A stretch of 64,000 nucleotides of DNA from Sulfurovaceae bacterium (GTDB lineage Bacteria > Campylobacterota > Campylobacteria > Campylobacterales > Sulfurovaceae), in the NCBI GenBank assembly GCA_028715055.1, contig JAQTLE010000002.1:310001-374000 (forward strand). Reading direction: 5' to 3'. Below the pieces are notes generated by a model that worked only from the letters and a program-made list of their open reading frames with translations, did no database searches and had not been told where the DNA came from. Positions 1-64,000 of the stretch are shown piece by piece (the first letter of the stretch is position 1; the number at the start of each line of letters is the position of its first letter). The translations under genes were made by a program, and so were the position numbers.

Positions 1-83
1 TTTGATGTAAATTTATGAAAAAAATATTTTCTTTGATCCAAATCATTTTCTATTAAATTTAAAACTTCTGAAATCTTACTCAT
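1..83 (-). CDS. 5' end of the gene after SIR2 (partial)
   Basis: An open frame starts with ATG at 83-81 and runs leftward off the window; 27 codons are visible (it begins MSKISEVLNL and includes the stretch RKYFFHKF). The start lies inside the last codons of the SIR2 gene, whose stop is at 78-76, so the two genes overlap by 8 bases and are probably translationally coupled. The visible part is charged, probably helical, and has no recognisable motif, so no family can be given. Its position as the second large gene behind a SIR2 effector makes a sensor or partner subunit plausible, but that is inference from context only. Confidence 0.6.
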   Translation of the reverse strand, partial: MSKISEVLNLIENDLDQRKYFFHKFTS

Positions 84-978
84 CTAAATTTTCCAATGCA
101 TTATCTATAAGTTCATTTCCCGTTGAACTTTTGTATGAAATGAGCTCAATTTCCTCTCTCCACTCTTTGAAAATAATGGGTAATTGACCAAAACCATTTA
201 AATCTTTGTAGTAAGGAATAATCTCAATATTTAGTTTTTTAAAATACTCTTGTTCATAGTTTTTAAGAGTTGATTCACATTCGTAATAATCTTTTAAAAA
301 ATAGTGTTTTTTCTTTGTTTCTTTAGATTTAAATACATAATCTAGTATTTCAAATTCGCTTAACCCATACCCGACAAAAAGCACAGTGTATTCATTAAAA
401 AACTTTTTTAAAAACTTTGTAAAATCAGAATGACAACTATATCTTTGAAGGTATTCATCAACTTCAAAAACTAAACTTTTTTTATCTGAAATACAGCCAT
501 GAATTTTATATAAGTGGTGCTTATTTATTATTGTAGAGCTTGTAAAATCACTATCCTTATAAATTATAGTATCTTTGTAAAAATATTTATTTATCCATAC
601 ATCAGCGTTGGTAGTTACAAATACTCCTCCTAAGTTAATCAGGTCCTTGTAAATTTTTGGTTTTACGGCTCTTTTTGCTTTAAAGTGATTTAGTGAATAT
701 CGCATTTGCTGATAAAAATCTTTTTCAAAACCTCTATTTTTCAATAACGAATGAGCTATAGTAATAAGTTTTTTATAATCTCTATCATTTACCAAAAGCT
801 CTTTTTCGTATTTTGAAATAATACTTTTATATTCACAAATTGAAATCAATTCTTTTGCTAAGTTTTCCCAACTTGAGCAACCATAATGTCTTGAAATACC
901 GGCTCCAATAAATATTGCTAATTTTTCATCATTTATAGCATTGATAAGATCCATAGGAAGCTTGTATTCGTTTTCCAT
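76..978 (-). CDS. SIR2-domain protein, probable NAD-consuming effector
   Basis: A 300-residue protein of the SIR2_2 type. Visible NAD-site motifs are FIGAGIS at 23-29, TTNAD at 122-126, an isolated His in KIHG at 160 and VGYGLSE at 202-208; Asn124, Asp126 and His160 correspond to the residues used for NAD hydrolysis in bacterial defence SIR2 proteins. There is no zinc-ribbon Cys4 of classical CobB deacetylases. In established systems (ThsA, DSR, SIR2-HerA) such domains deplete NAD on phage infection; here that role is inferred. ATG at 978 is preferred to the TTG one codon earlier because it overlaps the stop of the upstream small ORF (TGATG). A partner gene overlaps its 3' end, and a 13-base homopolymer lies in the operon leader. 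Confidence 0.8.
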   Translation of the reverse strand: MENEYKLPMDLINAINDEKLAIFIGAGISRHYGCSSWENLAKELISICEYKSIISKYEKELLVNDRDYKKLITIAHSLLKNRGFEKDFYQQMRYSLNHFKAKRAVKPKIYKDLINLGGVFVTTNADVWINKYFYKDTIIYKDSDFTSSTIINKHHLYKIHGCISDKKSLVFEVDEYLQRYSCHSDFTKFLKKFFNEYTVLFVGYGLSEFEILDYVFKSKETKKKHYFLKDYYECESTLKNYEQEYFKKLNIEIIPYYKDLNGFGQLPIIFKEWREEIELISYKSSTGNELIDNALENLDE

Positions 979-1100
979 CAATTTTCAAGCGCCTCTCTAC
1001 TAAGGACTGTTGTCATCAGATAATAAACCGAGGTTTTGTTTTGGTTTATTTCATTTATTTTTTCTTTATGACGCATCATAAATAGCATTTGTTTTGCCAC
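978..1100 (-). CDS. 40-residue leader ORF ahead of SIR2
   Basis: A short ORF with GTG at 1100-1098 and an in-frame ATG four codons later. It encodes a basic peptide starting MAKQMLFMMR and ending LSREALEN, and its TGA (980-978) shares one base with the ATG of the SIR2 gene. The run of 13 G on the coding strand ends 7 bases before the GTG and could serve as its Shine-Dalgarno region. I do not recognise the peptide. It may be a real small protein (for example a regulator), a coupling leader, or the remnant of a longer gene. The exact stop/start fusion with SIR2 argues that its translation matters. Confidence 0.45.
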   Translation of the reverse strand: MAKQMLFMMRHKEKINEINQNKTSVYYLMTTVLSREALEN

Positions 1101-1107
1101 TACTACT

Positions 1108-1120
1108 CCCCCCCCCCCCC
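1108..1120. repeat. 13-base homopolymer (poly-C / poly-G)
   Basis: Thirteen consecutive C on the given strand, G on the coding strand of the SIR2 operon. In an AT-rich genome such a run is far from chance, and in Campylobacter and Helicobacter poly-G/C tracts of 8-14 bases are the standard phase-variable element. It sits between the extended -10 promoter at 1137-1145 and the GTG of the leader ORF. Confidence 0.95.
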
Positions 1121-1125
1121 GACAA

Positions 1126-1283
1126 TAATTTAAAATATTATATCAGATTTTTAGCTTTTATTTTTACTTAAACCTACTTTTTTAACTGCATCTTTGGCAC
1201 AGTTCTTTGACTGCCATATTTTGATTCGATATTTTCTGGATTCCTGTCTACACAGAAATGACGATCATATGGATTGCTTCGCT
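1126..1283 (-). repeat. Composite repeat A: REP-like element plus radical SAM 3'-end remnant
   Basis: The leftmost part (1126-1229) aligns with 2897-3000, the 3' end and downstream DNA of the intact radical SAM gene. Translated leftward, the remnant still reads ELCQRCS, then a stop where the intact gene has Tyr, then KSRF. The right part (1236-1283) is a REP-like element with the core GGATTCCTGTCTA followed by AATGACGAT and ATGGATTGC. The same two-part arrangement recurs as copy B at 2287-2420. Confidence 0.75.
1137..1145 (-). promoter_or_regulatory. Extended -10 promoter of the SIR2 operon
   Basis: Read leftward the sequence is TGATATAAT, a perfect TATAAT (1142-1137) with a TGn extension. 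The predicted start of transcription is near 1130, which puts the poly-G run about ten bases into the transcript. No convincing -35 box is visible, as is usual in Campylobacterota. Confidence 0.5.
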
Positions 1284-1303
1284 ACTTATAGTAACGCAGT
1301 CGC

Positions 1304-2195
1304 TTATCCAAGCACTTTTTTGATTCTCTTCATAAGTCCAAAACTCTCTACTTCAAGTATTGAAAAAGCAAACCACTTTTTGCCAAGATCTTTGAGACTT
1401 GCTCCTATATGATATATCTCTGCTTCATCAAGTATCAAAAATCTATCATGCGAACTAGCAAACTCTTTGACTTCTATCTTGGCATATTGGGCATTGTGTT
1501 TTTGCAAATCCAGCCTTAACTCTTTTGAGATGCTCTTGGTAAGTATCATTACTTTTACTTTTGGTTCACATTTGCCAAGAATTGAGAGAGTCGTCTCATC
1601 ACAGTAATTATCTATAAGTACTATAGAATTTTTGGCTTTTTTGACAAGTTCGCTTACAAATAGATAAGCATCGAAAATCTGTCCGTCAAAAAATATCCCT
1701 TGTTTTGGCTTTATACTTTTGTCTTCTAGAGCATCAAAAAGCTTTTCAAATTTCTCATCTGTTTTTATCTCATAGGTAATTTGCCGTTTTTCTACCAAGT
1801 CAAGTCGCTTAAAGATGTCGGCATTTAGTGAAAGAAATTTTTCTCATTTTTACAAAACTGTTGATTATATGAATGCTTGTTTTGATGGCTGTTTCGCTTT
1901 TAAGCACTGCTGAAAGCATTGATACACGCTGTTCCGTAAAAACAAAAGGTAAAGATGAAGAATGTTTGAGTAATTGCAACCGGTCACAATTTGTGACTAG
2001 TTCGTATTTTTCAATTTCTGATAGTTGAAACCTAAACTCAATAGGAAGTCTCTCAATATTTCTTTTTACTGCTTGATTTAAAACTTTTGTCTCCACACCA
2101 TATAGTTCCGCCAAATCCCTATCTAATATCACTTGAACATTGCGAATTGTAAAAATCTTATCTTCTATACTCATATGCGAGACCAAATCACCCAT
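1304..2195 (-). pseudogene. ORF6N-domain protein gene, broken by one frameshift
   Basis: Two adjacent frames together give one protein of about 297 residues. The first part (2195-1809) is a typical ORF6N DNA-binding domain (TIRNVQVILDRDLAELYGV, EFRFQLSEIEKY, FTEQRVSMLSAVL). The second part (to 1304) is its usual C-terminal half (FDGQIFDAYLFVSEL, IVLIDNYCDE, SHDRFLILDE, HIGASLKDLGKKWF). Reading ends where five T occur at 1838-1842; with one base fewer the frame continues MRKFLSLNADIFKRLDLVEK into the second part. ORF6N proteins are common on phages and mobile elements and probably bind DNA. Composite repeats lie on both sides. It could also be a sequencing error in the homopolymer. Confidence 0.85.
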
Positions 2196-2286
2196 AGATC
2201 ATCTCCTATAAGTCAAACTTTTATTTATTTTATACGATATATAAAAATTGGAGGCTGTATATAAAAATATTACAAAATGACATATT

Positions 2287-2420
2287 TGCTAAGCTTTTTC
2301 AAATCTGCTTTTATAACTACATCTTTGGCAGAGTTTCTAAACCGGGCTATTCTGCTTGAATATTTTTGGATTCCTGTCTATACAGGAATGACGATTGATA
2401 TGGATTACCGCATTCGCGAA
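2287..2420 (-). repeat. Composite repeat B: REP-like element plus radical SAM 3'-end remnant
   Basis: Translated leftward from about 2345, this gives FKQN, then PV, a stop, LCQRCSYKSRFEK and a stop, clearly the C-terminus of the intact radical SAM protein (FKQNRAVEELCQKCSYKSRF). It is joined at the same point as in copy A to the REP-like sequence (GGATTCCTGTCTATACAGGA, ATGACGATTGATATGGATT). Copies A and B lie in the same orientation and bracket the ORF6N pseudogene; copy B and the intact gene bracket the DUF488 gene. Confidence 0.75.
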
Positions 2421-2438
2421 AGTAACGATTCAGTTGAC

Positions 2439-2810
2439 TCACTTTGCCGGCAGCAAGGTTGCTTTTGCTTCTATATATTCTTTGAGTATGATAGCGTGAG
2501 TGTGTTCGGTGTCTTTTGCTCCGTAAACGAACGTTACTGTATCGTGTTTTCTTAAATATCCTATAAACTCTTCGACTGCATCAACACGGCTGTCGAGTTC
2601 CTCGATATATCTCTTTTTAAACTCAAGCCATTTTGAAGGATCATGAGAGAACCATTTTCTAAGAATAGTGCTAGGAGTAACATCTTTGTACCACAATGCA
2701 ATTGCAGCTTCTTCCTTCGATACTCCTCGCGGCCAGATTCTATCTACAAGGACTCTATAACCGTCGTCACTACTCCGAGGTTCATAAGCACGTTTTAGTA
2801 AAATTTTCAT
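2439..2810 (-). CDS. DUF488 family protein
   Basis: A 123-residue protein with the DUF488 hallmarks: an N-terminal MKILLKRAYEP, GYRVLVDRIWPRGVSKEE, and a C-terminal FVYGAKDTEHTHAIILKEYIE. The family is widespread and of unproven function, often next to accessory or stress genes. ATG at 2810 is chosen because GGAGG lies just ahead of it and the family starts here; 14 further upstream codons are open but lack a site. A possible promoter TGATATAAT is at 2916-2908, about 100 bases upstream. It lies between repeat copy B and the 3' end of the radical SAM gene, so it looks like an inserted accessory gene. Confidence 0.85.
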   Translation of the reverse strand: MKILLKRAYEPRSSDDGYRVLVDRIWPRGVSKEEAAIALWYKDVTPSTILRKWFSHDPSKWLEFKKRYIEELDSRVDAVEEFIGYLRKHDTVTFVYGAKDTEHTHAIILKEYIEAKATLLPAK

Positions 2811-2927
2811 AGATGCCTCCTTTATTTGAGAAATATTTTTATACAAGGACAAGAGGTTAGATTTGTTTTACTATTATAATTCATACTTTATGATAAATAA
2901 TTTAAATATTATATCAAATTTTTAATC

Positions 2928-3788
2928 TTAATCTTTCTCAAACCTACTTTTATAGCTACACTTCTGACAGAGTTCTTCAACTGCCCTATTTTGCTTAAAT
3001 CCGGCGGCTATACCGCAAGCTCTGCTTGAACTGAGTATCTCATCTAGGCTTTGATCGTGGAGGTTTCCAAGCGCCATGATAGCTTGATAATCCAAGCAAC
3101 ACGGCACTACCCTGCCATCAGATAGTATGGCAATATGAGAATCAAGTCCGCCGCAGTATCCGTTGCCATAAATGGGATTAGATAGGGATGGCCACTCGAA
3201 ATAGTTATCAAAATGAAGCAATATCTTTGGAGCCAGTCTCAAGCCTTTGGCATCTTTGACATAATCCACATCAACGCCGAAAAACTCTGACAATTTTGCA
3301 AAAACTTTGGCATTAAACTCATCTTCGCTTTTGCCATCGTCCATATTCCAAAGTCTGAGGTTTAAAAATGGCTCCGGATAGCTGCTTAACTTCTCTTTGC
3401 AAAGAGTAAGTATCGGAGATAGGTATTCGTCAAGAGTAAGTTTGGTGGTGTTTTTATTGAAGCTGTTTAGGGAGATATTGAGCTGACGAATGCTTGAATG
3501 TAAAAGAGTCTTAGAGGGATGATTGGATATATAAAACCCGCTTGTGGTTATCATGGCTCTCATATTGTATGAATGTATGATATCTAGGTATTTTGACAGG
3601 TCGGAGAGCACTAGCGGATCGCCCATGACGTGGCAGACTATTTCATTTGTATAATGTGAGGCTTGGGATACCATGGAGTCAAAAAACTCAAGTTCGATGA
3701 TGTCGTTTTTGGTAGATCTTTCGGGGCAGAAAGAACAATTAAGCCCGCATATATTGGTAAGTTCTATATATATGCGGTTAAATTTCAT
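2928..3788 (-). CDS. Radical SAM protein with C-terminal SPASM-like domain
   Basis: A 286-residue protein. CGLNCSFC supplies the radical SAM CxxxCxxC (Cys14, 18, 21). A C-terminal cysteine set (Cys212, Cys230-231, Cys258, Cys274, Cys277) with the phrase GNLHDQSLDEILSS is typical of SPASM domains that bind auxiliary iron-sulfur clusters. SPASM enzymes modify peptides or sugars; the substrate is not evident here, and no precursor peptide or partner maturase is adjacent. The gene directly follows a small gene (3796-4128) with a 7-base gap. Its last 20-odd codons are duplicated as decayed remnants at about 2290-2345 and 1155-1215, which suggests recombination or insertion at its 3' end. Confidence 0.85.
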   Translation of the reverse strand: MKFNRIYIELTNICGLNCSFCPERSTKNDIIELEFFDSMVSQASHYTNEIVCHVMGDPLVLSDLSKYLDIIHSYNMRAMITTSGFYISNHPSKTLLHSSIRQLNISLNSFNKNTTKLTLDEYLSPILTLCKEKLSSYPEPFLNLRLWNMDDGKSEDEFNAKVFAKLSEFFGVDVDYVKDAKGLRLAPKILLHFDNYFEWPSLSNPIYGNGYCGGLDSHIAILSDGRVVPCCLDYQAIMALGNLHDQSLDEILSSSRACGIAAGFKQNRAVEELCQKCSYKSRFEKD

Positions 3789-3795
3789 AAGAGGA

Positions 3796-4128
3796 TTATT
3801 TCTTTGTGGTGAAATCCTCGACGCTTTTTTCTAAGTTAGCCAAGAAATGCTCTATCTTAGTGCCGATCTCTTCGATGAAACTGCGGCTTTTGTGAAGATC
3901 TGCTTCCATATGCTCGTCATCGAGCTTAACACCTATATTTTTTGCCATTTCCGTATCTCCTTCTTTGATGTGTTGTCCTATATTTTGCGCTTTATCCTTG
4001 ATCTGCTGTTGGATATTGCCAAAGAAGTCTTTTGTTTTGCCGGTATTGATAGCTATCTTGTCTGAGGACACATCTATACCCATGTCTGATAAAATATTTT
4101 TATTTTCTTGTTCATTTTTGTTCGGCAT
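3796..4128 (-). CDS. Hypothetical 110-residue charged protein
   Basis: Lys/Asp/Glu-rich, with no signal peptide or membrane segment and no cysteine. The middle (TKDFFGNIQQQIKDKAQNIG) and the end (FIEEIGTKIEHFLANLEKSV) look like amphipathic helices, so a small coiled-coil or stress protein is likely. GGAGT precedes the ATG. It is probably co-transcribed with the radical SAM gene 7 bases downstream, and it is divergent from ychF. I do not recognise a named family. Confidence 0.7.
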   Translation of the reverse strand: MPNKNEQENKNILSDMGIDVSSDKIAINTGKTKDFFGNIQQQIKDKAQNIGQHIKEGDTEMAKNIGVKLDDEHMEADLHKSRSFIEEIGTKIEHFLANLEKSVEDFTTKK

Positions 4129-4223
4129 AACTACTCCTTTTTATTTATTGGCGCGATTATACCATACCTTGAGTGAAGTTTAGATACAATATCGAACTAA
4201 TAAAAAACACTTAAGGAATAAAT

Positions 4224-5327
4224 ATGGGACTAGGTATAGGCTTGGTAGGTTTGCCAAACGTAGGTAAATCAACAACTTTTAATGCTCTAACAAAGGCGCA
4301 AAATGCACAAAGTGCAAACTATCCATTTTGTACCATAGAGCCAAACAAAGCAGTTGTGCCTGTACCAGATGAAAGACTAGAAGAACTTGCAAAAATAGTC
4401 AACCCGGAACGTATCCAATACTCAACACTTGATTTCGTTGATATCGCAGGTCTTGTTAAGGGGGCTAGCAGAGGCGAAGGACTAGGCAATAAATTTCTCT
4501 CAAATATCCGCGAAACTGAAGTCATTTTACACATAGTAAGATGTTTTGAAGATGATAATATCGTCCATGTAGAAGGTTCCGTAGACCCACTAAGAGATGT
4601 AGAGATCATAGAAGAAGAGTTATTGCTAGCTGACATTGAATCACTTCAAAAAAGAATCGATGCATTAAATAGAAGAGCAAAAGGAAATGATAGAGAAGCC
4701 AAAGCTCAACTGGAGATCGCTGAAGAGCTGATGGCATATATCAATGAAGGTAATCCGGTCTCTAGTTTTGGCAAACAAGACGACGAGGCTTTCATCGCGC
4801 TAAATCGCGAACTTAGACTGCTTACCGGAAAAGAGATAATCTACGGCGCAAACGTAGATGAAGAAGGGTTGGGTGAAGATAGCGACTTTGTAAAAAAACT
4901 AAAAGAGTATGCTGCTAAATTCAATAGAGAGGTCATCAAGCTTTGTTCAAAAGTAGAAGAGGACATGGTGGATTTCGATGATGAAGAAAAAGCAGAAATG
5001 CTCTCCTCTCTTGGCGTGAAAGAATCAGGACTAGATCAGATCATCAAAAAAGGATTTGCAAAACTAGGACTCATGAGTTACTTTACTGCCGGAGTCAAAG
5101 AAGTACGCGCATGGACTATCCGTCAAAATACAACAGCGCCAAAAGCAGCTGCGGTCATCCACAATGATTTCGAAAAAGGATTTATCCGAGCCGAAGTAAT
5201 AGCATACGAAGACTTCATAGCGAACAAAGGCGAAGCAGGAGCAAAAGAAGCAGGCAAAATGCGTTTGGAAGGCAAGGAATACATCGTCCAAGACGGCGAT
5301 ATAATGCACTTTAGATTTAATGTATAA
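4224..5327 (+). CDS. ychF: Redox-regulated ribosome-binding ATPase YchF
   Basis: A 367-residue Obg-family P-loop protein. The Walker A is GLPNVGKST at 9-17, followed by a G2/G3 region with FVDIAGLVKGASRGEGLGNKF, then a helical insertion (residues about 130-200) and the C-terminal TGS domain ending HFRFNV. YchF hydrolyses ATP rather than GTP and binds the ribosome; in Escherichia coli it is linked to translation start and oxidative stress. Length and motifs are complete. A -10-like TACAAT lies at about 4187-4192 and AAGGA precedes the ATG. A lipoprotein gene follows after 9 bases. Confidence 0.97.
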   Translation: MGLGIGLVGLPNVGKSTTFNALTKAQNAQSANYPFCTIEPNKAVVPVPDERLEELAKIVNPERIQYSTLDFVDIAGLVKGASRGEGLGNKFLSNIRETEVILHIVRCFEDDNIVHVEGSVDPLRDVEIIEEELLLADIESLQKRIDALNRRAKGNDREAKAQLEIAEELMAYINEGNPVSSFGKQDDEAFIALNRELRLLTGKEIIYGANVDEEGLGEDSDFVKKLKEYAAKFNREVIKLCSKVEEDMVDFDDEEKAEMLSSLGVKESGLDQIIKKGFAKLGLMSYFTAGVKEVRAWTIRQNTTAPKAAAVIHNDFEKGFIRAEVIAYEDFIANKGEAGAKEAGKMRLEGKEYIVQDGDIMHFRFNV

Positions 5328-5336
5328 GGGGTAAAA

Positions 5337-5801
5337 ATGTTGAAAAATGTCATATTTGTTGCTATCGCAGCTTTATTAATGACCGGATGCGGCAATCAAA
5401 AAGATTCTTTTATAGTTAGCACAACAAGTGATAAAAATCTCACAGAAACTACAAAAAATATAGAAAATGCTGTACAAAAAGAAAAATTTACTTTGGTCAA
5501 TACTGCTGATAATAAAATCATAGCCGATGAGTATAATATATCCATTCGCCCACAAAGAGTAGTAAGATTTACTCAGCCTCAAGTGGCATCTATACTAATT
5601 TCTTGCAATCCTACTATGGGCATGGAAGTGCCGTTTAAAATTCTTGTATGGGGTGATTATAGCGGAGTGACTCATATAGAATATATAAATCCTGAATACT
5701 GGTCATTAACGCACAATATCAAAGACAAAAAATGTCTAGATCTTGTAGGCCAAACCAAGATCGCAATAGAAAAAGCTGTAGCGGATGTTACAGAAAAATA
5801 G
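5337..5801 (+). CDS. DUF302-like lipoprotein
   Basis: A 154-residue protein with a lipoprotein signal peptide: a hydrophobic stretch then LMTGC, giving lipidated Cys18. The remainder resembles a DUF302 fold (TTKNIENAVQKEKFTLV, then VASILISCNPTMGMEVPFKILVW and a C-terminal helix with KAVADV). DUF302 proteins are small heme- or metabolite-associated domains of uncertain role. It is 9 bases behind ychF and probably shares its transcript; the functional link is unknown. Confidence 0.7.
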   Translation: MLKNVIFVAIAALLMTGCGNQKDSFIVSTTSDKNLTETTKNIENAVQKEKFTLVNTADNKIIADEYNISIRPQRVVRFTQPQVASILISCNPTMGMEVPFKILVWGDYSGVTHIEYINPEYWSLTHNIKDKKCLDLVGQTKIAIEKAVADVTEK

Positions 5802-5834
5802 AAGCAGCCGCATCAGCTAGCCTCTAAAAAACCA

Positions 5835-6557
5835 TCAAAATGTGAAATGCTCACCTAAATAATATTTGCGCACCTGAACATCTGATGCTACTTCTTCACT
5901 GGTGCCGCTAGCAAGCATCTCTCCGCCTCTCATTACATAGGCCCTATCGCATACGCCTAAAGTTTCACGGACATTATGATCTGTAATAAGTATACCCATA
6001 TCCAATTCGACAAGCTGTTTGATGATATTTTGTATATCAAGAACGGCTATAGGGTCAACTCCGGCAAAAGGTTCATCAAGAAGCAAAAATTTCGGTTTTC
6101 CAACAAGAGCCCTAGCGATCTCAACGCGGCGTCTTTCTCCTCCACTGAGACGAATTCCTTCGCGTTTACGAATGGGCTCAATATTGAAAACTTCCAATAA
6201 TTTTTCTATCCTCTCATCAGTTGTTTTTTTATCTAGTTTCAATGCCTCAGCAGCGATGAGCAGATTTTCTTCTACAGTGAGGTCTTTAAATATACTTGAT
6301 TCTTGAGGAAGGTAACCGATACCTAGCTTAGCACGGCTGCTCAATGAAAGATCTGTTATGTTCGCGCCATCCAGCAATACTTCTCCGCTCGTAGCATCGG
6401 TAAGTCCACAAATCATATAGAAAGTCGTGGTCTTACCTGCACCGTTTGGTCCAAGCAGTCCTACTATCTCTTTGCTTTTGATATACAAAGAAACATCGTG
6501 GACGATTTTATTCTTTTTTATATTTTTTGATAGATGTTTGGCTTCTAAAGTATGCAT
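5835..6557 (-). CDS. lptB: LPS export ABC transporter ATPase LptB
   Basis: A 240-residue ABC ATPase: Walker A GPNGAGKT at 36-43, signature LSGGERRR at 137-144 and Walker B with DEPFAGVDP from 161. The phrase GERRRVEIARAL and the short length are typical of LptB, which powers lipopolysaccharide transport from the inner membrane with LptF and LptG. No lptA, lptC, lptF or lptG lies in the window. Its start overlaps the 3' end of tsaE by 13 bases, so it is the last gene of the leftward dapD-to-lptB operon. Confidence 0.95.
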   Translation of the reverse strand: MHTLEAKHLSKNIKKNKIVHDVSLYIKSKEIVGLLGPNGAGKTTTFYMICGLTDATSGEVLLDGANITDLSLSSRAKLGIGYLPQESSIFKDLTVEENLLIAAEALKLDKKTTDERIEKLLEVFNIEPIRKREGIRLSGGERRRVEIARALVGKPKFLLLDEPFAGVDPIAVLDIQNIIKQLVELDMGILITDHNVRETLGVCDRAYVMRGGEMLASGTSEEVASDVQVRKYYLGEHFTF

Positions 6558-6970
6558 GCCTCTCCAATTTTATAGCGTCTTTTGTCGCCTAACGGCTCGA
6601 TTTTTATACTAAAAGTATTATACCCTGCCGTATCTAAAAAGGCTCTAAGTTCATCACCGCCCCACTCTATGATGTGCCAGCCTGGCTTGTCAAACTCTTC
6701 ATGAAGTCCCAAAAACATCATCTCGTCAAGTCCGATGCGATAAAGATCATAATGGAACAATCTATCGCCATAACATTGTTGAAGACTAAAAGTTGGCGAA
6801 CTGACAATATCATGCAGACCAAATTCATTTGCGATCGCTTTTGTTAGAGTGGTTTTTCCTGCTGCTAGATCACCGTCCAAAAACAATATAACATCTGACG
6901 GTAATACGGTTTTGAGCTCTTTTGCTATCGTCGGAACTTCATCTAATGAAGCAATTATTTCTTTGATCAC
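6545..6970 (-). CDS. tsaE: tRNA threonylcarbamoyladenosine biosynthesis ATPase TsaE
   Basis: A 141-residue P-loop protein with Walker A GDLAAGKT at 33-40, followed by SSPTFSLQQCY, FHYDLYRI and HIIEWGGDE, the standard TsaE signature blocks. TsaE works with TsaB and TsaD to place threonylcarbamoyl on A37 of ANN-decoding tRNAs. Length is normal for the family. It lies 10 bases downstream of trpD and overlaps lptB. Confidence 0.95.
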   Translation of the reverse strand: MIKEIIASLDEVPTIAKELKTVLPSDVILFLDGDLAAGKTTLTKAIANEFGLHDIVSSPTFSLQQCYGDRLFHYDLYRIGLDEMMFLGLHEEFDKPGWHIIEWGGDELRAFLDTAGYNTFSIKIEPLGDKRRYKIGEACIL

Positions 6971-6980
6971 CGAATATTCT

Positions 6981-7955
6981 TTAAAAAGAGTTGGAAAATG
7001 ATATTATTTTTTTCAAATGTTTTATAGCATCGCCGCTGTCTATTGCCATAGCGGCTTTTTTGACGCCATCGTCCAAATCAATTGCATTCCCATCCACAAA
7101 AAGCGCACAAGCAGCATTGAGAAGCACCACGTCTCTCTTGGCACCCCTTTCTTCCCCTGAAAAAATAGCTTTTGTTATACCTGCATTAGTAACTGCATCT
7201 CCGCCCAATATCTCTTCATGAGATGCCAGCTTGAATCCGAGAACCTCAGGATCGATCTCGCCGCGAGATACAAATCCGCTTTCTACGAAAGCGAACGGTG
7301 TTTTTGTGCATATAGAGATTTCATCTGTTTTATCAAGACTGCTTACGACCATAGCTCTTTTGACACCAAGATCAACTAAAGCATGAGCTACCAGATCGAT
7401 ATAGCCTGGTTCAAAAACTCCTATAAGATATTTTTCGACTCCTGCGGGATTGGTCATGGGTCCTAGAAGATTAAATATTGTACGATGAGAAATAGAACGA
7501 CGAATAGGCATGATATGCTTCATGACTGGATGATGATGCGGCGCGAACATAAAACAAAATCCAACACTCTCTAGCATTTTTGCTTGCTGTTCCAAAGTTA
7601 GATCAAGATTAATTCCTAATGCTTCAAGAACGTCAGCTGAACCTGATTTGCTTGTAATACTTCGATTGCCGTGTTTTGCGACAATGCTTCCCATTGATGC
7701 CAAAAGAAGAGAAACTGTAGTAGATATATTAAATGTTCCGCTTTTGTCTCCACCTGTACCTACTACATCAATAGCTTTTTTTCTCAACTCTTCTGATATA
7801 GGCAAGTGAATAGCATACCCTCTCATGATCCTGGCCGCTATTGCCATATCAGATATGCTCTCTCCATTTTCATACAAAGCTATCAAAAATTCTCTTGCTT
7901 CATCTTCGCTTAATTCATTTGCAAATAGTTTTTCAAATTTTGTCTGCGTCAACAT
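6981..7955 (-). CDS. trpD: Anthranilate phosphoribosyltransferase TrpD
   Basis: A 324-residue enzyme joining anthranilate and PRPP, the second step of tryptophan synthesis. Visible blocks are VGTGGDKSGTFNIST (glycine loop 66-70), KHGNRSITSKSGSADVLEALG and FAPHHHPVMKHIMPIRR, all conserved. It stands alone with no other trp gene in the window, a scattered arrangement common in Campylobacterota. The gene follows the S4 protein gene by 12 bases within the dapD-lptB operon. Confidence 0.96.
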   Translation of the reverse strand: MLTQTKFEKLFANELSEDEAREFLIALYENGESISDMAIAARIMRGYAIHLPISEELRKKAIDVVGTGGDKSGTFNISTTVSLLLASMGSIVAKHGNRSITSKSGSADVLEALGINLDLTLEQQAKMLESVGFCFMFAPHHHPVMKHIMPIRRSISHRTIFNLLGPMTNPAGVEKYLIGVFEPGYIDLVAHALVDLGVKRAMVVSSLDKTDEISICTKTPFAFVESGFVSRGEIDPEVLGFKLASHEEILGGDAVTNAGITKAIFSGEERGAKRDVVLLNAACALFVDGNAIDLDDGVKKAAMAIDSGDAIKHLKKIISFSNSF

Positions 7956-7967
7956 TTCTTATCTCCT

Positions 7968-8213
7968 TCAAAGTTCTCTGACATAAAGTTCTTTTTGTGT
8001 TTTTGGGATAGTTTTAGTAGCAGGGATAGCTAAAACTTCATAAAATTTGGGGCCTTTTAGGTATTCGATCCTTATCTTATCGCCAACAGCAACATTTTTA
8101 GATGGTTTTGCTTCTATATCATTAACATAAACTACACCGCTTTTGACCATATCTGTAGCGATCGTGCGTCTTTTGATGACATTTACTGAACTCAGCCATT
8201 TATCTATGCGCAT
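7968..8213 (-). CDS. Small S4-domain RNA-binding protein (Hsp15-like)
   Basis: An 81-residue protein consisting of an S4 domain: MRIDKWLSSVNVIKRRTIA, then SGVVYVN and KPSKNVAVGDKIRIEY. It resembles Hsp15/RlbA-type ribosome-associated proteins, which bind free 50S subunits carrying nascent chains, but the basic C-terminal tail of Hsp15 is short here. It sits one base from the Sel1-repeat gene in the dapD-lptB operon. Confidence 0.88.
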   Translation of the reverse strand: MRIDKWLSSVNVIKRRTIATDMVKSGVVYVNDIEAKPSKNVAVGDKIRIEYLKGPKFYEVLAIPATKTIPKTQKELYVREL

Positions 8214-8214
8214 G

Positions 8215-8478
8215 TTATTCCTTACAGCATTGGGCTGTCGTCTGGCACTGTTCTAAAAGCGCATATTTGGCATCAAGACTTCCTGCTTTGCTAGCTCTCT
8301 TCCAAAGCGATATTGCCATATCCTCGTCGCGGACCGTACCAAGTCCTTCAAAATAATGTTTGCCAAGCATATACATAGCATCGATATCTTTGGTTTCTGA
8401 TACTATCTGCTTATAAAGCTTGAAAGAATCAGCATACCTATCTTCGTTAAAAGCTTTGTTTGCTTCTATATCATCCAT
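8215..8478 (-). CDS. Small Sel1-repeat protein
   Basis: An 87-residue protein with one clear Sel1-like repeat (AMYMLGKHYFEGLGTVRDED followed by MAISLWKRASKAG) and a second partial one; cysteines cluster at the end (CQTTAQCC). There is no signal peptide, so it is probably a cytoplasmic adaptor. It lies inside the leftward dapD operon, 11 bases after the 78-residue gene. Its partner is unknown. Confidence 0.75.
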   Translation of the reverse strand: MDDIEANKAFNEDRYADSFKLYKQIVSETKDIDAMYMLGKHYFEGLGTVRDEDMAISLWKRASKAGSLDAKYALLEQCQTTAQCCKE

Positions 8479-8489
8479 CTTTGATCCTT

Positions 8490-8726
8490 CTATAGTTTAA
8501 ATGCCTCTTGAGCTTTATTTGCAAGTGCCATTCCCACAAAAGATAATTTGCCATCTACTATAGCACCATCTTTTTCCAATTTAGAAACAATTTCTTTACC
8601 TTCGGCCATTGTCATCGCTCTTCCTTCTTCTAGCATTTCAAGGATATCTTGCACACTTTCATTTGGTTCTTTATAAAGCAATGCCAATAACAATACTTGC
8701 TCTAGCATTTCAAAATCTTCGTTCAT
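8490..8726 (-). CDS. Hypothetical 78-residue protein in the dapD operon
   Basis: A small acidic, probably all-helical protein beginning MNEDFEMLEQVLLLALLYKE and ending in LANKAQEAFKL. It has no cysteine, signal or membrane segment. The layout of helices followed by KLEKDGAIVDGKLSFVG suggests a winged-helix-like fold, but this is weak. It starts 2 bases after the dapD stop and is therefore certainly co-transcribed with it. Confidence 0.65.
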   Translation of the reverse strand: MNEDFEMLEQVLLLALLYKEPNESVQDILEMLEEGRAMTMAEGKEIVSKLEKDGAIVDGKLSFVGMALANKAQEAFKL

Positions 8727-8728
8727 TT

Positions 8729-9919
8729 TTAATGCAGCTCAACATTTAATTTAACTTCTCTGGTACTTCTCTTGGCTTCTGTCTCGCCTGTTAGAGAATT
8801 ATGTCTAAAGTGAATGCCGTTAAGTCCTTGGAGTTCGCTGCCTTTGAATGTTGTTTTGTTATCAAGATCAGCACTAGGATTGGCTAATTTGATTTTTTCA
8901 AGCTCAGCAGGGGCTATCTTAACTTTGGTTCCTGCCAATATAGATATACCGGCATCAACTATACATCCATCCCCAAGCGGTACGCCTGTTACGGAATTGG
9001 CTCCAAGCAGAGTATTTTCTCCGATAGTGATAGGATGGCCGTCTGTTCCTGAAAGCACGCCAAGGATACTGGCTCCTCCGCCCACATCACTGCCTGCTCC
9101 TACGATTGCAGAACTTGATATACGCCCTTCTACCATCACCGCACCAAGTGTACCGGCATTGAAATTGATATATGAAGCTCCCGGCATCACCGTGGTTCCA
9201 GCTGCTAATTGTGCCCCCATGCGTACTCTGCTTGCCTCAAGTATGCGGGTATTTTCTGCAGGGATTATATGCTGCAAGTATCTAGGGAATTTATCTACAC
9301 TATCTACCAATGGATAAGTGCCTGTAAGCTTAAGTGCTATCTCATGCTCTCTTAGGTATTCGAGTTCGTATGGAGTATTGCCTACCCATGCGACATTGCT
9401 AAGTACTCCAAAAGCACCATTTAGATTGATGCTTCGCAAAGCAGCCTTAGAAGTAGAGAGCGCGTAAAGTTTGAGATAAACAGCTTCTACGCTAAGCGGG
9501 GCAGCATCTTCAAAAAGAAACACTATACGAAAATTTGCACCCAATGTATTCATAGAGCTTAGAGTCTTGACCACTTGGACATTGCGATGCGCATCTCCGA
9601 TCGCTTCATCTATATACGGAGCAAATGCATTCATAGCGTTTGCCACAAAATCATCATTGATAGTAGCCGTAAATTCTGAGCCGCTAAAATCGACTTTGAT
9701 CTTGGATGCCTCAAGAGCAGCTATAAATATAGCAGCTGATCCGTAATTTTCTTTCCAATTTATGAGTGGGAAACTGGCTTGTAAAATTTTATCTGCATTT
9801 TTTTGTCCACGATCCACTCTTGCTATGCCAAATGCTATAGGTTCACGGTAGTCGACGCTAGCTTTTGTGGTCTCCACAAGAGCTTTAAATTCATCTACTG
9901 TTGCAATTGGTTCTATCAT
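8729..9919 (-). CDS. dapD: Tetrahydrodipicolinate N-succinyltransferase DapD
   Basis: A 396-residue protein of the long DapD type found in Campylobacterota and Actinobacteria. The C-terminal half has the hexapeptide left-handed beta-helix (MGAQLAAGTTVMPGASYINF, AVMVEGRISSSAIVGAGSDV). It makes N-succinyl-2-amino-6-ketopimelate in lysine and peptidoglycan diaminopimelate synthesis. It is the first gene of the leftward run 9919-5835, followed within 2 bases by the small 78-residue gene. The window also contains asd, an earlier step of the same pathway. Confidence 0.95.
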   Translation of the reverse strand: MIEPIATVDEFKALVETTKASVDYREPIAFGIARVDRGQKNADKILQASFPLINWKENYGSAAIFIAALEASKIKVDFSGSEFTATINDDFVANAMNAFAPYIDEAIGDAHRNVQVVKTLSSMNTLGANFRIVFLFEDAAPLSVEAVYLKLYALSTSKAALRSINLNGAFGVLSNVAWVGNTPYELEYLREHEIALKLTGTYPLVDSVDKFPRYLQHIIPAENTRILEASRVRMGAQLAAGTTVMPGASYINFNAGTLGAVMVEGRISSSAIVGAGSDVGGGASILGVLSGTDGHPITIGENTLLGANSVTGVPLGDGCIVDAGISILAGTKVKIAPAELEKIKLANPSADLDNKTTFKGSELQGLNGIHFRHNSLTGETEAKRSTREVKLNVELH

Positions 9920-10036
9920 AAAATATATCCTTGTTAAGTTTTTAAGATATTATACTTGTATTTATTTAAAATCTTAAGTTAGCAAATTGCAATCATATCA
10001 AAGAACAAGGTAAAAGCGATGTTGTGTTAAAATAAC

Positions 10037-10198
10037 ATGATGAAACACTTAAAAGGCTTCGGCAATCGCTACTTTTCATTGGCTATTATAGCTTTGTATT
10101 CGACATTATTTAAACTATGTAGAAATGATAGCAATTACCAATACTATAATATTGCGCATATCTTCAAAACACCCAAAACTTCTCCTCCTTGTATTTGA
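10037..10198 (+). CDS. Possible 53-codon membrane peptide
   Basis: An ORF starting ATGATG in the 414-base gap between dapD and the TonB receptor. It encodes MMKHLKGFGNRYF, then a hydrophobic stretch LAIIALYSTLF and a polar tail ending SPPCI. No clear ribosome site is seen and I know no homologue, so it may be chance. The rest of the gap holds only a dispersed palindromic repeat (10233-10284) and AT-rich promoter-like DNA. Confidence 0.25.
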   Translation: MMKHLKGFGNRYFSLAIIALYSTLFKLCRNDSNYQYYNIAHIFKTPKTSPPCI

Positions 10199-10232
10199 TT
10201 TTTACTTAATAACAACATACAATTTACCTATC

Positions 10233-10284
10233 ATTCCAAACTTGATTTGGAATCCATGGATTCCATCTAAAAGCATAGAATGAC
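10233..10284. repeat. Dispersed palindromic repeat (REP-like)
   Basis: Contains ATTCCAAA, a five-base loop and TTTGGAAT, then the perfect palindrome GGAATCCATGGATTCC, ending in GAATGAC. The pattern, with outer ATTCC and GAATGA ends, is that of REP-like repeats scattered through many bacterial genomes. It lies directly upstream of the TonB receptor gene. Confidence 0.6.
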
Positions 10285-10333
10285 TTTTATTTGTATTACA
10301 AAAACACGAAATAAACAAGGGGACAAAACAAAA

Positions 10334-12196
10334 ATGAACAAACCGACCAAATACAGCCTAGCACTGCTTACCGTGCTCACAATATCAAATGCAGATACGG
10401 TTAACCTAGGAGAGATAGATGTAATCTCAAACACAAGAGCACCACAGAAGATTACCAAAACTACTTCTACAATCGAAGTCATAACCGATGAGATGATAGA
10501 ACAAAAAGGATACATAAATCTAGCTGAGGCTGTTAATGATATAGCCGGACTCGCAACTACCCAATCAGGCGGGCTTGGTCAGACCACATCACTATTTAAT
10601 AGAGGAATGATTGGGGGAAGTACGCTTATAATGATAGATGGTGTGCGAATGACAGACGGAAGCACTACTGATAATAAAGCGATCTTGGAGAATATCTCAT
10701 TAAGCAATGTCAAACAGATCGAGATAATCAAAGGAGGCATGAGCAGCATATGGGGAGGCAATGCAAGCGGCGGAGTAATAAATATAATTACAAAAACTCC
10801 AAAAGACGGATTGCACGGCTCAGTTAATGGGAGTTACGGCTCAGAAGCAACTTATGATACTGGTTTTAATCTATTATACAAAAATGACAAAATAAGCGCT
10901 AATGCAGGAGCTTCACGTCTAAAAACGAACGGCATATCGGCTATGGCTCCTGAAAATGCCGAAAAAGACGGCATGAATCAAAACAACTATTTAGGTTCTA
11001 TAACTTTTACTCCAGATGAAAATAATGCATTTAATTTCACAGCAAACAAAACTCTGACAAAAGCTAAATTTGATGATCCTTATAGTGGTTTAGGCGGCAA
11101 TGATGCATATAGCCACAGCGATGGAAATAATTATGTATGGTCAACTAAATATATATACACTCAAGACAACTATGAAAGCATCTTGCAAGCTAGCAAAGCC
11201 GATGGCAAAAGAGTTTATTTTGAAACTTATGATCAAAGATTGTATAAATTCACAAACGAAAACTACTCATGGATAAACAAGTATGATTATGCCAAAGGAA
11301 CAGTAACAGGCGGGCTCGAGTATGTAAGCGTAAATGGATCAAATACATATGCAAGCGATAATTATAATTCATTACAGAAAGCTGACTATACAGATAGAGC
11401 CGCATATATCTCAAATCTATACAATGTTACTGACACTACAATGCTAGAAACAAATCTGAGATATGATAATTTTAATAATTTTGATGACGAAACAAGCTAT
11501 AAAATAGGAGTCAAACAAAAACTCGGTGATTTTGAAGCTAGAGCAAATTACGGCAAATCATTCGATGCTCCAAGCGGTTATCAACTTGCCAATACATATC
11601 CGGGTATTTCGCTTGAGCCAAGCAATACAAAAGGATACGAAATCGGGCTAAATTATGCCAAAATGATCGATGTCGTATATTTTTCAAACAAAGTAGCAAA
11701 TGAATTGATCTGGAGAACCGGAGCAACATGGAATGATCCATACGGATACGCAAATGCCAATGATGATACTACATACAATGGTGTGGAAATAAATTTTAAT
11801 ACTCCTGTTATGGAACGATTATGGCTAAATGCAAACTATACAAAGCTATTTTCGATGAATGAAACAGTCACGATGGCGGATGGTTCAATGGGCCCAAAAA
11901 TTCGCAGACCAAAAGAGACAGTCAACATCTCACTCTCTTATGAGCCAATAGAAAAATTGAATATCATACTAGGCGCACAATATATAGGCGATAGGCTGGA
12001 TATGGATTACGTAACATATACATTAAAAGAAACAGGCAACTATACTCTCTGGAATGCTTCTTTTATATATGAAATAAACCAGAATCTAAACCTAGCAATT
12101 TACTTAAAAAATATGTTTGACAAAGATTATCAAAGCGTATATGGATACAATAGTGAAGGCCAAACTGCAGAGGCAAAACTTACATATAGATTTTAG
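10334..12196 (+). CDS. TonB-dependent outer-membrane receptor
   Basis: A 620-residue protein. The start at 10334 (MNKPTKYSLALLTVL) gives a clean Sec signal peptide ending near SNA; 18 more upstream codons are open but poor. A plug domain follows (EVITDEMIEQKGYINLAEAV, RGMIGGSTLIMIDGVRMTD, IEIIKGGMSSIWGGNASGGV, INIITK), then a 22-strand-type barrel ending in the terminal Phe of LTYRF. The plug resembles BtuB/CirA receptors for cobalamin, catechol siderophores or heme; the ligand cannot be told from sequence. A half-size membrane transporter-like gene follows by 8 bases. No Fur box could be identified by eye. Confidence 0.92.
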   Translation: MNKPTKYSLALLTVLTISNADTVNLGEIDVISNTRAPQKITKTTSTIEVITDEMIEQKGYINLAEAVNDIAGLATTQSGGLGQTTSLFNRGMIGGSTLIMIDGVRMTDGSTTDNKAILENISLSNVKQIEIIKGGMSSIWGGNASGGVINIITKTPKDGLHGSVNGSYGSEATYDTGFNLLYKNDKISANAGASRLKTNGISAMAPENAEKDGMNQNNYLGSITFTPDENNAFNFTANKTLTKAKFDDPYSGLGGNDAYSHSDGNNYVWSTKYIYTQDNYESILQASKADGKRVYFETYDQRLYKFTNENYSWINKYDYAKGTVTGGLEYVSVNGSNTYASDNYNSLQKADYTDRAAYISNLYNVTDTTMLETNLRYDNFNNFDDETSYKIGVKQKLGDFEARANYGKSFDAPSGYQLANTYPGISLEPSNTKGYEIGLNYAKMIDVVYFSNKVANELIWRTGATWNDPYGYANANDDTTYNGVEINFNTPVMERLWLNANYTKLFSMNETVTMADGSMGPKIRRPKETVNISLSYEPIEKLNIILGAQYIGDRLDMDYVTYTLKETGNYTLWNASFIYEINQNLNLAIYLKNMFDKDYQSVYGYNSEGQTAEAKLTYRF

Positions 12197-12204
12197 GAAT
12201 TTTT

Positions 12205-12762
12205 ATGCATATAGATCATAAATATTACATAGCGTATAAGCTATTTAATTCTATATTTTTGGGGCTTTCCATAGGTACCGTTATGAGTATATATGCGCCA
12301 CTTAAACCATCCATATATTCAGTAGGCGGTATTGCGTTGGCGCTTGGCATGATGGCTCTGGCAAGGCTTTATAATACGATCTTGACTATAAAATGGTTTT
12401 ATAGATTTAGTATGCTGATGGAGATCATAATGTTTGGAGTGGTGCTGTTTTTTTTGATATCAAACTTTTCTTACCAAACAGCACTTTTTGTATATATAGG
12501 ATATCAGGTTACGTTTATTTTCGGCAGCTATCTCGTACGTGCTGAAACTCTCTTTTTGAGCGAAACTGACATGCTTACAAGCATCGATACCTATAAACAG
12601 ATAGGCTCGCTTGTTGGTATGGGAGCAGCATATATTTTTTATAAATTGCTTCCAAATCAAAGCAACATGGAACAAGTCTATGCAATGCATTATCTGCTTT
12701 TAATCGTACAGATAATCGTAATATTTTCAGTATGGAAAAGTTTCCAGGGTCATAAGTATTAA
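12205..12762 (+). CDS. Six-helix membrane protein, half-MFS-like
   Basis: A 185-residue hydrophobic protein with about five or six membrane segments (for example IFLGLSIGTVMSIYAPL, MEIIMFGVVLFFLIS, YLLLIVQIIVIFSVW). The N-terminal part and the internal YKQIGSLVGMGAAYIFYKLL resemble half of an MFS permease. It lies 8 bases after the TonB receptor and is probably co-transcribed, so it may move the same ligand or its breakdown product across the inner membrane. There is no sign of the other MFS half nearby; either the family is naturally short or the gene is truncated. Confidence 0.65.
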   Translation: MHIDHKYYIAYKLFNSIFLGLSIGTVMSIYAPLKPSIYSVGGIALALGMMALARLYNTILTIKWFYRFSMLMEIIMFGVVLFFLISNFSYQTALFVYIGYQVTFIFGSYLVRAETLFLSETDMLTSIDTYKQIGSLVGMGAAYIFYKLLPNQSNMEQVYAMHYLLLIVQIIVIFSVWKSFQGHKY

Positions 12763-12814
12763 TATCATAAATCAACTCAAGAAATTCAAAATAATTTTCA
12801 TGTTTAATAAAAAA

Positions 12815-14227
12815 TTATTCCTCGCTGCCACCAAGTGCTCTATATAATGTAATGCGATTTGTCATCTCTTCTAATTGAACAGAAAGGAGTGTTTGTTGCG
12901 AAGTATAAAATGTACGTTGCGCAATCAATGCGTTCAAATATGTATCTATACCGCTTTTATAGCGAAGATTTGATATTGTATAACTGTTTTTTGATGCTTG
13001 AACTAGCTTGTTTTGTGCATTAAGCTGATCTTCAATCGTTTGCCTGCGAGCTAAAGCATCTGCCACTTCTTTAAAGGCTGTTTGTATGGCTAGTTCATAT
13101 GCAGCTATATAATAATCTTTTTGTGCTTTTGTGTAGTCTAGTTTTGATTTTCTAACGCCAAGATCAAAAATAGGCAATGTAAGATTTGGCATAAACGACC
13201 AAATAGATGTAGCTCCACCACTAAAAAGACTGGATAAAGCAGTACTTACCAATCCTCCTTCTGTAGTTATGGAAATAGATGGAAAATAAGCCGCACGTGC
13301 TACACCGATATTTGCATTGGCAGATTTGAGGTCGTGTTCTGCAGCGAGTATATCCGGTCTATTTAGAAGAACGCCAGAAGTCATATTTGTTGGAACTTCT
13401 GCTAGATATTTTTTGTTCATATCCAAGCTTTCTGGAAGCCACTTGTCGTCAATTGTTTCGCCAGCTAATAAGTTAATGGCATTTTTGTCTTGCCCAACTT
13501 TTGTTTTATATTTGGCAATATCGGCTTGCGCTTGATAGTAAAGCGTTTGTGCTTCATAAAGATCTAACGCCGAACTAGCACCCAAATCAACTTTTCGTTG
13601 CATAAGGTCTAAGGTTTTTTTTGCACTTACTTCTGTTGATTTTGAGAGTTCTAATAAATTTTTATCAGAAGCTAGGGTTAGCCATGCTGTCACTATCTCA
13701 GAAATGAGCGTAATGCGAAGTGAACGCTGACTCTCTTGCGAAGACAAATACTTTTCATACTCAGCTGTTGATAAATTATGAGCTTTCCCAAATAAATCAA
13801 GTTCATAACTGCTGATTCCAACTGTAGCTGAGTAGTTTTGTGTAGTCGATGGCGAGCTTAATGTATTCCCTCTATTGCCCGATAATACTGCATTAATTAT
13901 AGGAAATTCTGAAGCATGTTGCACATTATATGTTGCTTTGGCTGATTCTATGTTAGCTACCGCTTCGCGTAATGAGCGACTTTGTTTCAAAGCTATTTCT
14001 ATAACATGACGAAGTTGCTCGTCTAAAATAATTTCTTTCCATGGCATTATAAAAACTTTATTATCTTCTAATGATGCAGTATTTGGTTTTTTAGACACGA
14101 TATCATTCCATTCAGATGGAATTGGGGATAATGGTCGTTTATATTCTGGAACAAGCATCGTACATGCACTCAAATAAAATGCACATCCGGACGTTATAAT
14201 GAATTTTAGTTTGTTTGCATATTGCAT
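12815..14227 (-). CDS. RND efflux outer-membrane channel lipoprotein (NodT/OprM family)
   Basis: A 470-residue TolC-like protein. The start at 14227 (MQYANKLKF) gives a lipobox FYLSAC with Cys22; an ATG four codons earlier is also possible. Two OEP repeats are visible (EIALKQSRSLREAVANIE; LDLYEAQTLYYQAQ; NRPDILAAEHDLKSANANIG; GIDTYLNALIAQRTFYTSQQ). It forms the outer-membrane duct of the tripartite pump encoded with the two upstream genes, in the order MFP, RND, OMF. Its start lies 2 bases from the RND stop. An AT-rich inverted repeat (12790-12819) spans its stop codon. Confidence 0.93.
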   Translation of the reverse strand: MQYANKLKFIITSGCAFYLSACTMLVPEYKRPLSPIPSEWNDIVSKKPNTASLEDNKVFIMPWKEIILDEQLRHVIEIALKQSRSLREAVANIESAKATYNVQHASEFPIINAVLSGNRGNTLSSPSTTQNYSATVGISSYELDLFGKAHNLSTAEYEKYLSSQESQRSLRITLISEIVTAWLTLASDKNLLELSKSTEVSAKKTLDLMQRKVDLGASSALDLYEAQTLYYQAQADIAKYKTKVGQDKNAINLLAGETIDDKWLPESLDMNKKYLAEVPTNMTSGVLLNRPDILAAEHDLKSANANIGVARAAYFPSISITTEGGLVSTALSSLFSGGATSIWSFMPNLTLPIFDLGVRKSKLDYTKAQKDYYIAAYELAIQTAFKEVADALARRQTIEDQLNAQNKLVQASKNSYTISNLRYKSGIDTYLNALIAQRTFYTSQQTLLSVQLEEMTNRITLYRALGGSEE

Positions 14228-14228
14228 A

Positions 14229-17200
14229 TTAATCACCATTTATATTTTCAGTTGACGAGTTTGTATGATTTGCTTTTGTTTTAAACATAGTGTTAACCAA
14301 AACGAAAAACAGAGGAACCATGATAATAGCTAAAAGCGTTGCACTGATAGTTCCTCCGACAATACCAGACCCAATTGAAACCCGACTTTTTGCACCGGCT
14401 CCAGTAGAAATAGCTAGAGGTAAAACTCCAACAACAAATGCCATTGATGTCATCAATATAGGCCGTAATCTAAGTCTTGCGCCCTCTATTGCAGCTTCAT
14501 GTAATGAACGGCCTCGCTGGAAAGCAGATGAAGCGAATTCAACAATTAAAATTGCATTTTTAGATGATAGCCCAATGACAGTCAATAATGCTACTTGAAA
14601 ATAAACATCATTTTGTAAACCGCGTACTGACGCAGCTATGACTGCTCCGATTATTCCAAGCGGAATAACCATAAGGACAGAAAATGGAATAGACCAACTT
14701 TCATACAAAGCAGCCAAGCATAAAAAAACAAATAATATAGAAATAGCATATAAAAAAGTACTTTGTCCGCTTGAAAGTTGTTCTTGATATGAAAGTCCGC
14801 TCCATGAATAACTGCTGCCTGGAGGGAGATGTTGTGCCAATCTCACAATTTCATCCATCGCTGCTCCAGAACTAACTCCTTTATTTGCCGCTCCTTGTAT
14901 ATCATAAGAAGCTAACCCGTTATAGCGGGTTAAGCTTTCTGGACCATATGTCCAATTTGTGGTTGCAAAAGCTGAAAAAGGAGTCATGCTCTCACCGTCA
15001 CTACCGCGAACATACCATTTAAAAAGATCTTCTGGCGCTGAGCGAAAAGCAGCATCTCCTTGTATGTATACTTTTTTGACACGGCCACGATCAATGAAAT
15101 CATTTACATAATCTCCAGCCCAAGCAGAACTCAAGGTATCGTCAATATCTGACAATGAAAGCCCTAACGCTACTGCTTTAGCCTTATCAATATTCACATG
15201 TAATTGCGAAGTTTCTGACATGCTTCCCAGACGAACAGCACTCAACATAGTGTCCTTAGAAGCTTCGTCAAGTAGCTGATCTCTCATGGCTTTTAAAGAA
15301 TCTCGATTGGTTCCTGCATTTGCTTGAAGCTGAAAATCAAATCCATTACTATTACCCAAACCTCTAATTGCTGGTGGATTTAAGGCAAATATTTGTGCAT
15401 CTCTAACAGAGGATAGTGATTTATTAACTCGAGAAATAATCTCTCCTGCGCTATCGGCAATATCTTCTCGTTCACTCCAATCTTTTAAATTAACAAATGC
15501 CATCCCGGCGTTTTGCCCGCTTCCGCTAAAATTAAATCCTGAAATAGTAAAAATTGTATCAGTAGTATTTGCTTCGTTATTTAAAAAATAATGTTCCACA
15601 TCTTTTGCAACTGCTACAGTTCGCTTCATGGCAGCACCCTCAGGCAAAGAGATTTGAACCATAATTGAACCCTGATCTTCCACAGGAAGAAATCCTTTTG
15701 GTAGTCTTAAAACAAGAACTGCCATGACTGCAATAATAACAACATAAATAATCATCCAACGCATCGGTTTATTTAATGTTAGTAAAACTTTATTTTCATA
15801 GCGTTTCATCATATTATCAAATGTGTTATTAAACCATTTAAAAAAGCCTTTAGTTGAATGTGTTTGGTTTTTAGAATTCAAAAGTGTTGCACAAAGTGCC
15901 GGTGTTAGAGTCAATGCAACTATAACTGATAGGATCATTGATGAGACAATAGTAATAGAGAATTGTCGATATATCACACCTGTTGATCCTTCGAAAAATG
16001 CCATTGGCAAAAATACCGCCGAAAGAACCGTAGCAATACCAATAAGTGCACTACTTACTTCATCCATTGATTTTACAGTTGCTTTATGTGCATCAAGATG
16101 TTGTTCGCGCATAATACGTTCAACATTTTCTACTACAACTATAGCATCATCTACAAGTAAACCGATCGACAAAACCATTGCAAACATTGTCAAAGTATTA
16201 ATGGAATATCCAAAAACATATAAAATTCCAAATGTACCCAACAAAACAACCGGAACTGCTATGGCTGGGATTAACGTAGCTCTCCAATTTTGTAAAAAGA
16301 TAAACATAATGATTACGACTAGTACGATTGCCTCAAAAAGTGTTTTTACTACTTCTTTTATTGATATTTTAATAAATTTTGTACTATCTCTTGGATATGC
16401 TGCTTTATAACCTTTAGGCATACTGCTTTGCAATGATTCAACGACTGCACGAACACTCTCTGCTGTTGCTAAAGCATTAGCATCCGGTGCTAACATAACA
16501 GCTATGCCAGATGCCGGATGGGCATTTAGACGTGTGACATTATTATAACTTTCACTTCCAAGTTCAACGCGCGCAACATCAGAAAGTCGTACCAACGCAC
16601 CATCGCTACTGTGTTTAACAATGATATTACGAAACTCTTCAGGAGTTTGGAGCTTTGATTCTGCTGTTACGGTTGCATTGAGCTGTTGATTGTTTAAAGT
16701 TGGCATTTCCCCGATCTTTCCGGCAGAAACTTGGACATTTTGAGACAAAATAGCATCTGAAATATCAGAAGGATTTAGTTTATATGCCATTAGTTTTGAA
16801 GGATCTAGCCATATACGCATTGCATATTGTGAACCAAATACACGCACACTGCCCACACCATCCACTCTAGCAATGGCATCTTGCATATTACTAACCATAT
16901 AGTCAGAAATATCTGTTGCTGTTGCTTTATCTGTTTCATCATATATTGCCACAATCATAAGAAAATCAGTCTGTGACTTGCTAACAGTAACCCCATTTTT
17001 TTGTACAGCACTTGGCAATCTTGTGGTTGCTTGAGAAATTTTATTTTGCACCTGAACCTGTGCTATATCCGGATTTGTACCTTGCTTAAAAGAAACATCT
17101 ATATTAGCTTGTCCCGAAGAACTGCTAGAAGATGAAAAGTAAAGCAATCCATCCAATCCGGTTAACTGTTGCTCTAAAATTTGCGTAACGCTATTTTCTA

Positions 17201-17369
17201 CTGTTTCTGCTGATGCACCTGTATATGTAGTAGCGATTTTAATTGTTGGAGGTGCTATATTAGGATATTGGGCAACCGGTAATGATGCAATTGACCCAAT
17301 TCCTGCCAGCATGATAACAATAGAGATTACCCAAGCAAATATTTGGCGTTCAATAAAAAATTTGCCCAT
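14229..17369 (-). CDS. RND multidrug efflux inner-membrane transporter (AcrB/CmeB family)
   Basis: A 1046-residue HAE1-type proton-driven exporter, the normal length of AcrB/MexB/CmeB. It begins MGKFFIERQIFAWVISI, and helix 4 carries the proton-relay Asp pair in GLLVDDAIVVVENVER. The two porter regions and a second helix bundle (GLSSKNAILIVEFASSAFQRG) are intact. Substrates are hydrophobic drugs, bile-like compounds and dyes by analogy. It sits between the membrane-fusion gene (2-base gap) and the outer-membrane gene. Confidence 0.96.
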   Translation of the reverse strand: MGKFFIERQIFAWVISIVIMLAGIGSIASLPVAQYPNIAPPTIKIATTYTGASAETVENSVTQILEQQLTGLDGLLYFSSSSSSSGQANIDVSFKQGTNPDIAQVQVQNKISQATTRLPSAVQKNGVTVSKSQTDFLMIVAIYDETDKATATDISDYMVSNMQDAIARVDGVGSVRVFGSQYAMRIWLDPSKLMAYKLNPSDISDAILSQNVQVSAGKIGEMPTLNNQQLNATVTAESKLQTPEEFRNIIVKHSSDGALVRLSDVARVELGSESYNNVTRLNAHPASGIAVMLAPDANALATAESVRAVVESLQSSMPKGYKAAYPRDSTKFIKISIKEVVKTLFEAIVLVVIIMFIFLQNWRATLIPAIAVPVVLLGTFGILYVFGYSINTLTMFAMVLSIGLLVDDAIVVVENVERIMREQHLDAHKATVKSMDEVSSALIGIATVLSAVFLPMAFFEGSTGVIYRQFSITIVSSMILSVIVALTLTPALCATLLNSKNQTHSTKGFFKWFNNTFDNMMKRYENKVLLTLNKPMRWMIIYVVIIAVMAVLVLRLPKGFLPVEDQGSIMVQISLPEGAAMKRTVAVAKDVEHYFLNNEANTTDTIFTISGFNFSGSGQNAGMAFVNLKDWSEREDIADSAGEIISRVNKSLSSVRDAQIFALNPPAIRGLGNSNGFDFQLQANAGTNRDSLKAMRDQLLDEASKDTMLSAVRLGSMSETSQLHVNIDKAKAVALGLSLSDIDDTLSSAWAGDYVNDFIDRGRVKKVYIQGDAAFRSAPEDLFKWYVRGSDGESMTPFSAFATTNWTYGPESLTRYNGLASYDIQGAANKGVSSGAAMDEIVRLAQHLPPGSSYSWSGLSYQEQLSSGQSTFLYAISILFVFLCLAALYESWSIPFSVLMVIPLGIIGAVIAASVRGLQNDVYFQVALLTVIGLSSKNAILIVEFASSAFQRGRSLHEAAIEGARLRLRPILMTSMAFVVGVLPLAISTGAGAKSRVSIGSGIVGGTISATLLAIIMVPLFFVLVNTMFKTKANHTNSSTENINGD

Positions 17370-17371
17370 TT

Positions 17372-18574
17372 TTAATTACTTTTAGGTTTGTTTGTATACA
17401 ACTTAGGAGATATATCCACCGGATGTACTATATCGCCAATTTTTATTTTGTTCAATCCTTCCACGATCAAACGGTCATTTTCTTTGAGTCCTGATTTAAC
17501 AAGCCACTGATCTCCGATTGTCCTATCAACAATAATATTGCGCTGTTCTACTTTATCGCCCCTAGACACAACCAATGCCGTAGCTTCTCCTTTAGGATCT
17601 CTGCTAATGCCTTGTTGTGGTGCTAAAATTGCATGTGTGTTTACGGCTTCATCTACGATAACCTTTACATACATACCCGGAAGCAATATATTTTCAGGAT
17701 TTGAAAATTCTGCTCTTAGCGTAACAGATCCTGTCGCCTCATCAACTGCTACCTCTTGTAGTTTGAGTGTGCCATTATGCTCATACAAAACATCATTCTC
17801 CAATTTCAAACGAACATTTGTGCTGCCAGAATGGATTGCTTTTTGTTGTAATAATCGTTTTAAATTTAATACTTGAACGCTAGACTGCGTAAAATCAACA
17901 TAAATTGGATCAAGTGTACGAATTGTTGCTAATGCTATTGTCTGATCTGGTGTCACCAATGTTCCCTCTGTTACGCTAGAAATTCCTATACGACCTGAAA
18001 TTGGAGCTTTAATCTGAGTATAACCTAGATTTATACTGGCACTTTCCATAGCTGCTTTTTTCTCTTCAGCAGTCGCTTTTGCTTGCAAATATGCAGTATG
18101 TGCATCTTCATAATCTTGCTTTGATACTCCTAGAACTTTGACCAACTCTTTATATCGTCTATCTTTTAGTCTAGAGGCTTCTATTGCTGCTTGTGCATTT
18201 TTGTATGCTGCATTGGCTTCATCGTAGGCTGCTTTATATTTCGTTGGATCAATAATATAAAGTATATCTCCTTTTTTTACTTCCCCGCCTTCACTAAATA
18301 ACTGTTTTTGGATTATACCACCAATTTGCGGTCGTACTTCGGATGATAATGTGGCTTTGGTTCTTCCTGGAAGTTCTTGCTGTAATGTAATTGATTTTGA
18401 TTTTATAGTATATATCCCTACTTCAATAGGCGCATTTGCATTTTTTGCAGACTGATTATTACCATTACAATTTATGAACATAGTAGCCGCAGTAATAAGC
18501 ATGACAAAATTTAAAAATTTTTTCTTTTTGGAGGGCAATATGAAGTTGAATTTATATAGCATAGAATGTTTCAT
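17372..18574 (-). CDS. RND efflux periplasmic adaptor lipoprotein (AcrA/CmeA family)
   Basis: A 400-residue membrane-fusion protein. A hydrophobic segment ends in MFINC, a lipobox-like site. Lipoyl half-motifs flank a helical hairpin (RTKATLSSEVRPQIGGII, then INLGYTQIKAPISGRIG), followed by beta-barrel and membrane-proximal domains (DPIYVDFTQSS, VEGLNKIKIGD). It links the RND pump to the outer-membrane channel. It is first in the operon; a -10 box TATAAT is seen at 18646-18641. No TetR-type repressor gene is adjacent, unlike cmeR in Campylobacter. Confidence 0.93.
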   Translation of the reverse strand: MKHSMLYKFNFILPSKKKKFLNFVMLITAATMFINCNGNNQSAKNANAPIEVGIYTIKSKSITLQQELPGRTKATLSSEVRPQIGGIIQKQLFSEGGEVKKGDILYIIDPTKYKAAYDEANAAYKNAQAAIEASRLKDRRYKELVKVLGVSKQDYEDAHTAYLQAKATAEEKKAAMESASINLGYTQIKAPISGRIGISSVTEGTLVTPDQTIALATIRTLDPIYVDFTQSSVQVLNLKRLLQQKAIHSGSTNVRLKLENDVLYEHNGTLKLQEVAVDEATGSVTLRAEFSNPENILLPGMYVKVIVDEAVNTHAILAPQQGISRDPKGEATALVVSRGDKVEQRNIIVDRTIGDQWLVKSGLKENDRLIVEGLNKIKIGDIVHPVDISPKLYTNKPKSN

Positions 18575-18640
18575 AATTTTATCCGATTTAAGTTATTGAG
18601 TCTCTATATAAAAAACTATTTTAATGTTTTTTGTGGCTAT

Positions 18641-18646
18641 ATTATA
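18641..18646 (-). promoter_or_regulatory. Probable -10 box of the RND efflux operon
   Basis: TATAAT read leftward, 67 bases ahead of the adaptor gene start. No -35 box is evident. The remaining DNA up to the tRNA (18650-18836) is AT-rich and I see no gene in it. Confidence 0.4.
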
Positions 18647-18836
18647 CTCCACCTAACTTAGATATAAAATCAAATGATCATAGCTCAATCTCTATATTGA
18701 CATGTACAAAATTTGAATTGGCGAATTATATTATTGTTGATTGCAAAAATATATTTTGAGATATTAACTTGAGTGAATTTTAAAAATTTTGTTTTGAGTA
18801 TAAATTGATTAATTATAATATTTTAGGAGTGTTTAG

Positions 18837-18911
18837 TGGCTCCGGATGCAGGATTCGAACCTGCGACCAAGTGATTAACAGTCACCTACTCTACCGCTGA
18901 GCTAATCCGGA
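18837..18911 (-). tRNA. tRNA-Asn (anticodon GTT)
   Basis: A 75-base cloverleaf with encoded CCA. The acceptor stem TCCGGAT pairs with ATCCGGA, the D arm contains GCTCAGCGGTAGAG, the anticodon loop is CTGTTAA with anticodon GTT, and the T arm is GCAGG-TTCGAAT-CCTGC. It stands alone, with its own strong promoter at 18947-18975. Confidence 0.97.
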
Positions 18912-18946
18912 ATATTTCCAAAGAGTGCGTCTCTTTTGTGGGTGAG

Positions 18947-18975
18947 ATTATAGCCTAAAAGCTCTCAAATGTCAA
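18947..18975 (-). promoter_or_regulatory. Consensus sigma-70 promoter of tRNA-Asn
   Basis: Read leftward: TTGACA (18975-18970), a 17-base spacer and TATAAT (18952-18947), an exact match to consensus in both boxes and spacing. Transcription should start near 18940, about 30 bases before the mature tRNA. The spacer overlaps the hairpin that ends the upstream radical SAM gene. Confidence 0.85.
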
Positions 18976-18989
18976 GAGATTTTAGGCTA
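18951..18989 (-). terminator. Hairpin at the end of the radical SAM gene
   Basis: TAGCCTAAAA (18951-18960) pairs with TTTTAGGCTA (18980-18989), and inside it CTCT pairs with AGAG. The hairpin includes the stop codon of the gene at 18982-19896. No long T run follows leftward, so terminator strength is uncertain. It physically overlaps the tRNA-Asn promoter. Confidence 0.5.
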
Positions 18990-19896
18990 AAATATAAAAA
19001 GTTACACCATAAATTTTAAAAATTTTGACTTTTTTATTTTCTAAAAGTATTTTTAATCTATCTTTGCTTTTTTCATCAAATAAAATATTTACATCATCTT
19101 CGCTCAAAGGCCGATTTGCCAAAGTGGCTAAAATTTCTTCTGAACTATAGGTTTCGGCTCTTATCTCTGAACCTTTTCGATGAATTATATATACAGGCAA
19201 AGAAGCATCAAAATGTGATGCAACATCCAATAATTCTTTGGAACTCAATGGCTCTACTTTGTAAGCTGGCGGTCTATCTATAGTGCCTATATCCACTCTT
19301 GTTGGACATAGAGTTATTAAAAATTTATTTAATGCCTCTATATGTTCCAGGTTGTCATTTATCGATTTAACAAATAGAACTTCTATGATGAGTGGTTTAT
19401 GATAGATGGCTTTAAAATCAAGCATACCTTGCATGATATCAGAGGCATTAATGCCTTTGTGAGCACGATCAAGTTTTTTGAGACATTTATCTGTAGCACA
19501 ATCTAGCGAGAGTTTAACCATATCAAATTTAGCCAATGCTTCTCGGATTTTGGGATCATTTATAGTGCTTCCGTTACTTAAAATAAGAGTTGTCTTGTCG
19601 TCTTTGATTTTATTGATCTCATCAATGAGTTCATTGAGATATGGGTAAAGTGTAGGTTCACCGTTGGCTGTAACAGTGATGACATCAATATCTTTATGCT
19701 GAACCAACGCATCTTGCAATGCAGCTATGATATCAGCAACAGATATGACATCATCGTACTTATCTACAGTCTTTGCCGGCTTAAGCTCACAATACAGACA
19801 ATCAAAATTGCACTGCTTTTTATGAGGGCTAAGGTCAATACCTAGAGATTTGCCAAATCTACGCGAAAGAAGCGGACCAAAAATTATACTGCCCAT
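18982..19896 (-). CDS. Radical SAM protein, COG0731-like
   Basis: A 304-residue protein with an N-terminal FGPLLSRRFGKSLGIDLSP, the signature of a radical SAM family related to TYW1-like Fe-S oxidoreductases, followed by Cys29, Cys33 and Cys36 of the SAM cluster. Further core motifs are TVTANGEPTLYPY and LILSNGS. The C-terminal 80 residues look like a small winged-helix-like domain (RPLSEDDVNILFDE). The reaction is unknown. It is the last gene behind gyrA-asd-yqhA-hemE, 34 bases after hemE. Confidence 0.85.
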   Translation of the reverse strand: MGSIIFGPLLSRRFGKSLGIDLSPHKKQCNFDCLYCELKPAKTVDKYDDVISVADIIAALQDALVQHKDIDVITVTANGEPTLYPYLNELIDEINKIKDDKTTLILSNGSTINDPKIREALAKFDMVKLSLDCATDKCLKKLDRAHKGINASDIMQGMLDFKAIYHKPLIIEVLFVKSINDNLEHIEALNKFLITLCPTRVDIGTIDRPPAYKVEPLSSKELLDVASHFDASLPVYIIHRKGSEIRAETYSSEEILATLANRPLSEDDVNILFDEKSKDRLKILLENKKVKIFKIYGVTFYILA

Positions 19897-19930
19897 ATTA
19901 AGCCTTTGTTGTAGATATATTTAAAACTAG

Positions 19931-20956
19931 TTAGCGCTTGCTAACCTCTTGGCAGAGTTTAACAAAATATTGTGCATTTTCTACCGGCACATCCGGCAAG
20001 ATCCCATGGCCTAAGTTGAATATGTGTCTGCCCTCTTTCATTGTATTTGCAAGTGACTCTACGCATTCTTTGGTAGCTTCTTGGCTATAAAGTCTGCATG
20101 GCTCCATATTTCCTTGCAATACATAACGAGATCCGAGTTTCTCTTTTGCCAATGCCATAGGTGTAGACCAGTCTACTCCAAACACATCAAAGTTGCCATA
20201 AACTTGATCCAAAAATGCAGGAACACCTTTTGGGAATATAATAATAGGGATATGCGGATATTTTGCTTTAAGATAATCAGCGATCTCTATCATATATTTC
20301 CATGAAAATTCATCATATTTGGATGGCTCAATAGCAGCTGCCCAACTATCAAATATCTGTACTACATCTATACCTGCTTGGATCTGTTTTTCCATATAGA
20401 ATTTAACAACTTCGGTTACTTTTGCAAGTATCGCATGTAAAAGTTCTGGATTGGAGTACATCATCTTTTTGCATATATTATATGTCTTAGTACCTTGACC
20501 CTCTATCATATATGTAGCAAGTGTCCACGGAGCTCCAGTGAATCCGATTAGAGCCTTATCATGCGACAAACGTTCTTTTATCAATTTGATAGTTTCGTAT
20601 ACATAAACTAGTTTATTTGCCGCTTCTTCTCCGCCCACCAAAGCATCGATATCGGCTTGTGAAATTATAGGATCTTCAAATACAGGACCTTCACCTTTAA
20701 CAAAATCGAGTTTCATACCCATTTCGTTCGGCACAACAAGTATATCGCTAAACAGTATAGCTGCATCAACTCCCAATCTATCTACCGGCTGCAATGTAAC
20801 TTCGCACGCTAGTTCAGGATTGTGGCAAAGATTTAAAAAATTTCCGGCTTTGGCACGCACTTCCATATATTCAGGCAGGTATCTTCCTGCTTGTCTCATC
20901 ATCCATACAGGAGTATATGGTGTAGGTTTTCCAAAACATGCGTCAACAAATATCAT
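19931..20956 (-). CDS. hemE: Uroporphyrinogen decarboxylase HemE
   Basis: A 341-residue enzyme removing four carboxyl groups from uroporphyrinogen III in heme synthesis. The N-terminal [15 protein letters not shown] is the classic signature; a second block is [22 protein letters not shown] at 20956 is chosen because it shares a base with the TGA of yqhA (TGATG); a TTG one codon earlier is less likely. Confidence 0.97.
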
Positions 20957-21480
20957 CAATGAGTACCATCCTTGTGTAAAAAATATAATCCGACAGAAAG
21001 AGCCAAAATAGAAACAGCAAAATACAACATTTCAAGTGCGCCTATATAATTGGTATGCAGTACTCTTTGGAAAAAGCTTACTATCAAAACCATGACAATA
21101 ACTTTTGCAAGTTTGTCTTTAAGCTCATCAAGAGAATGAATTTCTAGAATTTTAGATGATGTGCTTTGCTTTGCCATATCAATATCAGATATAAAAAGCT
21201 CGTACAATCCAAAACCAAAAATAAACATTACTATGGCCATTAGGTAAAAATCTATAGCGCCTATGAGTCCGCCGACAACTTCTTCATGGAAATGTTCCGG
21301 ATGAAGACTATTTAGATAAACATTCAAAACATTACCCACAACACCTGATACATCCATACTTGCGACTACAAATAAAGCTATGCCGCCTAGCATACTGAAA
21401 ATCACAGCCAATAAGACAAAAAATCTGCTATTCCATAGTATGCCTTCAAAGATCTGTTCTATTGTTTCAACTAGTTTCAT
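20956..21480 (-). CDS. UPF0114/YqhA-family membrane protein
   Basis: A 174-residue protein with three or four membrane segments ([56 protein letters not shown]) and the phrase [12 protein letters not shown] typical of the YqhA family, whose function is unknown. The start at 21480 has GGAGG ahead of it and an ATGA overlap with asd, which excludes the longer start seven codons upstream. Confidence 0.88.
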
Positions 21481-22511
21481 ATATCCTCCAGCTTGATCCA
21501 TTTTTGTGCTATGCGAACTGCATTTGTAGCAGCTCCCACGCGTACCTGATCAGCAACACCCCAAATATGCAGTATATTTGGCGAAAATAAATCTTTTCTT
21601 ATCCTTCCAACATAGGTCATATCTGTATCAGTTGCCGTAAGAGGCATAGGATATTGCTTGTTTTCTAGATCATCGATCACAACTACGTTTTCAAAAGCAG
21701 CCAAAGCTTTTTTTGCTTCTTCCAAACTTACATCAACGCCTTCTTTAAATGTAATAGTGATAGACTCACTATGACTTCTAAGCACTGGTACACGCACACA
21801 AGTAGCGCTTACTGCGATATTTGAATGCATAATCTTATTGGTTTCATTAACCATTTTCATCTCTTCTTTTGTATATCCATTTGATTGTGGAGCATCAATA
21901 TGAGGTATAACATTGAGTGCTATTCTATGAGCAAATGCTTCTACTTTGGCTTGGTCTAATGAAAAATTGAAAAATGCCTGCATTTGATCTACAAGCTCTA
22001 CCATGCCTTTTTTGCCTGCTCCGCTTACTGCTTGATAAGTGCTCACATCTACTCTTTTGATACCATATAGATCATCAAGCGGTTTGAGTAATTGCACCAT
22101 CTGAATAGTTGAACAATTTGGATTGGCTATGATGCCTGTTTCTTCCCAAAGCTCAATATCTTCCGGATTGACCTCAGGTACAACTAAAGGAACTTTTGGA
22201 TCCATTCTAAAGTGACTGGTATTATCTATGACAACTGCACCTGCTGCTACTGCATATTTGGCAAATTCTGCTGATATACTTCCGCCTGCACTAAAAAAAG
22301 CTATATCTATATCTCTTCCATCAAAAACGGTTGGAGTCAATTCTTCAATTTCATATGTTTCACCGTTAAATTCTATCTCTTCTCCAGCCGATCTCGCGCT
22401 TGCTAACGGCAATAGATTTCCAACAGGGAATTTTTGCTCTTCCAATACGCGAAACAACTCTTCGCCAACCGCTCCACTGGCACCAACTACTGCTACATTA
22501 TATTTTTTCAA
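21477..22511 (-). CDS. asd: Aspartate-semialdehyde dehydrogenase
   Basis: A 344-residue NADPH enzyme making aspartate semialdehyde, a shared step toward lysine/diaminopimelate, threonine and methionine. GASGAVGEEL at 10-19 binds nucleotide; catalytic Cys133 lies in NPNCSTIQ; the active-site His region is in EAFAHRIALNVIPHID. It is 12 bases downstream of gyrA and overlaps yqhA by 4 bases. Confidence 0.96.
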   Translation of the reverse strand: MKKYNVAVVGASGAVGEELFRVLEEQKFPVGNLLPLASARSAGEEIEFNGETYEIEELTPTVFDGRDIDIAFFSAGGSISAEFAKYAVAAGAVVIDNTSHFRMDPKVPLVVPEVNPEDIELWEETGIIANPNCSTIQMVQLLKPLDDLYGIKRVDVSTYQAVSGAGKKGMVELVDQMQAFFNFSLDQAKVEAFAHRIALNVIPHIDAPQSNGYTKEEMKMVNETNKIMHSNIAVSATCVRVPVLRSHSESITITFKEGVDVSLEEAKKALAAFENVVVIDDLENKQYPMPLTATDTDMTYVGRIRKDLFSPNILHIWGVADQVRVGAATNAVRIAQKWIKLEDI

Positions 22512-22523
22512 ATTTATTACCTC

Positions 22524-24998
22524 TTACTCTTCAATTAACTCTTCGTCATTATCATTTTCGATATTTTCTTCTTTTGGACATTTTGCTATGCTTACAACTT
22601 GATCTTTGTTATCGACTTTAACTATAGTTACGCCAGATGCTGCTCTTCCAGTTTTACGGATACCTTCTATATCAACTCTTATCATCTTGCCTATACTGGT
22701 TAGACACATCAAGTCTTTGTCGTCCTCTACAAATACCACACCGACTACATCTCCTGTTTTTGGTGCTATTTTCATAGATATAACACCCTTGCCTGCTCTG
22801 CTCTGTTCTCTATATTCACTAGCGGTGGTCTGCTTACCAAAACCTTTTTCGCTTACTATTAAAATCTCATTTGTTTCATCTTCAATAGTAGTAGCACCAC
22901 ATACGAAATCATCTGCTATTTTAAATTTAATACCCGTGACTCCTCTAGCTACTCTGCCTATCTCTCTAAGCTCATCGATTTTGAATCTGATACACATACC
23001 TTTTTTGGTAGCTATGAACAGCCATTGGGTTTTAGGAGTAGCAATTTGAGTCTCTACCAGTTCGTCATTTTCATCTAGATTGATCGCTCTTACGCCATTG
23101 CTTCTGATATTCGAATACTCAGAAAGATTGGTTCGTTTGACTATGCCGTTTCTAGTGAAGAATACCAAGCTCTTATCTTCAGCGAAATCTGTAGTTGGAA
23201 TAATAGCCATTATCTTTTCATCTGCTTGAAGATTAATAAGATTCACTACAGCTTTACCTTTTGCGGTTCTGCTGCCCTCTGGTACGCGATAAACTTTGAG
23301 CCAATACAACTGTCCTTTGTCAGTTACAAATAGAAGTGTATCATGTGTATTTGATATAAAGAATCTTTCTATAAAATCGTCTTCATAAGTCGTCACGGCT
23401 ATTTTGCCTTTACCGCCTCTATTTTGTTTCTCATATTGTTTTACAGGTACTCGTTTAATATATCCTCTATGAGTTATGGTAACTACCATAGGCTCATTTG
23501 GTATCAGATCTTCGATATCTATATCATCATAATCATCTACTATCTCAGTGCGTCTAGCTATACTATAAGTACTGCCTATTTCTACTAGTTCAGCTCTGAT
23601 GATGCCATTTATCATATCTTCGCTTTTTAGTACGCTTTCTAGGTATTCGATGGTTTTGCGAAGCTCAGCCAATTCATTTTCAATTTTTTCTATTTCAAGA
23701 CCGGTAAGTCGTCTTAGTCTCATCTCCAGAATTGCTTTAGCTTGTATTTCAGAGAGAGAGAAACGGGCCATTAGATTGTCTCTAGCTTCAGTATCATCAT
23801 TACTGGCTCTGATAATTTTGATGACTTCATCTATATTATCAACTGCAATTTTGAGACCTTCTAAGATATGGGCTCTTGCTCTGGCTTTTTCCAGATCAAA
23901 AATAGTTCTGCGGATCACTACGGTTTTGCGGTGATTAAGGAAAAGTTCCATTAGCTCCATAAGATTGAAGACTTTTGGTTCCTTATTGACGATGGCCAAC
24001 ATGATGATACCGAATGTCACTTGCATTTGTGTAGATTTAAATAGATTATTAAGCACGATATCACTCATAGCATCTCGCTTGAGTTCGATCACCACCCTGA
24101 TACCTTCGCGGTCAGACTCGTCTCTTAGCTCTGATATACCCTCTATTTGTTTGTCCTTAACGAGTTGAGCTATGTTTTCTATGAGTCTTGCTTTGTTTAC
24201 TTGATATGGAAGCTCATCTATGATGATGATCTCTTTGTTTGATTTTTGTTCTATGTGAGTTTTGGCTCTTATCTTGACGCGACCTCTTCCGCTCTCATAC
24301 GCTTCAGTAATTCCTTTACGTCCAAATATAATACCGCCGGTTGGAAAATCCGGACCTTGTATTATACGCATAAGATCGCTTATTGTAGCATCACTATTAT
24401 CTATACGATACACCAAAGCTTCTATTAGTTCATTGAGTCTATGAGGTGGTATATTTGTTGCCATACCTACAGCGATCCCTGAACTTCCATTAAGAAGAAG
24501 ATTTGGGATACGGCTAGGGAGAACATCAGGTTCACTCATACTATCATCATAGTTTGGAGTAAAATCAACAGTATCTTTATCGAGATCGGCTAGCAATTCT
24601 TCTGCTATTTTAGTCATTCTTGCTTCTGTATAACGCATTGCTGCCGCACTATCACCATCCACAGAACCAAAGTTTCCTTGACCATCTACAAGCGGAGCCT
24701 GCATAGAAAATTGCTGAGCCATACGAACTAATGCATCATATACAGAACTGTCTCCGTGCGGGTGATACTTACCTATAACATCCCCTACGATACGTGCAGA
24801 TTTTTTATAGGCACTTCTATGGCCGAGGTTAAGCTCATGCATAGCAAAAAGGATTCTTCTGTGTACAGGCTTGAGACCATCTCTGGCATCAGGCAATGCA
24901 CGACCTATGATAACACTCATAGAATAATCCAGATAACTACCTTTGATACTATCTTCTATCAATACCTCTTCGGTATTTTCTTGGAATTGGTTACTCAT
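22524..24998 (-). CDS. gyrA: DNA gyrase subunit A
   Basis: An 824-residue topoisomerase subunit. The catalytic Tyr123 is in [10 protein letters not shown]. The quinolone-determining region reads [10 protein letters not shown], with Ser84 and Asp88 at the positions equivalent to Ser83 and Asp87 of Escherichia coli, that is, no known resistance substitution. The C-terminal beta-pinwheel carries the GyrA box variant QNRGGKGK. An acidic tail ends NDDEELIEE. A -10 TATAAT lies at about 25034-25029. It leads the operon gyrA-asd-yqhA-hemE-radical SAM. Confidence 0.98.
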
Positions 24999-25178
24999 CT
25001 GACTCCTTAGTGATCAAAAAATTAGATTATTATATCTAAGGGTGCCTTATTAAGGGTTGTAATTTTTAAGAAGCTTATAAAGCTTTTATTATTTGTCGGC
25101 TATACTAAAGATATAAAAAGAAAAATTTAAAAAAATTGTTGTATTTATTAAGAATAAGTAATTGGTTTTATAATTAAA

Positions 25179-25496
25179 CTAGCTAGCCAATATCTTATAC
25201 ACTCTGTCTAATTTTTCTTCCAGTTGCACTATGCTCATATTACGACCTTCTCGTATAAACTCTTTACCATCCAAAAAAACTATTAGCGTAGGCACTGAAA
25301 ACACTTGGAATCTAGTTGCGATCTCAATATTTTCATGTGCATCTAAAAAAAATTTATCTATAAGAGGAAATTTCTTGTCAAATAGCTCTGATACTTTTGG
25401 GCGCAATGAGTGGCATACATTGCATTTCTCACCAGAAAAATATATCATTACACCAAGCTTGGAAGCTATCAAATCATCTAGAGTATCTATGTCCAT
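25179..25496 (-). CDS. Thioredoxin-fold protein
   Basis: A 105-residue cytoplasmic protein with the redox pair CNVC (Cys25, Cys28), cis-Pro in SVPTLIVF, and GKEFIREGR. The CNVC site differs from the CGPC of thioredoxin 1, so it is an atypical thioredoxin. There is no signal peptide. A -10 TGATATAAT at 25526-25518 gives it its own transcript. Confidence 0.88.
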   Translation of the reverse strand: MDIDTLDDLIASKLGVMIYFSGEKCNVCHSLRPKVSELFDKKFPLIDKFFLDAHENIEIATRFQVFSVPTLIVFLDGKEFIREGRNMSIVQLEEKLDRVYKILAS

Positions 25497-25585
25497 TAAG
25501 TACCTTTTGTTTTAAATATTATATCAAATTTATACCGTACATTATTTTATCAAAGATCGGATTTGCTGTACGTGATCATGTTCTT

Positions 25586-25894
25586 TTAGTAATCTTCTAT
25601 TTTAATTTTATTGCCATAACGTTTTTTACGTTCAGCTGTATAATCCCACCAAACGCGCGGCTTACCGCCGTTCATAAAGTCAACTATAGACATTAGAACA
25701 TCCAACGTACATGGATCTTGCTTTTCTCCAAATGCCTTGCAAAAACGTACATACAGATCGTACGGATCCTGGCCTTTAAGCTGCTCCGGATAAATGATCC
25801 CTATGGATTTTAGATCCGCTGAAACTATTTTGCCTATATTTGGCAGATCGGTAAGTTTGGTTGTTTTTTCATGAACTACTTTTGATGGATTCAT
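25586..25894 (-). CDS. Helix-hairpin-helix protein, Cdd1 (pathogenicity locus) family
   Basis: A 102-residue protein with TKLTDLPNIGKIVSADLKSIGI, a helix-hairpin-helix, then DPYDLYVRFCKAFGEKQDPCTLDV and a C-terminal GKPRVWWDYTAERK. This is the Cdd1 or mitomycin-resistance-like family, thought to bind nucleic acid non-specifically; its biological role is not established. Its ATG overlaps the stop of the ABC ATPase gene by 4 bases. Confidence 0.85.
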   Translation of the reverse strand: MNPSKVVHEKTTKLTDLPNIGKIVSADLKSIGIIYPEQLKGQDPYDLYVRFCKAFGEKQDPCTLDVLMSIVDFMNGGKPRVWWDYTAERKKRYGNKIKIEDY

Positions 25895-26703
25895 ATTGAG
25901 CCTTTTTTTATATGCCTCACCGAATAACGACCTTGTTCGCTAATCACTTTTAACGGAGTATTGAAAATCGCTGACAAATTATAACTATTTATAATATCTA
26001 CTTTTTCTCCTGCCGCATATATCATACCATCTTTTATCAATACCGTCTTTTGTATCTCTTCAAATACCTCTTCAATGTGATGAGTCACCAATATAACTGT
26101 AGTACCACCGTTAGCAAGGTTGCGCATCATAGTTATAAAATCGAGTTGGGCTTTAACATCCAATCCGACAGTTGGCTCATCAAGCAATATTGCTTTTACG
26201 GGATGAACCAAAGCCCGCGCAACTATGCATTTACGTAATTCTCCCATCGACATTTGAGACAACCGTTTTTCTTTTAAATGTTCTATGCCCAATCGCATCA
26301 TAGCATTCATCGCTGCATCAATTTGCGTAGAACTTATTTCTAAGTGTTTAAACAATCCAAGTGTTCCAAAAAATCCGCTAATTACTGCCTCGAAGCCGCT
26401 TAAATGCCCTCCTTCAAATAAAAATCTAGTATGTAGATCATTCGTCACTACTCCCAAATGTTTACGCAATTGGGATACGATCCACCGTTCATTCCCTAAT
26501 ATTTCTCTATGAAATGATTCATTCTTATATGAAGGATAAAGCTCACAATTAATAAGTTTGATAAGAGTCGATTTTCCTGAACCGTTTGCACCAAGAATGG
26601 CACTATGCTCACCCTCATTTATTTGAAGTGAAATATTTTTTAGCACGGGATTTACTTCATAGCTAAGATCGACATTATCAAAAAAAATAATAGGTTTAGG
26701 CAT
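25891..26703 (-). CDS. ABC transporter ATP-binding protein
   Basis: A 270-residue ATPase: Walker A GANGSGKS at 38-45, signature MSMGELRKC, Walker B region LLDEPTVGLD and switch VTHHIEEVFEE. It resembles the ModF/YlmA type of single-domain ATPases with no cognate permease beside them. The substrate is unknown. It is co-transcribed with the Cdd1 gene through an ATGA overlap. Confidence 0.85.
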   Translation of the reverse strand: MPKPIIFFDNVDLSYEVNPVLKNISLQINEGEHSAILGANGSGKSTLIKLINCELYPSYKNESFHREILGNERWIVSQLRKHLGVVTNDLHTRFLFEGGHLSGFEAVISGFFGTLGLFKHLEISSTQIDAAMNAMMRLGIEHLKEKRLSQMSMGELRKCIVARALVHPVKAILLDEPTVGLDVKAQLDFITMMRNLANGGTTVILVTHHIEEVFEEIQKTVLIKDGMIYAAGEKVDIINSYNLSAIFNTPLKVISEQGRYSVRHIKKGSI

Positions 26704-26763
26704 ATAAAAACTTCTTTTTTATTAAGTATAGCATTATAACTCTAAGGCTTTAAAAAATATTTT

Positions 26764-27300
26764 CTAATCATTTTGCCCTAAAGCAAATACATTTGAAAGG
26801 GTATTAATATAATTAAAATAGCCTGTAATAGCGACTGCTTCTAAAATTTGAACATCGGTATATCCAAAATCTTTAAGCGCATCTATTTCTTCTTTGAGAA
26901 TTTTATAGTTATCTTTTTTTGACGCTTTTATGCAAAAATTTAAAAGAGCTTTTTGTGCTTCAGAAGCATCGATAGAATCAACTCCTTTGAGTATCTCTTC
27001 TATGCGCTGTTCGGATAATCCTAGCATTTTAGCAATGCTTTTGTGGACATCAACGCACATCTTACAGCCGTTTTCTTTTGAGATCAAAAGTGCGATAGAT
27101 TCTTTGATATCATAAGATAACTCTGTTTCATCAAGCAAAAATCGTTGAACCATCATATCAGTTGCAAAATAGATTTTTTCATCAATTGCCAAAAGTTTAA
27201 AGATCTCACCTAGTTTTCCGGTTTTTTCCAAAATCGGCCTAGCTTTTTCTTGAATAGCTAAACTCATATCCTCAAATTCGGGTAATGCAATATGCGCCAT
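26764..27300 (-). CDS. Carboxymuconolactone decarboxylase / AhpD-like protein
   Basis: A 178-residue all-helical protein with the AhpD-like active site: Glu76 and CKMC (Cys79, Cys82) followed by VDVH (His86). This Cys pair usually gives alkylhydroperoxidase or disulfide reductase activity. A second half repeats the fold (AITGYFNYINTLSNVFA). It probably serves peroxide defence. It lies 60 bases upstream of the ABC ATPase gene and is divergent from yebC. Confidence 0.85.
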   Translation of the reverse strand: MAHIALPEFEDMSLAIQEKARPILEKTGKLGEIFKLLAIDEKIYFATDMMVQRFLLDETELSYDIKESIALLISKENGCKMCVDVHKSIAKMLGLSEQRIEEILKGVDSIDASEAQKALLNFCIKASKKDNYKILKEEIDALKDFGYTDVQILEAVAITGYFNYINTLSNVFALGQND

Positions 27301-27411
27301 TTTTTTCCTTTATAATATAGAATGTTACGAATTTTCAACTCATATGTCTAAAATTGACGAACAAAATTGTATCTACAATTACATAAAAGCCACTCCTAAA
27401 TACCAAAGGTG

Positions 27412-27417
27412 TATAAT
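27412..27417 (+). promoter_or_regulatory. -10 box of yebC
   Basis: TATAAT 29 bases before the yebC start, followed by AAGGA ahead of the ATG. It is in the 146-base gap between the divergent AhpD-like gene and yebC. Confidence 0.45.
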
Positions 27418-27446
27418 ATCGCAATCAACAAAGAGTAAGGAAAAAA

Positions 27447-28184
27447 ATGGGACGAGCGTTTGAATATCGTAAAGCATCAAAAATGAAAAGATGGGGTAAT
27501 ATGTCCAAAGTATTCCCTAAATTTGGCAAATTGATAACAATGGCCGCCAAAGATGGAGTGCCTGACCCGGAAATGAATGCCAAATTGCGTACTGCCATAC
27601 TAAATGCAAAAGCCCAAAATGTACCAAAAGATGTCATTGATGCGGCTATTAAAAGAGCTAGTGGCAAAGACGCGGCAGATATCAAAGAAATCCGTTATGA
27701 AGCTAAAGGACCATATGGGGTACAGCTTATAATCGAATGCGCTACAGACAATCACACAAGAACTGTTGCAAATGTAAAAGCTATCTTGGTAAGAAATAAA
27801 GCTGAGATGCTTACAAGCGGTGCGCTTGATTTTATGTTTACTCGTAAAGCTGTTTTTGTATTTGACAAAAAAGATAGTATTGATCTTGAAAACCTTGAAC
27901 TAGAACTCATTGACTTCGGACTAGAAGAGATAGAAGAAGACGTGGAAGCTCAAGAGAATGGCGAAGATAAAAAAATAGTGCGAATATATGGAGAGTTTAC
28001 TTCTTTTGGTGAACTCAGTCATGCTCTTGAAAAACAAGGTATTGAAGTGACTAAAGCTACTCTAGAGTATATCCCAAATACGCCGATAGAGATCACCGAA
28101 GAACAAATGAATGATGTAGAAACTCTCATAGAAAAACTAGAAGATGATGAGGATGTACAAGTAGTCTATACCAATTTAGCGTAA
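27447..28184 (+). CDS. yebC: YebC/PmpR-family protein
   Basis: A 245-residue protein with the family hallmarks [36 protein letters not shown] and [19 protein letters not shown]. Family members bind DNA as regulators and, by recent reports, some act on ribosomes stalled at proline stretches. It is a single gene, ended by the strong hairpin at 28245-28275. Confidence 0.95.
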
Positions 28185-28244
28185 CTAAGTAATAATGACA
28201 GACTATATGTCTGCTGCAAATAAAATAGCAATATATAATTTTAT

Positions 28245-28275
28245 CACCATCAAAAAGCAATGCTTTTTGATGGTG
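28245..28275. terminator. Bidirectional terminator between yebC and the ABC-F gene
   Basis: CACCATCAAAAAGC pairs perfectly with GCTTTTTGATGGTG across a three-base loop. It lies between convergent genes (stops at 28184 and 28284), and the run of A/T inside the stem suits termination in both directions. Confidence 0.75.
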
Positions 28276-28283
28276 CGGACAAA

Positions 28284-29879
28284 TTAATGTCCGTGTATCT
28301 CCGAGAAAGCTTCATAATCGCCTTCAAAATCTATCATGGATCCATCAGTATTTAATTTAATGATACGATTTGCAAATGCATCGATAAGCTCACGGTCATG
28401 AGTTACACAGATCGCACCGCCTTGATAATCATGCAATGCTTCGCCTAAAGCAATAATGGCTTCTAAGTCAAGATGATTGTCCGGCTCATCAAGCACTAGA
28501 AAATTGGCACTATCCATCATCATTTTACTAAGCATCAAACGATGTTTCTCTCCACCGGAACATGCTGACACCTTCTTTGTCTGTTCTTCACCGGTAAATA
28601 ACATTCGTCCTAGACATTTTCTAATCTCATCTATGTGCCATTTAGGATCAAAATTTTGAATCCATTGTGGCAGCACATCATCAGTATTTATTAGATCGGT
28701 TGTATTTTGCGGGAAATAACTCGTAGAGATAGTTTGTCCCCATACAAATTTACCGCTTGTTGGGACAAGTTGACCCATAAGTATCTGTAAGAGTGTGGTC
28801 TTGCCGGTACCATTTGCACCTATAAGCGCAATTTTGTCACCTTTTTTAACTTTAAAACTAATGCCTTTTAGGACTTCCGACCCGTCATAACTATGATGAA
28901 TGTCGATTATATCAAGTACTTCATTGCCAATATCTCTATGAGGTTTGAACATAATGGACGGATCTCTGCGGCTAGAAAGTTTTACTTCTTGGATTTGAAG
29001 TTTATCAAGTTGTTTTTGGCGGCTTGTAGCTTGTTTTGCTTTAGATGCATTTGCCGAGAACCGTGCTATGAACTTCTCAAGTTCCTCTTTTTCTTTTAGT
29101 CCTTTAGCTCTGTCTGTTTGTGCTTGTTTGGCTATAAGATTTGCTGCGATATACCAATCATCATAATTACCTGTAAATTCTCTGATTTGTTGAAAGTCAA
29201 GATCAAGTATATTTGTAACAACATTGTTAAGAAAATGTCTATCATGTGAGATAACAAGCAATGTGCCTTCATGTCTTTTTAGCTCTTCTTCAAGCCATCC
29301 TATAGTCTCGATATCAAGGTTATTGGTTGGCTCATCCAGTAGCAATACGTCTGGTTTTAAGAAAAGGACTTGAGCGAGCAATATCTTGAATTTATCACCG
29401 CCTGTTAGAGAACTCATAAGATTATCATGTTGTGAAGCCGGAAATCCAAGAGCTTCTAAGAGTTTTTCTATCTTTACATCGCTCTCGTATGTCGGATCTT
29501 CATCTGCACATATCATCTCTAGCTCTGCTAGTCGATTGTTGACTTCATCGCTGTCAAAATTGCCTTCCATGTAAAGTTTTTCTTTTTCTTTCTGTGCTTC
29601 ATAAAGACGTTTGTTTCCATATAATACTGCATCTTTCAATGTAAAGTCTTCGAATGCATATTGATTTTGCCCTAGCACGCCCATACGTACGCCAGATTGA
29701 AGTTGCACTTCTCCCTCAGTTTGTTCTATTTCTCCGGACAAGATCTTTAAAAAAGTAGATTTGCCTGCGCCATTGGCTCCGATGAGCCCATATCTTTTAC
29801 CTGCATCTAATGTGAGGTTAATTTTGTCAAATAATACACGCTTTCCATAGCGTTGAGTTAAATTTACAGTTGATAACAA
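28284..29879 (-). CDS. ABC-F ATPase (YbiT-like)
   Basis: A 531-residue soluble protein with two ABC cassettes: the first has GANGAGKS at 34-41, SLTGGDKFKILLAQ and LLDEPTNNLD; the second has GANGTGKT, SACSGGEKHRLMLSK and LVLDEPDNHLDLE. A linker (LEKFIARFSANASKAKQATSR) separates them. ABC-F proteins bind the ribosomal E site and relieve translational stalling. Length and the TGNYDDWYIA block fit the YbiT subgroup. No drug-resistance role is suggested. Confidence 0.93.
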   Translation of the reverse strand: MLSTVNLTQRYGKRVLFDKINLTLDAGKRYGLIGANGAGKSTFLKILSGEIEQTEGEVQLQSGVRMGVLGQNQYAFEDFTLKDAVLYGNKRLYEAQKEKEKLYMEGNFDSDEVNNRLAELEMICADEDPTYESDVKIEKLLEALGFPASQHDNLMSSLTGGDKFKILLAQVLFLKPDVLLLDEPTNNLDIETIGWLEEELKRHEGTLLVISHDRHFLNNVVTNILDLDFQQIREFTGNYDDWYIAANLIAKQAQTDRAKGLKEKEELEKFIARFSANASKAKQATSRQKQLDKLQIQEVKLSSRRDPSIMFKPHRDIGNEVLDIIDIHHSYDGSEVLKGISFKVKKGDKIALIGANGTGKTTLLQILMGQLVPTSGKFVWGQTISTSYFPQNTTDLINTDDVLPQWIQNFDPKWHIDEIRKCLGRMLFTGEEQTKKVSACSGGEKHRLMLSKMMMDSANFLVLDEPDNHLDLEAIIALGEALHDYQGGAICVTHDRELIDAFANRIIKLNTDGSMIDFEGDYEAFSEIHGH

Positions 29880-29934
29880 GAAGTTTTCCCTTAATTTAAA
29901 TTATAGGACAATATTTTACCATAATGAATTGAAA

Positions 29935-30468
29935 TTAACCTCTTATTAGATCATATGTTTGCGGAAGCAGACATTTCATTGAGTTTCTTGAAAATGGAGT
30001 ATTTAAATATCTCATGTCATTAAAACGGATACTAACTTTATTATCAAGATCATCGTTATATGAAATGCCGGTCAATTCCATTTTTGAATCCAGGCTTATA
30101 TAATAATTCTTTTTTTCGTAAACTGCTAAGTAGTTGCCGTTGGTTTGTCTTTTTGCGCTTGTCAGAACTGCGGGAAGGTTAAAACCCTTATTAATGGCAT
30201 AAAGAGATATTTGTTCCAAATCATGATCTACTATGACCAAATCTTTGCCATCCGTGCATACCTCTTTTTTAGTAGGAGATACATATTGCCATTTAAGCAA
30301 AGAGCTTTTTGAATATTGTACTTTGCCTGTATATATAATCTTTTTTTTAGATGGAGATACGATTTCTTGGACGAATTTGGACTCAAAAGCAGCCGGCATT
30401 TTTAATTCCCCGGCATTTATTGATGTAAAAAATAACATCGTTGATATTAATAAAATTTTTATTTTCAT
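29935..30468 (-). CDS. lolA: Outer-membrane lipoprotein carrier LolA
   Basis: A 177-residue periplasmic protein. A signal peptide (KILLISTMLFFTSINAG) precedes AFESKFVQEIVSPSKKKIIYTGKVQYSKSSLLKWQY, the LolA start pattern. It carries lipoproteins from the inner-membrane Lol complex to the outer membrane. It is divergent from secA; the gap 30469-30645 holds both promoters. A LolC/E-type permease gene lies two genes away, supporting the assignment. Confidence 0.9.
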   Translation of the reverse strand: MKIKILLISTMLFFTSINAGELKMPAAFESKFVQEIVSPSKKKIIYTGKVQYSKSSLLKWQYVSPTKKEVCTDGKDLVIVDHDLEQISLYAINKGFNLPAVLTSAKRQTNGNYLAVYEKKNYYISLDSKMELTGISYNDDLDNKVSIRFNDMRYLNTPFSRNSMKCLLPQTYDLIRG

Positions 30469-30645
30469 TTAAATTCCTAATTTATTGCAAAAATATACCT
30501 TACTCTCACTTTGATAAGGATAAGATATTCTCCCAAAAAATTGTGAAAAAAATGCGTGAGTGTATTTTTACATTTTTTTGGTAAAATACATCCCGATATT
30601 ACATAATAACGAAATGTAAACTTAAGCAATAGGCGTAAAATAACA

Positions 30646-33270
30646 ATGATTAGAATTCTCAATAAAGTTTTTGGAACAAAAAACGATAAGGTAGTTAAAA
30701 AACTTCTTTACAAAGCACACAAAACCAATACACTCGAATCAAAATATGTAAATATGAGCGATGATGAGCTAAAAAATGCATTTTTAACTCTTAAACAAGC
30801 TGTACAAAATGAAGAGAAAACACTTGACGATGTTATGCATGAAGTTTTTGCTATTACAAGAGAATCAAGTAAAAGAGTACTTGGTATGCGTCATTTTGAT
30901 GTTCAACTCGTTGGCGGCATGGTACTTAATGAAGGCAACATAGCAGAGATGAAAACCGGGGAAGGTAAAACACTGGTTGCGACTTTAGCGGTTATTTTAA
31001 ATGCCATGAAAGGCAAAGGTGTGCATGTAGTTACCGTCAATGATTATCTTGCCAAAAGAGATTCACATGATATGGGCAGACTATACGAATTCTTAGGCTA
31101 CAGTGTTGGATGCGTAACTTCTGATTTGCATGATGAATTAAGTAGAAAAGCACAATATACTGCGGACATCACATATGGCACTAACAATGAATATGGCTTT
31201 GACTATCTTCGGGACAACATGAAAGTTCGAGTAGAAGAAAAAGTACAAAGAGAACATCATTATGCAATCGTAGACGAAGTTGACTCTATACTTATAGATG
31301 AAGCTAGAACTCCGCTTATTATTTCCGGTCCTGCAAAAAGAGATCAAAAACATTATCTAACTGCCGACGCAATTGCTTTGCAAATGATTAAAGGCGAAAA
31401 AATAGAAACAAAACCTGGTGAAGCGGAACAAACTACCGGTGATTTCATAGTAGACGAAAAAAACAGAACCATCATTATGACAGAAGATGGACTCCAAAAA
31501 GCCCAAGACCTTTTCGGAGTGGAAAATCTATATAATTTGGAAAATGCTGCACTTGTTCATCATCTTGATCAAGCACTAAAAGCCCACTATCTTTTCGAGA
31601 AAGATGTAAATTATGTAGTAAGAGATGATGAAGTAATAATCGTAGACGAATTTACAGGAAGACTATCCGAAGGTAGAAGATATAGTGAAGGATTACACCA
31701 GGCAATAGAGGCCAAAGAAGGAGTACGCATTCAAGAAGAGAGTCAAACCCTAGCCGAGATCACTTATCAAAATTATTTTAGACTTTATGAAAAATTAGCC
31801 GGAATGACCGGAACTGCGCAAACCGAAGCTAGTGAATTTGCTCAAATTTATGATCTTGATGTTATATCTATACCTACAAATCTAGACGTTAAAAGAATTG
31901 ACAAAAATGACCTGATATACAATACTGAACGAGAAAAAATAGATGCAGTGGTCAAAAAAGTAAAAGAGCTTCATCAAAAAGGCCAACCGGTACTGATTGG
32001 AACAGCCTCTATAGAAAAAAGTGAGATGCTCCATGAACGCCTTAAATCAGAAAAAATCCCACACAACGTATTAAATGCCAAAAATCATGAACAAGAAGCT
32101 CAGATCATAATGAATGCAGGACAAAAGGGTGCTGTAACAGTTGCTACCAATATGGCCGGACGCGGAGTAGATATCAAGATCAACGATGAAGTCAGAGAAC
32201 TTGGCGGACTCTATATAATCGGCACGGAAAGACATGAAAGCAGAAGAATTGACAATCAGCTTCGTGGACGAAGCGGAAGACAAGGAGACCCGGGAGAGAG
32301 TCAATTCTATCTGAGCTTAGATGATAACCTGCTCAGAATATTCGGTGGCGATAAGATAAGAAATATCATGAATAAAATCGGCATCCAAGAAGGTGATTTT
32401 ATAGATTCGAAAATAGTTACAAGAAGCGTAGAAAAAGCACAGAAAAAAGTTGAAAATATGTATTACGAATCCCGTAAAAACATACTTGAATATGATGATG
32501 TTGCAAATCACCAAAGAAAAGCTATATATGGATTTAGAAATCAACTTTTAAATCCTGAATTTGATATAATTTCAAAAATTCGAGATAACAGAATAGAATA
32601 TATATCTCATATTTTGGGCGAATGTGATATATTTGAAGCCGCAAGCAAAGAAGATTTTAATCTTGATAAACTGATATTGCTACTCCAAGAAGAGCTGATG
32701 CTGATCGTCAATAAAGACGAATTACAAAATAAAAATCAAGATGAAATATCAAATATTGTTCTTGAACATATGCAAATACAATATGAAGCTAAAATGTCTG
32801 ACTTTGCTCCGGAACAACGAGATGAAATAGAACGCGTCCTATATCTTCAAGTATTAGACCCTCAATGGAGAGAGCATTTATATGAAATGGACGTTCTAAA
32901 AACCGGTATTGGCCTAAGAGGGTATAACCAAAAAGATCCGCTTACCGAATATAAACAAGACAGTTATAGACTATTTGCCGATTTGATACAAAGAATCAAA
33001 TTTGAAGCAGTTAGAATACTTCAATTGGTACAATTTAATTTTAGTTCATCTGATGAAGAACATGAAGTTATAGAAGCTATCAAAGATGAAATGTCAAGCG
33101 ACCTAGAATATGCTAAAACAAATAATTCAGATAACCAGGAAGAGAAAAAGAATACTCAAATCGCTACAAATAAAAAACCGAAAAGAAATGATGAATGTCC
33201 TTGCGGAAGTGGCAAAAAATATAAAAGTTGCTGCGGACAAAGCGGACCTAAAAAAGGATTGCTTGCGTGA
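30646..33270 (+). CDS. secA: Protein translocase ATPase SecA
   Basis: An 874-residue motor that pushes preproteins through SecYEG. The Walker A is MKTGEGKT at 102-109, the DEAD-like box is [15 protein letters not shown], and the second nucleotide site includes [10 protein letters not shown]. The C-terminal zinc motif [14 protein letters not shown] binds SecB or ribosome. The last base of its stop region overlaps the GTG of the next gene. Confidence 0.98.
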
Positions 33271-34481
33271 GTCATGAGATATTTTCTCGTCGTTTTGTAC
33301 GTATAATAATATCACATTATCTAAAATATGATAGAGAAAATCCTTTTATCTTTATTGCTGCAATATTGGCATTTTTAGGTATCGCGGCAGGAGTAATGGT
33401 ACTTATGCTTGCGATGGGGATAATGAACGGTACCCAAAAAGAGTTTGAAAAAAAACTTTTCGTCATGAACTATCCAATAACTATGGTCTCTTTCGTGCCG
33501 GATAAATTGAATGATAACTTCATTGCATCTTTACAAAAAAAATTCCCAGATCTTCGTTTTAGTCCGTACTATTCGACTCAAGTAATAGGTAAAAATGAAA
33601 GTTTGGTGCAAGGAAGCCTTTTGTATGGAGTAGATTTTGCAAAAGAAAGTAGCATTAATCCGATCTTTGCAAAAGCAAAAGGTGCGTCTAATATACCATT
33701 TAAAGTTATAATCGGAGATGGGCTGGCAAGCGATATGAATGTTACCAAGGGTGGAAAAATAACGCTATATTTTTCCGAACAGCAAGCCATTGGATTTTCT
33801 ACAATGCCTTTGCAAAAACGCTTTACGGTAGACGGTATATTTAAAAGTGGACTAAAAGTATATGACAAAGCTATCATTTACACCACATACGATGCTTTTG
33901 AAAAACTTCTTGATAGGCCAAAAGGGATTTATGATGGGGTACATATATACGCAAAAGATCCAATGAAAAGCATAAAAGATATTCAGCCATTATTGCCTGA
34001 GGGCATAGTAGCAGAAGGCTGGTGGGAACAAAATGGCAACTTTTTTGCTGCCATGGAGATGGAGAAAAAAGCCTTATTTCTAGTATTGCTCTTAATAATA
34101 TTGGTAGCTTCGCTTAATATCATATCGTCATTGCTCATGACAGTCATGAGCAGAAGAAGTGAAATAGCGCTTATGCGAACTCTTGGAGCAACAAAAGCTG
34201 AGATCAGGGCTATATTTTTCCGCTTGGGACTTATTATTGGAATGGCCGGCGTAGTTACAGGTACGATTTTAGGACTTATCGGCAAATGGGCTCTAGAAAC
34301 TTTTGATATTATAACTTTACCAGAAGATGTATACGGAACAACCAAATTGCCTATTGATCTTACGTTTAGTGATTATGGCATGATCGTTCTTGGTACTTGT
34401 ATTATAATACTCATATCCTCTATTTATCCGGCAAAAAAAGCTTCTCAAACAGATCCGTTAACTGCACTTAGGAATGAGTAA
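33267..34481 (+). CDS. LolC/E-type lipoprotein-releasing ABC permease
   Basis: A 404-residue membrane protein: [29 protein letters not shown] at the N-terminus, a large periplasmic MacB-like domain, then three helices with [20 protein letters not shown], a signature of the FtsX/LolE family. Start is GTG at 33267, overlapping the secA stop. Campylobacterota usually have one LolF-like permease in place of LolC plus LolE. The ATPase LolD is not in the window. Confidence 0.9.
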
Positions 34482-34487
34482 AAATAT

Positions 34488-35489
34488 ATGAAAAAAAACA
34501 AGAAAATCAAGCATAGCTCCAAAAAATACAAACCAAAAAAACACAAAAAATATATTAAAGGTCTGTATATTGCCATATCTATATTGCTTATTTTAGTTTT
34601 AGCATTTTTATATTATATATATACTCCTATCGAAACACACAAAAAAACAAGGATTCCGGCAGGCAGCATATCACATACGATATCAGAATTAAACAAGCAA
34701 GGATATAATGTCGGCTTTTTGGATCGATATATACTTTATTTTATGGGCGAACCAAAAGCCGGAATTATTGATTTTGGAAACATAAAAAGTATAAGCAGAA
34801 TAGAATTCCTTCGTCAAATCATAAATTTATCACCATCACATACTCCAAGCCAGTTAACTCTTATTCCAGGAGAAACACTAGAGATATTTTTTGAAGAAAC
34901 TGCAGCACAAACCGGATTGGACAAAAATATTCTTTTAGAAGAATATAAAAAACAATCTTCTTATCCTGAAGCTGGAATATCTGCTGATACATATTTTATA
35001 TCAGATGATATGAATGAAAAACAGCTTATAGAATTTCTTATCAAAGAATCAGAAGCAAAATATACAAAACTTGCTATTAAATACAAAGGTTCATATAACA
35101 AAAAAGAATGGCAACGCATACTCACCATTGCTTCTATAATACAAAAAGAAGCAGCCAATACAAAAGAAATGCCTCTGGTTTCTTCTGTGATTTACAACAG
35201 ACTTGCAAAAAATATGAAATTACAAATGGATGGTACATTAAATTATGGAAAATACTCACATATAAAAGTAACGTCCGAGAGAATTAAAAACGATTCTAGC
35301 AACTTCAATACATACAAAAATTATGGCTTACCGGGTTCACCTATCGGGTCTGTATCTTTAGAAGCAATAAATGCTGCTATCAACCCTGCCAAAACGGATT
35401 ACTTATATTTTGTAAAAAACTCCAGCGGAACTCATACTTTTAGCAGTGATTTTGAAGAACATAGAAAAGCTATAGAATCAGGCAACTAA
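34488..35489 (+). CDS. mltG: Endolytic murein transglycosylase MltG
   Basis: A 333-residue protein. A very basic N-terminus is followed by one membrane helix (LYIAISILLILVLAFLYYIY), then the YceG domain with the catalytic Glu221 in SIIQKEAAN and the blocks LVSSVIYNRL, MQMDGTLNYG-like LQMDGTLNYGKY and YGLPGSPIG. It cuts nascent glycan strands and sets their length. It follows the Lol permease after 6 bases. Confidence 0.95.
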   Translation: MKKNKKIKHSSKKYKPKKHKKYIKGLYIAISILLILVLAFLYYIYTPIETHKKTRIPAGSISHTISELNKQGYNVGFLDRYILYFMGEPKAGIIDFGNIKSISRIEFLRQIINLSPSHTPSQLTLIPGETLEIFFEETAAQTGLDKNILLEEYKKQSSYPEAGISADTYFISDDMNEKQLIEFLIKESEAKYTKLAIKYKGSYNKKEWQRILTIASIIQKEAANTKEMPLVSSVIYNRLAKNMKLQMDGTLNYGKYSHIKVTSERIKNDSSNFNTYKNYGLPGSPIGSVSLEAINAAINPAKTDYLYFVKNSSGTHTFSSDFEEHRKAIESGN

Positions 35490-36319
35490 ACATGCATTAT
35501 CCATTTTTGAAAATCTTGTAGATCAAAAAGTAAAAGATTTTTATCTTTTGCTCCTAATAATTCCCCAGAAAATCCTTGTTTGGAAAAAAGCACATAGTAT
35601 GCCGCAGGAAATCCTAACTGTAAAGCTTTTGATTTTAGTTTTGTAAGTTCATTTTTACATACTTTTCTATCTTTATATTTACATTCAGCAATAATCATCT
35701 CTTTTTTATCGGTGACTGCGACTATGTCAAATTCATTATCTCTATCCCAATAACTTCCGGAAAAAACAATATTTATTTTAAGGGATTCGAAATATTCGCA
35801 CAAAAGTTCATTTGAGAGCTGTTCAAATATCAAGCTTCTCAATCGTTCGTAATGCGCCTTAAAGTATTCTACAAATCTTGTAATGTCACCTTTGATAATA
35901 GAATTTCTGAACGGCTCAACAAAACCAAACCAAAATCTATAATAAGGCATATTAAATCTCAATTTATCTTGTATACGATATTTTTTGGACGCACTAAATA
36001 CTAATTCACTAGAAGTTTCAAGACGTATCACGCCTAAATCGGTTAAATCTTTTACTATATGCTCTCCTAGTGTTTCGCTCAGATTTGCTTTTCTTAATAC
36101 ACTGTATATTTTGCCGTCACCTCTGGCAATAGCCATTAATACTTCACGATAAGGACTTTCCAAAAGATAAGACGGAGTTATTAATGATTGAAAAAAGGCA
36201 AAATCGGATATAAATTTTGTCTCTATTAATTCAAATAGTATATCGAAATAATCAAACTCTATTGTTTGCCCTGTTCCGCCAAAAATAGCGAAATAATCAA
36301 TTAATTGTTCGAAATTCAA
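35486..36319 (-). CDS. DUF234-domain nuclease-like protein
   Basis: A 277-residue protein: a winged-helix region (YREVLMAIARGDGKIYSVLR), the DUF234 block (YRIQDKLRFNMPYYRFWFGFVEP) and a C-terminal restriction-like nuclease fold (EFDIVAVTDKKEMIIAECKYK, where Asp and the E-x-K are the expected metal-site residues). It resembles the C-terminal part of archaeal-type DUF234 ATPases without the ATPase. The TTG at 36319 is the only canonical start, but the frame stays open upstream and reads KVLFQSFCDNYAHLNFEQL; an ATA at 36361-36359 with AAGG 8 bases ahead may be the real or a mutated start. It ends overlapping the mltG stop. Confidence 0.75.
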   Translation of the reverse strand: MNFEQLIDYFAIFGGTGQTIEFDYFDILFELIETKFISDFAFFQSLITPSYLLESPYREVLMAIARGDGKIYSVLRKANLSETLGEHIVKDLTDLGVIRLETSSELVFSASKKYRIQDKLRFNMPYYRFWFGFVEPFRNSIIKGDITRFVEYFKAHYERLRSLIFEQLSNELLCEYFESLKINIVFSGSYWDRDNEFDIVAVTDKKEMIIAECKYKDRKVCKNELTKLKSKALQLGFPAAYYVLFSKQGFSGELLGAKDKNLLLFDLQDFQKWIMHV

Positions 36320-36430
36320 ATGAGCATAATTATCACAAAATGATTGAAATAGTACTTTTATGTCTCTAGCCTTAATATCAAATATTGAATATTATTTTAA
36401 CATAATTTTGCTACAATAGCTTTAGATTAT

Positions 36431-36455
36431 ATTGATGATTTTTTCATCAATTTTT
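36431..36455 (+). promoter_or_regulatory. Hairpin with T tail in the leader of the NtrC-like gene
   Basis: ATTGATGA, five T, TCATCAAT, then TTTT. It lies 16 bases ahead of the ATG at 36472 and downstream of a TGCTACAAT -10-like box at about 36409-36417, so it would form in the transcript leader. It looks like an intrinsic terminator or attenuator, though the stem is weak (A/T rich). Confidence 0.4.
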
Positions 36456-36471
36456 ATGAGAAATTTTAAAC

Positions 36472-37212
36472 ATGGAGAATAAAAGATTGTTTAATAGTAC
36501 ATCAACAAAAATCCAATACATTACGAAAGGTTTGGAACTCAGCAAATCTCTTTTTGTATCATCTTTAATAATTGGAGAAGCAAATATAGGCAAAAAATCT
36601 CTTGTCAAATCTATATTTCCAGATGCAAAATGGGTTGATGGCCATAATAAGACAAAACTAAAACAAGCTCTTAGTGAACATGATGAACTTATAATTAACA
36701 ATTTTGAAATGTATGGAGATTACAATATAAATGATTTTAATGGCAAAAGAATAATTGCCATAAGCAATGCTTCTTCCTTCCCTTCCCAAGTTGATTCACT
36801 TTTTGCATTTATTTATACTATGCCATCATTAAAAGAACGGCTAGAAGACGTAAAATACCTTGGTGATATTTTTGCCAAAGAAGTCAAATCGATCTTTAAC
36901 ACAAAAGAGATATCGATGTTGAATTTAGCAGATATTGATCTTATTGATAATACAAAATCACTTAAAAAAGCTATTTTTGAACACTATATATATAATACCA
37001 TTACACCCGAGCAGATAGAACAAATGTTATACAATTATTTCAAAAAAGAACTTGGTGGAAATAATGACTATGCAAAATATCTAACAATTTTTGAAAATCC
37101 TCTCATTAAAGCCGGATTGGCTAAATTTGGATCACAACTAAAGCTCTCAAGCGTACTTGGTATCAATAGAAATACACTGAGAAAAAAGGTATATGAACTT
37201 GGAATCAATTGA
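36472..37212 (+). CDS. Reduced NtrC-like regulator with Fis-type HTH
   Basis: A 246-residue protein with a degenerate AAA+ core: GEANIGKKSLVKSI at 35-48 matches the Walker A of sigma-54 activators, and DELIINNFEM resembles Walker B. No GAFTGA loop, sensor II region or receiver domain is visible. The last 25 residues (SSVLGINRNTLRKKVYELG) form a clear Fis-type DNA-binding helix-turn-helix. It probably binds DNA without activating sigma-54 in the usual way. The next gene (PAS) overlaps it by 20 bases and amtB-glnK follow, so nitrogen control is the likely setting. Confidence 0.65.
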   Translation: MENKRLFNSTSTKIQYITKGLELSKSLFVSSLIIGEANIGKKSLVKSIFPDAKWVDGHNKTKLKQALSEHDELIINNFEMYGDYNINDFNGKRIIAISNASSFPSQVDSLFAFIYTMPSLKERLEDVKYLGDIFAKEVKSIFNTKEISMLNLADIDLIDNTKSLKKAIFEHYIYNTITPEQIEQMLYNYFKKELGGNNDYAKYLTIFENPLIKAGLAKFGSQLKLSSVLGINRNTLRKKVYELGIN

Positions 37213-37894
37213 TTTTAAACTTTTTGTAGAAGTAGACAACAACCCATTTATATTGTTTGATTCATCCGGACATATATTATATCTAAACAACTCTGCTGAG
37301 ATGTTATTATGTTATGTTGGCACTAAAGAACTCTATGATCTAGCGCTCACTTATGCACCAAAAACCTTCGGGCACAAAAATACCATACATTCTTTGGAAT
37401 ATGAAGCATTTTCATTTTATTCGCTTATGGTTGGATATGAAACAGATGAACAGATATACCTAAGATTATACAACAAACCACTAGTACAAACAAAAATGTC
37501 TATTTGCAATGAATCTCTAATCTCTACAGATATAAATACTTTGCTCGAGGCAAATATAACGCTATTTCAACTAGAAAGCAGTGCTGCTATATCTTTATTT
37601 GTAGATCAGGAACTTCCGACATTTAAACTTGATCAAAATCATTTTTCAAAAATGCTGCGAAAAGCATTGAGCACATTTATAGATTCTCCATCTCTTAATA
37701 TCATATTAAAACTCATAGTTGGAGAGTACATATTGATCAATGATAAAAAACATCAAATCATTGAACTTATCCTAAAAGCACCAAAACGCAAAATTGATTT
37801 TGATGATGAAATAAACCAATTAGCAAATCAAACGCATATTACAGCTTCTTTAAAACCAGAAACTATTAAATTTCAAATTCCGCTTATTGTATAA
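37193..37894 (+). CDS. PAS protein with decayed histidine-kinase end (NtrB-like)
   Basis: A 233-residue protein. The N-terminal 70 residues look like a PAS sensor (FVEVDNNPFILFDSSGHILYLNNSAEMLL). The C-terminus (TASLKPETIKFQIPLIV) resembles the end of a HATPase domain, but no phospho-accepting His box and no N, G1 or G2 ATP boxes are seen, so kinase activity is unlikely. It overlaps the NtrC-like gene and lies 87 bases upstream of amtB. It probably acts as a sensor partner of that protein by contact; this is inference. Confidence 0.6.
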   Translation: MNLESIDFKLFVEVDNNPFILFDSSGHILYLNNSAEMLLCYVGTKELYDLALTYAPKTFGHKNTIHSLEYEAFSFYSLMVGYETDEQIYLRLYNKPLVQTKMSICNESLISTDINTLLEANITLFQLESSAAISLFVDQELPTFKLDQNHFSKMLRKALSTFIDSPSLNIILKLIVGEYILINDKKHQIIELILKAPKRKIDFDDEINQLANQTHITASLKPETIKFQIPLIV

Positions 37895-37981
37895 TTGCCT
37901 ATTTTTTAATCAAAACATCGCATTATAACTATGCAAATTATTGTTATTATTCATTTGTAAATAAATTACAAAGGATATAAG

Positions 37982-39704
<1,723 letters not shown>

Positions 39705-39718
39705 ATCTAATTTTCAAA

Positions 39719-39746
39719 CTGCATGGTTTCCAAGAAAGCCATGCAG
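39719..39746 (+). terminator. Hairpin after glnK
   Basis: CTGCATGG pairs with CCATGCAG around a 12-base loop in which TTTC and GAAA can pair further. No T run follows, so termination is likely but not certain. Confidence 0.5.
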
Positions 39747-39902
39747 CAGAAATAATTTCTAATTAGATCAGAGTAATCAATTAATTCGGCTATTGCTTAT
39801 CATAATTCTATCAATAAATATAAATCCATATTTTTCATTTCACACTCATATAAAATAAGATACAATATCGTATATATTTACCAAAAAAGGAAAAGAGATT
39901 TT

Positions 39903-40349
39903 ATGAAAGTACTACTCATTAAAGAGGTAAAAACGCTTGGAAAAGCTGGAGAGATCAAAGAAGTTAAAGATGGTTATGGTCAAAACTTCCTGATTGCAAA
40001 AGGACTTGCCAAATTAGCTACTCCTGACGTAATAGCAAATTGGCAAGAAGAACAAGCAAAAATGGCTTTAAGAGAAAAAGAAGAGATTGCAAGATTAACA
40101 AATGAAAAAAACATGCTTGAGTCTAAAAATATTATCATAAAAAAACATATTGCACCGGTTGGTATTCAAGGTTCAGTAGGCAATGCGGATATCTCATCTG
40201 CCATAAACGAACAATTTAACATTAGCGTGGATAAAAAAAATATTCATCTTGACAAAGCGATCAAATCAACAGGCATTCATAATGTTGACGTAAAACTCGG
40301 ACATGGAATCCATGCAAATCTAAAAATAGAAGTAGTAGGGATCGAGTAA
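39903..40349 (+). CDS. rplI: 50S ribosomal protein L9
   Basis: A 148-residue protein beginning [36 protein letters not shown], the full L9 signature, followed by the long helix and the C-terminal rRNA-binding domain. A TACAAT -10-like box lies in the 198-base upstream gap. Its TAA shares one base with the ATG of hslV. Confidence 0.97.
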
Positions 40350-40882
40350 TGTTTGAAGCAACCACCATACTTGCTTATAAAGCACCGGATAAGGCGGTAA
40401 TCGGCGGTGACGGTCAAGTAACTTTTGGCAATACCGTTCTTAAAGGTAATGCAACAAAAATACGTACTCTTTATAATGGCAAGATATTGGGTGGATTTGC
40501 AGGAAGCACAGCAGATGCATTTATGCTTTTTGATATGTTCGAAACTATTCTAAGTGAAAAAAAAGGCGATCTTTTTCGTTCTGTCATAGCATTTTCAAAA
40601 TTATGGCGCAAAGACAAACAATTACGACAATTAGAAGCTATGATGCTAGTTCTCAACCGTGAACATCTTTTTATATTAAGCGGTAATGGCGATGTAGTGG
40701 AGCCTGAGGATGGAGTAATTGCTGCAATTGGAAGTGGTGGAACATATGCACTCTCAGCTGCAAGAGCATTACGTAAACATGCCTCGCTTGATGCTACTAC
40801 ATTGGTTAAAGAATCTCTTCTGATAGCCGGCGAATTATGCATCTATACAAATACAAATATAACCACATTAGAGCTATCATGA
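40349..40882 (+). CDS. hslV: HslV peptidase subunit
   Basis: A 177-residue threonine protease of the HslUV (ClpQY) complex. The N-terminus [10 protein letters not shown] places the catalytic Thr at residue 5, behind a four-residue propeptide instead of the single Met of Escherichia coli; the same is known in Helicobacter. [10 protein letters not shown] and [15 protein letters not shown] are conserved. hslU overlaps by an ATGA. Confidence 0.96.
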
Positions 40883-42228
40883 AAAATACCAATATAGAAC
40901 ATCTAACTCCAAAAGAAATTGTAAGCTATCTTGATAAATATGTGATAGACCAAAATGATGCCAAAAAAACTATTGCGATCGCTCTTAGAAATCGTTATAG
41001 ACGCATGCAACTCCCCGAAGAATTACAACATGATATTGTGCCAAAAAATATTCTCATGATCGGAAGTACTGGTGTAGGCAAAACGGAAATTGCAAGACGC
41101 TTGGCACAAATGATGCAGCTTCCTTTTATAAAAGTTGAAGCTAGCAAATATACCGAGGTTGGATTTGTAGGGCGGGATGTAGAATCCATGATAAGAGATC
41201 TAGCCAATATTGCTTTACAGCTTACTAGGGAAAATGAAAACGAAAAAAACAAAGATAAAATAGAACAATATATTGAAAATAAGATATTAGAAAAACTTCT
41301 CCCATCAATACCGGAAAGTGCAAGCGAACAAAAAAAAGAAGAATATACATCAACGCTTGAGAAAATGCGTCAAAAATTTAGAAATGGAGAAATGGACGAT
41401 CTTAAAATAACCATAGAAATGCCAATCAGCAGCCCTACAAGCGGAATGGATGATATGCTGCCGCCGCAAATGATCAGCGTACAAGAATCTATTGTCAAAG
41501 TATTAGGCGGTGTTAATAAAAAAGGTCCCATGAAAGAAGTTAGTGTTAAGGAAGCCAAAAAGATCATACGAAACGAAGCTAGCAACAGCATCTTAAATGA
41601 AGACGAAATAAAATCTTTGGCACTTGAAAAAGTAGAAAAAGGCGGCATCGTATTTATTGATGAGATAGATAAAATAGCAGTATCATCGGGATCAAACAGC
41701 AGACAAGATCCTAGTAAAGAAGGCGTACAAAGAGATTTATTGCCGATAGTCGAGGGCTCTACTGTAAATACTAAAATCGGCATGGTTAAAACCGACCATA
41801 TTTTATTTATAGCTGCCGGCGCATTTCATGTAAGCAAACCAAGTGATTTGTTGCCAGAACTTCAAGGCCGATTTCCATTAAGAGTAGAATTGAATGGATT
41901 AACCGAAGAAGTGCTTTATCGCATACTTACCGAACCTGCAAACTCTTTGATTAAACAATATCAAGCATTGCTTGGCGTCGAAGGAATGAAATTGGTATTT
42001 AATAATGATGCGCTCAAAGCTATGGCGCATTATGCATTTTTGGCAAATGAAAAATCTGAAGACATAGGCGCAAGAAGACTTCATACCATAATTGAAAAAG
42101 TACTTGAAGATATCAGTTTTAATGCCGATGAATATGATGGCGAAGAGGTTACTATATCAAGCGATGATGTAATCCAAAAAGTTGCAAGTATTGTCAAAGA
42201 TGAAGATGCTACAAATTATATTTTATAA
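40879..42228 (+). CDS. hslU: HslU ATPase subunit
   Basis: A 449-residue AAA+ unfoldase that feeds HslV. Walker A is GSTGVGKT at 62-69; the I domain spans roughly 110-240; Walker B is [12 protein letters not shown]; the C-terminus ends in NYIL, which activates HslV. The start at 40879 (ATGA overlap with hslV) is preferred to one 14 codons upstream. Confidence 0.96.
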
Positions 42229-42236
42229 GGATAAAA

Positions 42237-43121
42237 GTGGCAAATAAAGCTGGATTTATAGCTGTTATCGGACGACCAAATGCCGGTAAAAGCACACTAC
42301 TAAATTACCTGGTAGGCGAAAGAGTTGCTATGGTTTCAAAAAAAGCACAAGCAACTAGAAAACGGATGCAAATTATAGTAATGCACGAAGAATCACAACT
42401 TATTTTTGTAGATACTCCCGGCATTCATGAAAAAGAAAAGCTTATCAATAAATTTATGATGCAAGAAGCACTAAAAGCAATGGGTGATAGTGATATCATA
42501 CTTTTTACTGCTCCTGCATCTGATTCAACGGTTGAGTATGAAAAATTTTTGAAATTAAATGAATCAAAAAAAAACAAGCACATAATAGTGCTTACCAAAA
42601 TAGACCAGATACCGCAAGCCAAACTTTTGCAAACATTGCAAAATTACCAAAAATTTCAAGAAAATTTTGAAGCCATTATCCCATTTTCAGTGAATAAAAA
42701 TGTAGGAAGGGATGATCTGCTCCGTACAATTTCTAAATATTTACCGGAACATCCTTGGCTATACGATCCTGAACTTTTAACTACTGAACTTATTAGATCC
42801 ATATACAAAGAATTCATAAGAGAATCAATTTTTGAGAATATGAGCGATGAAATACCATACGAAAGCGATGTCCTTATAGAAAAAATTGACGAGCAAGAAC
42901 ATATAGATCGCATTACGGCCACAATAGTCGTAGAAAAAGAAGTGCAAAAAAAGATGATAATCGGCAAAGGCGGAGAGGCTATAAAAAGAATCGGTATACA
43001 TGCCAGAAAAAATATAGAAAAATTTGCTGCCAAAAAAATACATATTGACCTTTTTGTAAGCGTAAAAAGCGGATGGAGCAAAAACAAAAACGAACTAGAG
43101 CATTTTGGATATATTATATAA
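42237..43121 (+). CDS. era: GTPase Era
   Basis: A 294-residue protein with G1 GRPNAGKS at 12-19, G3 DTPGIHE, G4 TKID and a C-terminal KH domain (MIIGKGGEAIKRIG). It binds 16S rRNA during 30S maturation. Start is GTG, preceded by AAGGA. It closes the rplI-hslV-hslU-era operon; a 108-base AT-rich gap separates it from the secretion operon. Confidence 0.96.
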   Translation: MANKAGFIAVIGRPNAGKSTLLNYLVGERVAMVSKKAQATRKRMQIIVMHEESQLIFVDTPGIHEKEKLINKFMMQEALKAMGDSDIILFTAPASDSTVEYEKFLKLNESKKNKHIIVLTKIDQIPQAKLLQTLQNYQKFQENFEAIIPFSVNKNVGRDDLLRTISKYLPEHPWLYDPELLTTELIRSIYKEFIRESIFENMSDEIPYESDVLIEKIDEQEHIDRITATIVVEKEVQKKMIIGKGGEAIKRIGIHARKNIEKFAAKKIHIDLFVSVKSGWSKNKNELEHFGYII

Positions 43122-43229
43122 AAAATCACAAAATTCTATATATATCTTAAAAAAATTTTCTAATTAATATTTTTTTTATATTATAAAATGTAAAATGTAT
43201 CATTTAAAGAATAAGCTAAAGAGGTTCGG

Positions 43230-44768
43230 ATGTTAATCAAAAAAGATTCTACAAAATCGCCTTTTAATAATATTGTAATTGTTGACCCATATTCGGGTCG
43301 ATTTTCAATAATTCAAAACGGCATGATAGACCCCGTTGCAAAACCTACTTTTTTAGCTACACAATTTGCTTCATCTTATTTAAGCAATAAAGATATGATC
43401 GTATCTCAGCTGTATATTAGCAGAAGAGTTCCGGATGAAGATTTGCGTGGCGCAATAGAAATCAAAGCACAAGAAGAGCTTGGAGTAAGTGAAAATGATG
43501 AAGAATATATCGTCGATTTTCTAGAAGCTGAAAGCAATAGTGAAGAGAGATTATTTCATGTCTTTGTAGTAAAAGCTAATCAATTATTTACTTTGTTCAA
43601 TACAGTCAAAAATGGTCTTAAATATATAGATCTTATTTTGCCGGCGCCATTATTATATAATGTACTATATACCCAAAAGATATTGCAACCAAATGGCGTA
43701 CATATATTTATATATTTTATGGACAATGATGCATTCATAGCTATTTATAAAAATGGTTCTTTTGCCTACAGCAAAGCTTTAGATTACTCTTTGGAAAGAA
43801 TGCTTGAGAGATATTCCGAAATAACCAGTCAACATATTGATAAACATACTTTTTTAAACATACTAAAAAACAGTGCTACGAAAACTTCAGATATTAGCTC
43901 GAAAGAAGTATTAACGAAAATTTTTGAAGAGCTTTTTATTATTATTAATGATGTCATAATCTATGTAAAAAGAGCACTGAAAGTGGAATCGATTGATGAG
44001 ATTTACATTGGCTCTGATATAGGTGAAATATACAATATTAACGAATATTCTTTAACTTATTTAGGTCAAAAATCTCTAGATTTTAATTTTAAATATGGAA
44101 TAGGAACGAATACAAAATATAATGCTACCGGGCTTGAATTATTATTGGCAAAAACATCCATAGATTATATTGAAAATAATACCTCGATGCCAAATCTAAC
44201 ACAATTCCAAAGACCACCATCTTTTAAAAAGCGCCCTGGCGGTAGATTTATCATATCAATTGCTGTCGCAACTGTTTTAGGATTAATATACCCATTGTTT
44301 TATCTGCTATCATCTTATATCAATAATATTCAAACTTATCGTTATATTTCTCAATCGGAAGATTTGTCAACGCAAGTAGCGCACTACAAGCAAGTTATTG
44401 CAGAAAAAAAACTAGAAATTAGTTCGCTTGGTACAGAAGAAAAAAAAGAAGCAGCATTATATAGTGCAAAAGAGTCTACCCTAAAAACTATTTACGATAA
44501 GAAAGTCAATTATCGTATGAAATCACAAACTTTTTACAATCTTACGAACGATCTCAAAAAGTACGGTGTATATGTAGATGAATTGCAGAATCAAGATAAT
44601 AACTTTTCGCTTTCATTGGTAAATAAAGAAGATAGAAAAATTACAGAGCTCATAAAATATCTCTCAGAAAAATATTATAACGATATCGTAAAAATCAACA
44701 TAGAACTTATAGAAAAAGATCAGAATAGCGCTTACTACAAAGGTGTTTTGAGAATGGAGTTAAAATGA
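43230..44768 (+). CDS. PilM/PilN-like (GspL-like) assembly platform protein
   Basis: A 512-residue protein. The first 330 residues look like a divergent actin-fold PilM/GspL cytoplasmic domain (NNIVIVDPYSGRFSIIQNG; IYFMDNDAFIAIYKNG), followed by one membrane helix at about 340-362, a coiled coil and a PilN-like periplasmic ferredoxin-like domain. It thus combines PilM and PilN, as GspL does. It begins the eight-gene operon and overlaps the PilO-like gene by 4 bases. The cognate Campylobacter operon is the transformation system (cts). Confidence 0.75.
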   Translation: MLIKKDSTKSPFNNIVIVDPYSGRFSIIQNGMIDPVAKPTFLATQFASSYLSNKDMIVSQLYISRRVPDEDLRGAIEIKAQEELGVSENDEEYIVDFLEAESNSEERLFHVFVVKANQLFTLFNTVKNGLKYIDLILPAPLLYNVLYTQKILQPNGVHIFIYFMDNDAFIAIYKNGSFAYSKALDYSLERMLERYSEITSQHIDKHTFLNILKNSATKTSDISSKEVLTKIFEELFIIINDVIIYVKRALKVESIDEIYIGSDIGEIYNINEYSLTYLGQKSLDFNFKYGIGTNTKYNATGLELLLAKTSIDYIENNTSMPNLTQFQRPPSFKKRPGGRFIISIAVATVLGLIYPLFYLLSSYINNIQTYRYISQSEDLSTQVAHYKQVIAEKKLEISSLGTEEKKEAALYSAKESTLKTIYDKKVNYRMKSQTFYNLTNDLKKYGVYVDELQNQDNNFSLSLVNKEDRKITELIKYLSEKYYNDIVKINIELIEKDQNSAYYKGVLRMELK

Positions 44769-45421
44769 AATTTTTTGAAGATATTCTTGAAAAATTAGAC
44801 AATTATTTTAATACCAAAAAAAATAATGAAAAAAATATTATTATTTTTGGTGTGGGGATATTGATATTCGTATTTGCATATTATTTATTATTACCGATTA
44901 CTGAAGATAGATTCAACAGAACAGAGAATGAAAAAAAACAAGTTGAAAAAATCTTGAATGAACAAAAAGATTATATGAATTCAATCAGCGTAAATGGCGA
45001 TAAAGATTATTATGTCAAACAATATACGCAAGAACTTAAGCAAATCAAACAATCAATTGCTGATCTAACCCTAAAAACAAATCTTATCAATGAGAGTATG
45101 AAAAAACTGTCTGACATGATCTTTAATGAAAAAAGCTGGTCAAATTTTTTGAATTCTATTACTGGAAAAGCTGAAGACAACAATATTGATATCTTAAAAA
45201 TCAATAACAGAAAAATAGAATCAAACTCTACAAGTTTTGGACATGTTTTAGAAATCCAAATACAATGTCAAGGCGAGTATAAAGATATATTGAAATTTAT
45301 AAATGAATTAGAACAAACTAAACTGGTTACAGATGTATATGGCAGCAAAATAAAAATCAATAAAAAAAGAACAGCCACTGTAGCAGATTTAAATGTATCA
45401 GTATGGGGAGTAAATAACTAA
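44765..45421 (+). CDS. PilO-like (GspM-like) protein
   Basis: A 218-residue bitopic protein: one membrane helix (IIIFGVGILIFVFAYYLLL), a coiled coil up to about residue 120, then a small alpha/beta domain (VLEIQIQCQGEYKDILKFINELEQ) of the PilO/GspM type. It would pair with the PilN-like part of the gene before it. It starts ATGA over the previous stop, and its TAA shares a base with the next ATG. Confidence 0.75.
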   Translation: MKFFEDILEKLDNYFNTKKNNEKNIIIFGVGILIFVFAYYLLLPITEDRFNRTENEKKQVEKILNEQKDYMNSISVNGDKDYYVKQYTQELKQIKQSIADLTLKTNLINESMKKLSDMIFNEKSWSNFLNSITGKAEDNNIDILKINNRKIESNSTSFGHVLEIQIQCQGEYKDILKFINELEQTKLVTDVYGSKIKINKKRTATVADLNVSVWGVNN

Positions 45422-45834
45422 TGAAACAAATTGTATTGACAATATTATCTGGTACAGCTATACTGTGTGCAACGAGCCTATCTGTTAAAGATATAGATAC
45501 CATGGTAGCAAAAATTCAAACCACAAGAAGCGGCATGAATGCAGCACAATTTGAATCTGTATCAGATCCATTTATATATTTTGAAGTTAATTCAACAACT
45601 GGAGCTTTTATGGCTCCAAAAGAACAAAATGATGATACAATAATAATTGGCGGCATCATGAATAATAAGGTATATATCGATGGTAGCTGGAAACGAATCG
45701 GTGAAAAAGTTGGCAATTATACAATCAGATCGATTGGGGTTAATACTGTTGTTCTTTATAATGGTAGAAAAATCAAAAAACTTTTTATTAGCAACAAAAA
45801 AGATAATAATCTTATCAAAATACAAGGAAGGTAG
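45421..45834 (+). CDS. PilP-like (GspC-like) periplasmic protein
   Basis: A 137-residue protein with a signal peptide (IVLTILSGTAILCATS) and a small beta domain (IIIGGIMNNKVYIDGSWKRIGEKVGNYTIRSI) typical of PilP and GspC HR domains, which link the inner-membrane platform to the secretin. Position between the PilO-like and secretin genes agrees. Confidence 0.7.
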   Translation: MKQIVLTILSGTAILCATSLSVKDIDTMVAKIQTTRSGMNAAQFESVSDPFIYFEVNSTTGAFMAPKEQNDDTIIIGGIMNNKVYIDGSWKRIGEKVGNYTIRSIGVNTVVLYNGRKIKKLFISNKKDNNLIKIQGR

Positions 45835-45840
45835 CAAATA

Positions 45841-47442
45841 GTGAGAAAAGATACTTTCATAAAGAAAATTTTAACAATAATAACAATGTTTGCCATATTT
45901 AGCGGCGCAGCAAATGCAGGTAAATGCGATACAAGATTGTTTAGCGTAACAGCTGATAGCAAACTTACTATTGGCGATATGATAGATAATCTAGCCGATA
46001 CATGTGGTCTAACAGTAATAGTTAAAGATGAAGAAGCGAAAATGCGCATGAATAAAAAACTCTATTATGTAAAGCTAAAAAATACTACTATGAGAGGTTT
46101 TTTAAATACAATACTTAAAGACAATGACCTGTTTTATTCACTAGATGGGAACAAACTTTCAATATCTTATCTCGTCACAAAAACATTTCGTGTCCATTAT
46201 ATTGCTGGAGAACGGACAGGAAAGAGCAACGCTCATGTGACAATAGCCAATTCAAATAATTCTGCTGCTGCTTTAACCGGTGGAATTAATTATAATACCA
46301 CCAATAATTCCAATAATGGTTCTGGGTCTGGTACAGGCATGTCCATAGAAAGCAACGATGAGTTTGTCTTTTGGGATACAATTGGCAAAGAAGTTCAACG
46401 TATTTTAATTGGAGCGGGTGATGGAAGTACTCATTATGCAAAAACATCGGAAAATTCATGGGTTGGGCCAGACGGTCAAGTATGGGAATACAATCCTGTA
46501 GCTCCTATTATAAATCCGGAAGCCGGAATGATAACGGTTACTGGTACAACTACGCAGATAAACAGAGTATCTGCATATATAGATACCCTGGCCGAACAAA
46601 TTAAAAAACAAGTACTTATTGATGTACGCATATTATCAGTTAATTTTGATGATAGCCGTACCACAGGAATTGATTGGTCTCAAATATATAACTTGCAAAA
46701 TATGACAATAAATTCTGCTATAAGAGCATCAAGAAATATTGGTGATTTAGAATATACTATAGGGGAAGGCATTACGGATTTTGTATCAGATAATACTATT
46801 GGCAATGTAAACTCCCAAGGTATGGTTGCTATTGGAAGTACTCCAGTCACTGATATTATTAAATTTCTTGGCACGCAAGGTAATGTTAAAAGTATATCAA
46901 GCCCTAGAATAATGACACTCAACAATCAGCCTGCACTTATTAGTGTAGGAAAAGAATTATTTTATAAAATCAAATCAACTACATCATCTACAAGCAACTC
47001 CGGCGGTACGATAGCCGAAGGCGAAATGGTAGATTCTGTATTTGCCGGAATTTTACTTGATATCACTCCAGAAGTTGATGACAAAGGTATGGTTACACTA
47101 AAAATTAATCCATCGATAACCGATACCATAAGTACCACTGTCAGCGGTGATGGAACCAGAACAATGCCGCCTGATTTAGTTAGAAGACAAATCGCTTCTG
47201 TCATTAAAGTTAAAAATGGCGAGCATGCCATACTTGGAGGATTGATATCTAGCAAAGATGGTATTGAATCGGATAAAATACCTCTTTTGGGTGATATTCC
47301 GCTTTTGGGTTATGCTTTCAATAGAGAGAGAAAAATCAAAACTACAGAAGAATTGGTGCTTATTATTACTCCGCATATAATAGAAACTTCCAAAGATGTC
47401 TTGCTAAAAGACTTAGGATATACCAAATTAAATGAAAGATAG
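45841..47442 (+). CDS. Secretin (PilQ/GspD/MshL family)
   Basis: A 533-residue outer-membrane channel. GTG start and a signal peptide ending ANA are followed by an STN/N0-like domain (LTIGDMIDNLADTCGLTVIV), an N1-type region, then the secretin core (VLIDVRILSVNFDDSRTTGI, VKSISSPRIMTLNNQPALISVG, KNGEHAILGGLISS) and the C-terminal IPLLGDIPLLGYAF. A Ser/Asn/Gly-rich stretch at about 135-165 is a flexible linker. It corresponds to CtsD of Campylobacter by family and position. Confidence 0.92.
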   Translation: MRKDTFIKKILTIITMFAIFSGAANAGKCDTRLFSVTADSKLTIGDMIDNLADTCGLTVIVKDEEAKMRMNKKLYYVKLKNTTMRGFLNTILKDNDLFYSLDGNKLSISYLVTKTFRVHYIAGERTGKSNAHVTIANSNNSAAALTGGINYNTTNNSNNGSGSGTGMSIESNDEFVFWDTIGKEVQRILIGAGDGSTHYAKTSENSWVGPDGQVWEYNPVAPIINPEAGMITVTGTTTQINRVSAYIDTLAEQIKKQVLIDVRILSVNFDDSRTTGIDWSQIYNLQNMTINSAIRASRNIGDLEYTIGEGITDFVSDNTIGNVNSQGMVAIGSTPVTDIIKFLGTQGNVKSISSPRIMTLNNQPALISVGKELFYKIKSTTSSTSNSGGTIAEGEMVDSVFAGILLDITPEVDDKGMVTLKINPSITDTISTTVSGDGTRTMPPDLVRRQIASVIKVKNGEHAILGGLISSKDGIESDKIPLLGDIPLLGYAFNRERKIKTTEELVLIITPHIIETSKDVLLKDLGYTKLNER

Positions 47443-48247
47443 GTTTCAAATTGCCAAAAATGCTTTTTTTGATACTGTCAATATTGATGATTATATAGAA
47501 ATTGAATCATCTAGCATGGTGATGAATCAGTTAAAAAATGCTATTCATAAACCATTTAAAATAGTTATACTATATGGTAAGCCGGGTACCGGCAAAAGCT
47601 TATTGCTTAAAAATCTTTTTGAAGAAAGAAAATGTTTAAAAGAAATGTATTTTTTTGAAACACCTGCAAATAATCAAAAGGAATTTTTATGGCAACTTTT
47701 TAAAGCTATTACCAAAGAAGATATTTCATTTGATACCAATATAAATTTCCTTGAATTGGTCGATTATTGCAGAAGAATCCAAAATAAAAAAGAAATAATT
47801 TTTTTGATAGATGAAGCACAAATGTACAGCAAAGATATATTTGAACTAATCAGACTTTTAGCGGATACAAATACTATTAAATTCATAGTATCATTACATC
47901 AACATGGAAATGAAGAGCTATTTGCTCAAACTCATTTCAGTTCGAGAATATGGGAAAAAATAGAGCTAAAAAATGCTACTCCGTCGGAACAATCTACATA
48001 TATAAACAAAAAGTTGGTAAATAAAAATTTAAATAATATTGCAGACTATATACAAAGTAAAAATTTAAAACTTATATACAAGTACACAAAAGGCAATTAT
48101 AGAGAGTGTAATAAATTAATGTTTACAATTTTTGAAATTTACGAATATTATGATAGATATCAACCGCTAAAAATTGCAAACTCTAGTGGTATTTCAAGAA
48201 AAATAATTGAGATGGCCGGATTGAAGCTAGGATATATAAATGCATAA
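47432..48247 (+). CDS. ExeA/MshM-like AAA ATPase
   Basis: A 271-residue ATPase with Walker A YGKPGTGKS at about 50-58 and Walker B IIFLIDEAQMY. It lacks the C-terminal peptidoglycan-binding domain and membrane helix of full GspA/ExeA, like MshM. It probably assists assembly of the secretin or DNA uptake. It overlaps the secretin gene by 11 bases and the TPR gene by 8. The Campylobacter counterpart in this position is CtsP. Confidence 0.8.
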   Translation: MKDRFQIAKNAFFDTVNIDDYIEIESSSMVMNQLKNAIHKPFKIVILYGKPGTGKSLLLKNLFEERKCLKEMYFFETPANNQKEFLWQLFKAITKEDISFDTNINFLELVDYCRRIQNKKEIIFLIDEAQMYSKDIFELIRLLADTNTIKFIVSLHQHGNEELFAQTHFSSRIWEKIELKNATPSEQSTYINKKLVNKNLNNIADYIQSKNLKLIYKYTKGNYRECNKLMFTIFEIYEYYDRYQPLKIANSSGISRKIIEMAGLKLGYINA

Positions 48248-48923
48248 TATTGAACTCCTAGAAAAACAATGGAAACGTTATCAAATCAAAAAATACAGTC
48301 CATTTGTTATAGCTATAATTATCTTGTTCTTTTTGGCTATTGCTTTACCAATGCATGAGCGTGATCAAAAACAAATTTCTTTATCTACATACAAGATCAA
48401 TACTCCTTCTAATAAAAAAGTTTCTGTCACTTTGATAAATAAACCGATAGAATCAAATATATCAATAAGCAATAATGAAATTAAAAATACAATAGATACC
48501 AATAAGTCTATAAGTATCATTGCAAGTAATGGCCCAAAAAATAATTTATCGTCAAACAATACACCTATTTTGATGGATAAATACCATAAAGAGAGAGTTA
48601 AGATCAATTTGGAACAAACATCAGATATAGATTCAGTAACGGATGTAATAAGCAGATTTTATGAATCAAAAAATCCGGATGATTCATTATTCCTTGCAAA
48701 AAATTATTATGAGCAACATGATTATGATAAAGCTTTTTATTGGGCAATTGAAACCAATAAAATAACTGAAGATTTGGAAGAAAGCTGGATAATAATGGCG
48801 AAATCTAAAGTGAAAATGGGAGATAGAAAAGAAGCGATTAGAATCCTAAGGGCATATACAACCAAAAAAGATTCAAAAGAAGCTTCTAGTCTTTTGAGTC
48901 AATTAGAGGGAAATCAATGGTAA
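48240..48923 (+). CDS. TPR membrane protein (MshN-like)
   Basis: A 227-residue protein. One N-terminal helix (FVIAIIILFFLAIAL) is followed by a Ser/Asn/Lys-rich linker and, from about 150, TPR-like repeats (FLAKNYYEQHDYDKAFYWAI; AKSKVKMGDRKEAIRILRAY). It is a periplasmic scaffold in the secretion operon. Confidence 0.75.
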   Translation: MHNIELLEKQWKRYQIKKYSPFVIAIIILFFLAIALPMHERDQKQISLSTYKINTPSNKKVSVTLINKPIESNISISNNEIKNTIDTNKSISIIASNGPKNNLSSNNTPILMDKYHKERVKINLEQTSDIDSVTDVISRFYESKNPDDSLFLAKNYYEQHDYDKAFYWAIETNKITEDLEESWIIMAKSKVKMGDRKEAIRILRAYTTKKDSKEASSLLSQLEGNQW

Positions 48924-48963
48924 TATTTACTATAATACTACATATATAGCATTAAGGAATAGA

Positions 48964-50703
48964 ATGTTAAAAATTATTAATATGATGGTAGAGGAAAATA
49001 TACTAAATAAATCTGATATTTCAACTTTACTCAAAAGCAAACCGCCAAAAAAAATTACCTTCGCAAATTTGATTGCCAATGGTTTAATTCAAAAGTCTAC
49101 AGTAGAAGAATTTTTAGCTAAAAAAATTAGACAAGGAAAAGTAACCTTCGAAGAACTTGAACTTATAGACAGTGGATTTGACGTAATTCCTGTAATAAAA
49201 GATTTAGCAAAAAGCTTGGGTGCAAACTATATAGATTTGGATGACCAAGAAATAGATATGCATCTTTTTATGAATCTGCCTTTTGCACAACTTATGAAAT
49301 ATAAGGCTATTCCAATTGAAGAAAACGAACTTAATGTAATTGTAGTTTTTGCTGATCCATTTGATCTGGAGGCTCAAGATGCTATTCAAAGATTATTTCC
49401 GAAAAAGCCTGTTATTGTAGCAATATCTAGACCAAAACAAGTAATCCAAAATCTTCAAAGATTGGAAACAAATGAAAGCATAAAAAATATTATCAATGAA
49501 ATAAGAAGAGACCTAACCCAAAATAATATAGATGTCACAAGAGGAGAGTCTTCTGCTATTTTAAAACTTATAGATATCATCCTAAAATCTGCAATATATG
49601 CAGGTGCCAGTGATATTCATATTGAAGCAATGGAAAAAAGCTGTTTAGTAAGAGAGAGGATAGATGGAATGCTAAAGCAAAGTTTTTCTTTTGATAAAGA
49701 TATCTTTCCGCCTTTATCTTCACGAGTAAAATTGCTTGCTAATCTTGATATTGCTGAAAAAAGAAAACCGCAAGATGGTCGTTTTGGGGCAACAATAAGC
49801 AATAGAGAATTTGATTTCAGAGCATCAAGCTTGCCAACACTTTATGGTGAATCTATAGTTTTGAGAATTTTAGATAAAACAAAAGTTTTATTGAAACTAG
49901 AAGAGATAGGCATGAGCTCTATATCTTACGATAAATTTTCCGAGGCGATCAAGGTACCATATGGCATAGTTCTTGTAACAGGACCTACCGGGAGCGGTAA
50001 AACGACTACACTTTACGGTGCAATTAATGCCATAAAAGATGTAAAAGATAAAATTATTACCGTAGAAGATCCAATAGAATATCAAATGAACGGCATTCAA
50101 CAAGTACAAGTTAATCCGCATGTTGGACTTGAATTTTCCACTGCTCTCCGTTCTATTCTTAGACAAGATCCTAACAAGATCATGATAGGAGAAATAAGAG
50201 ATGAAGAGACATTGCGTATAGCTATCCAAGCTGCACTTACCGGACATCTGGTATTATCTACGCTGCATACAAATGATGCAATCAGTTCAATTACTAGGAT
50301 GTTGGATATGGGAATAGAAAGCTATCTAGTTAGCGGATCATTAATAGCCATACAAGCACAAAGACTAGTACGTAAAATTTGTCCTTACTGCAAAACCGTA
50401 GATGAAGTACCGGAACATACATTAAAAGCATTGGCGCAATATCTACCTCCAAATCCGGTATTTTACAAAGGTGCCGGATGCAAAGAATGCCGTCAAACCG
50501 GATACTTGGGACGAGAAATGATATCTGAGGTATTGATTATCAGTGAAAAATTTACTCGCATGATTGCAAGCAATGCCTCGAAAGAAGAAATGATAACTCA
50601 AGCGTTATCTGAAGGTTTTGTAACTATGTTCGAAGATGGTATACATAGAGCACTTGAAGGCAGAACAACAATTGAAGAAATATATAGAGTAGTAAGGCTT
50701 TAG
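48964..50703 (+). CDS. GspE/PilB-family assembly ATPase
   Basis: A 579-residue ATPase. An N-terminal MshEN/T2SSE-N domain is followed by ASDIHIE at 215-221, Walker A GPTGSGKTT at 340-348, the Asp box VEDPIEYQ, Walker B DPNKIMIGEIRDEET, the His box GHLVLSTLHTNDA and a four-Cys zinc motif (CPYC, then CKEC). It powers pseudopilus extension. It matches CtsE of Campylobacter by family and position. Confidence 0.95.
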   Translation: MLKIINMMVEENILNKSDISTLLKSKPPKKITFANLIANGLIQKSTVEEFLAKKIRQGKVTFEELELIDSGFDVIPVIKDLAKSLGANYIDLDDQEIDMHLFMNLPFAQLMKYKAIPIEENELNVIVVFADPFDLEAQDAIQRLFPKKPVIVAISRPKQVIQNLQRLETNESIKNIINEIRRDLTQNNIDVTRGESSAILKLIDIILKSAIYAGASDIHIEAMEKSCLVRERIDGMLKQSFSFDKDIFPPLSSRVKLLANLDIAEKRKPQDGRFGATISNREFDFRASSLPTLYGESIVLRILDKTKVLLKLEEIGMSSISYDKFSEAIKVPYGIVLVTGPTGSGKTTTLYGAINAIKDVKDKIITVEDPIEYQMNGIQQVQVNPHVGLEFSTALRSILRQDPNKIMIGEIRDEETLRIAIQAALTGHLVLSTLHTNDAISSITRMLDMGIESYLVSGSLIAIQAQRLVRKICPYCKTVDEVPEHTLKALAQYLPPNPVFYKGAGCKECRQTGYLGREMISEVLIISEKFTRMIASNASKEEMITQALSEGFVTMFEDGIHRALEGRTTIEEIYRVVRL

Positions 50704-50704
50704 T

Positions 50705-51952
50705 ATGAATTACTTTAATATATCTATTTTGCACAAAGGAAAAAAACAGATAGAACTTGTTGAAGCTGACAATAAACATGTAGCAAAAGCCAAGATCAGA
50801 TCAAAATTTCCACATGCAATTATTACCAAAATAGAACCCACTTCTGCTCCTGTTGGCGTTGTATTTGAAGATCTTATATCTTGGTTTAGAAAGATATTCA
50901 AGAAAAAAATAAACATCGACGATAAAATCTCAACCATCCGCCAAATATCCGTAATGACTGACGCAGGGATTCCTATCCATGATGCACTGAATGATATAGC
51001 ATCCAATACGCAAAATGATCAACTTGCGGAAATATATAGAAATATTAGTAATGACATAGATGCCGGCAGAAGTCTCTCAGATGCCATGGAAAAATATCGT
51101 GAAGAGTTTGGATATGTTGCACTTGCCATGGCAAAACTTGGAGAACGAACCGGAAGCATCTCTGCTTCTTTTGAAAAATTAGCAAATATTTTGGAAAATG
51201 TAAGAGACAATGCAACAAAATTCAAAAAAGCTGTTCGTTATCCTCTTATTACTTTAACTGCAATGGCAATTGCCTTTACGATTTTGATCGTTGTAGTTGT
51301 TCCTAAATTTAAAGAGATTTTTGAACAATTCAAAACAGAATTACCACTTCCAACAAGAATTCTTTTAGGCATAGAAAATGTGATGAGTAATTATGGTTTA
51401 TATATAATCATAGCTTTCATTGCTAGCATCTATGCTGTGATCTATTTTTATAAAAACAATAGTGAATTCAAAATGTTTATGGATAAATTGCTTATAAATA
51501 AAAGATTTTATCTTATAAATAAAGTTATATTTCTCTCCACAATGCATAAATATACACTTGTTTTTGGTGAACTTATACGCTCTGGCATCCCTGTCTTAGA
51601 AGCATTGCAAACAGCACTTGGCATGGTAGATAATGATGCTATTAAGCAAAAACTTGAAAGTGTAAACATAAATATTAAACGGGGACTAAGTCTTTCCGAA
51701 TCATTTGAACAAACCGAGCTTTTTGAAAATATGCTTCTTCAAATGCTAAGAGCAGGAGAAACCAGTGGCCAACTTGATAAAATGCTAGGCAAAATAACAC
51801 AATATTACGATATGAAGTTTCAAGATATCATAGATAACCTAAGCACTTATATAGAGCCTATAATGATGGTTTTTATTGCCGGTCTGGTTTTGCTTATGGC
51901 ACTTGGAATCTTTATGCCTATGTGGGATTTGGGTAAAGCTGCGAAAGCCTGA
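50705..51952 (+). CDS. GspF/PilC-family inner-membrane platform protein
   Basis: A 415-residue protein with two GspF domains (IRQISVMTDAGIPIHDALNDIA; YTLVFGELIRSGIPVLEALQTAL) and three membrane helices, the last near IEPIMMVFIAGLVLLMALGIFMPM. It anchors the ATPase and pseudopilins. It is the final gene of the operon, matching CtsF. No pilin-like gene or prepilin peptidase is in the window. Confidence 0.94.
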   Translation: MNYFNISILHKGKKQIELVEADNKHVAKAKIRSKFPHAIITKIEPTSAPVGVVFEDLISWFRKIFKKKINIDDKISTIRQISVMTDAGIPIHDALNDIASNTQNDQLAEIYRNISNDIDAGRSLSDAMEKYREEFGYVALAMAKLGERTGSISASFEKLANILENVRDNATKFKKAVRYPLITLTAMAIAFTILIVVVVPKFKEIFEQFKTELPLPTRILLGIENVMSNYGLYIIIAFIASIYAVIYFYKNNSEFKMFMDKLLINKRFYLINKVIFLSTMHKYTLVFGELIRSGIPVLEALQTALGMVDNDAIKQKLESVNINIKRGLSLSESFEQTELFENMLLQMLRAGETSGQLDKMLGKITQYYDMKFQDIIDNLSTYIEPIMMVFIAGLVLLMALGIFMPMWDLGKAAKA

Positions 51953-51966
51953 TAATAAGTATCCTT

Positions 51967-51988
51967 ATTATCCTGCATAACGGATAAT
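51967..51988. terminator. Weak hairpin between the gspF-like gene and kdsB
   Basis: ATTATCC pairs with GGATAAT over an 8-base loop, in the 54-base gap between convergent genes. The stem is short. Confidence 0.35.
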
Positions 51989-52006
51989 GCTATATATGTC
52001 TATAAT

Positions 52007-52726
52007 CTAGAGCGAATGCCATTTTAAGGCACGTTCTAGATCTTCTGGCGTATCTATGCCAAAGCTTTGTGTCTCAACTTCAACCATAGCAATACGATAG
52101 CCATGATACAAGGCTCTTAATTGCTCAAGTTTTTCTATATGTTCTAGCGGTGCTGATGGCAATCCGCAAAATGTCTTCAATCCTTTCATCGTAAACCCAT
52201 AAATTCCTATGTGGCCATTATAGGAATCAAAATGATGGTCTCTAGGGTATGGTATTTTAGCACGAGAAAAATATAATGCTATATTTTTCTCACTAAGTAC
52301 TGTTTTAACAAGATTAGGATCATCTGCTTCGCTGGAATTTAAGATCTTGTAGCATGAATTCATCAATACGGAGTCATCTTGGGCATTTGATTTTGTAAGT
52401 TCATGTATAGCTTTTACAACATCTATCTCGATAAACGGTTCATCTGCTTGAACATTAATTACGATCTCGTCTTCTTTAAGTTTAGCTATGCTGGCTGCTT
52501 CATAAATACGATCAGTGCCGCTTTGATGATTTTGACTAGTCATTATTGCATTAAATCCGTGTTTTTGGGAGAGTTCGATCACTTCAATGCTATCAGTGGC
52601 GATTAAAACATCATCTATATTTTCCACTGCTTTTGCTGTACGAATTACCATTGGTATGCCGCCAATATCTGCTAATATTTTATTTGGAAATCTAGAAGAA
52701 CCTATACGAGCCGGGATAATAATCAT
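52007..52726 (-). CDS. kdsB: CMP-KDO synthetase KdsB
   Basis: A 239-residue cytidylyltransferase activating 3-deoxy-manno-octulosonate for lipopolysaccharide core. The N-terminal IPARIGSSRFPNKILADIGG and later NVQADEPFIE, YFSRAKIPYPRD and the C-terminal GIDTPEDLERA are all diagnostic. It is a single gene convergent with the secretion operon. Confidence 0.96.
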   Translation of the reverse strand: MIIIPARIGSSRFPNKILADIGGIPMVIRTAKAVENIDDVLIATDSIEVIELSQKHGFNAIMTSQNHQSGTDRIYEAASIAKLKEDEIVINVQADEPFIEIDVVKAIHELTKSNAQDDSVLMNSCYKILNSSEADDPNLVKTVLSEKNIALYFSRAKIPYPRDHHFDSYNGHIGIYGFTMKGLKTFCGLPSAPLEHIEKLEQLRALYHGYRIAMVEVETQSFGIDTPEDLERALKWHSL

Positions 52727-52857
52727 CTTATACCTTTTTGAAATGATATTTGTGTTATTGTATCTTAATGGAGATGTAATTTTAATAATTGTGTATATAT
52801 AAGAGAAAAAATGATTTTAAAATTATGCTATAATCCGCGCAAAAAGGTATTTTTAAA

Positions 52858-54807
52858 ATGTTTAATGATTTTCAAGAACCAAATTATAGCAACTTCACGG
52901 AAAAACTAAAAACTCTGATAAATAAATACAATTGCAAAGTAGAAGAGTTGATTGCCAACAGTTCTTTAAAATATAATGAAATACTCAAACCCATTCAAGA
53001 GCTTGATGAAGAACTATCATTGTTTTTCACGCCACTCAGTCACCTAAATAGTGTAATGAACTCTGAAATAACTCAAAAAACATATGAAGATTCATTGCCG
53101 ATACTATCTGAATTTTACACAAAGCTTGCTCGAAATAAAACACTATTTGAAAAATTACAAACTATAACAACAGATTCACAAGAACAACAAAGAGTGATAA
53201 ATGAAAGCCTTAAAGAATTCCGCCTATCAGGTGTGACGCTACCGATAGAAATAAAACAGCGGCTTGAAGAGATAGATATCAAACTAAGTACATTAAGCAA
53301 TCAATTTTCCCAAAATTTGCTTGATGCTACAAATGCATTTGTTTTACAAATAGAGAATGAAGAGGATATACAAGGTATTCCTGAGGCAAATTTAATCTCG
53401 GCTCGTAAAGTAGAAAATGGAAAAACTATATATGAATTTACACTGCAAATGCCAAGTTATCTAGCTTATATGACATACGGGCCAAATCGTTCATACAGAG
53501 AGACTCTTTACCGAGCTTATACAACAAGAGCACCTGAAAATTCAAAAATTATTGATGAAATACTATCATTGAGACAAGAGGAAGCAAAATTATTAGGATT
53601 TGACAATTATGCCGATTATGCTTTAGAGAGAAGAGATGCATCATCTTCGTTAGAAGTAATTGAATTTTTAGAAAAAATCATAGATATAGCTAGGCCATAT
53701 GCCCAAAAAGAGTTAGAAGAGCTAAAAAGTTTTGCTAACAAACTTGATGGCATAGACACATTACAAAGCTATGATGTAAGCTACTATACCGAAAAACTAA
53801 AAAAAGAGTTATTTGATTTTGACGAGACAATGACGCAGGTATATTTCAAAAAAGAAGATGTTTTAAATGGACTAATTGAACTTGTATCAAGGCTTTTTGA
53901 TGTTAGATTTCAAAAAATAGATATGAATTTATGGGATAAAAGCGTAGAGGTGTATGATATTTATGAAAATGATTCCATAATGGCTAGATTGTATTTCGAC
54001 CTTGAAGCAAGAGCGCAAAAAAGAGGCGGAGCGTGGATGCATGATTTTGAAACACATTTTATCGATAGCAAAAAAAATATACACCTTGCTTCTGCATTTA
54101 TAGTATGTAATTTTATGGCGGCTACCGACAAGTCGCCTTCTTTATTAAGACATGATGATGTAGTAACATTATTTCATGAGATGGGGCATGCCTTGCATCA
54201 TATTTTTGGCAGCAGCAACGAAAGGTCTCTTTCCGGGATAAACGGTGTTGCATGGGATGTAGTAGAATTTCCTTCTCAATTTTTAGAAAATTTTGCCTAT
54301 CAAGCCAATGTGCTTAAATCATTTGGGTTTCACTACGAAACAAAAGAAGCAATACCGCAATGGCTTTTAGCCAAAATAGAAACCGGCAAAAATTTTCAAG
54401 CAGCTCTTGGAATATTAAGACAAGTAGAATTTGCTCTTTTCGATATCAAGCTTCATCTAAAACCTCATGCAAATAATGAGATACAAGCATTGCTTGATGA
54501 TATCAGAAAAACTACTTCTTTGATAACTCCACCTTCTTATAATAAATTTCAAAATAGCTTTAGCCATATTTTTGCCGGCGGGTATGCGGCTGGCTATTAT
54601 AGTTATAAATGGGCTGAGGTTTTAAGCGCTGATGCATTTTTTGCCTGCATCGATGAAACCGGCGGTTTTGATAAAACAAAAGCAAAGGAGTACAAAGCAT
54701 GCATATTATCACAAGGAAGCAAACGCGATATGCGCGAACTATACAATGAATGGCTGGGTAAAAAACCTGAGCTTAAAAGTCTTATATCTTTATATGGACT
54801 AGATTAA
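52858..54807 (+). CDS. M3-family oligopeptidase (OpdA/PrlC-like)
   Basis: A 649-residue cytoplasmic zinc peptidase with the HEMGHALHH site (His440, Glu441, His444) and the downstream zinc-ligand Glu in the GVAWDVVEFPSQFLENFAY block. The N-terminal half is helical. It degrades short peptides such as cleaved signal peptides. Length is slightly below the 680 residues of Escherichia coli OpdA. A membrane protein gene follows after 9 bases. Confidence 0.94.
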   Translation: MFNDFQEPNYSNFTEKLKTLINKYNCKVEELIANSSLKYNEILKPIQELDEELSLFFTPLSHLNSVMNSEITQKTYEDSLPILSEFYTKLARNKTLFEKLQTITTDSQEQQRVINESLKEFRLSGVTLPIEIKQRLEEIDIKLSTLSNQFSQNLLDATNAFVLQIENEEDIQGIPEANLISARKVENGKTIYEFTLQMPSYLAYMTYGPNRSYRETLYRAYTTRAPENSKIIDEILSLRQEEAKLLGFDNYADYALERRDASSSLEVIEFLEKIIDIARPYAQKELEELKSFANKLDGIDTLQSYDVSYYTEKLKKELFDFDETMTQVYFKKEDVLNGLIELVSRLFDVRFQKIDMNLWDKSVEVYDIYENDSIMARLYFDLEARAQKRGGAWMHDFETHFIDSKKNIHLASAFIVCNFMAATDKSPSLLRHDDVVTLFHEMGHALHHIFGSSNERSLSGINGVAWDVVEFPSQFLENFAYQANVLKSFGFHYETKEAIPQWLLAKIETGKNFQAALGILRQVEFALFDIKLHLKPHANNEIQALLDDIRKTTSLITPPSYNKFQNSFSHIFAGGYAAGYYSYKWAEVLSADAFFACIDETGGFDKTKAKEYKACILSQGSKRDMRELYNEWLGKKPELKSLISLYGLD

Positions 54808-54816
54808 GGATTTTAA

Positions 54817-55335
54817 ATGAAAAATTATCTTTGGCTTGCTTTGATAATAGTATTAATTTTTGCTATTACTTTGGCCGGAGCTATATTTAGCCCGTCATTT
54901 AGCGAGAGGATGTCATATCTTGAACTTTTTATGACTATGGGTAGCTTACTATTTGTATTTAGTGTTTTGGTAGTAGTTGCGATTCTTGGCTTTAGTTCCT
55001 TTGCTATATTTTTAGCCATAATTGCATCTATAATTATGGCTATTTTTGGTGTAGAAATAGCATTAATTATGATCGGCATCACGTATGCATCATGGGGGCT
55101 TATTTTTGCTATGCAGCTTTTACTTTTTGAGCATGGAGCAAAAGGAGCAAAAGAGTGGTTTATTGATAGATATACACATAGAAGTTTTTTTGTTGAATAT
55201 CGTTTTTTTTATCCATTGCTTGGAGTGGTATATCTATTGCTAGAACTTCTTCCATACTTAATTTTTAAAGACAATATAGCAGCATTTAAGCCGTCTGCAA
55301 TAGCTGATAAAATAGATAAAATTTTAAAAAGTTAG
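54817..55335 (+). CDS. Hypothetical four-helix membrane protein
   Basis: A 172-residue protein with at least four membrane segments (YLWLALIIVLIFAITLAGAIF; LLFVFSVLVVVAILGFSSFAIFLAIIASIIMAIFGVEIAL; FYPLLGVVYLLLELLPYLIF) and a hydrophilic loop (EHGAKGAKEWFIDRYTH). No known family is recognised. It probably shares a transcript with the M3 peptidase gene and ends at the hairpin 55346-55372. Confidence 0.7.
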   Translation: MKNYLWLALIIVLIFAITLAGAIFSPSFSERMSYLELFMTMGSLLFVFSVLVVVAILGFSSFAIFLAIIASIIMAIFGVEIALIMIGITYASWGLIFAMQLLLFEHGAKGAKEWFIDRYTHRSFFVEYRFFYPLLGVVYLLLELLPYLIFKDNIAAFKPSAIADKIDKILKS

Positions 55336-55345
55336 TAAAAAGCAT

Positions 55346-55372
55346 ATAACGCATAGGTTACCTATGCGTTAT
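55346..55372. terminator. Bidirectional terminator between convergent genes
   Basis: ATAACGCATAGG pairs perfectly with CCTATGCGTTAT over a TTA loop, with A-rich and T-rich flanks. It separates the membrane protein gene (+) from argG (-). Confidence 0.8.
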
Positions 55373-55377
55373 AATAT

Positions 55378-56643
55378 TTATTTTGTAGCTATTATTTGTT
55401 TGATACGCTCAGGCTGTTTTTTGCCTTCTATAATAAATCTAAGTGCATTAAGTCGGATGAACCCTTCTGCATCGGCTTGATTATATACTTGATCTTCTTC
55501 AAAAGTAGAATGCGCTTCACTATATAGAGAATTGGCCGAACTTCTACCGACTACCATTACATTGCCTTTATAAAGTTTGAGTCTTACTTCGCCATTTGCA
55601 TTCTCTTGAGTGGCATCAATAGCTGCTTGAAGCATCTTTCTTTCAGGTGACCACCAATAACCTGTATATATCAATTTGGCGTATCTAGGCATAAGTTCAT
55701 CTTTTAGATGTGCTTCTTCGCGATCTAAAGTAATGGATTCGATAGCTCTATGTGCTTTTAGCATAATAGTACCGCCCGGAGTTTCATAGCATCCTCTGGC
55801 TTTCATTCCGACATATCTGTTTTCAACTATATCGACTCTTCCTATGCCATGTTTGTTACCGTAATCATTTAGAGTTTTTAGCAAAGTTGCAGGGCTCATC
55901 TCTTCCCCGTTTATAGCCACAGGATCACCTTTTTTATATGTAATAGTTATATACTCTGCTTTATCAGGGGCATTTTCCGGTGAAGTTGTCCATAACCACA
56001 TACTTTCTTCCGGTTCATTATTTGGATTTTCCAAATGAAGTCCTTCATAAGATATATGAAGTAAATTAGCATCCATTGAGTATGGGCTTACAGCAGGATT
56101 ACCATTTTCATCCAAATGCTTTTGTGATATCTCTATGCCGTTTTCTTTTGCATAAGCAAGAAGTTTTTCTCTTGAATTTAGATCCCATTCTCTCCACGGT
56201 GCAATAACTGTGATATCAGGATTTAAAGCCAAGTAGCCAAGCTCGAATCTAACTTGGTCATTACCTTTGCCTGTTGCTCCATGACTTACTGCGTCAGCAC
56301 CTGTTTGGGCAGCTATTTCTATTTGTTTTTTGGCTATAAGAGGTCTGGCTATTGAAGTACCTAACAAATATTCGCCTTCGTAAATTGCATTGGCTCTAAA
56401 CATAGGAAATACAAAATCTTTTACGAATTCTTCACGTAAATCAAGGATAAATATATTTTCCGGTTTGATCCCGAGCTTGATAGCTTTAGCACGAGCAGGC
56501 TCAACCTCTTCACCCTGCCCTAGATCAGCTGTAAAAGTTACAACCTCACAGCCGTATTCATCTTGAAGCCATTTAAGTATTATACTGGTATCAAGCCCGC
56601 CGCTGTATGCTAATACTGCTTTTTTTATCTCTTTTTTTGCCAT
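55378..56643 (-). CDS. argG: Argininosuccinate synthase
   Basis: A 421-residue enzyme that joins citrulline and aspartate in arginine synthesis. The P-loop AYSGGLDTS at 12-20 and [15 protein letters not shown] are diagnostic. The start at 56643 has AAAGG ahead; a TTG two codons upstream is less likely. It stands alone, without other arg genes. Confidence 0.97.
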
Positions 56644-56707
56644 ATGCAAACCTTTTATCTATTAATTATAATTACGCGAATTTTACCATATAATTGGTTA
56701 GAGATGT

Positions 56708-57697
56708 TTATAGTCCATTAACTTCGTACTCTGTTTTGCAAACACTCATATCTCCAAGACAGTATATTTTGGTGCCTCTGGAATTGGTTGTAGATATGAT
56801 CTGCTCACCTGCTTCCCAGCTGGCATTTTTATTCATTATAGAATATGCCTTGATGTAAGTCGTTAGGGGTGATTTTGCCGGGTCATCATTTGATATATCT
56901 TGTTTTTTTTCGTTGCAGTTACGTTTGATAGAAATTGTATCACCATTTTTAATGTAACTATATCGGCAAGCCAAAACTCCCCTGGTTAAACTAAAAGTTT
57001 TATTGTTTTCACCGTTTTGAGATACAAGCGATACAGTCTCTTTATTAAAATCATCATCTATATTTGTATACGAAGAAATTCTAGTTGTTTTGTCTCTTTT
57101 AAATTTTTTTATAAATCTATATTCCTCGGCAAATGTTTTTTGGGCATCGTACAGTATTTTATAGACTTTATCTTTTTTTAGTTTTTCATATTTCTTGTTG
57201 TATTTGCTCAAAAAAATCATCTTCTTGCCATCTTTATCGGAAAAATACAAACGACAAAACTCTTCATCGCATATATTTTCTATAAATTTCGCTTTTATCT
57301 CTATATTTTTTACTGTTTTCTCTTCTATTGTGTCAGTATTATTGCTATCTTTTGTATTATGGCTGTCTGACGCTGTGGTTTGAAGATAATTTTCCAAATG
57401 TGTATAATCATCTTTGTATCGAAGATAGCTTTTGATATAAGGAGATGCGATCCAGCCAAAAAACAAAACGGCTAAAAGTATCCTAAACCATATAGACTCC
57501 AACACAAACCATTTAAAATACTTCCACCCCACAAGAGTGTTGGCAAATACAAAAAATGACAAGCCGCTTAGATATATCATGAATTTCATCTCGAAAGTCA
57601 TGTATAAAGCCAAAAGCAGCATAGAGCCTAGAAACAAAAAAATTACAGCAAACCACCACTCTTTATTTGCGTGAAAATCCTTTGATTTAAACTTCAT
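56708..57697 (-). CDS. Hypothetical membrane protein, third gene of the VWA-lipoprotein operon
   Basis: A 329-residue protein. Three or four hydrophobic helices fill the first 95 residues (WWFAVIFLFLGSMLLLALYMTF; MIYLSGLSFFVFANTLVGW; IWFRILLAVLFFGWIASPYI). A Ser/Asn/Asp-rich linker (TTASDSHNTKDSNNTDTIEE) leads to a mostly soluble C-terminal region with five or six cysteines (ENICDEEFC; GVLACRYS; KRNCNEKK; IYCLGDMSVCK) likely to form disulfides, so this part is probably periplasmic. No family is recognised. It starts 1 base after the stop of the VWA-like lipoprotein gene. Confidence 0.65.
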   Translation of the reverse strand: MKFKSKDFHANKEWWFAVIFLFLGSMLLLALYMTFEMKFMIYLSGLSFFVFANTLVGWKYFKWFVLESIWFRILLAVLFFGWIASPYIKSYLRYKDDYTHLENYLQTTASDSHNTKDSNNTDTIEEKTVKNIEIKAKFIENICDEEFCRLYFSDKDGKKMIFLSKYNKKYEKLKKDKVYKILYDAQKTFAEEYRFIKKFKRDKTTRISSYTNIDDDFNKETVSLVSQNGENNKTFSLTRGVLACRYSYIKNGDTISIKRNCNEKKQDISNDDPAKSPLTTYIKAYSIMNKNASWEAGEQIISTTNSRGTKIYCLGDMSVCKTEYEVNGL

Positions 57698-57698
57698 T

Positions 57699-58550
57699 TT
57701 AATCTTTTGGGCTTATGGTTTCTAGCAATTCAGGTTCGCCAAAACCTTCCAGTTTGGCATTTGAGGCCTCAAAATACATTTGCCAAAATTGTTTAAGATG
57801 ATTTATGGCACTGATGGATCTTTTGTTGTTTTTACCTACAACCAATCCTGCACCTATTACGTAAACTCTAGCGCCCTTAAAATCAGCCAACAGCTCGGCT
57901 TTTTTGGCTTTTTCAAGCTCAAGGACAGGATTGATATCTCTTACTTTGTTATTAGCATAAAACGATGTGACACTGGAATTTTCAAGCATATCGGAGGCTA
58001 TGATAAGAATTTTGTCATGAGCTGTAGATTGTGCGATTTTACTAGATGCAATATCTTGGAAACTTTTAAGAAGCTCTGATTGATCAATTGAGGTATTGGA
58101 CTCACGAAGAGTTTGAGATATGCTTGAAGGAATATCTGTATTTATAGCTTGCGTTTGCTGATCAAGACATTTTTTAAATTTTCTGACTTTACCTATCGGG
58201 GTATCATCTTCTTGATCCTGCGGCATAGGCTTATCTACATATGTCTCAGCTACTACGCTTGTATAATGCTCTTGTGAAAATGTAGAAAACTTTATGAGTG
58301 AAAAACTGCTGCCTACTGCAAAAAGCGGTTTTATTTTTTCTAATAAATTTTGCTCCAATTTATCATCAAATACTGTCGTTTGATCTATGAGTACAAAAGT
58401 ATTATGCAATCCATGTTCGCCTTGTTCTTTTAAGCCATACTTTTCATAACAGCTTTGATTTGAACCTATAACTTCATCTTTGGTCTTTTTGCCGCCACAG
58501 CCCGATAACATCATCAGTGCTGCCAAAGACGCCATCAAATATTTTTTCAT
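57699..58550 (-). CDS. VWA-like lipoprotein of unknown function
   Basis: A 283-residue protein. The lipobox MLSGC gives lipidated Cys18. NTFVLIDQTTVFDD at 50-63 and DKILIIASDMLEN at 179-191 resemble the first and last metal-site strands of a von Willebrand A fold (Asp56, Thr58, Asp187). The region SLIKFSTFSQEHYTSVV between them fits a central strand. It would be anchored in a membrane and could bind a partner through a metal ion. The ATG overlaps the stop of the upstream membrane gene (4 bases). Function is unknown. Confidence 0.7.
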   Translation of the reverse strand: MKKYLMASLAALMMLSGCGGKKTKDEVIGSNQSCYEKYGLKEQGEHGLHNTFVLIDQTTVFDDKLEQNLLEKIKPLFAVGSSFSLIKFSTFSQEHYTSVVAETYVDKPMPQDQEDDTPIGKVRKFKKCLDQQTQAINTDIPSSISQTLRESNTSIDQSELLKSFQDIASSKIAQSTAHDKILIIASDMLENSSVTSFYANNKVRDINPVLELEKAKKAELLADFKGARVYVIGAGLVVGKNNKRSISAINHLKQFWQMYFEASNAKLEGFGEPELLETISPKD

Positions 58551-59689
58551 GCTTTTTTGCCTTGTTCTTCAATATAAGCCTTAAATGTTCTGGCATGCAT
58601 TTTTGCTAATGTTTTTTCATCATTGCTTTCCGGAAACTTGTTTAAGATGTATTTTTGCAAGTGCCCTAATCTATTTTGTGCCAACTGGGCAACCCTGTCT
58701 GCCTCTCTGTGAGGATAATGCAAATAATCTTCTGCACTTACATACCGATGGGTTATACGCCACGCTCTGAGTCCTTCTTTGCTTGCAAAACCATAGAGAT
58801 ATCCTATCCCTATTCCCATAGCTTGTATCGCCAAAAATACTACAGAATAAAAGAGATAACTCATATATGCTCCGCTTGCTGACTCTTCTATCATATCCAT
58901 ATTCAACGATGCTCTCTCGACAAACGCGGCTATAGCTATAAACGCGATAACGCTCAAGGTACCTATAGTCCACCAGTAAGTAGGCTTAACGAATGCGTTT
59001 GTAAGTTTTATACGATTCAACATTTGCTGATAATCAGGTGCGTTGTCATCTATATCATTATTATCAAGCCGCACATTAAGATTTGGCCTTAAAAGTTTAT
59101 TTGTATCATTTTGATCTTCACTGTACCATATTCTTATTTTTTTTATTTGACTATTTGTATACAGCTCGTGGCCGCTCTTGTCTGTCAAAAACAACAAGAC
59201 CATAGCCAATAAAAAAGCTATAACAACAGATATCCATTTGATATCGTTATTCGAAAGTTCGCCTTGAAATGAGAGTATAAGCTTTGCAAATATCGTTGCT
59301 TCCCCTACCACGAATATCCACAAAACTATCCACAGCCAAAATGGGCGTAAACTTCTGCCTATTTCATTTGCCTTGCTTAAATAGCTTTTACAATTTTCAT
59401 ATGTTTTTTCTGTTGCATTTGCAAATCTGCTGTATCTAGGATAAAAATCTTCGCAAAGCCTTTTTTCTCCGTCATACCAACCACTCTCTTCATCTCTTAC
59501 TAAACTTGTCTGATGAGTATTCATTCTGCCAATTTTTGACCATCTGTAAAGAAAATTCATTTTCCAAAATGTCACATCATCCCAATTATGATATGCCCAC
59601 ACTGCTGCACTTATTAGACCGATAATACCTAAAATTAGCAGCCAATATGTAGAAAGTATCAACCAAACCCATGCCCAACTCATCCACAT
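58547..59689 (-). CDS. Hypothetical polytopic membrane protein, first gene of the VWA-lipoprotein operon
   Basis: A 380-residue protein with at least six hydrophobic segments (WVWLILSTYWLLILGIIGLISAAVWAY; FWLWIVLWIFVVGEATIFAKL; WISVVIAFLLAMVLLFL; WTIGTLSVIAFIAIAAFV; MSYLFYSVVFLAIQAMGIGIGYLYGF). A soluble Trp/Tyr-rich loop lies at 40-100 and a basic helical C-terminus at 310-380. No known domain is recognised. It leads a tight three-gene operon and is divergent from pdxJ, with a 276-base gap. Confidence 0.65.
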   Translation of the reverse strand: MWMSWAWVWLILSTYWLLILGIIGLISAAVWAYHNWDDVTFWKMNFLYRWSKIGRMNTHQTSLVRDEESGWYDGEKRLCEDFYPRYSRFANATEKTYENCKSYLSKANEIGRSLRPFWLWIVLWIFVVGEATIFAKLILSFQGELSNNDIKWISVVIAFLLAMVLLFLTDKSGHELYTNSQIKKIRIWYSEDQNDTNKLLRPNLNVRLDNNDIDDNAPDYQQMLNRIKLTNAFVKPTYWWTIGTLSVIAFIAIAAFVERASLNMDMIEESASGAYMSYLFYSVVFLAIQAMGIGIGYLYGFASKEGLRAWRITHRYVSAEDYLHYPHREADRVAQLAQNRLGHLQKYILNKFPESNDEKTLAKMHARTFKAYIEEQGKKA

Positions 59690-59932
59690 CCCTTTTTAAA
59701 AACATTTTATAATTTTAAGTATTTCATATAAATCCATAATTGCAGTAGGATAATTTTTACCCCTTATTCCTATCTGCATAAACTTTCTTATAATAAATAC
59801 AATATTATATTATACATCAAAAATTATTATAGTTAATTTAAGGTTGCCGTGTAGATTATTTTGATATATCGATGATGCCGATTTTTACTTTATTGCATCT
59901 TGGGAGAACGGGCATAGCTCATAATGAATTTT

Positions 59933-59941
59933 TGATATAAT
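59933..59941 (+). promoter_or_regulatory. Extended -10 promoter of pdxJ-pdxA
   Basis: TGATATAAT, 24 bases ahead of the TTG start of pdxJ. The rest of the 276-base gap (59690-59932) is AT-rich and I see no gene in it. Confidence 0.5.
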
Positions 59942-59965
59942 ACAATAAAAATATAAGGCAAAATT

Positions 59966-60748
59966 TTGAAACTCGGTGTAAACATAGATCATATAGCAGT
60001 CTTGCGAGAAGCTAGAAAGATAAATGACCCAAATCCGCTTGATGCTTTAAGTATATGTAAATTAGCAGGCGCTGATCAAATCACTATACATCTAAGAGAA
60101 GACAGAAGACATATGCACGACGATGATGCAAAAAATATCATATCCCTTTCTCAATTACCTATAAATCTTGAGTGTGCTATCGAACCTTCGATGATAGATA
60201 TAGCTTGTTCTCTTCAGCCTCACCGCGTTACGCTTGTGCCTGAAAAAAGACAAGAGGTAACCACAGAAGGCGGATTGGCTGTAACAGGCGATATCACAAG
60301 ACTTCAAAAAGCTATATCAAGATTGCACGAAAACGGCATAGAAGTCTCACTTTTCATAGACCCTGACAAAAAAGCGATCGAAGCTTCAAAAGAACTCGAA
60401 GTAAAATGGATAGAATTTCACACAGGCACTTATGCCAACATCTATGCTATGGCGTATAGTAATCTGGCCAATTCAAACCATAGCATAAAAGAACTCGAAC
60501 TGCCAAGAAAAACATTGGAGCAAAAACTAAAAGACGAACTTGACAAGATATCAGCTCTCAGTGAGTATGCTTACAAACTGGGTCTAAAAGTAGCCGCGGG
60601 GCATGGACTAAATTATCAAAATGTACAAGCAATTGTCGATATTAAATATATTGAAGAACTCAATATAGGGCAAAGCATAATAGCCAGATCCGTTTTTACC
60701 GGGCTTGAAAAAGCAATACTGGATATGAAAAGTTTGATCAAAAGATGA
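59966..60748 (+). CDS. pdxJ: Pyridoxine 5'-phosphate synthase PdxJ
   Basis: A 260-residue TIM-barrel enzyme that condenses 1-deoxyxylulose 5-phosphate with the PdxA product. LGVNIDHIAVLREARK, QITIHLREDRRHMHDDD and AGHGLNYQNV are diagnostic. The start is TTG (AAGG ahead). It overlaps pdxA by 4 bases. Confidence 0.96.
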   Translation: MKLGVNIDHIAVLREARKINDPNPLDALSICKLAGADQITIHLREDRRHMHDDDAKNIISLSQLPINLECAIEPSMIDIACSLQPHRVTLVPEKRQEVTTEGGLAVTGDITRLQKAISRLHENGIEVSLFIDPDKKAIEASKELEVKWIEFHTGTYANIYAMAYSNLANSNHSIKELELPRKTLEQKLKDELDKISALSEYAYKLGLKVAAGHGLNYQNVQAIVDIKYIEELNIGQSIIARSVFTGLEKAILDMKSLIKR

Positions 60749-61659
60749 AAAAAGTAGCCATAAGCGTCGGAGATCTAAACGGTATCGGCATAGAACTCAT
60801 ACTTAGAAATCATAATGAAATATCAAAAATCGTTTCACCGTTATACTGTATAGATAAAAATATGCTAAAAAAAGCAAGTGACAAATTGCAATTACCAATT
60901 CCTGATGACTTTCAAACGGTTGACGCCGTAGCTCCATATTTCGAGATCAAAGCCGGCGAAGTAGACAAGCAAAGCGGTGCATACAGTTATGCTTCTTTTG
61001 AGCATGCTGTAAAATTAGCCAAAGCAAAAGAAGTTGATGCTATATGCACGCTTCCTATACACAAAAAAGCATGGGAATTAGCCGGTGTAAATTACAAAGG
61101 GCACACGGACGCATTAAGAGATTTTTGCGATGCCGATGCTATTATGATGCTTGGATGCCCGCAAATGTTCGTGGCGCTTTTTACTGAGCACATTCCCTTA
61201 AAAAACGTTGCAGGAAGTATAAACAAAAAAGATCTGACCCGTTTTTTGATAGATTTTTATAATACTGCAAAACCGTCAAAGAATGTAGCCGTACTGGGAT
61301 TGAATCCTCATGCAGGAGATGACGGAGTGCTTGGAAATGAAGAGAGCATCATTAAAGAAGCTATCAAACAAGCACACGATCATATCGGCAGAAATATATT
61401 TACTTCGCCGTTAGTGCCTGACGTTGCATTTACGCCAAAAGTTAGAGCAAATTTTGATCATTATATTGCTATGTATCACGATCAGGGACTAATACCTCTA
61501 AAAGCTCTATATTTTGATGAGAGTATAAATGTGTCTCTTAACCTGCCGTTTTTGAGAGTTTCTGTCGACCACGGAACAGCATTCGATATAGCATACAAAG
61601 GCACAAAATTAAATAGTTTAAGTTATTTGAACGCTATTAAATACATTGCGGATAATTAA
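60745..61659 (+). CDS. pdxA: 4-hydroxythreonine-4-phosphate dehydrogenase PdxA
   Basis: A 304-residue NAD-dependent enzyme of the same vitamin B6 pathway. Diagnostic blocks are ISVGDLNGIGIELIL, YKGHTDALRDF, LGLNPHAGDDG, YHDQGLIPLKAL and VDHGTAFDIAYKG. The 3' end overlaps the convergent small cysteine-motif gene by 4 bases. Confidence 0.96.
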   Translation: MKKVAISVGDLNGIGIELILRNHNEISKIVSPLYCIDKNMLKKASDKLQLPIPDDFQTVDAVAPYFEIKAGEVDKQSGAYSYASFEHAVKLAKAKEVDAICTLPIHKKAWELAGVNYKGHTDALRDFCDADAIMMLGCPQMFVALFTEHIPLKNVAGSINKKDLTRFLIDFYNTAKPSKNVAVLGLNPHAGDDGVLGNEESIIKEAIKQAHDHIGRNIFTSPLVPDVAFTPKVRANFDHYIAMYHDQGLIPLKALYFDESINVSLNLPFLRVSVDHGTAFDIAYKGTKLNSLSYLNAIKYIADN

Positions 61660-61880
61660 ACGAATAATCCGACATCGTCACTTTCTATCTCGCATTCTTC
61701 GTTCATCTGGCTGGCAAGTTCCTCTTTGCATGATTCGCACAAGTAGCGATAATGATGCATATCATAATATATATTTGCACCCTCTTCCAAAAAAGCATAA
61801 CACATGCTGCAAACATTTGTCACATGCAAAAGTATATCATTTGTTGCGATTTGCTCTACAAAACAACGATCATTCATCAT
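61656..61880 (-). CDS. Small four-cysteine (zinc-ribbon-like) protein
   Basis: A 74-residue protein with VCSMC (Cys24, Cys27) and LCESC (Cys48, Cys51), spaced to bind one zinc, and an acidic tail (NEECEIESDDVG). It is not long enough for DksA and lacks its coiled coil. It is possibly a regulatory or partner protein; no name can be given. It lies 7 bases after the TPR gene. Confidence 0.65.
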   Translation of the reverse strand: MMNDRCFVEQIATNDILLHVTNVCSMCYAFLEEGANIYYDMHHYRYLCESCKEELASQMNEECEIESDDVGLFV

Positions 61881-61887
61881 GGCTCCT

Positions 61888-62520
61888 TTAAGAGAGTTTG
61901 TCTATCATCATCCTGGCATCATCTAGTGAACTATCCAACTCAAGTGCTTTTTTATAATTTGCGAGCGCTTCTTCATTGCGTCCTAGATCATGTAAAGTAT
62001 TGGCATAGTTAAAATAATTCGAAGCATAACGAGAATCTAGTGCTATTGCTTTTTCGTGATAAGCTATAGCTTCATCATTTTTATCTTCTTTGTGAAAAAT
62101 ATTGGCCAATGCACCATAGGCAAGGTCATTGTCCTTGTCTATTGTTAAAATATCTTCATAGCATTTTTTTGCTTCTTCAAGGTTATTGTCTTGAAGATAC
62201 AGATACCCTAGTCTTTGCAGTACACCGATATTTTTTTTATCAACGATCGATGCGCTCTGCAAAGCTTTTTTGGCTTCTAGAAAATCTCCTTTGGCCACAG
62301 ACTCATCGGCTATTTTTAAAAGTTCATCCAACCTGCTGATATTTGGTTTTGGCTTAGAAAATATCTTATCCGGAGATGATACGCCGCCTATTTGATCATC
62401 ATTCAATACAGCTTCATAATCTATGCCTCTTTTGGGATAATCTCCCGCAATAAGCTTTTTAAAGAATACATAAAAAATAATAGCTGCCAATAAAAAAAGT
62501 GCAAGTTGAAAAAATGACAT
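61888..62520 (-). CDS. Membrane-anchored TPR protein
   Basis: A 210-residue protein. The start at 62520 has GGAG five bases ahead; six further codons upstream are open. One N-terminal helix (LALFLLAAIIFYVFF) is followed by about four TPR units from residue 75 (GVLQRLGYLYLQDNNLEEAKKCYEDIL; GALANIFHKEDKNDEAIAYHEKAI; YFNYANTLHDLGRNEEALANYKKAL). It probably scaffolds an envelope complex; partner unknown. Confidence 0.8.
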   Translation of the reverse strand: MSFFQLALFLLAAIIFYVFFKKLIAGDYPKRGIDYEAVLNDDQIGGVSSPDKIFSKPKPNISRLDELLKIADESVAKGDFLEAKKALQSASIVDKKNIGVLQRLGYLYLQDNNLEEAKKCYEDILTIDKDNDLAYGALANIFHKEDKNDEAIAYHEKAIALDSRYASNYFNYANTLHDLGRNEEALANYKKALELDSSLDDARMMIDKLS

Positions 62521-62588
62521 GAAAACTCCAAAGAACATTTATTTATTATAATAGGTGAATTAAACTTAAAACTAAAGAAAAAAGAATT

Positions 62589-62858
62589 TTATTTGGAAAT
62601 AAATTGATTTTGTATGGAAACGATCTCTTTATTTAACTCTTCTTTTGTATGGTAAAAAAAATCTTTTTTTGTGCCATCTTGCAGACTGACTACGATGGCA
62701 TAACCGGCCACTACAACCTTGCCGATTCCTTCTGTTTCTAGCCATTCTAGACTGATATGTGTAGTTTCATTTTCTTCTCCTGTTTCTACGATGGCTACAG
62801 GATAAAGATTGGTAATATGTGTGGTATCTAACCGGGTGTCGGCAATTGTCAAAATCAT
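62589..62858 (-). CDS. Hypothetical 89-residue protein
   Basis: A small protein predicted to be beta-rich then helical (ITNLYPVAIVETGEENETTHISLEWLE; VVVAGYAIVVSLQDGTKKDFFYHTKEELNKEI). No signal peptide, cysteine or known motif is present. It is divergent from yqeY with a 52-base gap. Confidence 0.6.
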   Translation of the reverse strand: MILTIADTRLDTTHITNLYPVAIVETGEENETTHISLEWLETEGIGKVVVAGYAIVVSLQDGTKKDFFYHTKEELNKEIVSIQNQFISK

Positions 62859-62910
62859 AAATGAGATTATAGTATAATCATCTTCAAATTACGAATAACA
62901 AGGAAAAGAT

Positions 62911-63354
62911 ATGAGCTTAAAAGAAGAGATAAAAGAAGCTATCAAAGAAGCAATGAGAGCCAAAGAAAATGCCAAAAGGGACACGCTTCGCAATATCCAA
63001 ACCATGATAAAACAAATAGAAGTAGATGAGCGAAGAGAATTGGATGACGAGGAAGTGATCAAGCTCATAGCCAAATATGCCAAACAAAGAGAAGAAGCAA
63101 AAGCGCAATTTGCAAGTGCTGGCAGGATGGATCTGGTAGAAAAAGAAGATGCGGAACTAGCTATCATCGCGCCGTATCTGCCAAAACAATTAAGCGATAG
63201 CGAACTAGAAACTATACTAAAAGAGATCATCGCAGCTACAGGTGCAACATCTATGAAAGATATGGGTAAAGTCATGGGTGCAGCCAAAGATAAAATAGGT
63301 TCAAGCGCAGACGGCGGCCGGATAAATCAGATAGTCAAGACATTACTAGGATAA
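62911..63354 (+). CDS. GatB/YqeY-domain protein
   Basis: A 147-residue helical protein: MSLKEEIKEAIKEAMRAKENAKRDTLRNI, then EEAKAQFASAGRMDLVEKE and IGSSADGGRINQIVKTLL, the full YqeY pattern. It resembles the tail domain of the GatB amidotransferase subunit and may bind tRNA; its role is unproven. AAGGA lies ahead of the ATG. It is the last core-like gene before the accessory right edge. Confidence 0.93.
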   Translation: MSLKEEIKEAIKEAMRAKENAKRDTLRNIQTMIKQIEVDERRELDDEEVIKLIAKYAKQREEAKAQFASAGRMDLVEKEDAELAIIAPYLPKQLSDSELETILKEIIAATGATSMKDMGKVMGAAKDKIGSSADGGRINQIVKTLLG

Positions 63355-63371
63355 ATATCAAACTGTTCGTG

Positions 63372-63413
63372 GTGAGCTTGTGTCATTGCGAACGAAGTGT
63401 GGCAATCCATATT
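63372..63413 (-). repeat. REP-like dispersed element
   Basis: Read leftward it contains ATGGATTGCCACACTTCG and CGCAATGAC, the same family as the REP half of composite repeats A and B (ATGGATTGC; GTAACG). It lies in the 205-base gap before the partial PLD-domain gene; the rest of the gap is AT-rich with nothing else visible. Confidence 0.6.
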
Positions 63414-63559
63414 GCTTAAATATAAAAATTTTATTTAATAATTAAAATATGATCCAAAACATCTATTGGGTAATCTTAGATTTTGACATATAGTTTTTAA
63501 ACAAGGACTTTATGACAAAATGATAAAATAAAACTAATTTTTAAGATGGTGGTTGTTTT

Positions 63560-64000
63560 ATGAGTTCAAAATTTTTTACAAATAGAGATAATAATACTTT
63601 AGAAAATCGCTTAAAAGATATTCTCACTCATCACAAAGGCATCTCACACCTAGAATTTCTCATAGGATATTTTAGAATAAGCGGTTTTATGAAGATTGCC
63701 GCTTTGCTAAAAGATATCAATCATGGACGAATACTTGTCGGGATAGATATAGATAAAATGACTCTTGAAGCTAAAGAGCGAGGCGTGAAACTAAATCTTA
63801 CAGATTTTGAAAAAATGAGCAATCGCTTTGTCGATCAGCAACTTAGAAGAATCAACAATGAAGCATATTCTCAAGAGGTAGATGAGAGCATAGACATTTT
63901 TGCACAAATGATGGCAGACAAAAAGATTGAGATTCGTATATCCCCAAACAAAAATATACATTCAAAAATCTATATTTTAAGAGAAGATGAGATTGTTAGA
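63560..64000 (+). CDS. PLD-domain protein, probable N-terminus of a helicase (partial)
   Basis: The first 147 codons of a gene running off the window. LEFLIGYFRISGFMKIAALL, GRILVGIDID and the HSK of NIHSKIYIL form a phospholipase D-type nuclease-like domain, with the His-x-Lys motif at the end of the visible part. This domain commonly precedes an SNF2/DEAD helicase in accessory or defence genes, which is inference since the rest is not visible. It lies behind a REP-like repeat, as do the accessory genes at the left edge. Confidence 0.75.
   Translation, partial: MSSKFFTNRDNNTLENRLKDILTHHKGISHLEFLIGYFRISGFMKIAALLKDINHGRILVGIDIDKMTLEAKERGVKLNLTDFEKMSNRFVDQQLRRINNEAYSQEVDESIDIFAQMMADKKIEIRISPNKNIHSKIYILREDEIVR

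Follow-up and report, generated by a model that had tools for sequence, protein, structure and literature searches.

The DNA analysed here, hereafter the window, is a stretch of 64,000 nucleotides from a Sulfurovaceae bacterium, in which two small genes precede amtB and glnK. The first encodes a reduced NtrC-type protein, A (36472-37212, + strand, 246 aa, intact frame), and the second a protein predicted to combine a PAS domain with a histidine-kinase CA fold, B (37193-37894, + strand, 233 aa), the two frames overlapping by 20 bases. Then come amtB (37982-39316, + strand), a predicted target, and the P-II gene glnK (39363-39704, + strand), a predicted target too and the likely signal donor to B. 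Coordinates, overlap and gene order are those given by the first-pass annotation, which had been made from the sequence alone. The folds, the loss of catalytic motifs, the co-occurrence of A and B, a palindrome with its geometry and the neighbouring genes were all computed. Divergent from A lies a DUF234 gene (35486-36319, - strand, 277 aa), for which we make no claim of membership in the system; a DUF234 cluster stands beside A in 8 of 20 loci of the window's family, with weak hints of Mrr/Card1 nucleases below cut-off.

Folds and motifs of the two proteins

A retains a P-loop (GEANIGKK), a sensor I (RIIAISN), the segment SLKERLED and a Fis-type HTH with NRNTLRKK, the latter domain above the Pfam cut-off (HTH_8/Fis, 8.4e-5). 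No receiver (REC) match was found by Pfam, and the predicted model begins within the AAA+ domain. GAFT, the signature of the GAFTGA loop, occurs in none of 60 aligned A proteins, and the arginine-finger segment (FREDLFHRL in NtrC) is a gap in all 60 in one MAFFT alignment; the placement of Walker B by MAFFT was unreliable and was left out of the analysis. The Fis-type HTH and the lack of GAFTGA loop and receiver are thus as first described, while the “worn Walker A” of the first-pass annotation proves too strong an expression: the second glycine of the P-loop is kept in 60/60 and the lysine in 57/60 (R in 3), the window's A included.

Against the curated NtrC model the window's A scores 26.1 bits, below the cut-off of 558.6. 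The NtrC model matches 36 of 36 A members and the FlgR model 1 of 36, so that a descent of A/B from the flagellar FlgR/FlgS pair is not favoured. The best single-protein model match of A is Fis (1.7e-8), and the matches to the Fis and NtrC sequence models fall mainly on the HTH. A profile of 36 A relatives compared with the PDB gives colinear matches to FleQ (positions 4-50), NtrC1 (84-172) and Fis (171-243, 1.9e-9). By hhalign, A aligns with E. coli NtrC from sensor I to the HTH (E 4.4e-9) and, from the P-loop onward, with the one strong bEBP match of the window's genome (E 4.3e-8). Full-length matches of A within the window's family are 32-82% identical.

This strong bEBP (G000 contig 3, 361836-362336; L180:1243-2598) looks NifA-like. 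It has GAFTDA in place of GAFTGA, its frame ends without an evident Fis-type HTH, and rpoN lies about 8 kb off.

The AlphaFold model of A (mean pLDDT 90.7) resembles the sigma54 AAA+ domains of PspF, NtrC1 and NtrC4; these domains are about 240 residues long, and the alignments cover 171-175 of them at Z about 14.5. Named matches are PspF (2c96, Z 14.5 over 171 aa) and NtrX (5m7n, E 4.9e-7). The aligned length falls short of the full domain because a stretch is deleted in A. On this model, A consists of an NtrC-type AAA+ domain that lacks the sigma54 loop and the arginine-finger segment, followed by a Fis-type HTH.

B is nearly an orphan by sequence. A Pfam search with the window's B gave no match and NCBIfam a weak PAS match (0.12); Pfam finds PAS in 13 of 35 B relatives, the window's own B not being among them. 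The AlphaFold model (mean pLDDT 85.8) comprises a PAS and a CA-type domain, and no DHp helix pair was found in it. Among 51 B proteins, none has the H-box pattern, no column is at least half histidine, and neither DxGxG nor GLGL/GxGxG occurs; the same pattern scan finds H-box, DxGxG and GLGL/GxGxG in E. coli NtrB. For residues 109-233, the NtrB CA domain 1r62 comes first by Z (14.7; 121/136 residues; rmsd 2.6), with other kinase CA domains within 1 Z, and the Foldseek E ranks other kinases first and 1r62 eleventh; this match list concerns mostly the CA half. As the comparison of B with E. coli NtrB by sequence is weak (probability 1.9%, PAS part only), the link of B to CA domains rests on structure. 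The NifL-NifA complex 9qq6 turns up in the fold-match lists of both A and B. Identity of B within the window's family is about 34-88% (full-length matches). Conservation of this degree in A and B, both of which profiles recover throughout the class, is well above what chance would give.

The first-pass annotation had given B a PAS and a HATPase-like tail but no His box or ATP boxes, and had proposed structure prediction and a check of the missing motifs in relatives. Both analyses agree with it: the models match sigma54 AAA+ domains for A and the NtrB CA domain for B, which removes the concern that the folds might be unrelated to NtrB/NtrC, and since the catalytic motifs are absent across 60 A and 51 B proteins, their loss is common to the sampled families.

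Pairing and gene neighbourhood

In the window's family, A occurs in 137 and B in 135 of 150 genomes; 20 loci fetched with flanks all carry A, with B directly 3' of it in 19, and the last one runs off its contig. A profile search of the class found A in 132 and B in 131 of 347 genomes. Both sets amount to the same 131 genomes, the sole A-only genome (G330) being a weak match (1e-9) inside a 455-aa frame, and the co-occurrence holds also where the genes are unlinked. P-II is present in 131/131 of these AB+ genomes, and 41 genomes have P-II without AB. Of 45 AB+ genomes tested for RpoN, 12 do not have it (one-contig examples are G024, G205, G427 and G469). One f5 genome carries two B copies, one adjoining A and the other elsewhere (L116; G263:C91:6105-6770).

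At the class level, A adjoins B in 13 of 40 loci. Many of the non-adjoining A genes sit in an operon of the tol-pal/slyD-fabD type (Pfam: acyltransferase, FKBP, OmpA-type and others). B apart from A lies directly 3' of an rpoD-like gene in 17 of 20 loci (L159-L178), and in one more with a small frame between; the sigma-70 regions of this rpoD-like gene were confirmed in one locus. Genes for A adjoining amtB/glnK are found in families f1, f4, f6, f8, f9 and in one f7 genome, with differing gene orders, and in the f6 clade glnD comes after A in 5 of 7 loci, a sixth having glnD in two frames. Mapped onto a tree built from 59 A proteins, the amtB context requires 10 changes (at least 8 forced by the starred branches) and the fabD context 2, the neighbourhood labels depending on the genes within six ORFs—these being mechanical longest frames—and on contig ends. 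The presence of a mixed clade of f1, f6, f7, f8 and f9 members (support 100/99) points to transfer. The idea that A/B are tied to amtB by position only was rejected, since A and B lie elsewhere in many families.

A conserved protein of 276-289 aa (cluster c17) is encoded repeatedly in the vicinity of A (L137, L139, L140, L148, L149, L112, L114, L062 and L080), and in several of these loci its gene separates amtB from A; two members were searched and gave no Pfam family over cut-off. Outside Campylobacterota, a scan biased to the NRNTLRKK helix returned mainly alphaproteobacterial loci; six frames were checked, of which three exceed the NtrC cut-off, one is just short of it, and two without GAFTGA have no match at the 1e-120 threshold.

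Predicted operator, promoters and regulon

Family relatives have a 17-bp Fis-like palindrome, TGATTA-N5-TAATCA, upstream of amtB. We do not take it for an FNR-type site, in which the half-sites are closer together. The window contains a sole exact match to TGATKA-N5-TMATCA, the predicted A operator TGATGATTTTTTCATCA (36433-36449), a TGATGA variant placed 22 bp before the A start codon; one exact match in the window is only modestly unlikely (9/100 shuffles). A degenerate predicted operator with two mismatches, TGCCTATTTTTTAATCA (37896-37912), precedes amtB. The same pattern is exact in 19 of 60 A upstreams (40 within one mismatch), many of them family loci, and in 32 of 61 stretches 3' of B, both with a value of 0.000 in single-base shuffles.

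Where amtB/glnK lie apart from AB (33 loci fetched), the predicted operator is found within one mismatch in 17 loci (exact in 11), the best site per locus lying 36-115 bp ahead of amtB or glnK; the 16 others, which include the window-family genera g2, g8 and g10, have no site within one mismatch. Four AB- loci have no exact site, and one of them (L201) has a one-mismatch site 189 bp before amtB. An exact site lies within 200 bp of 20 of 73 lead amtB/glnK genes (29 within one mismatch) and of 13 of 771 other frames, some via a divergently shared site; once the frames near amtB/glnK/A are excluded, other genes have a strict TGATTA site ahead of them in 1/531 and 0/86. Class-wide, the strict form counts 210 sites in 131 AB+ genomes and 12 in 216 AB- genomes, and its reversed-pattern control 6 and 4, respectively; the Fisher tests on these site counts, as those on co-occurrence, ignore phylogeny. 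Strict sites number 0-7 per genome, 87 of the 131 AB+ genomes having at least one and 44 none. In genus g3, G055, which has P-II and is devoid of AB, has no strict site, and the six other sampled members have 2-5.

The distance from site to promoter was measured in the 48 distinct amtB/glnK upstreams that contain an exact site. In 29 of them an extended -10 (TGnTAnnAT) follows the site within 10-60 bp, the shuffled frequency of any such box being 0.026 (single-base shuffles), and only two spacings occur, 28 bp (17 upstreams) and 29 bp (12 upstreams). This gap places the predicted site at about -60 to -44, from where A would activate transcription by sigma70 RNA polymerase. Scanning for a site together with a -10 (gap 27-30) gave 25 cases in 19 of 45 AB+ genomes, chosen mostly from strict-site holders (gap 27 once, 28 in 13, 29 in 11), none in 35 AB- genomes and none for the reversed pattern. 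Upstream of A, the extended -10 was found in 12/19, in 8 of which the site lies 15-17 bp farther down, while in the other 4 the two overlap; a site on or just below its -10 suggests that A would repress itself. The window obeys both spacings. The predicted operator before A starts 15 bp downstream of the extended -10 TGCTACAAT (36409-36417, + strand), which, judged from the sequence, is a repressor position, and the extended -10 TGTTATTAT of amtB (37942-37950, + strand) comes 29 bp after the half-degenerate operator, as in relatives, and 31 bp before the amtB ATG. At one locus (L263, G287:C1:815703) a predicted operator and -10 have no frame of 90 codons starting within 250 bp, which may point to a small RNA or a short gene.

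A sigma54-like promoter was matched once among 193 amtB/glnK upstreams. This count, together with the 12 of 45 AB+ genomes devoid of rpoN, indirectly leads us to reject A as a sigma54-dependent regulator.

A second operator type, TGTATA-N5-TATACA, appears in f6 and at mixed-family A loci, a set picked after the tree and the sites were known: it is exact in 9 of 39 amtB/glnK/A upstreams and within one mismatch in 14, and none of the 39 has a TGATTA site within one mismatch. The other AB+ loci (143 upstreams) have TGATTA exact in 25 and within one mismatch in 37, TGTATA exact in 0 and within one in 2. Strict TGATTA is rare in f6 (6/22 AB+ genomes, one site each). The switch of type is found also in G007 (family f1), whose A clusters with other families. 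A class could be assigned to 31 of 60 A rows. Among these, 17 of the 19 genomes with TGATTA carry N at the recognition-helix position that follows NR, and 11 of the 12 with TGTATA carry I, V, T or A there (Fisher p 1e-5, without regard to phylogeny). In f4, G152 and G176 are exceptions with V and TGATTA, and G289 breaks the rule in the opposite direction; G188 (f4), scored TGTATA, counts for the rule and carries, close to its other P-II gene, a strict TGATTA site as well. G384 belongs to the mixed clade by tree, yet its helix has N and its genome contains two strict TGATTA sites, in agreement with the residue rather than with the clade. That the operator type tracks both the A clade and the helix residue is the best evidence that A, and no other protein, reads the site.

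It could still be argued that the palindrome belongs to another regulator lost in the same lineages, A and B doing something else. Co-occurrence is indeed confounded with lineage and life style, and the loci of tol-pal/fabD type have no site within one mismatch before A, except L132 (one mismatch, 213 bp). Such a regulator would have to account for a site that lies before A in many family loci (the 19 exact and 40 near matches given above) and that changes type with the A clade and the helix residue, G007 included. Besides, predicted sites such as GATTAAAAATTAATC and GTATAAAAATTATAC would agree with the Fis operator rule, outlined in an excerpt of PMC4784862 as a 15-bp core bounded by G and C, with an A/T centre and a frequent Y-R step, and the recognition helix of A carries the NR.TLRKK of Fis. 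We consider this first alternative unlikely.

Beyond amtB/glnK, predicted sites precede NarK-family transporters (TIGR00886) and ferredoxin-nitrite-reductase-like proteins, both below cut-off, a molybdopterin oxidoreductase, a DmsB-like ferredoxin frame followed by another, an SsuA-like protein (below cut-off), a urea ABC binding protein (TIGR03427, over cut-off), TorF (over cut-off), other porins and chemoreceptors. In the window's genome a predicted site stands between a UvrD-like helicase and a LysR regulator, and three inspected sites fall within genes. The predicted regulon resembles the NtrC regulon of alpha- and betaproteobacteria, for which a portion of PMC5343134 names nas, nirA, narK, nrt and amtB. 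One chemoreceptor gene (L254:2865-4554) has a predicted operator 44 bp upstream, a placement hinting at a possible nitrogen-controlled taxis.

A might also be mainly a Fis-like architectural or global protein, with nitrogen genes as a part of its reach and B tuning sigma70. The rank of Fis as best single-protein match of A would fit with this, as would the place of B directly after the rpoD-like gene in 17 of 20 loci away from A. On the other hand strict sites are few (0-7 per genome, as counted above) with many of the annotated ones before nitrogen genes, and A has, by its model, an AAA+ fold besides the Fis domain; we find a global role quite improbable. That A/B could be a decaying pseudo-pair on its way out, as the catalytic motifs missing in both proteins would allow, is hardly credible and was rejected on conservation: frames are intact, identities are 32-88% across the family, the 131-genome sets are identical and the HTH residues invariant.

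Proposed nitrogen control and known systems

We hold with good confidence that A and B are a nitrogen-control pair without phosphotransfer, in which A is predicted to act on the palindrome at sigma70 promoters, B to exert control by contact, and P-II to provide the input. A is most likely a nitrogen regulator of the sigma70 type under B, probably via P-II, and the pair looks like a switch for ammonium, nitrate and urea uptake in many Campylobacter relatives. Both proteins would derive from an NtrC/NtrB-like ancestor, phosphotransfer having been lost on both sides. A, as a Fis-like dimer, would bind the 17-bp palindrome (TGATTA-N5-TAATCA, or TGTATA-N5-TATACA in one clade), activate transcription by sigma70 RNA polymerase from the promoters of amtB/glnK and of other genes for nitrogen scavenging, and repress its own promoter. 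B, a putative PAS-CA pseudokinase, may control A through direct contact, with P-II (GlnK) supplying the signal, in a manner resembling the control of NifA by NifL. We lean slightly towards a broader proposal: a two-component system shed its phosphorelay on both sides and yet remained an obligate pair for as long as an order has existed. The outcome would be a relay of P-II, pseudokinase and pseudo-AAA+ protein in charge of a sigma70 nitrogen regulon throughout Campylobacterota, its operator code being largely readable from one recognition-helix residue. The position of B behind an rpoD-like gene in many families is left unexplained by the nitrogen-control pair.

The first-pass annotation is confirmed in its observation and supported in its interpretation, largely borne out and widened. 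It had suggested a non-phosphorylation pair for ammonium uptake: fold, joint loss of catalysis, obligate pairing and the ammonium link are supported by computation, but the predicted targets extend beyond ammonium uptake to a nitrate/nitrite transporter, nitrite reductase, the urea ABC binding protein and porins. It had also regarded the same proteins lying away from amtB as telling against it. In many other families they do lie elsewhere, A in the tol-pal/slyD-fabD operon and B behind the rpoD-like gene; yet this is not fatal to the reading, since 17 of the 33 separate loci nonetheless have the predicted operator ahead of amtB/glnK (11 exact).

In the open-licence literature we found no paper on nitrogen-assimilation control in Campylobacterota and nothing on the A/B pair. 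According to a portion of PMC5343134, its regulon survey omitted the epsilonproteobacteria as orthologues of the target factors, NtrC included, were missing; term counts in a review of respiratory regulation in Campylobacterota give no match to NtrC, RpoN or nitrogen assimilation. If the present reading is true, it provides a regulator, its operator, its regulon and its likely signal for nitrogen control in Campylobacterota, and a clean case of a two-component pair working without phosphate.

NtrB/NtrC of E. coli (GlnL/GlnG) share with A/B the two folds and the target class (amtB, glnK, nitrogen scavenging). They differ in that A/B have no REC, no DHp and no phosphotransfer motifs, use another operator and are often encoded by unlinked genes; as receiver, GAFTGA, His box and ATP boxes were looked for and found missing, A/B are not NtrB/NtrC members as these are defined. 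Fis shares with A the HTH and, judged from the predicted sites, possibly the binding-site rule, but has about 98 aa and neither AAA+ remnant nor partner, whereas A has 246 aa with an AAA+ remnant. VpsR, like A, is of bEBP type, acts at sigma70 promoters and is without GAFTGA, as described in a passage of PMC10274813. Unlike A, VpsR (PDB 7v2b) binds c-di-GMP. It also keeps a receiver-like domain, and we know of no pseudokinase partner for it.

Closer cases are the NtrC proteins of Rhodobacter capsulatus and Caulobacter. As a passage of PMC10274813 describes them, they have, like A, the sigma54 loop deleted, control nitrogen assimilation and act at sigma70 promoters; unlike A, they act via phosphorylation and keep the receiver with its aspartyl phosphorylation, Caulobacter NtrC needing in addition its Walker A and B residues. 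In A/B the receiver, the arginine-finger segment and the kinase motifs are gone. For B, the nearest counterpart would be NifL of Azotobacter and Klebsiella, which, in the extracts of PMC9866876, has PAS and GHKL domains, hydrolyses no ATP and controls NifA by protein contact, GlnK probably acting via the GHKL domain; the C-terminus of Klebsiella NifL has no ATP/ADP-binding features and still holds NifA. In the same extracts NifL keeps its H domain and NifA is a working sigma54 ATPase (PMC9866876), whereas in A/B the activator looks sigma54-free and the partner is smaller. The architecture of A/B would agree with a non-phosphorylating GHKL partner of the NifL-NifA kind. By analogy, the pair might join a relic of NtrC of the sigma70 type with a NifL-like relic of NtrB, and could work in a similar way.
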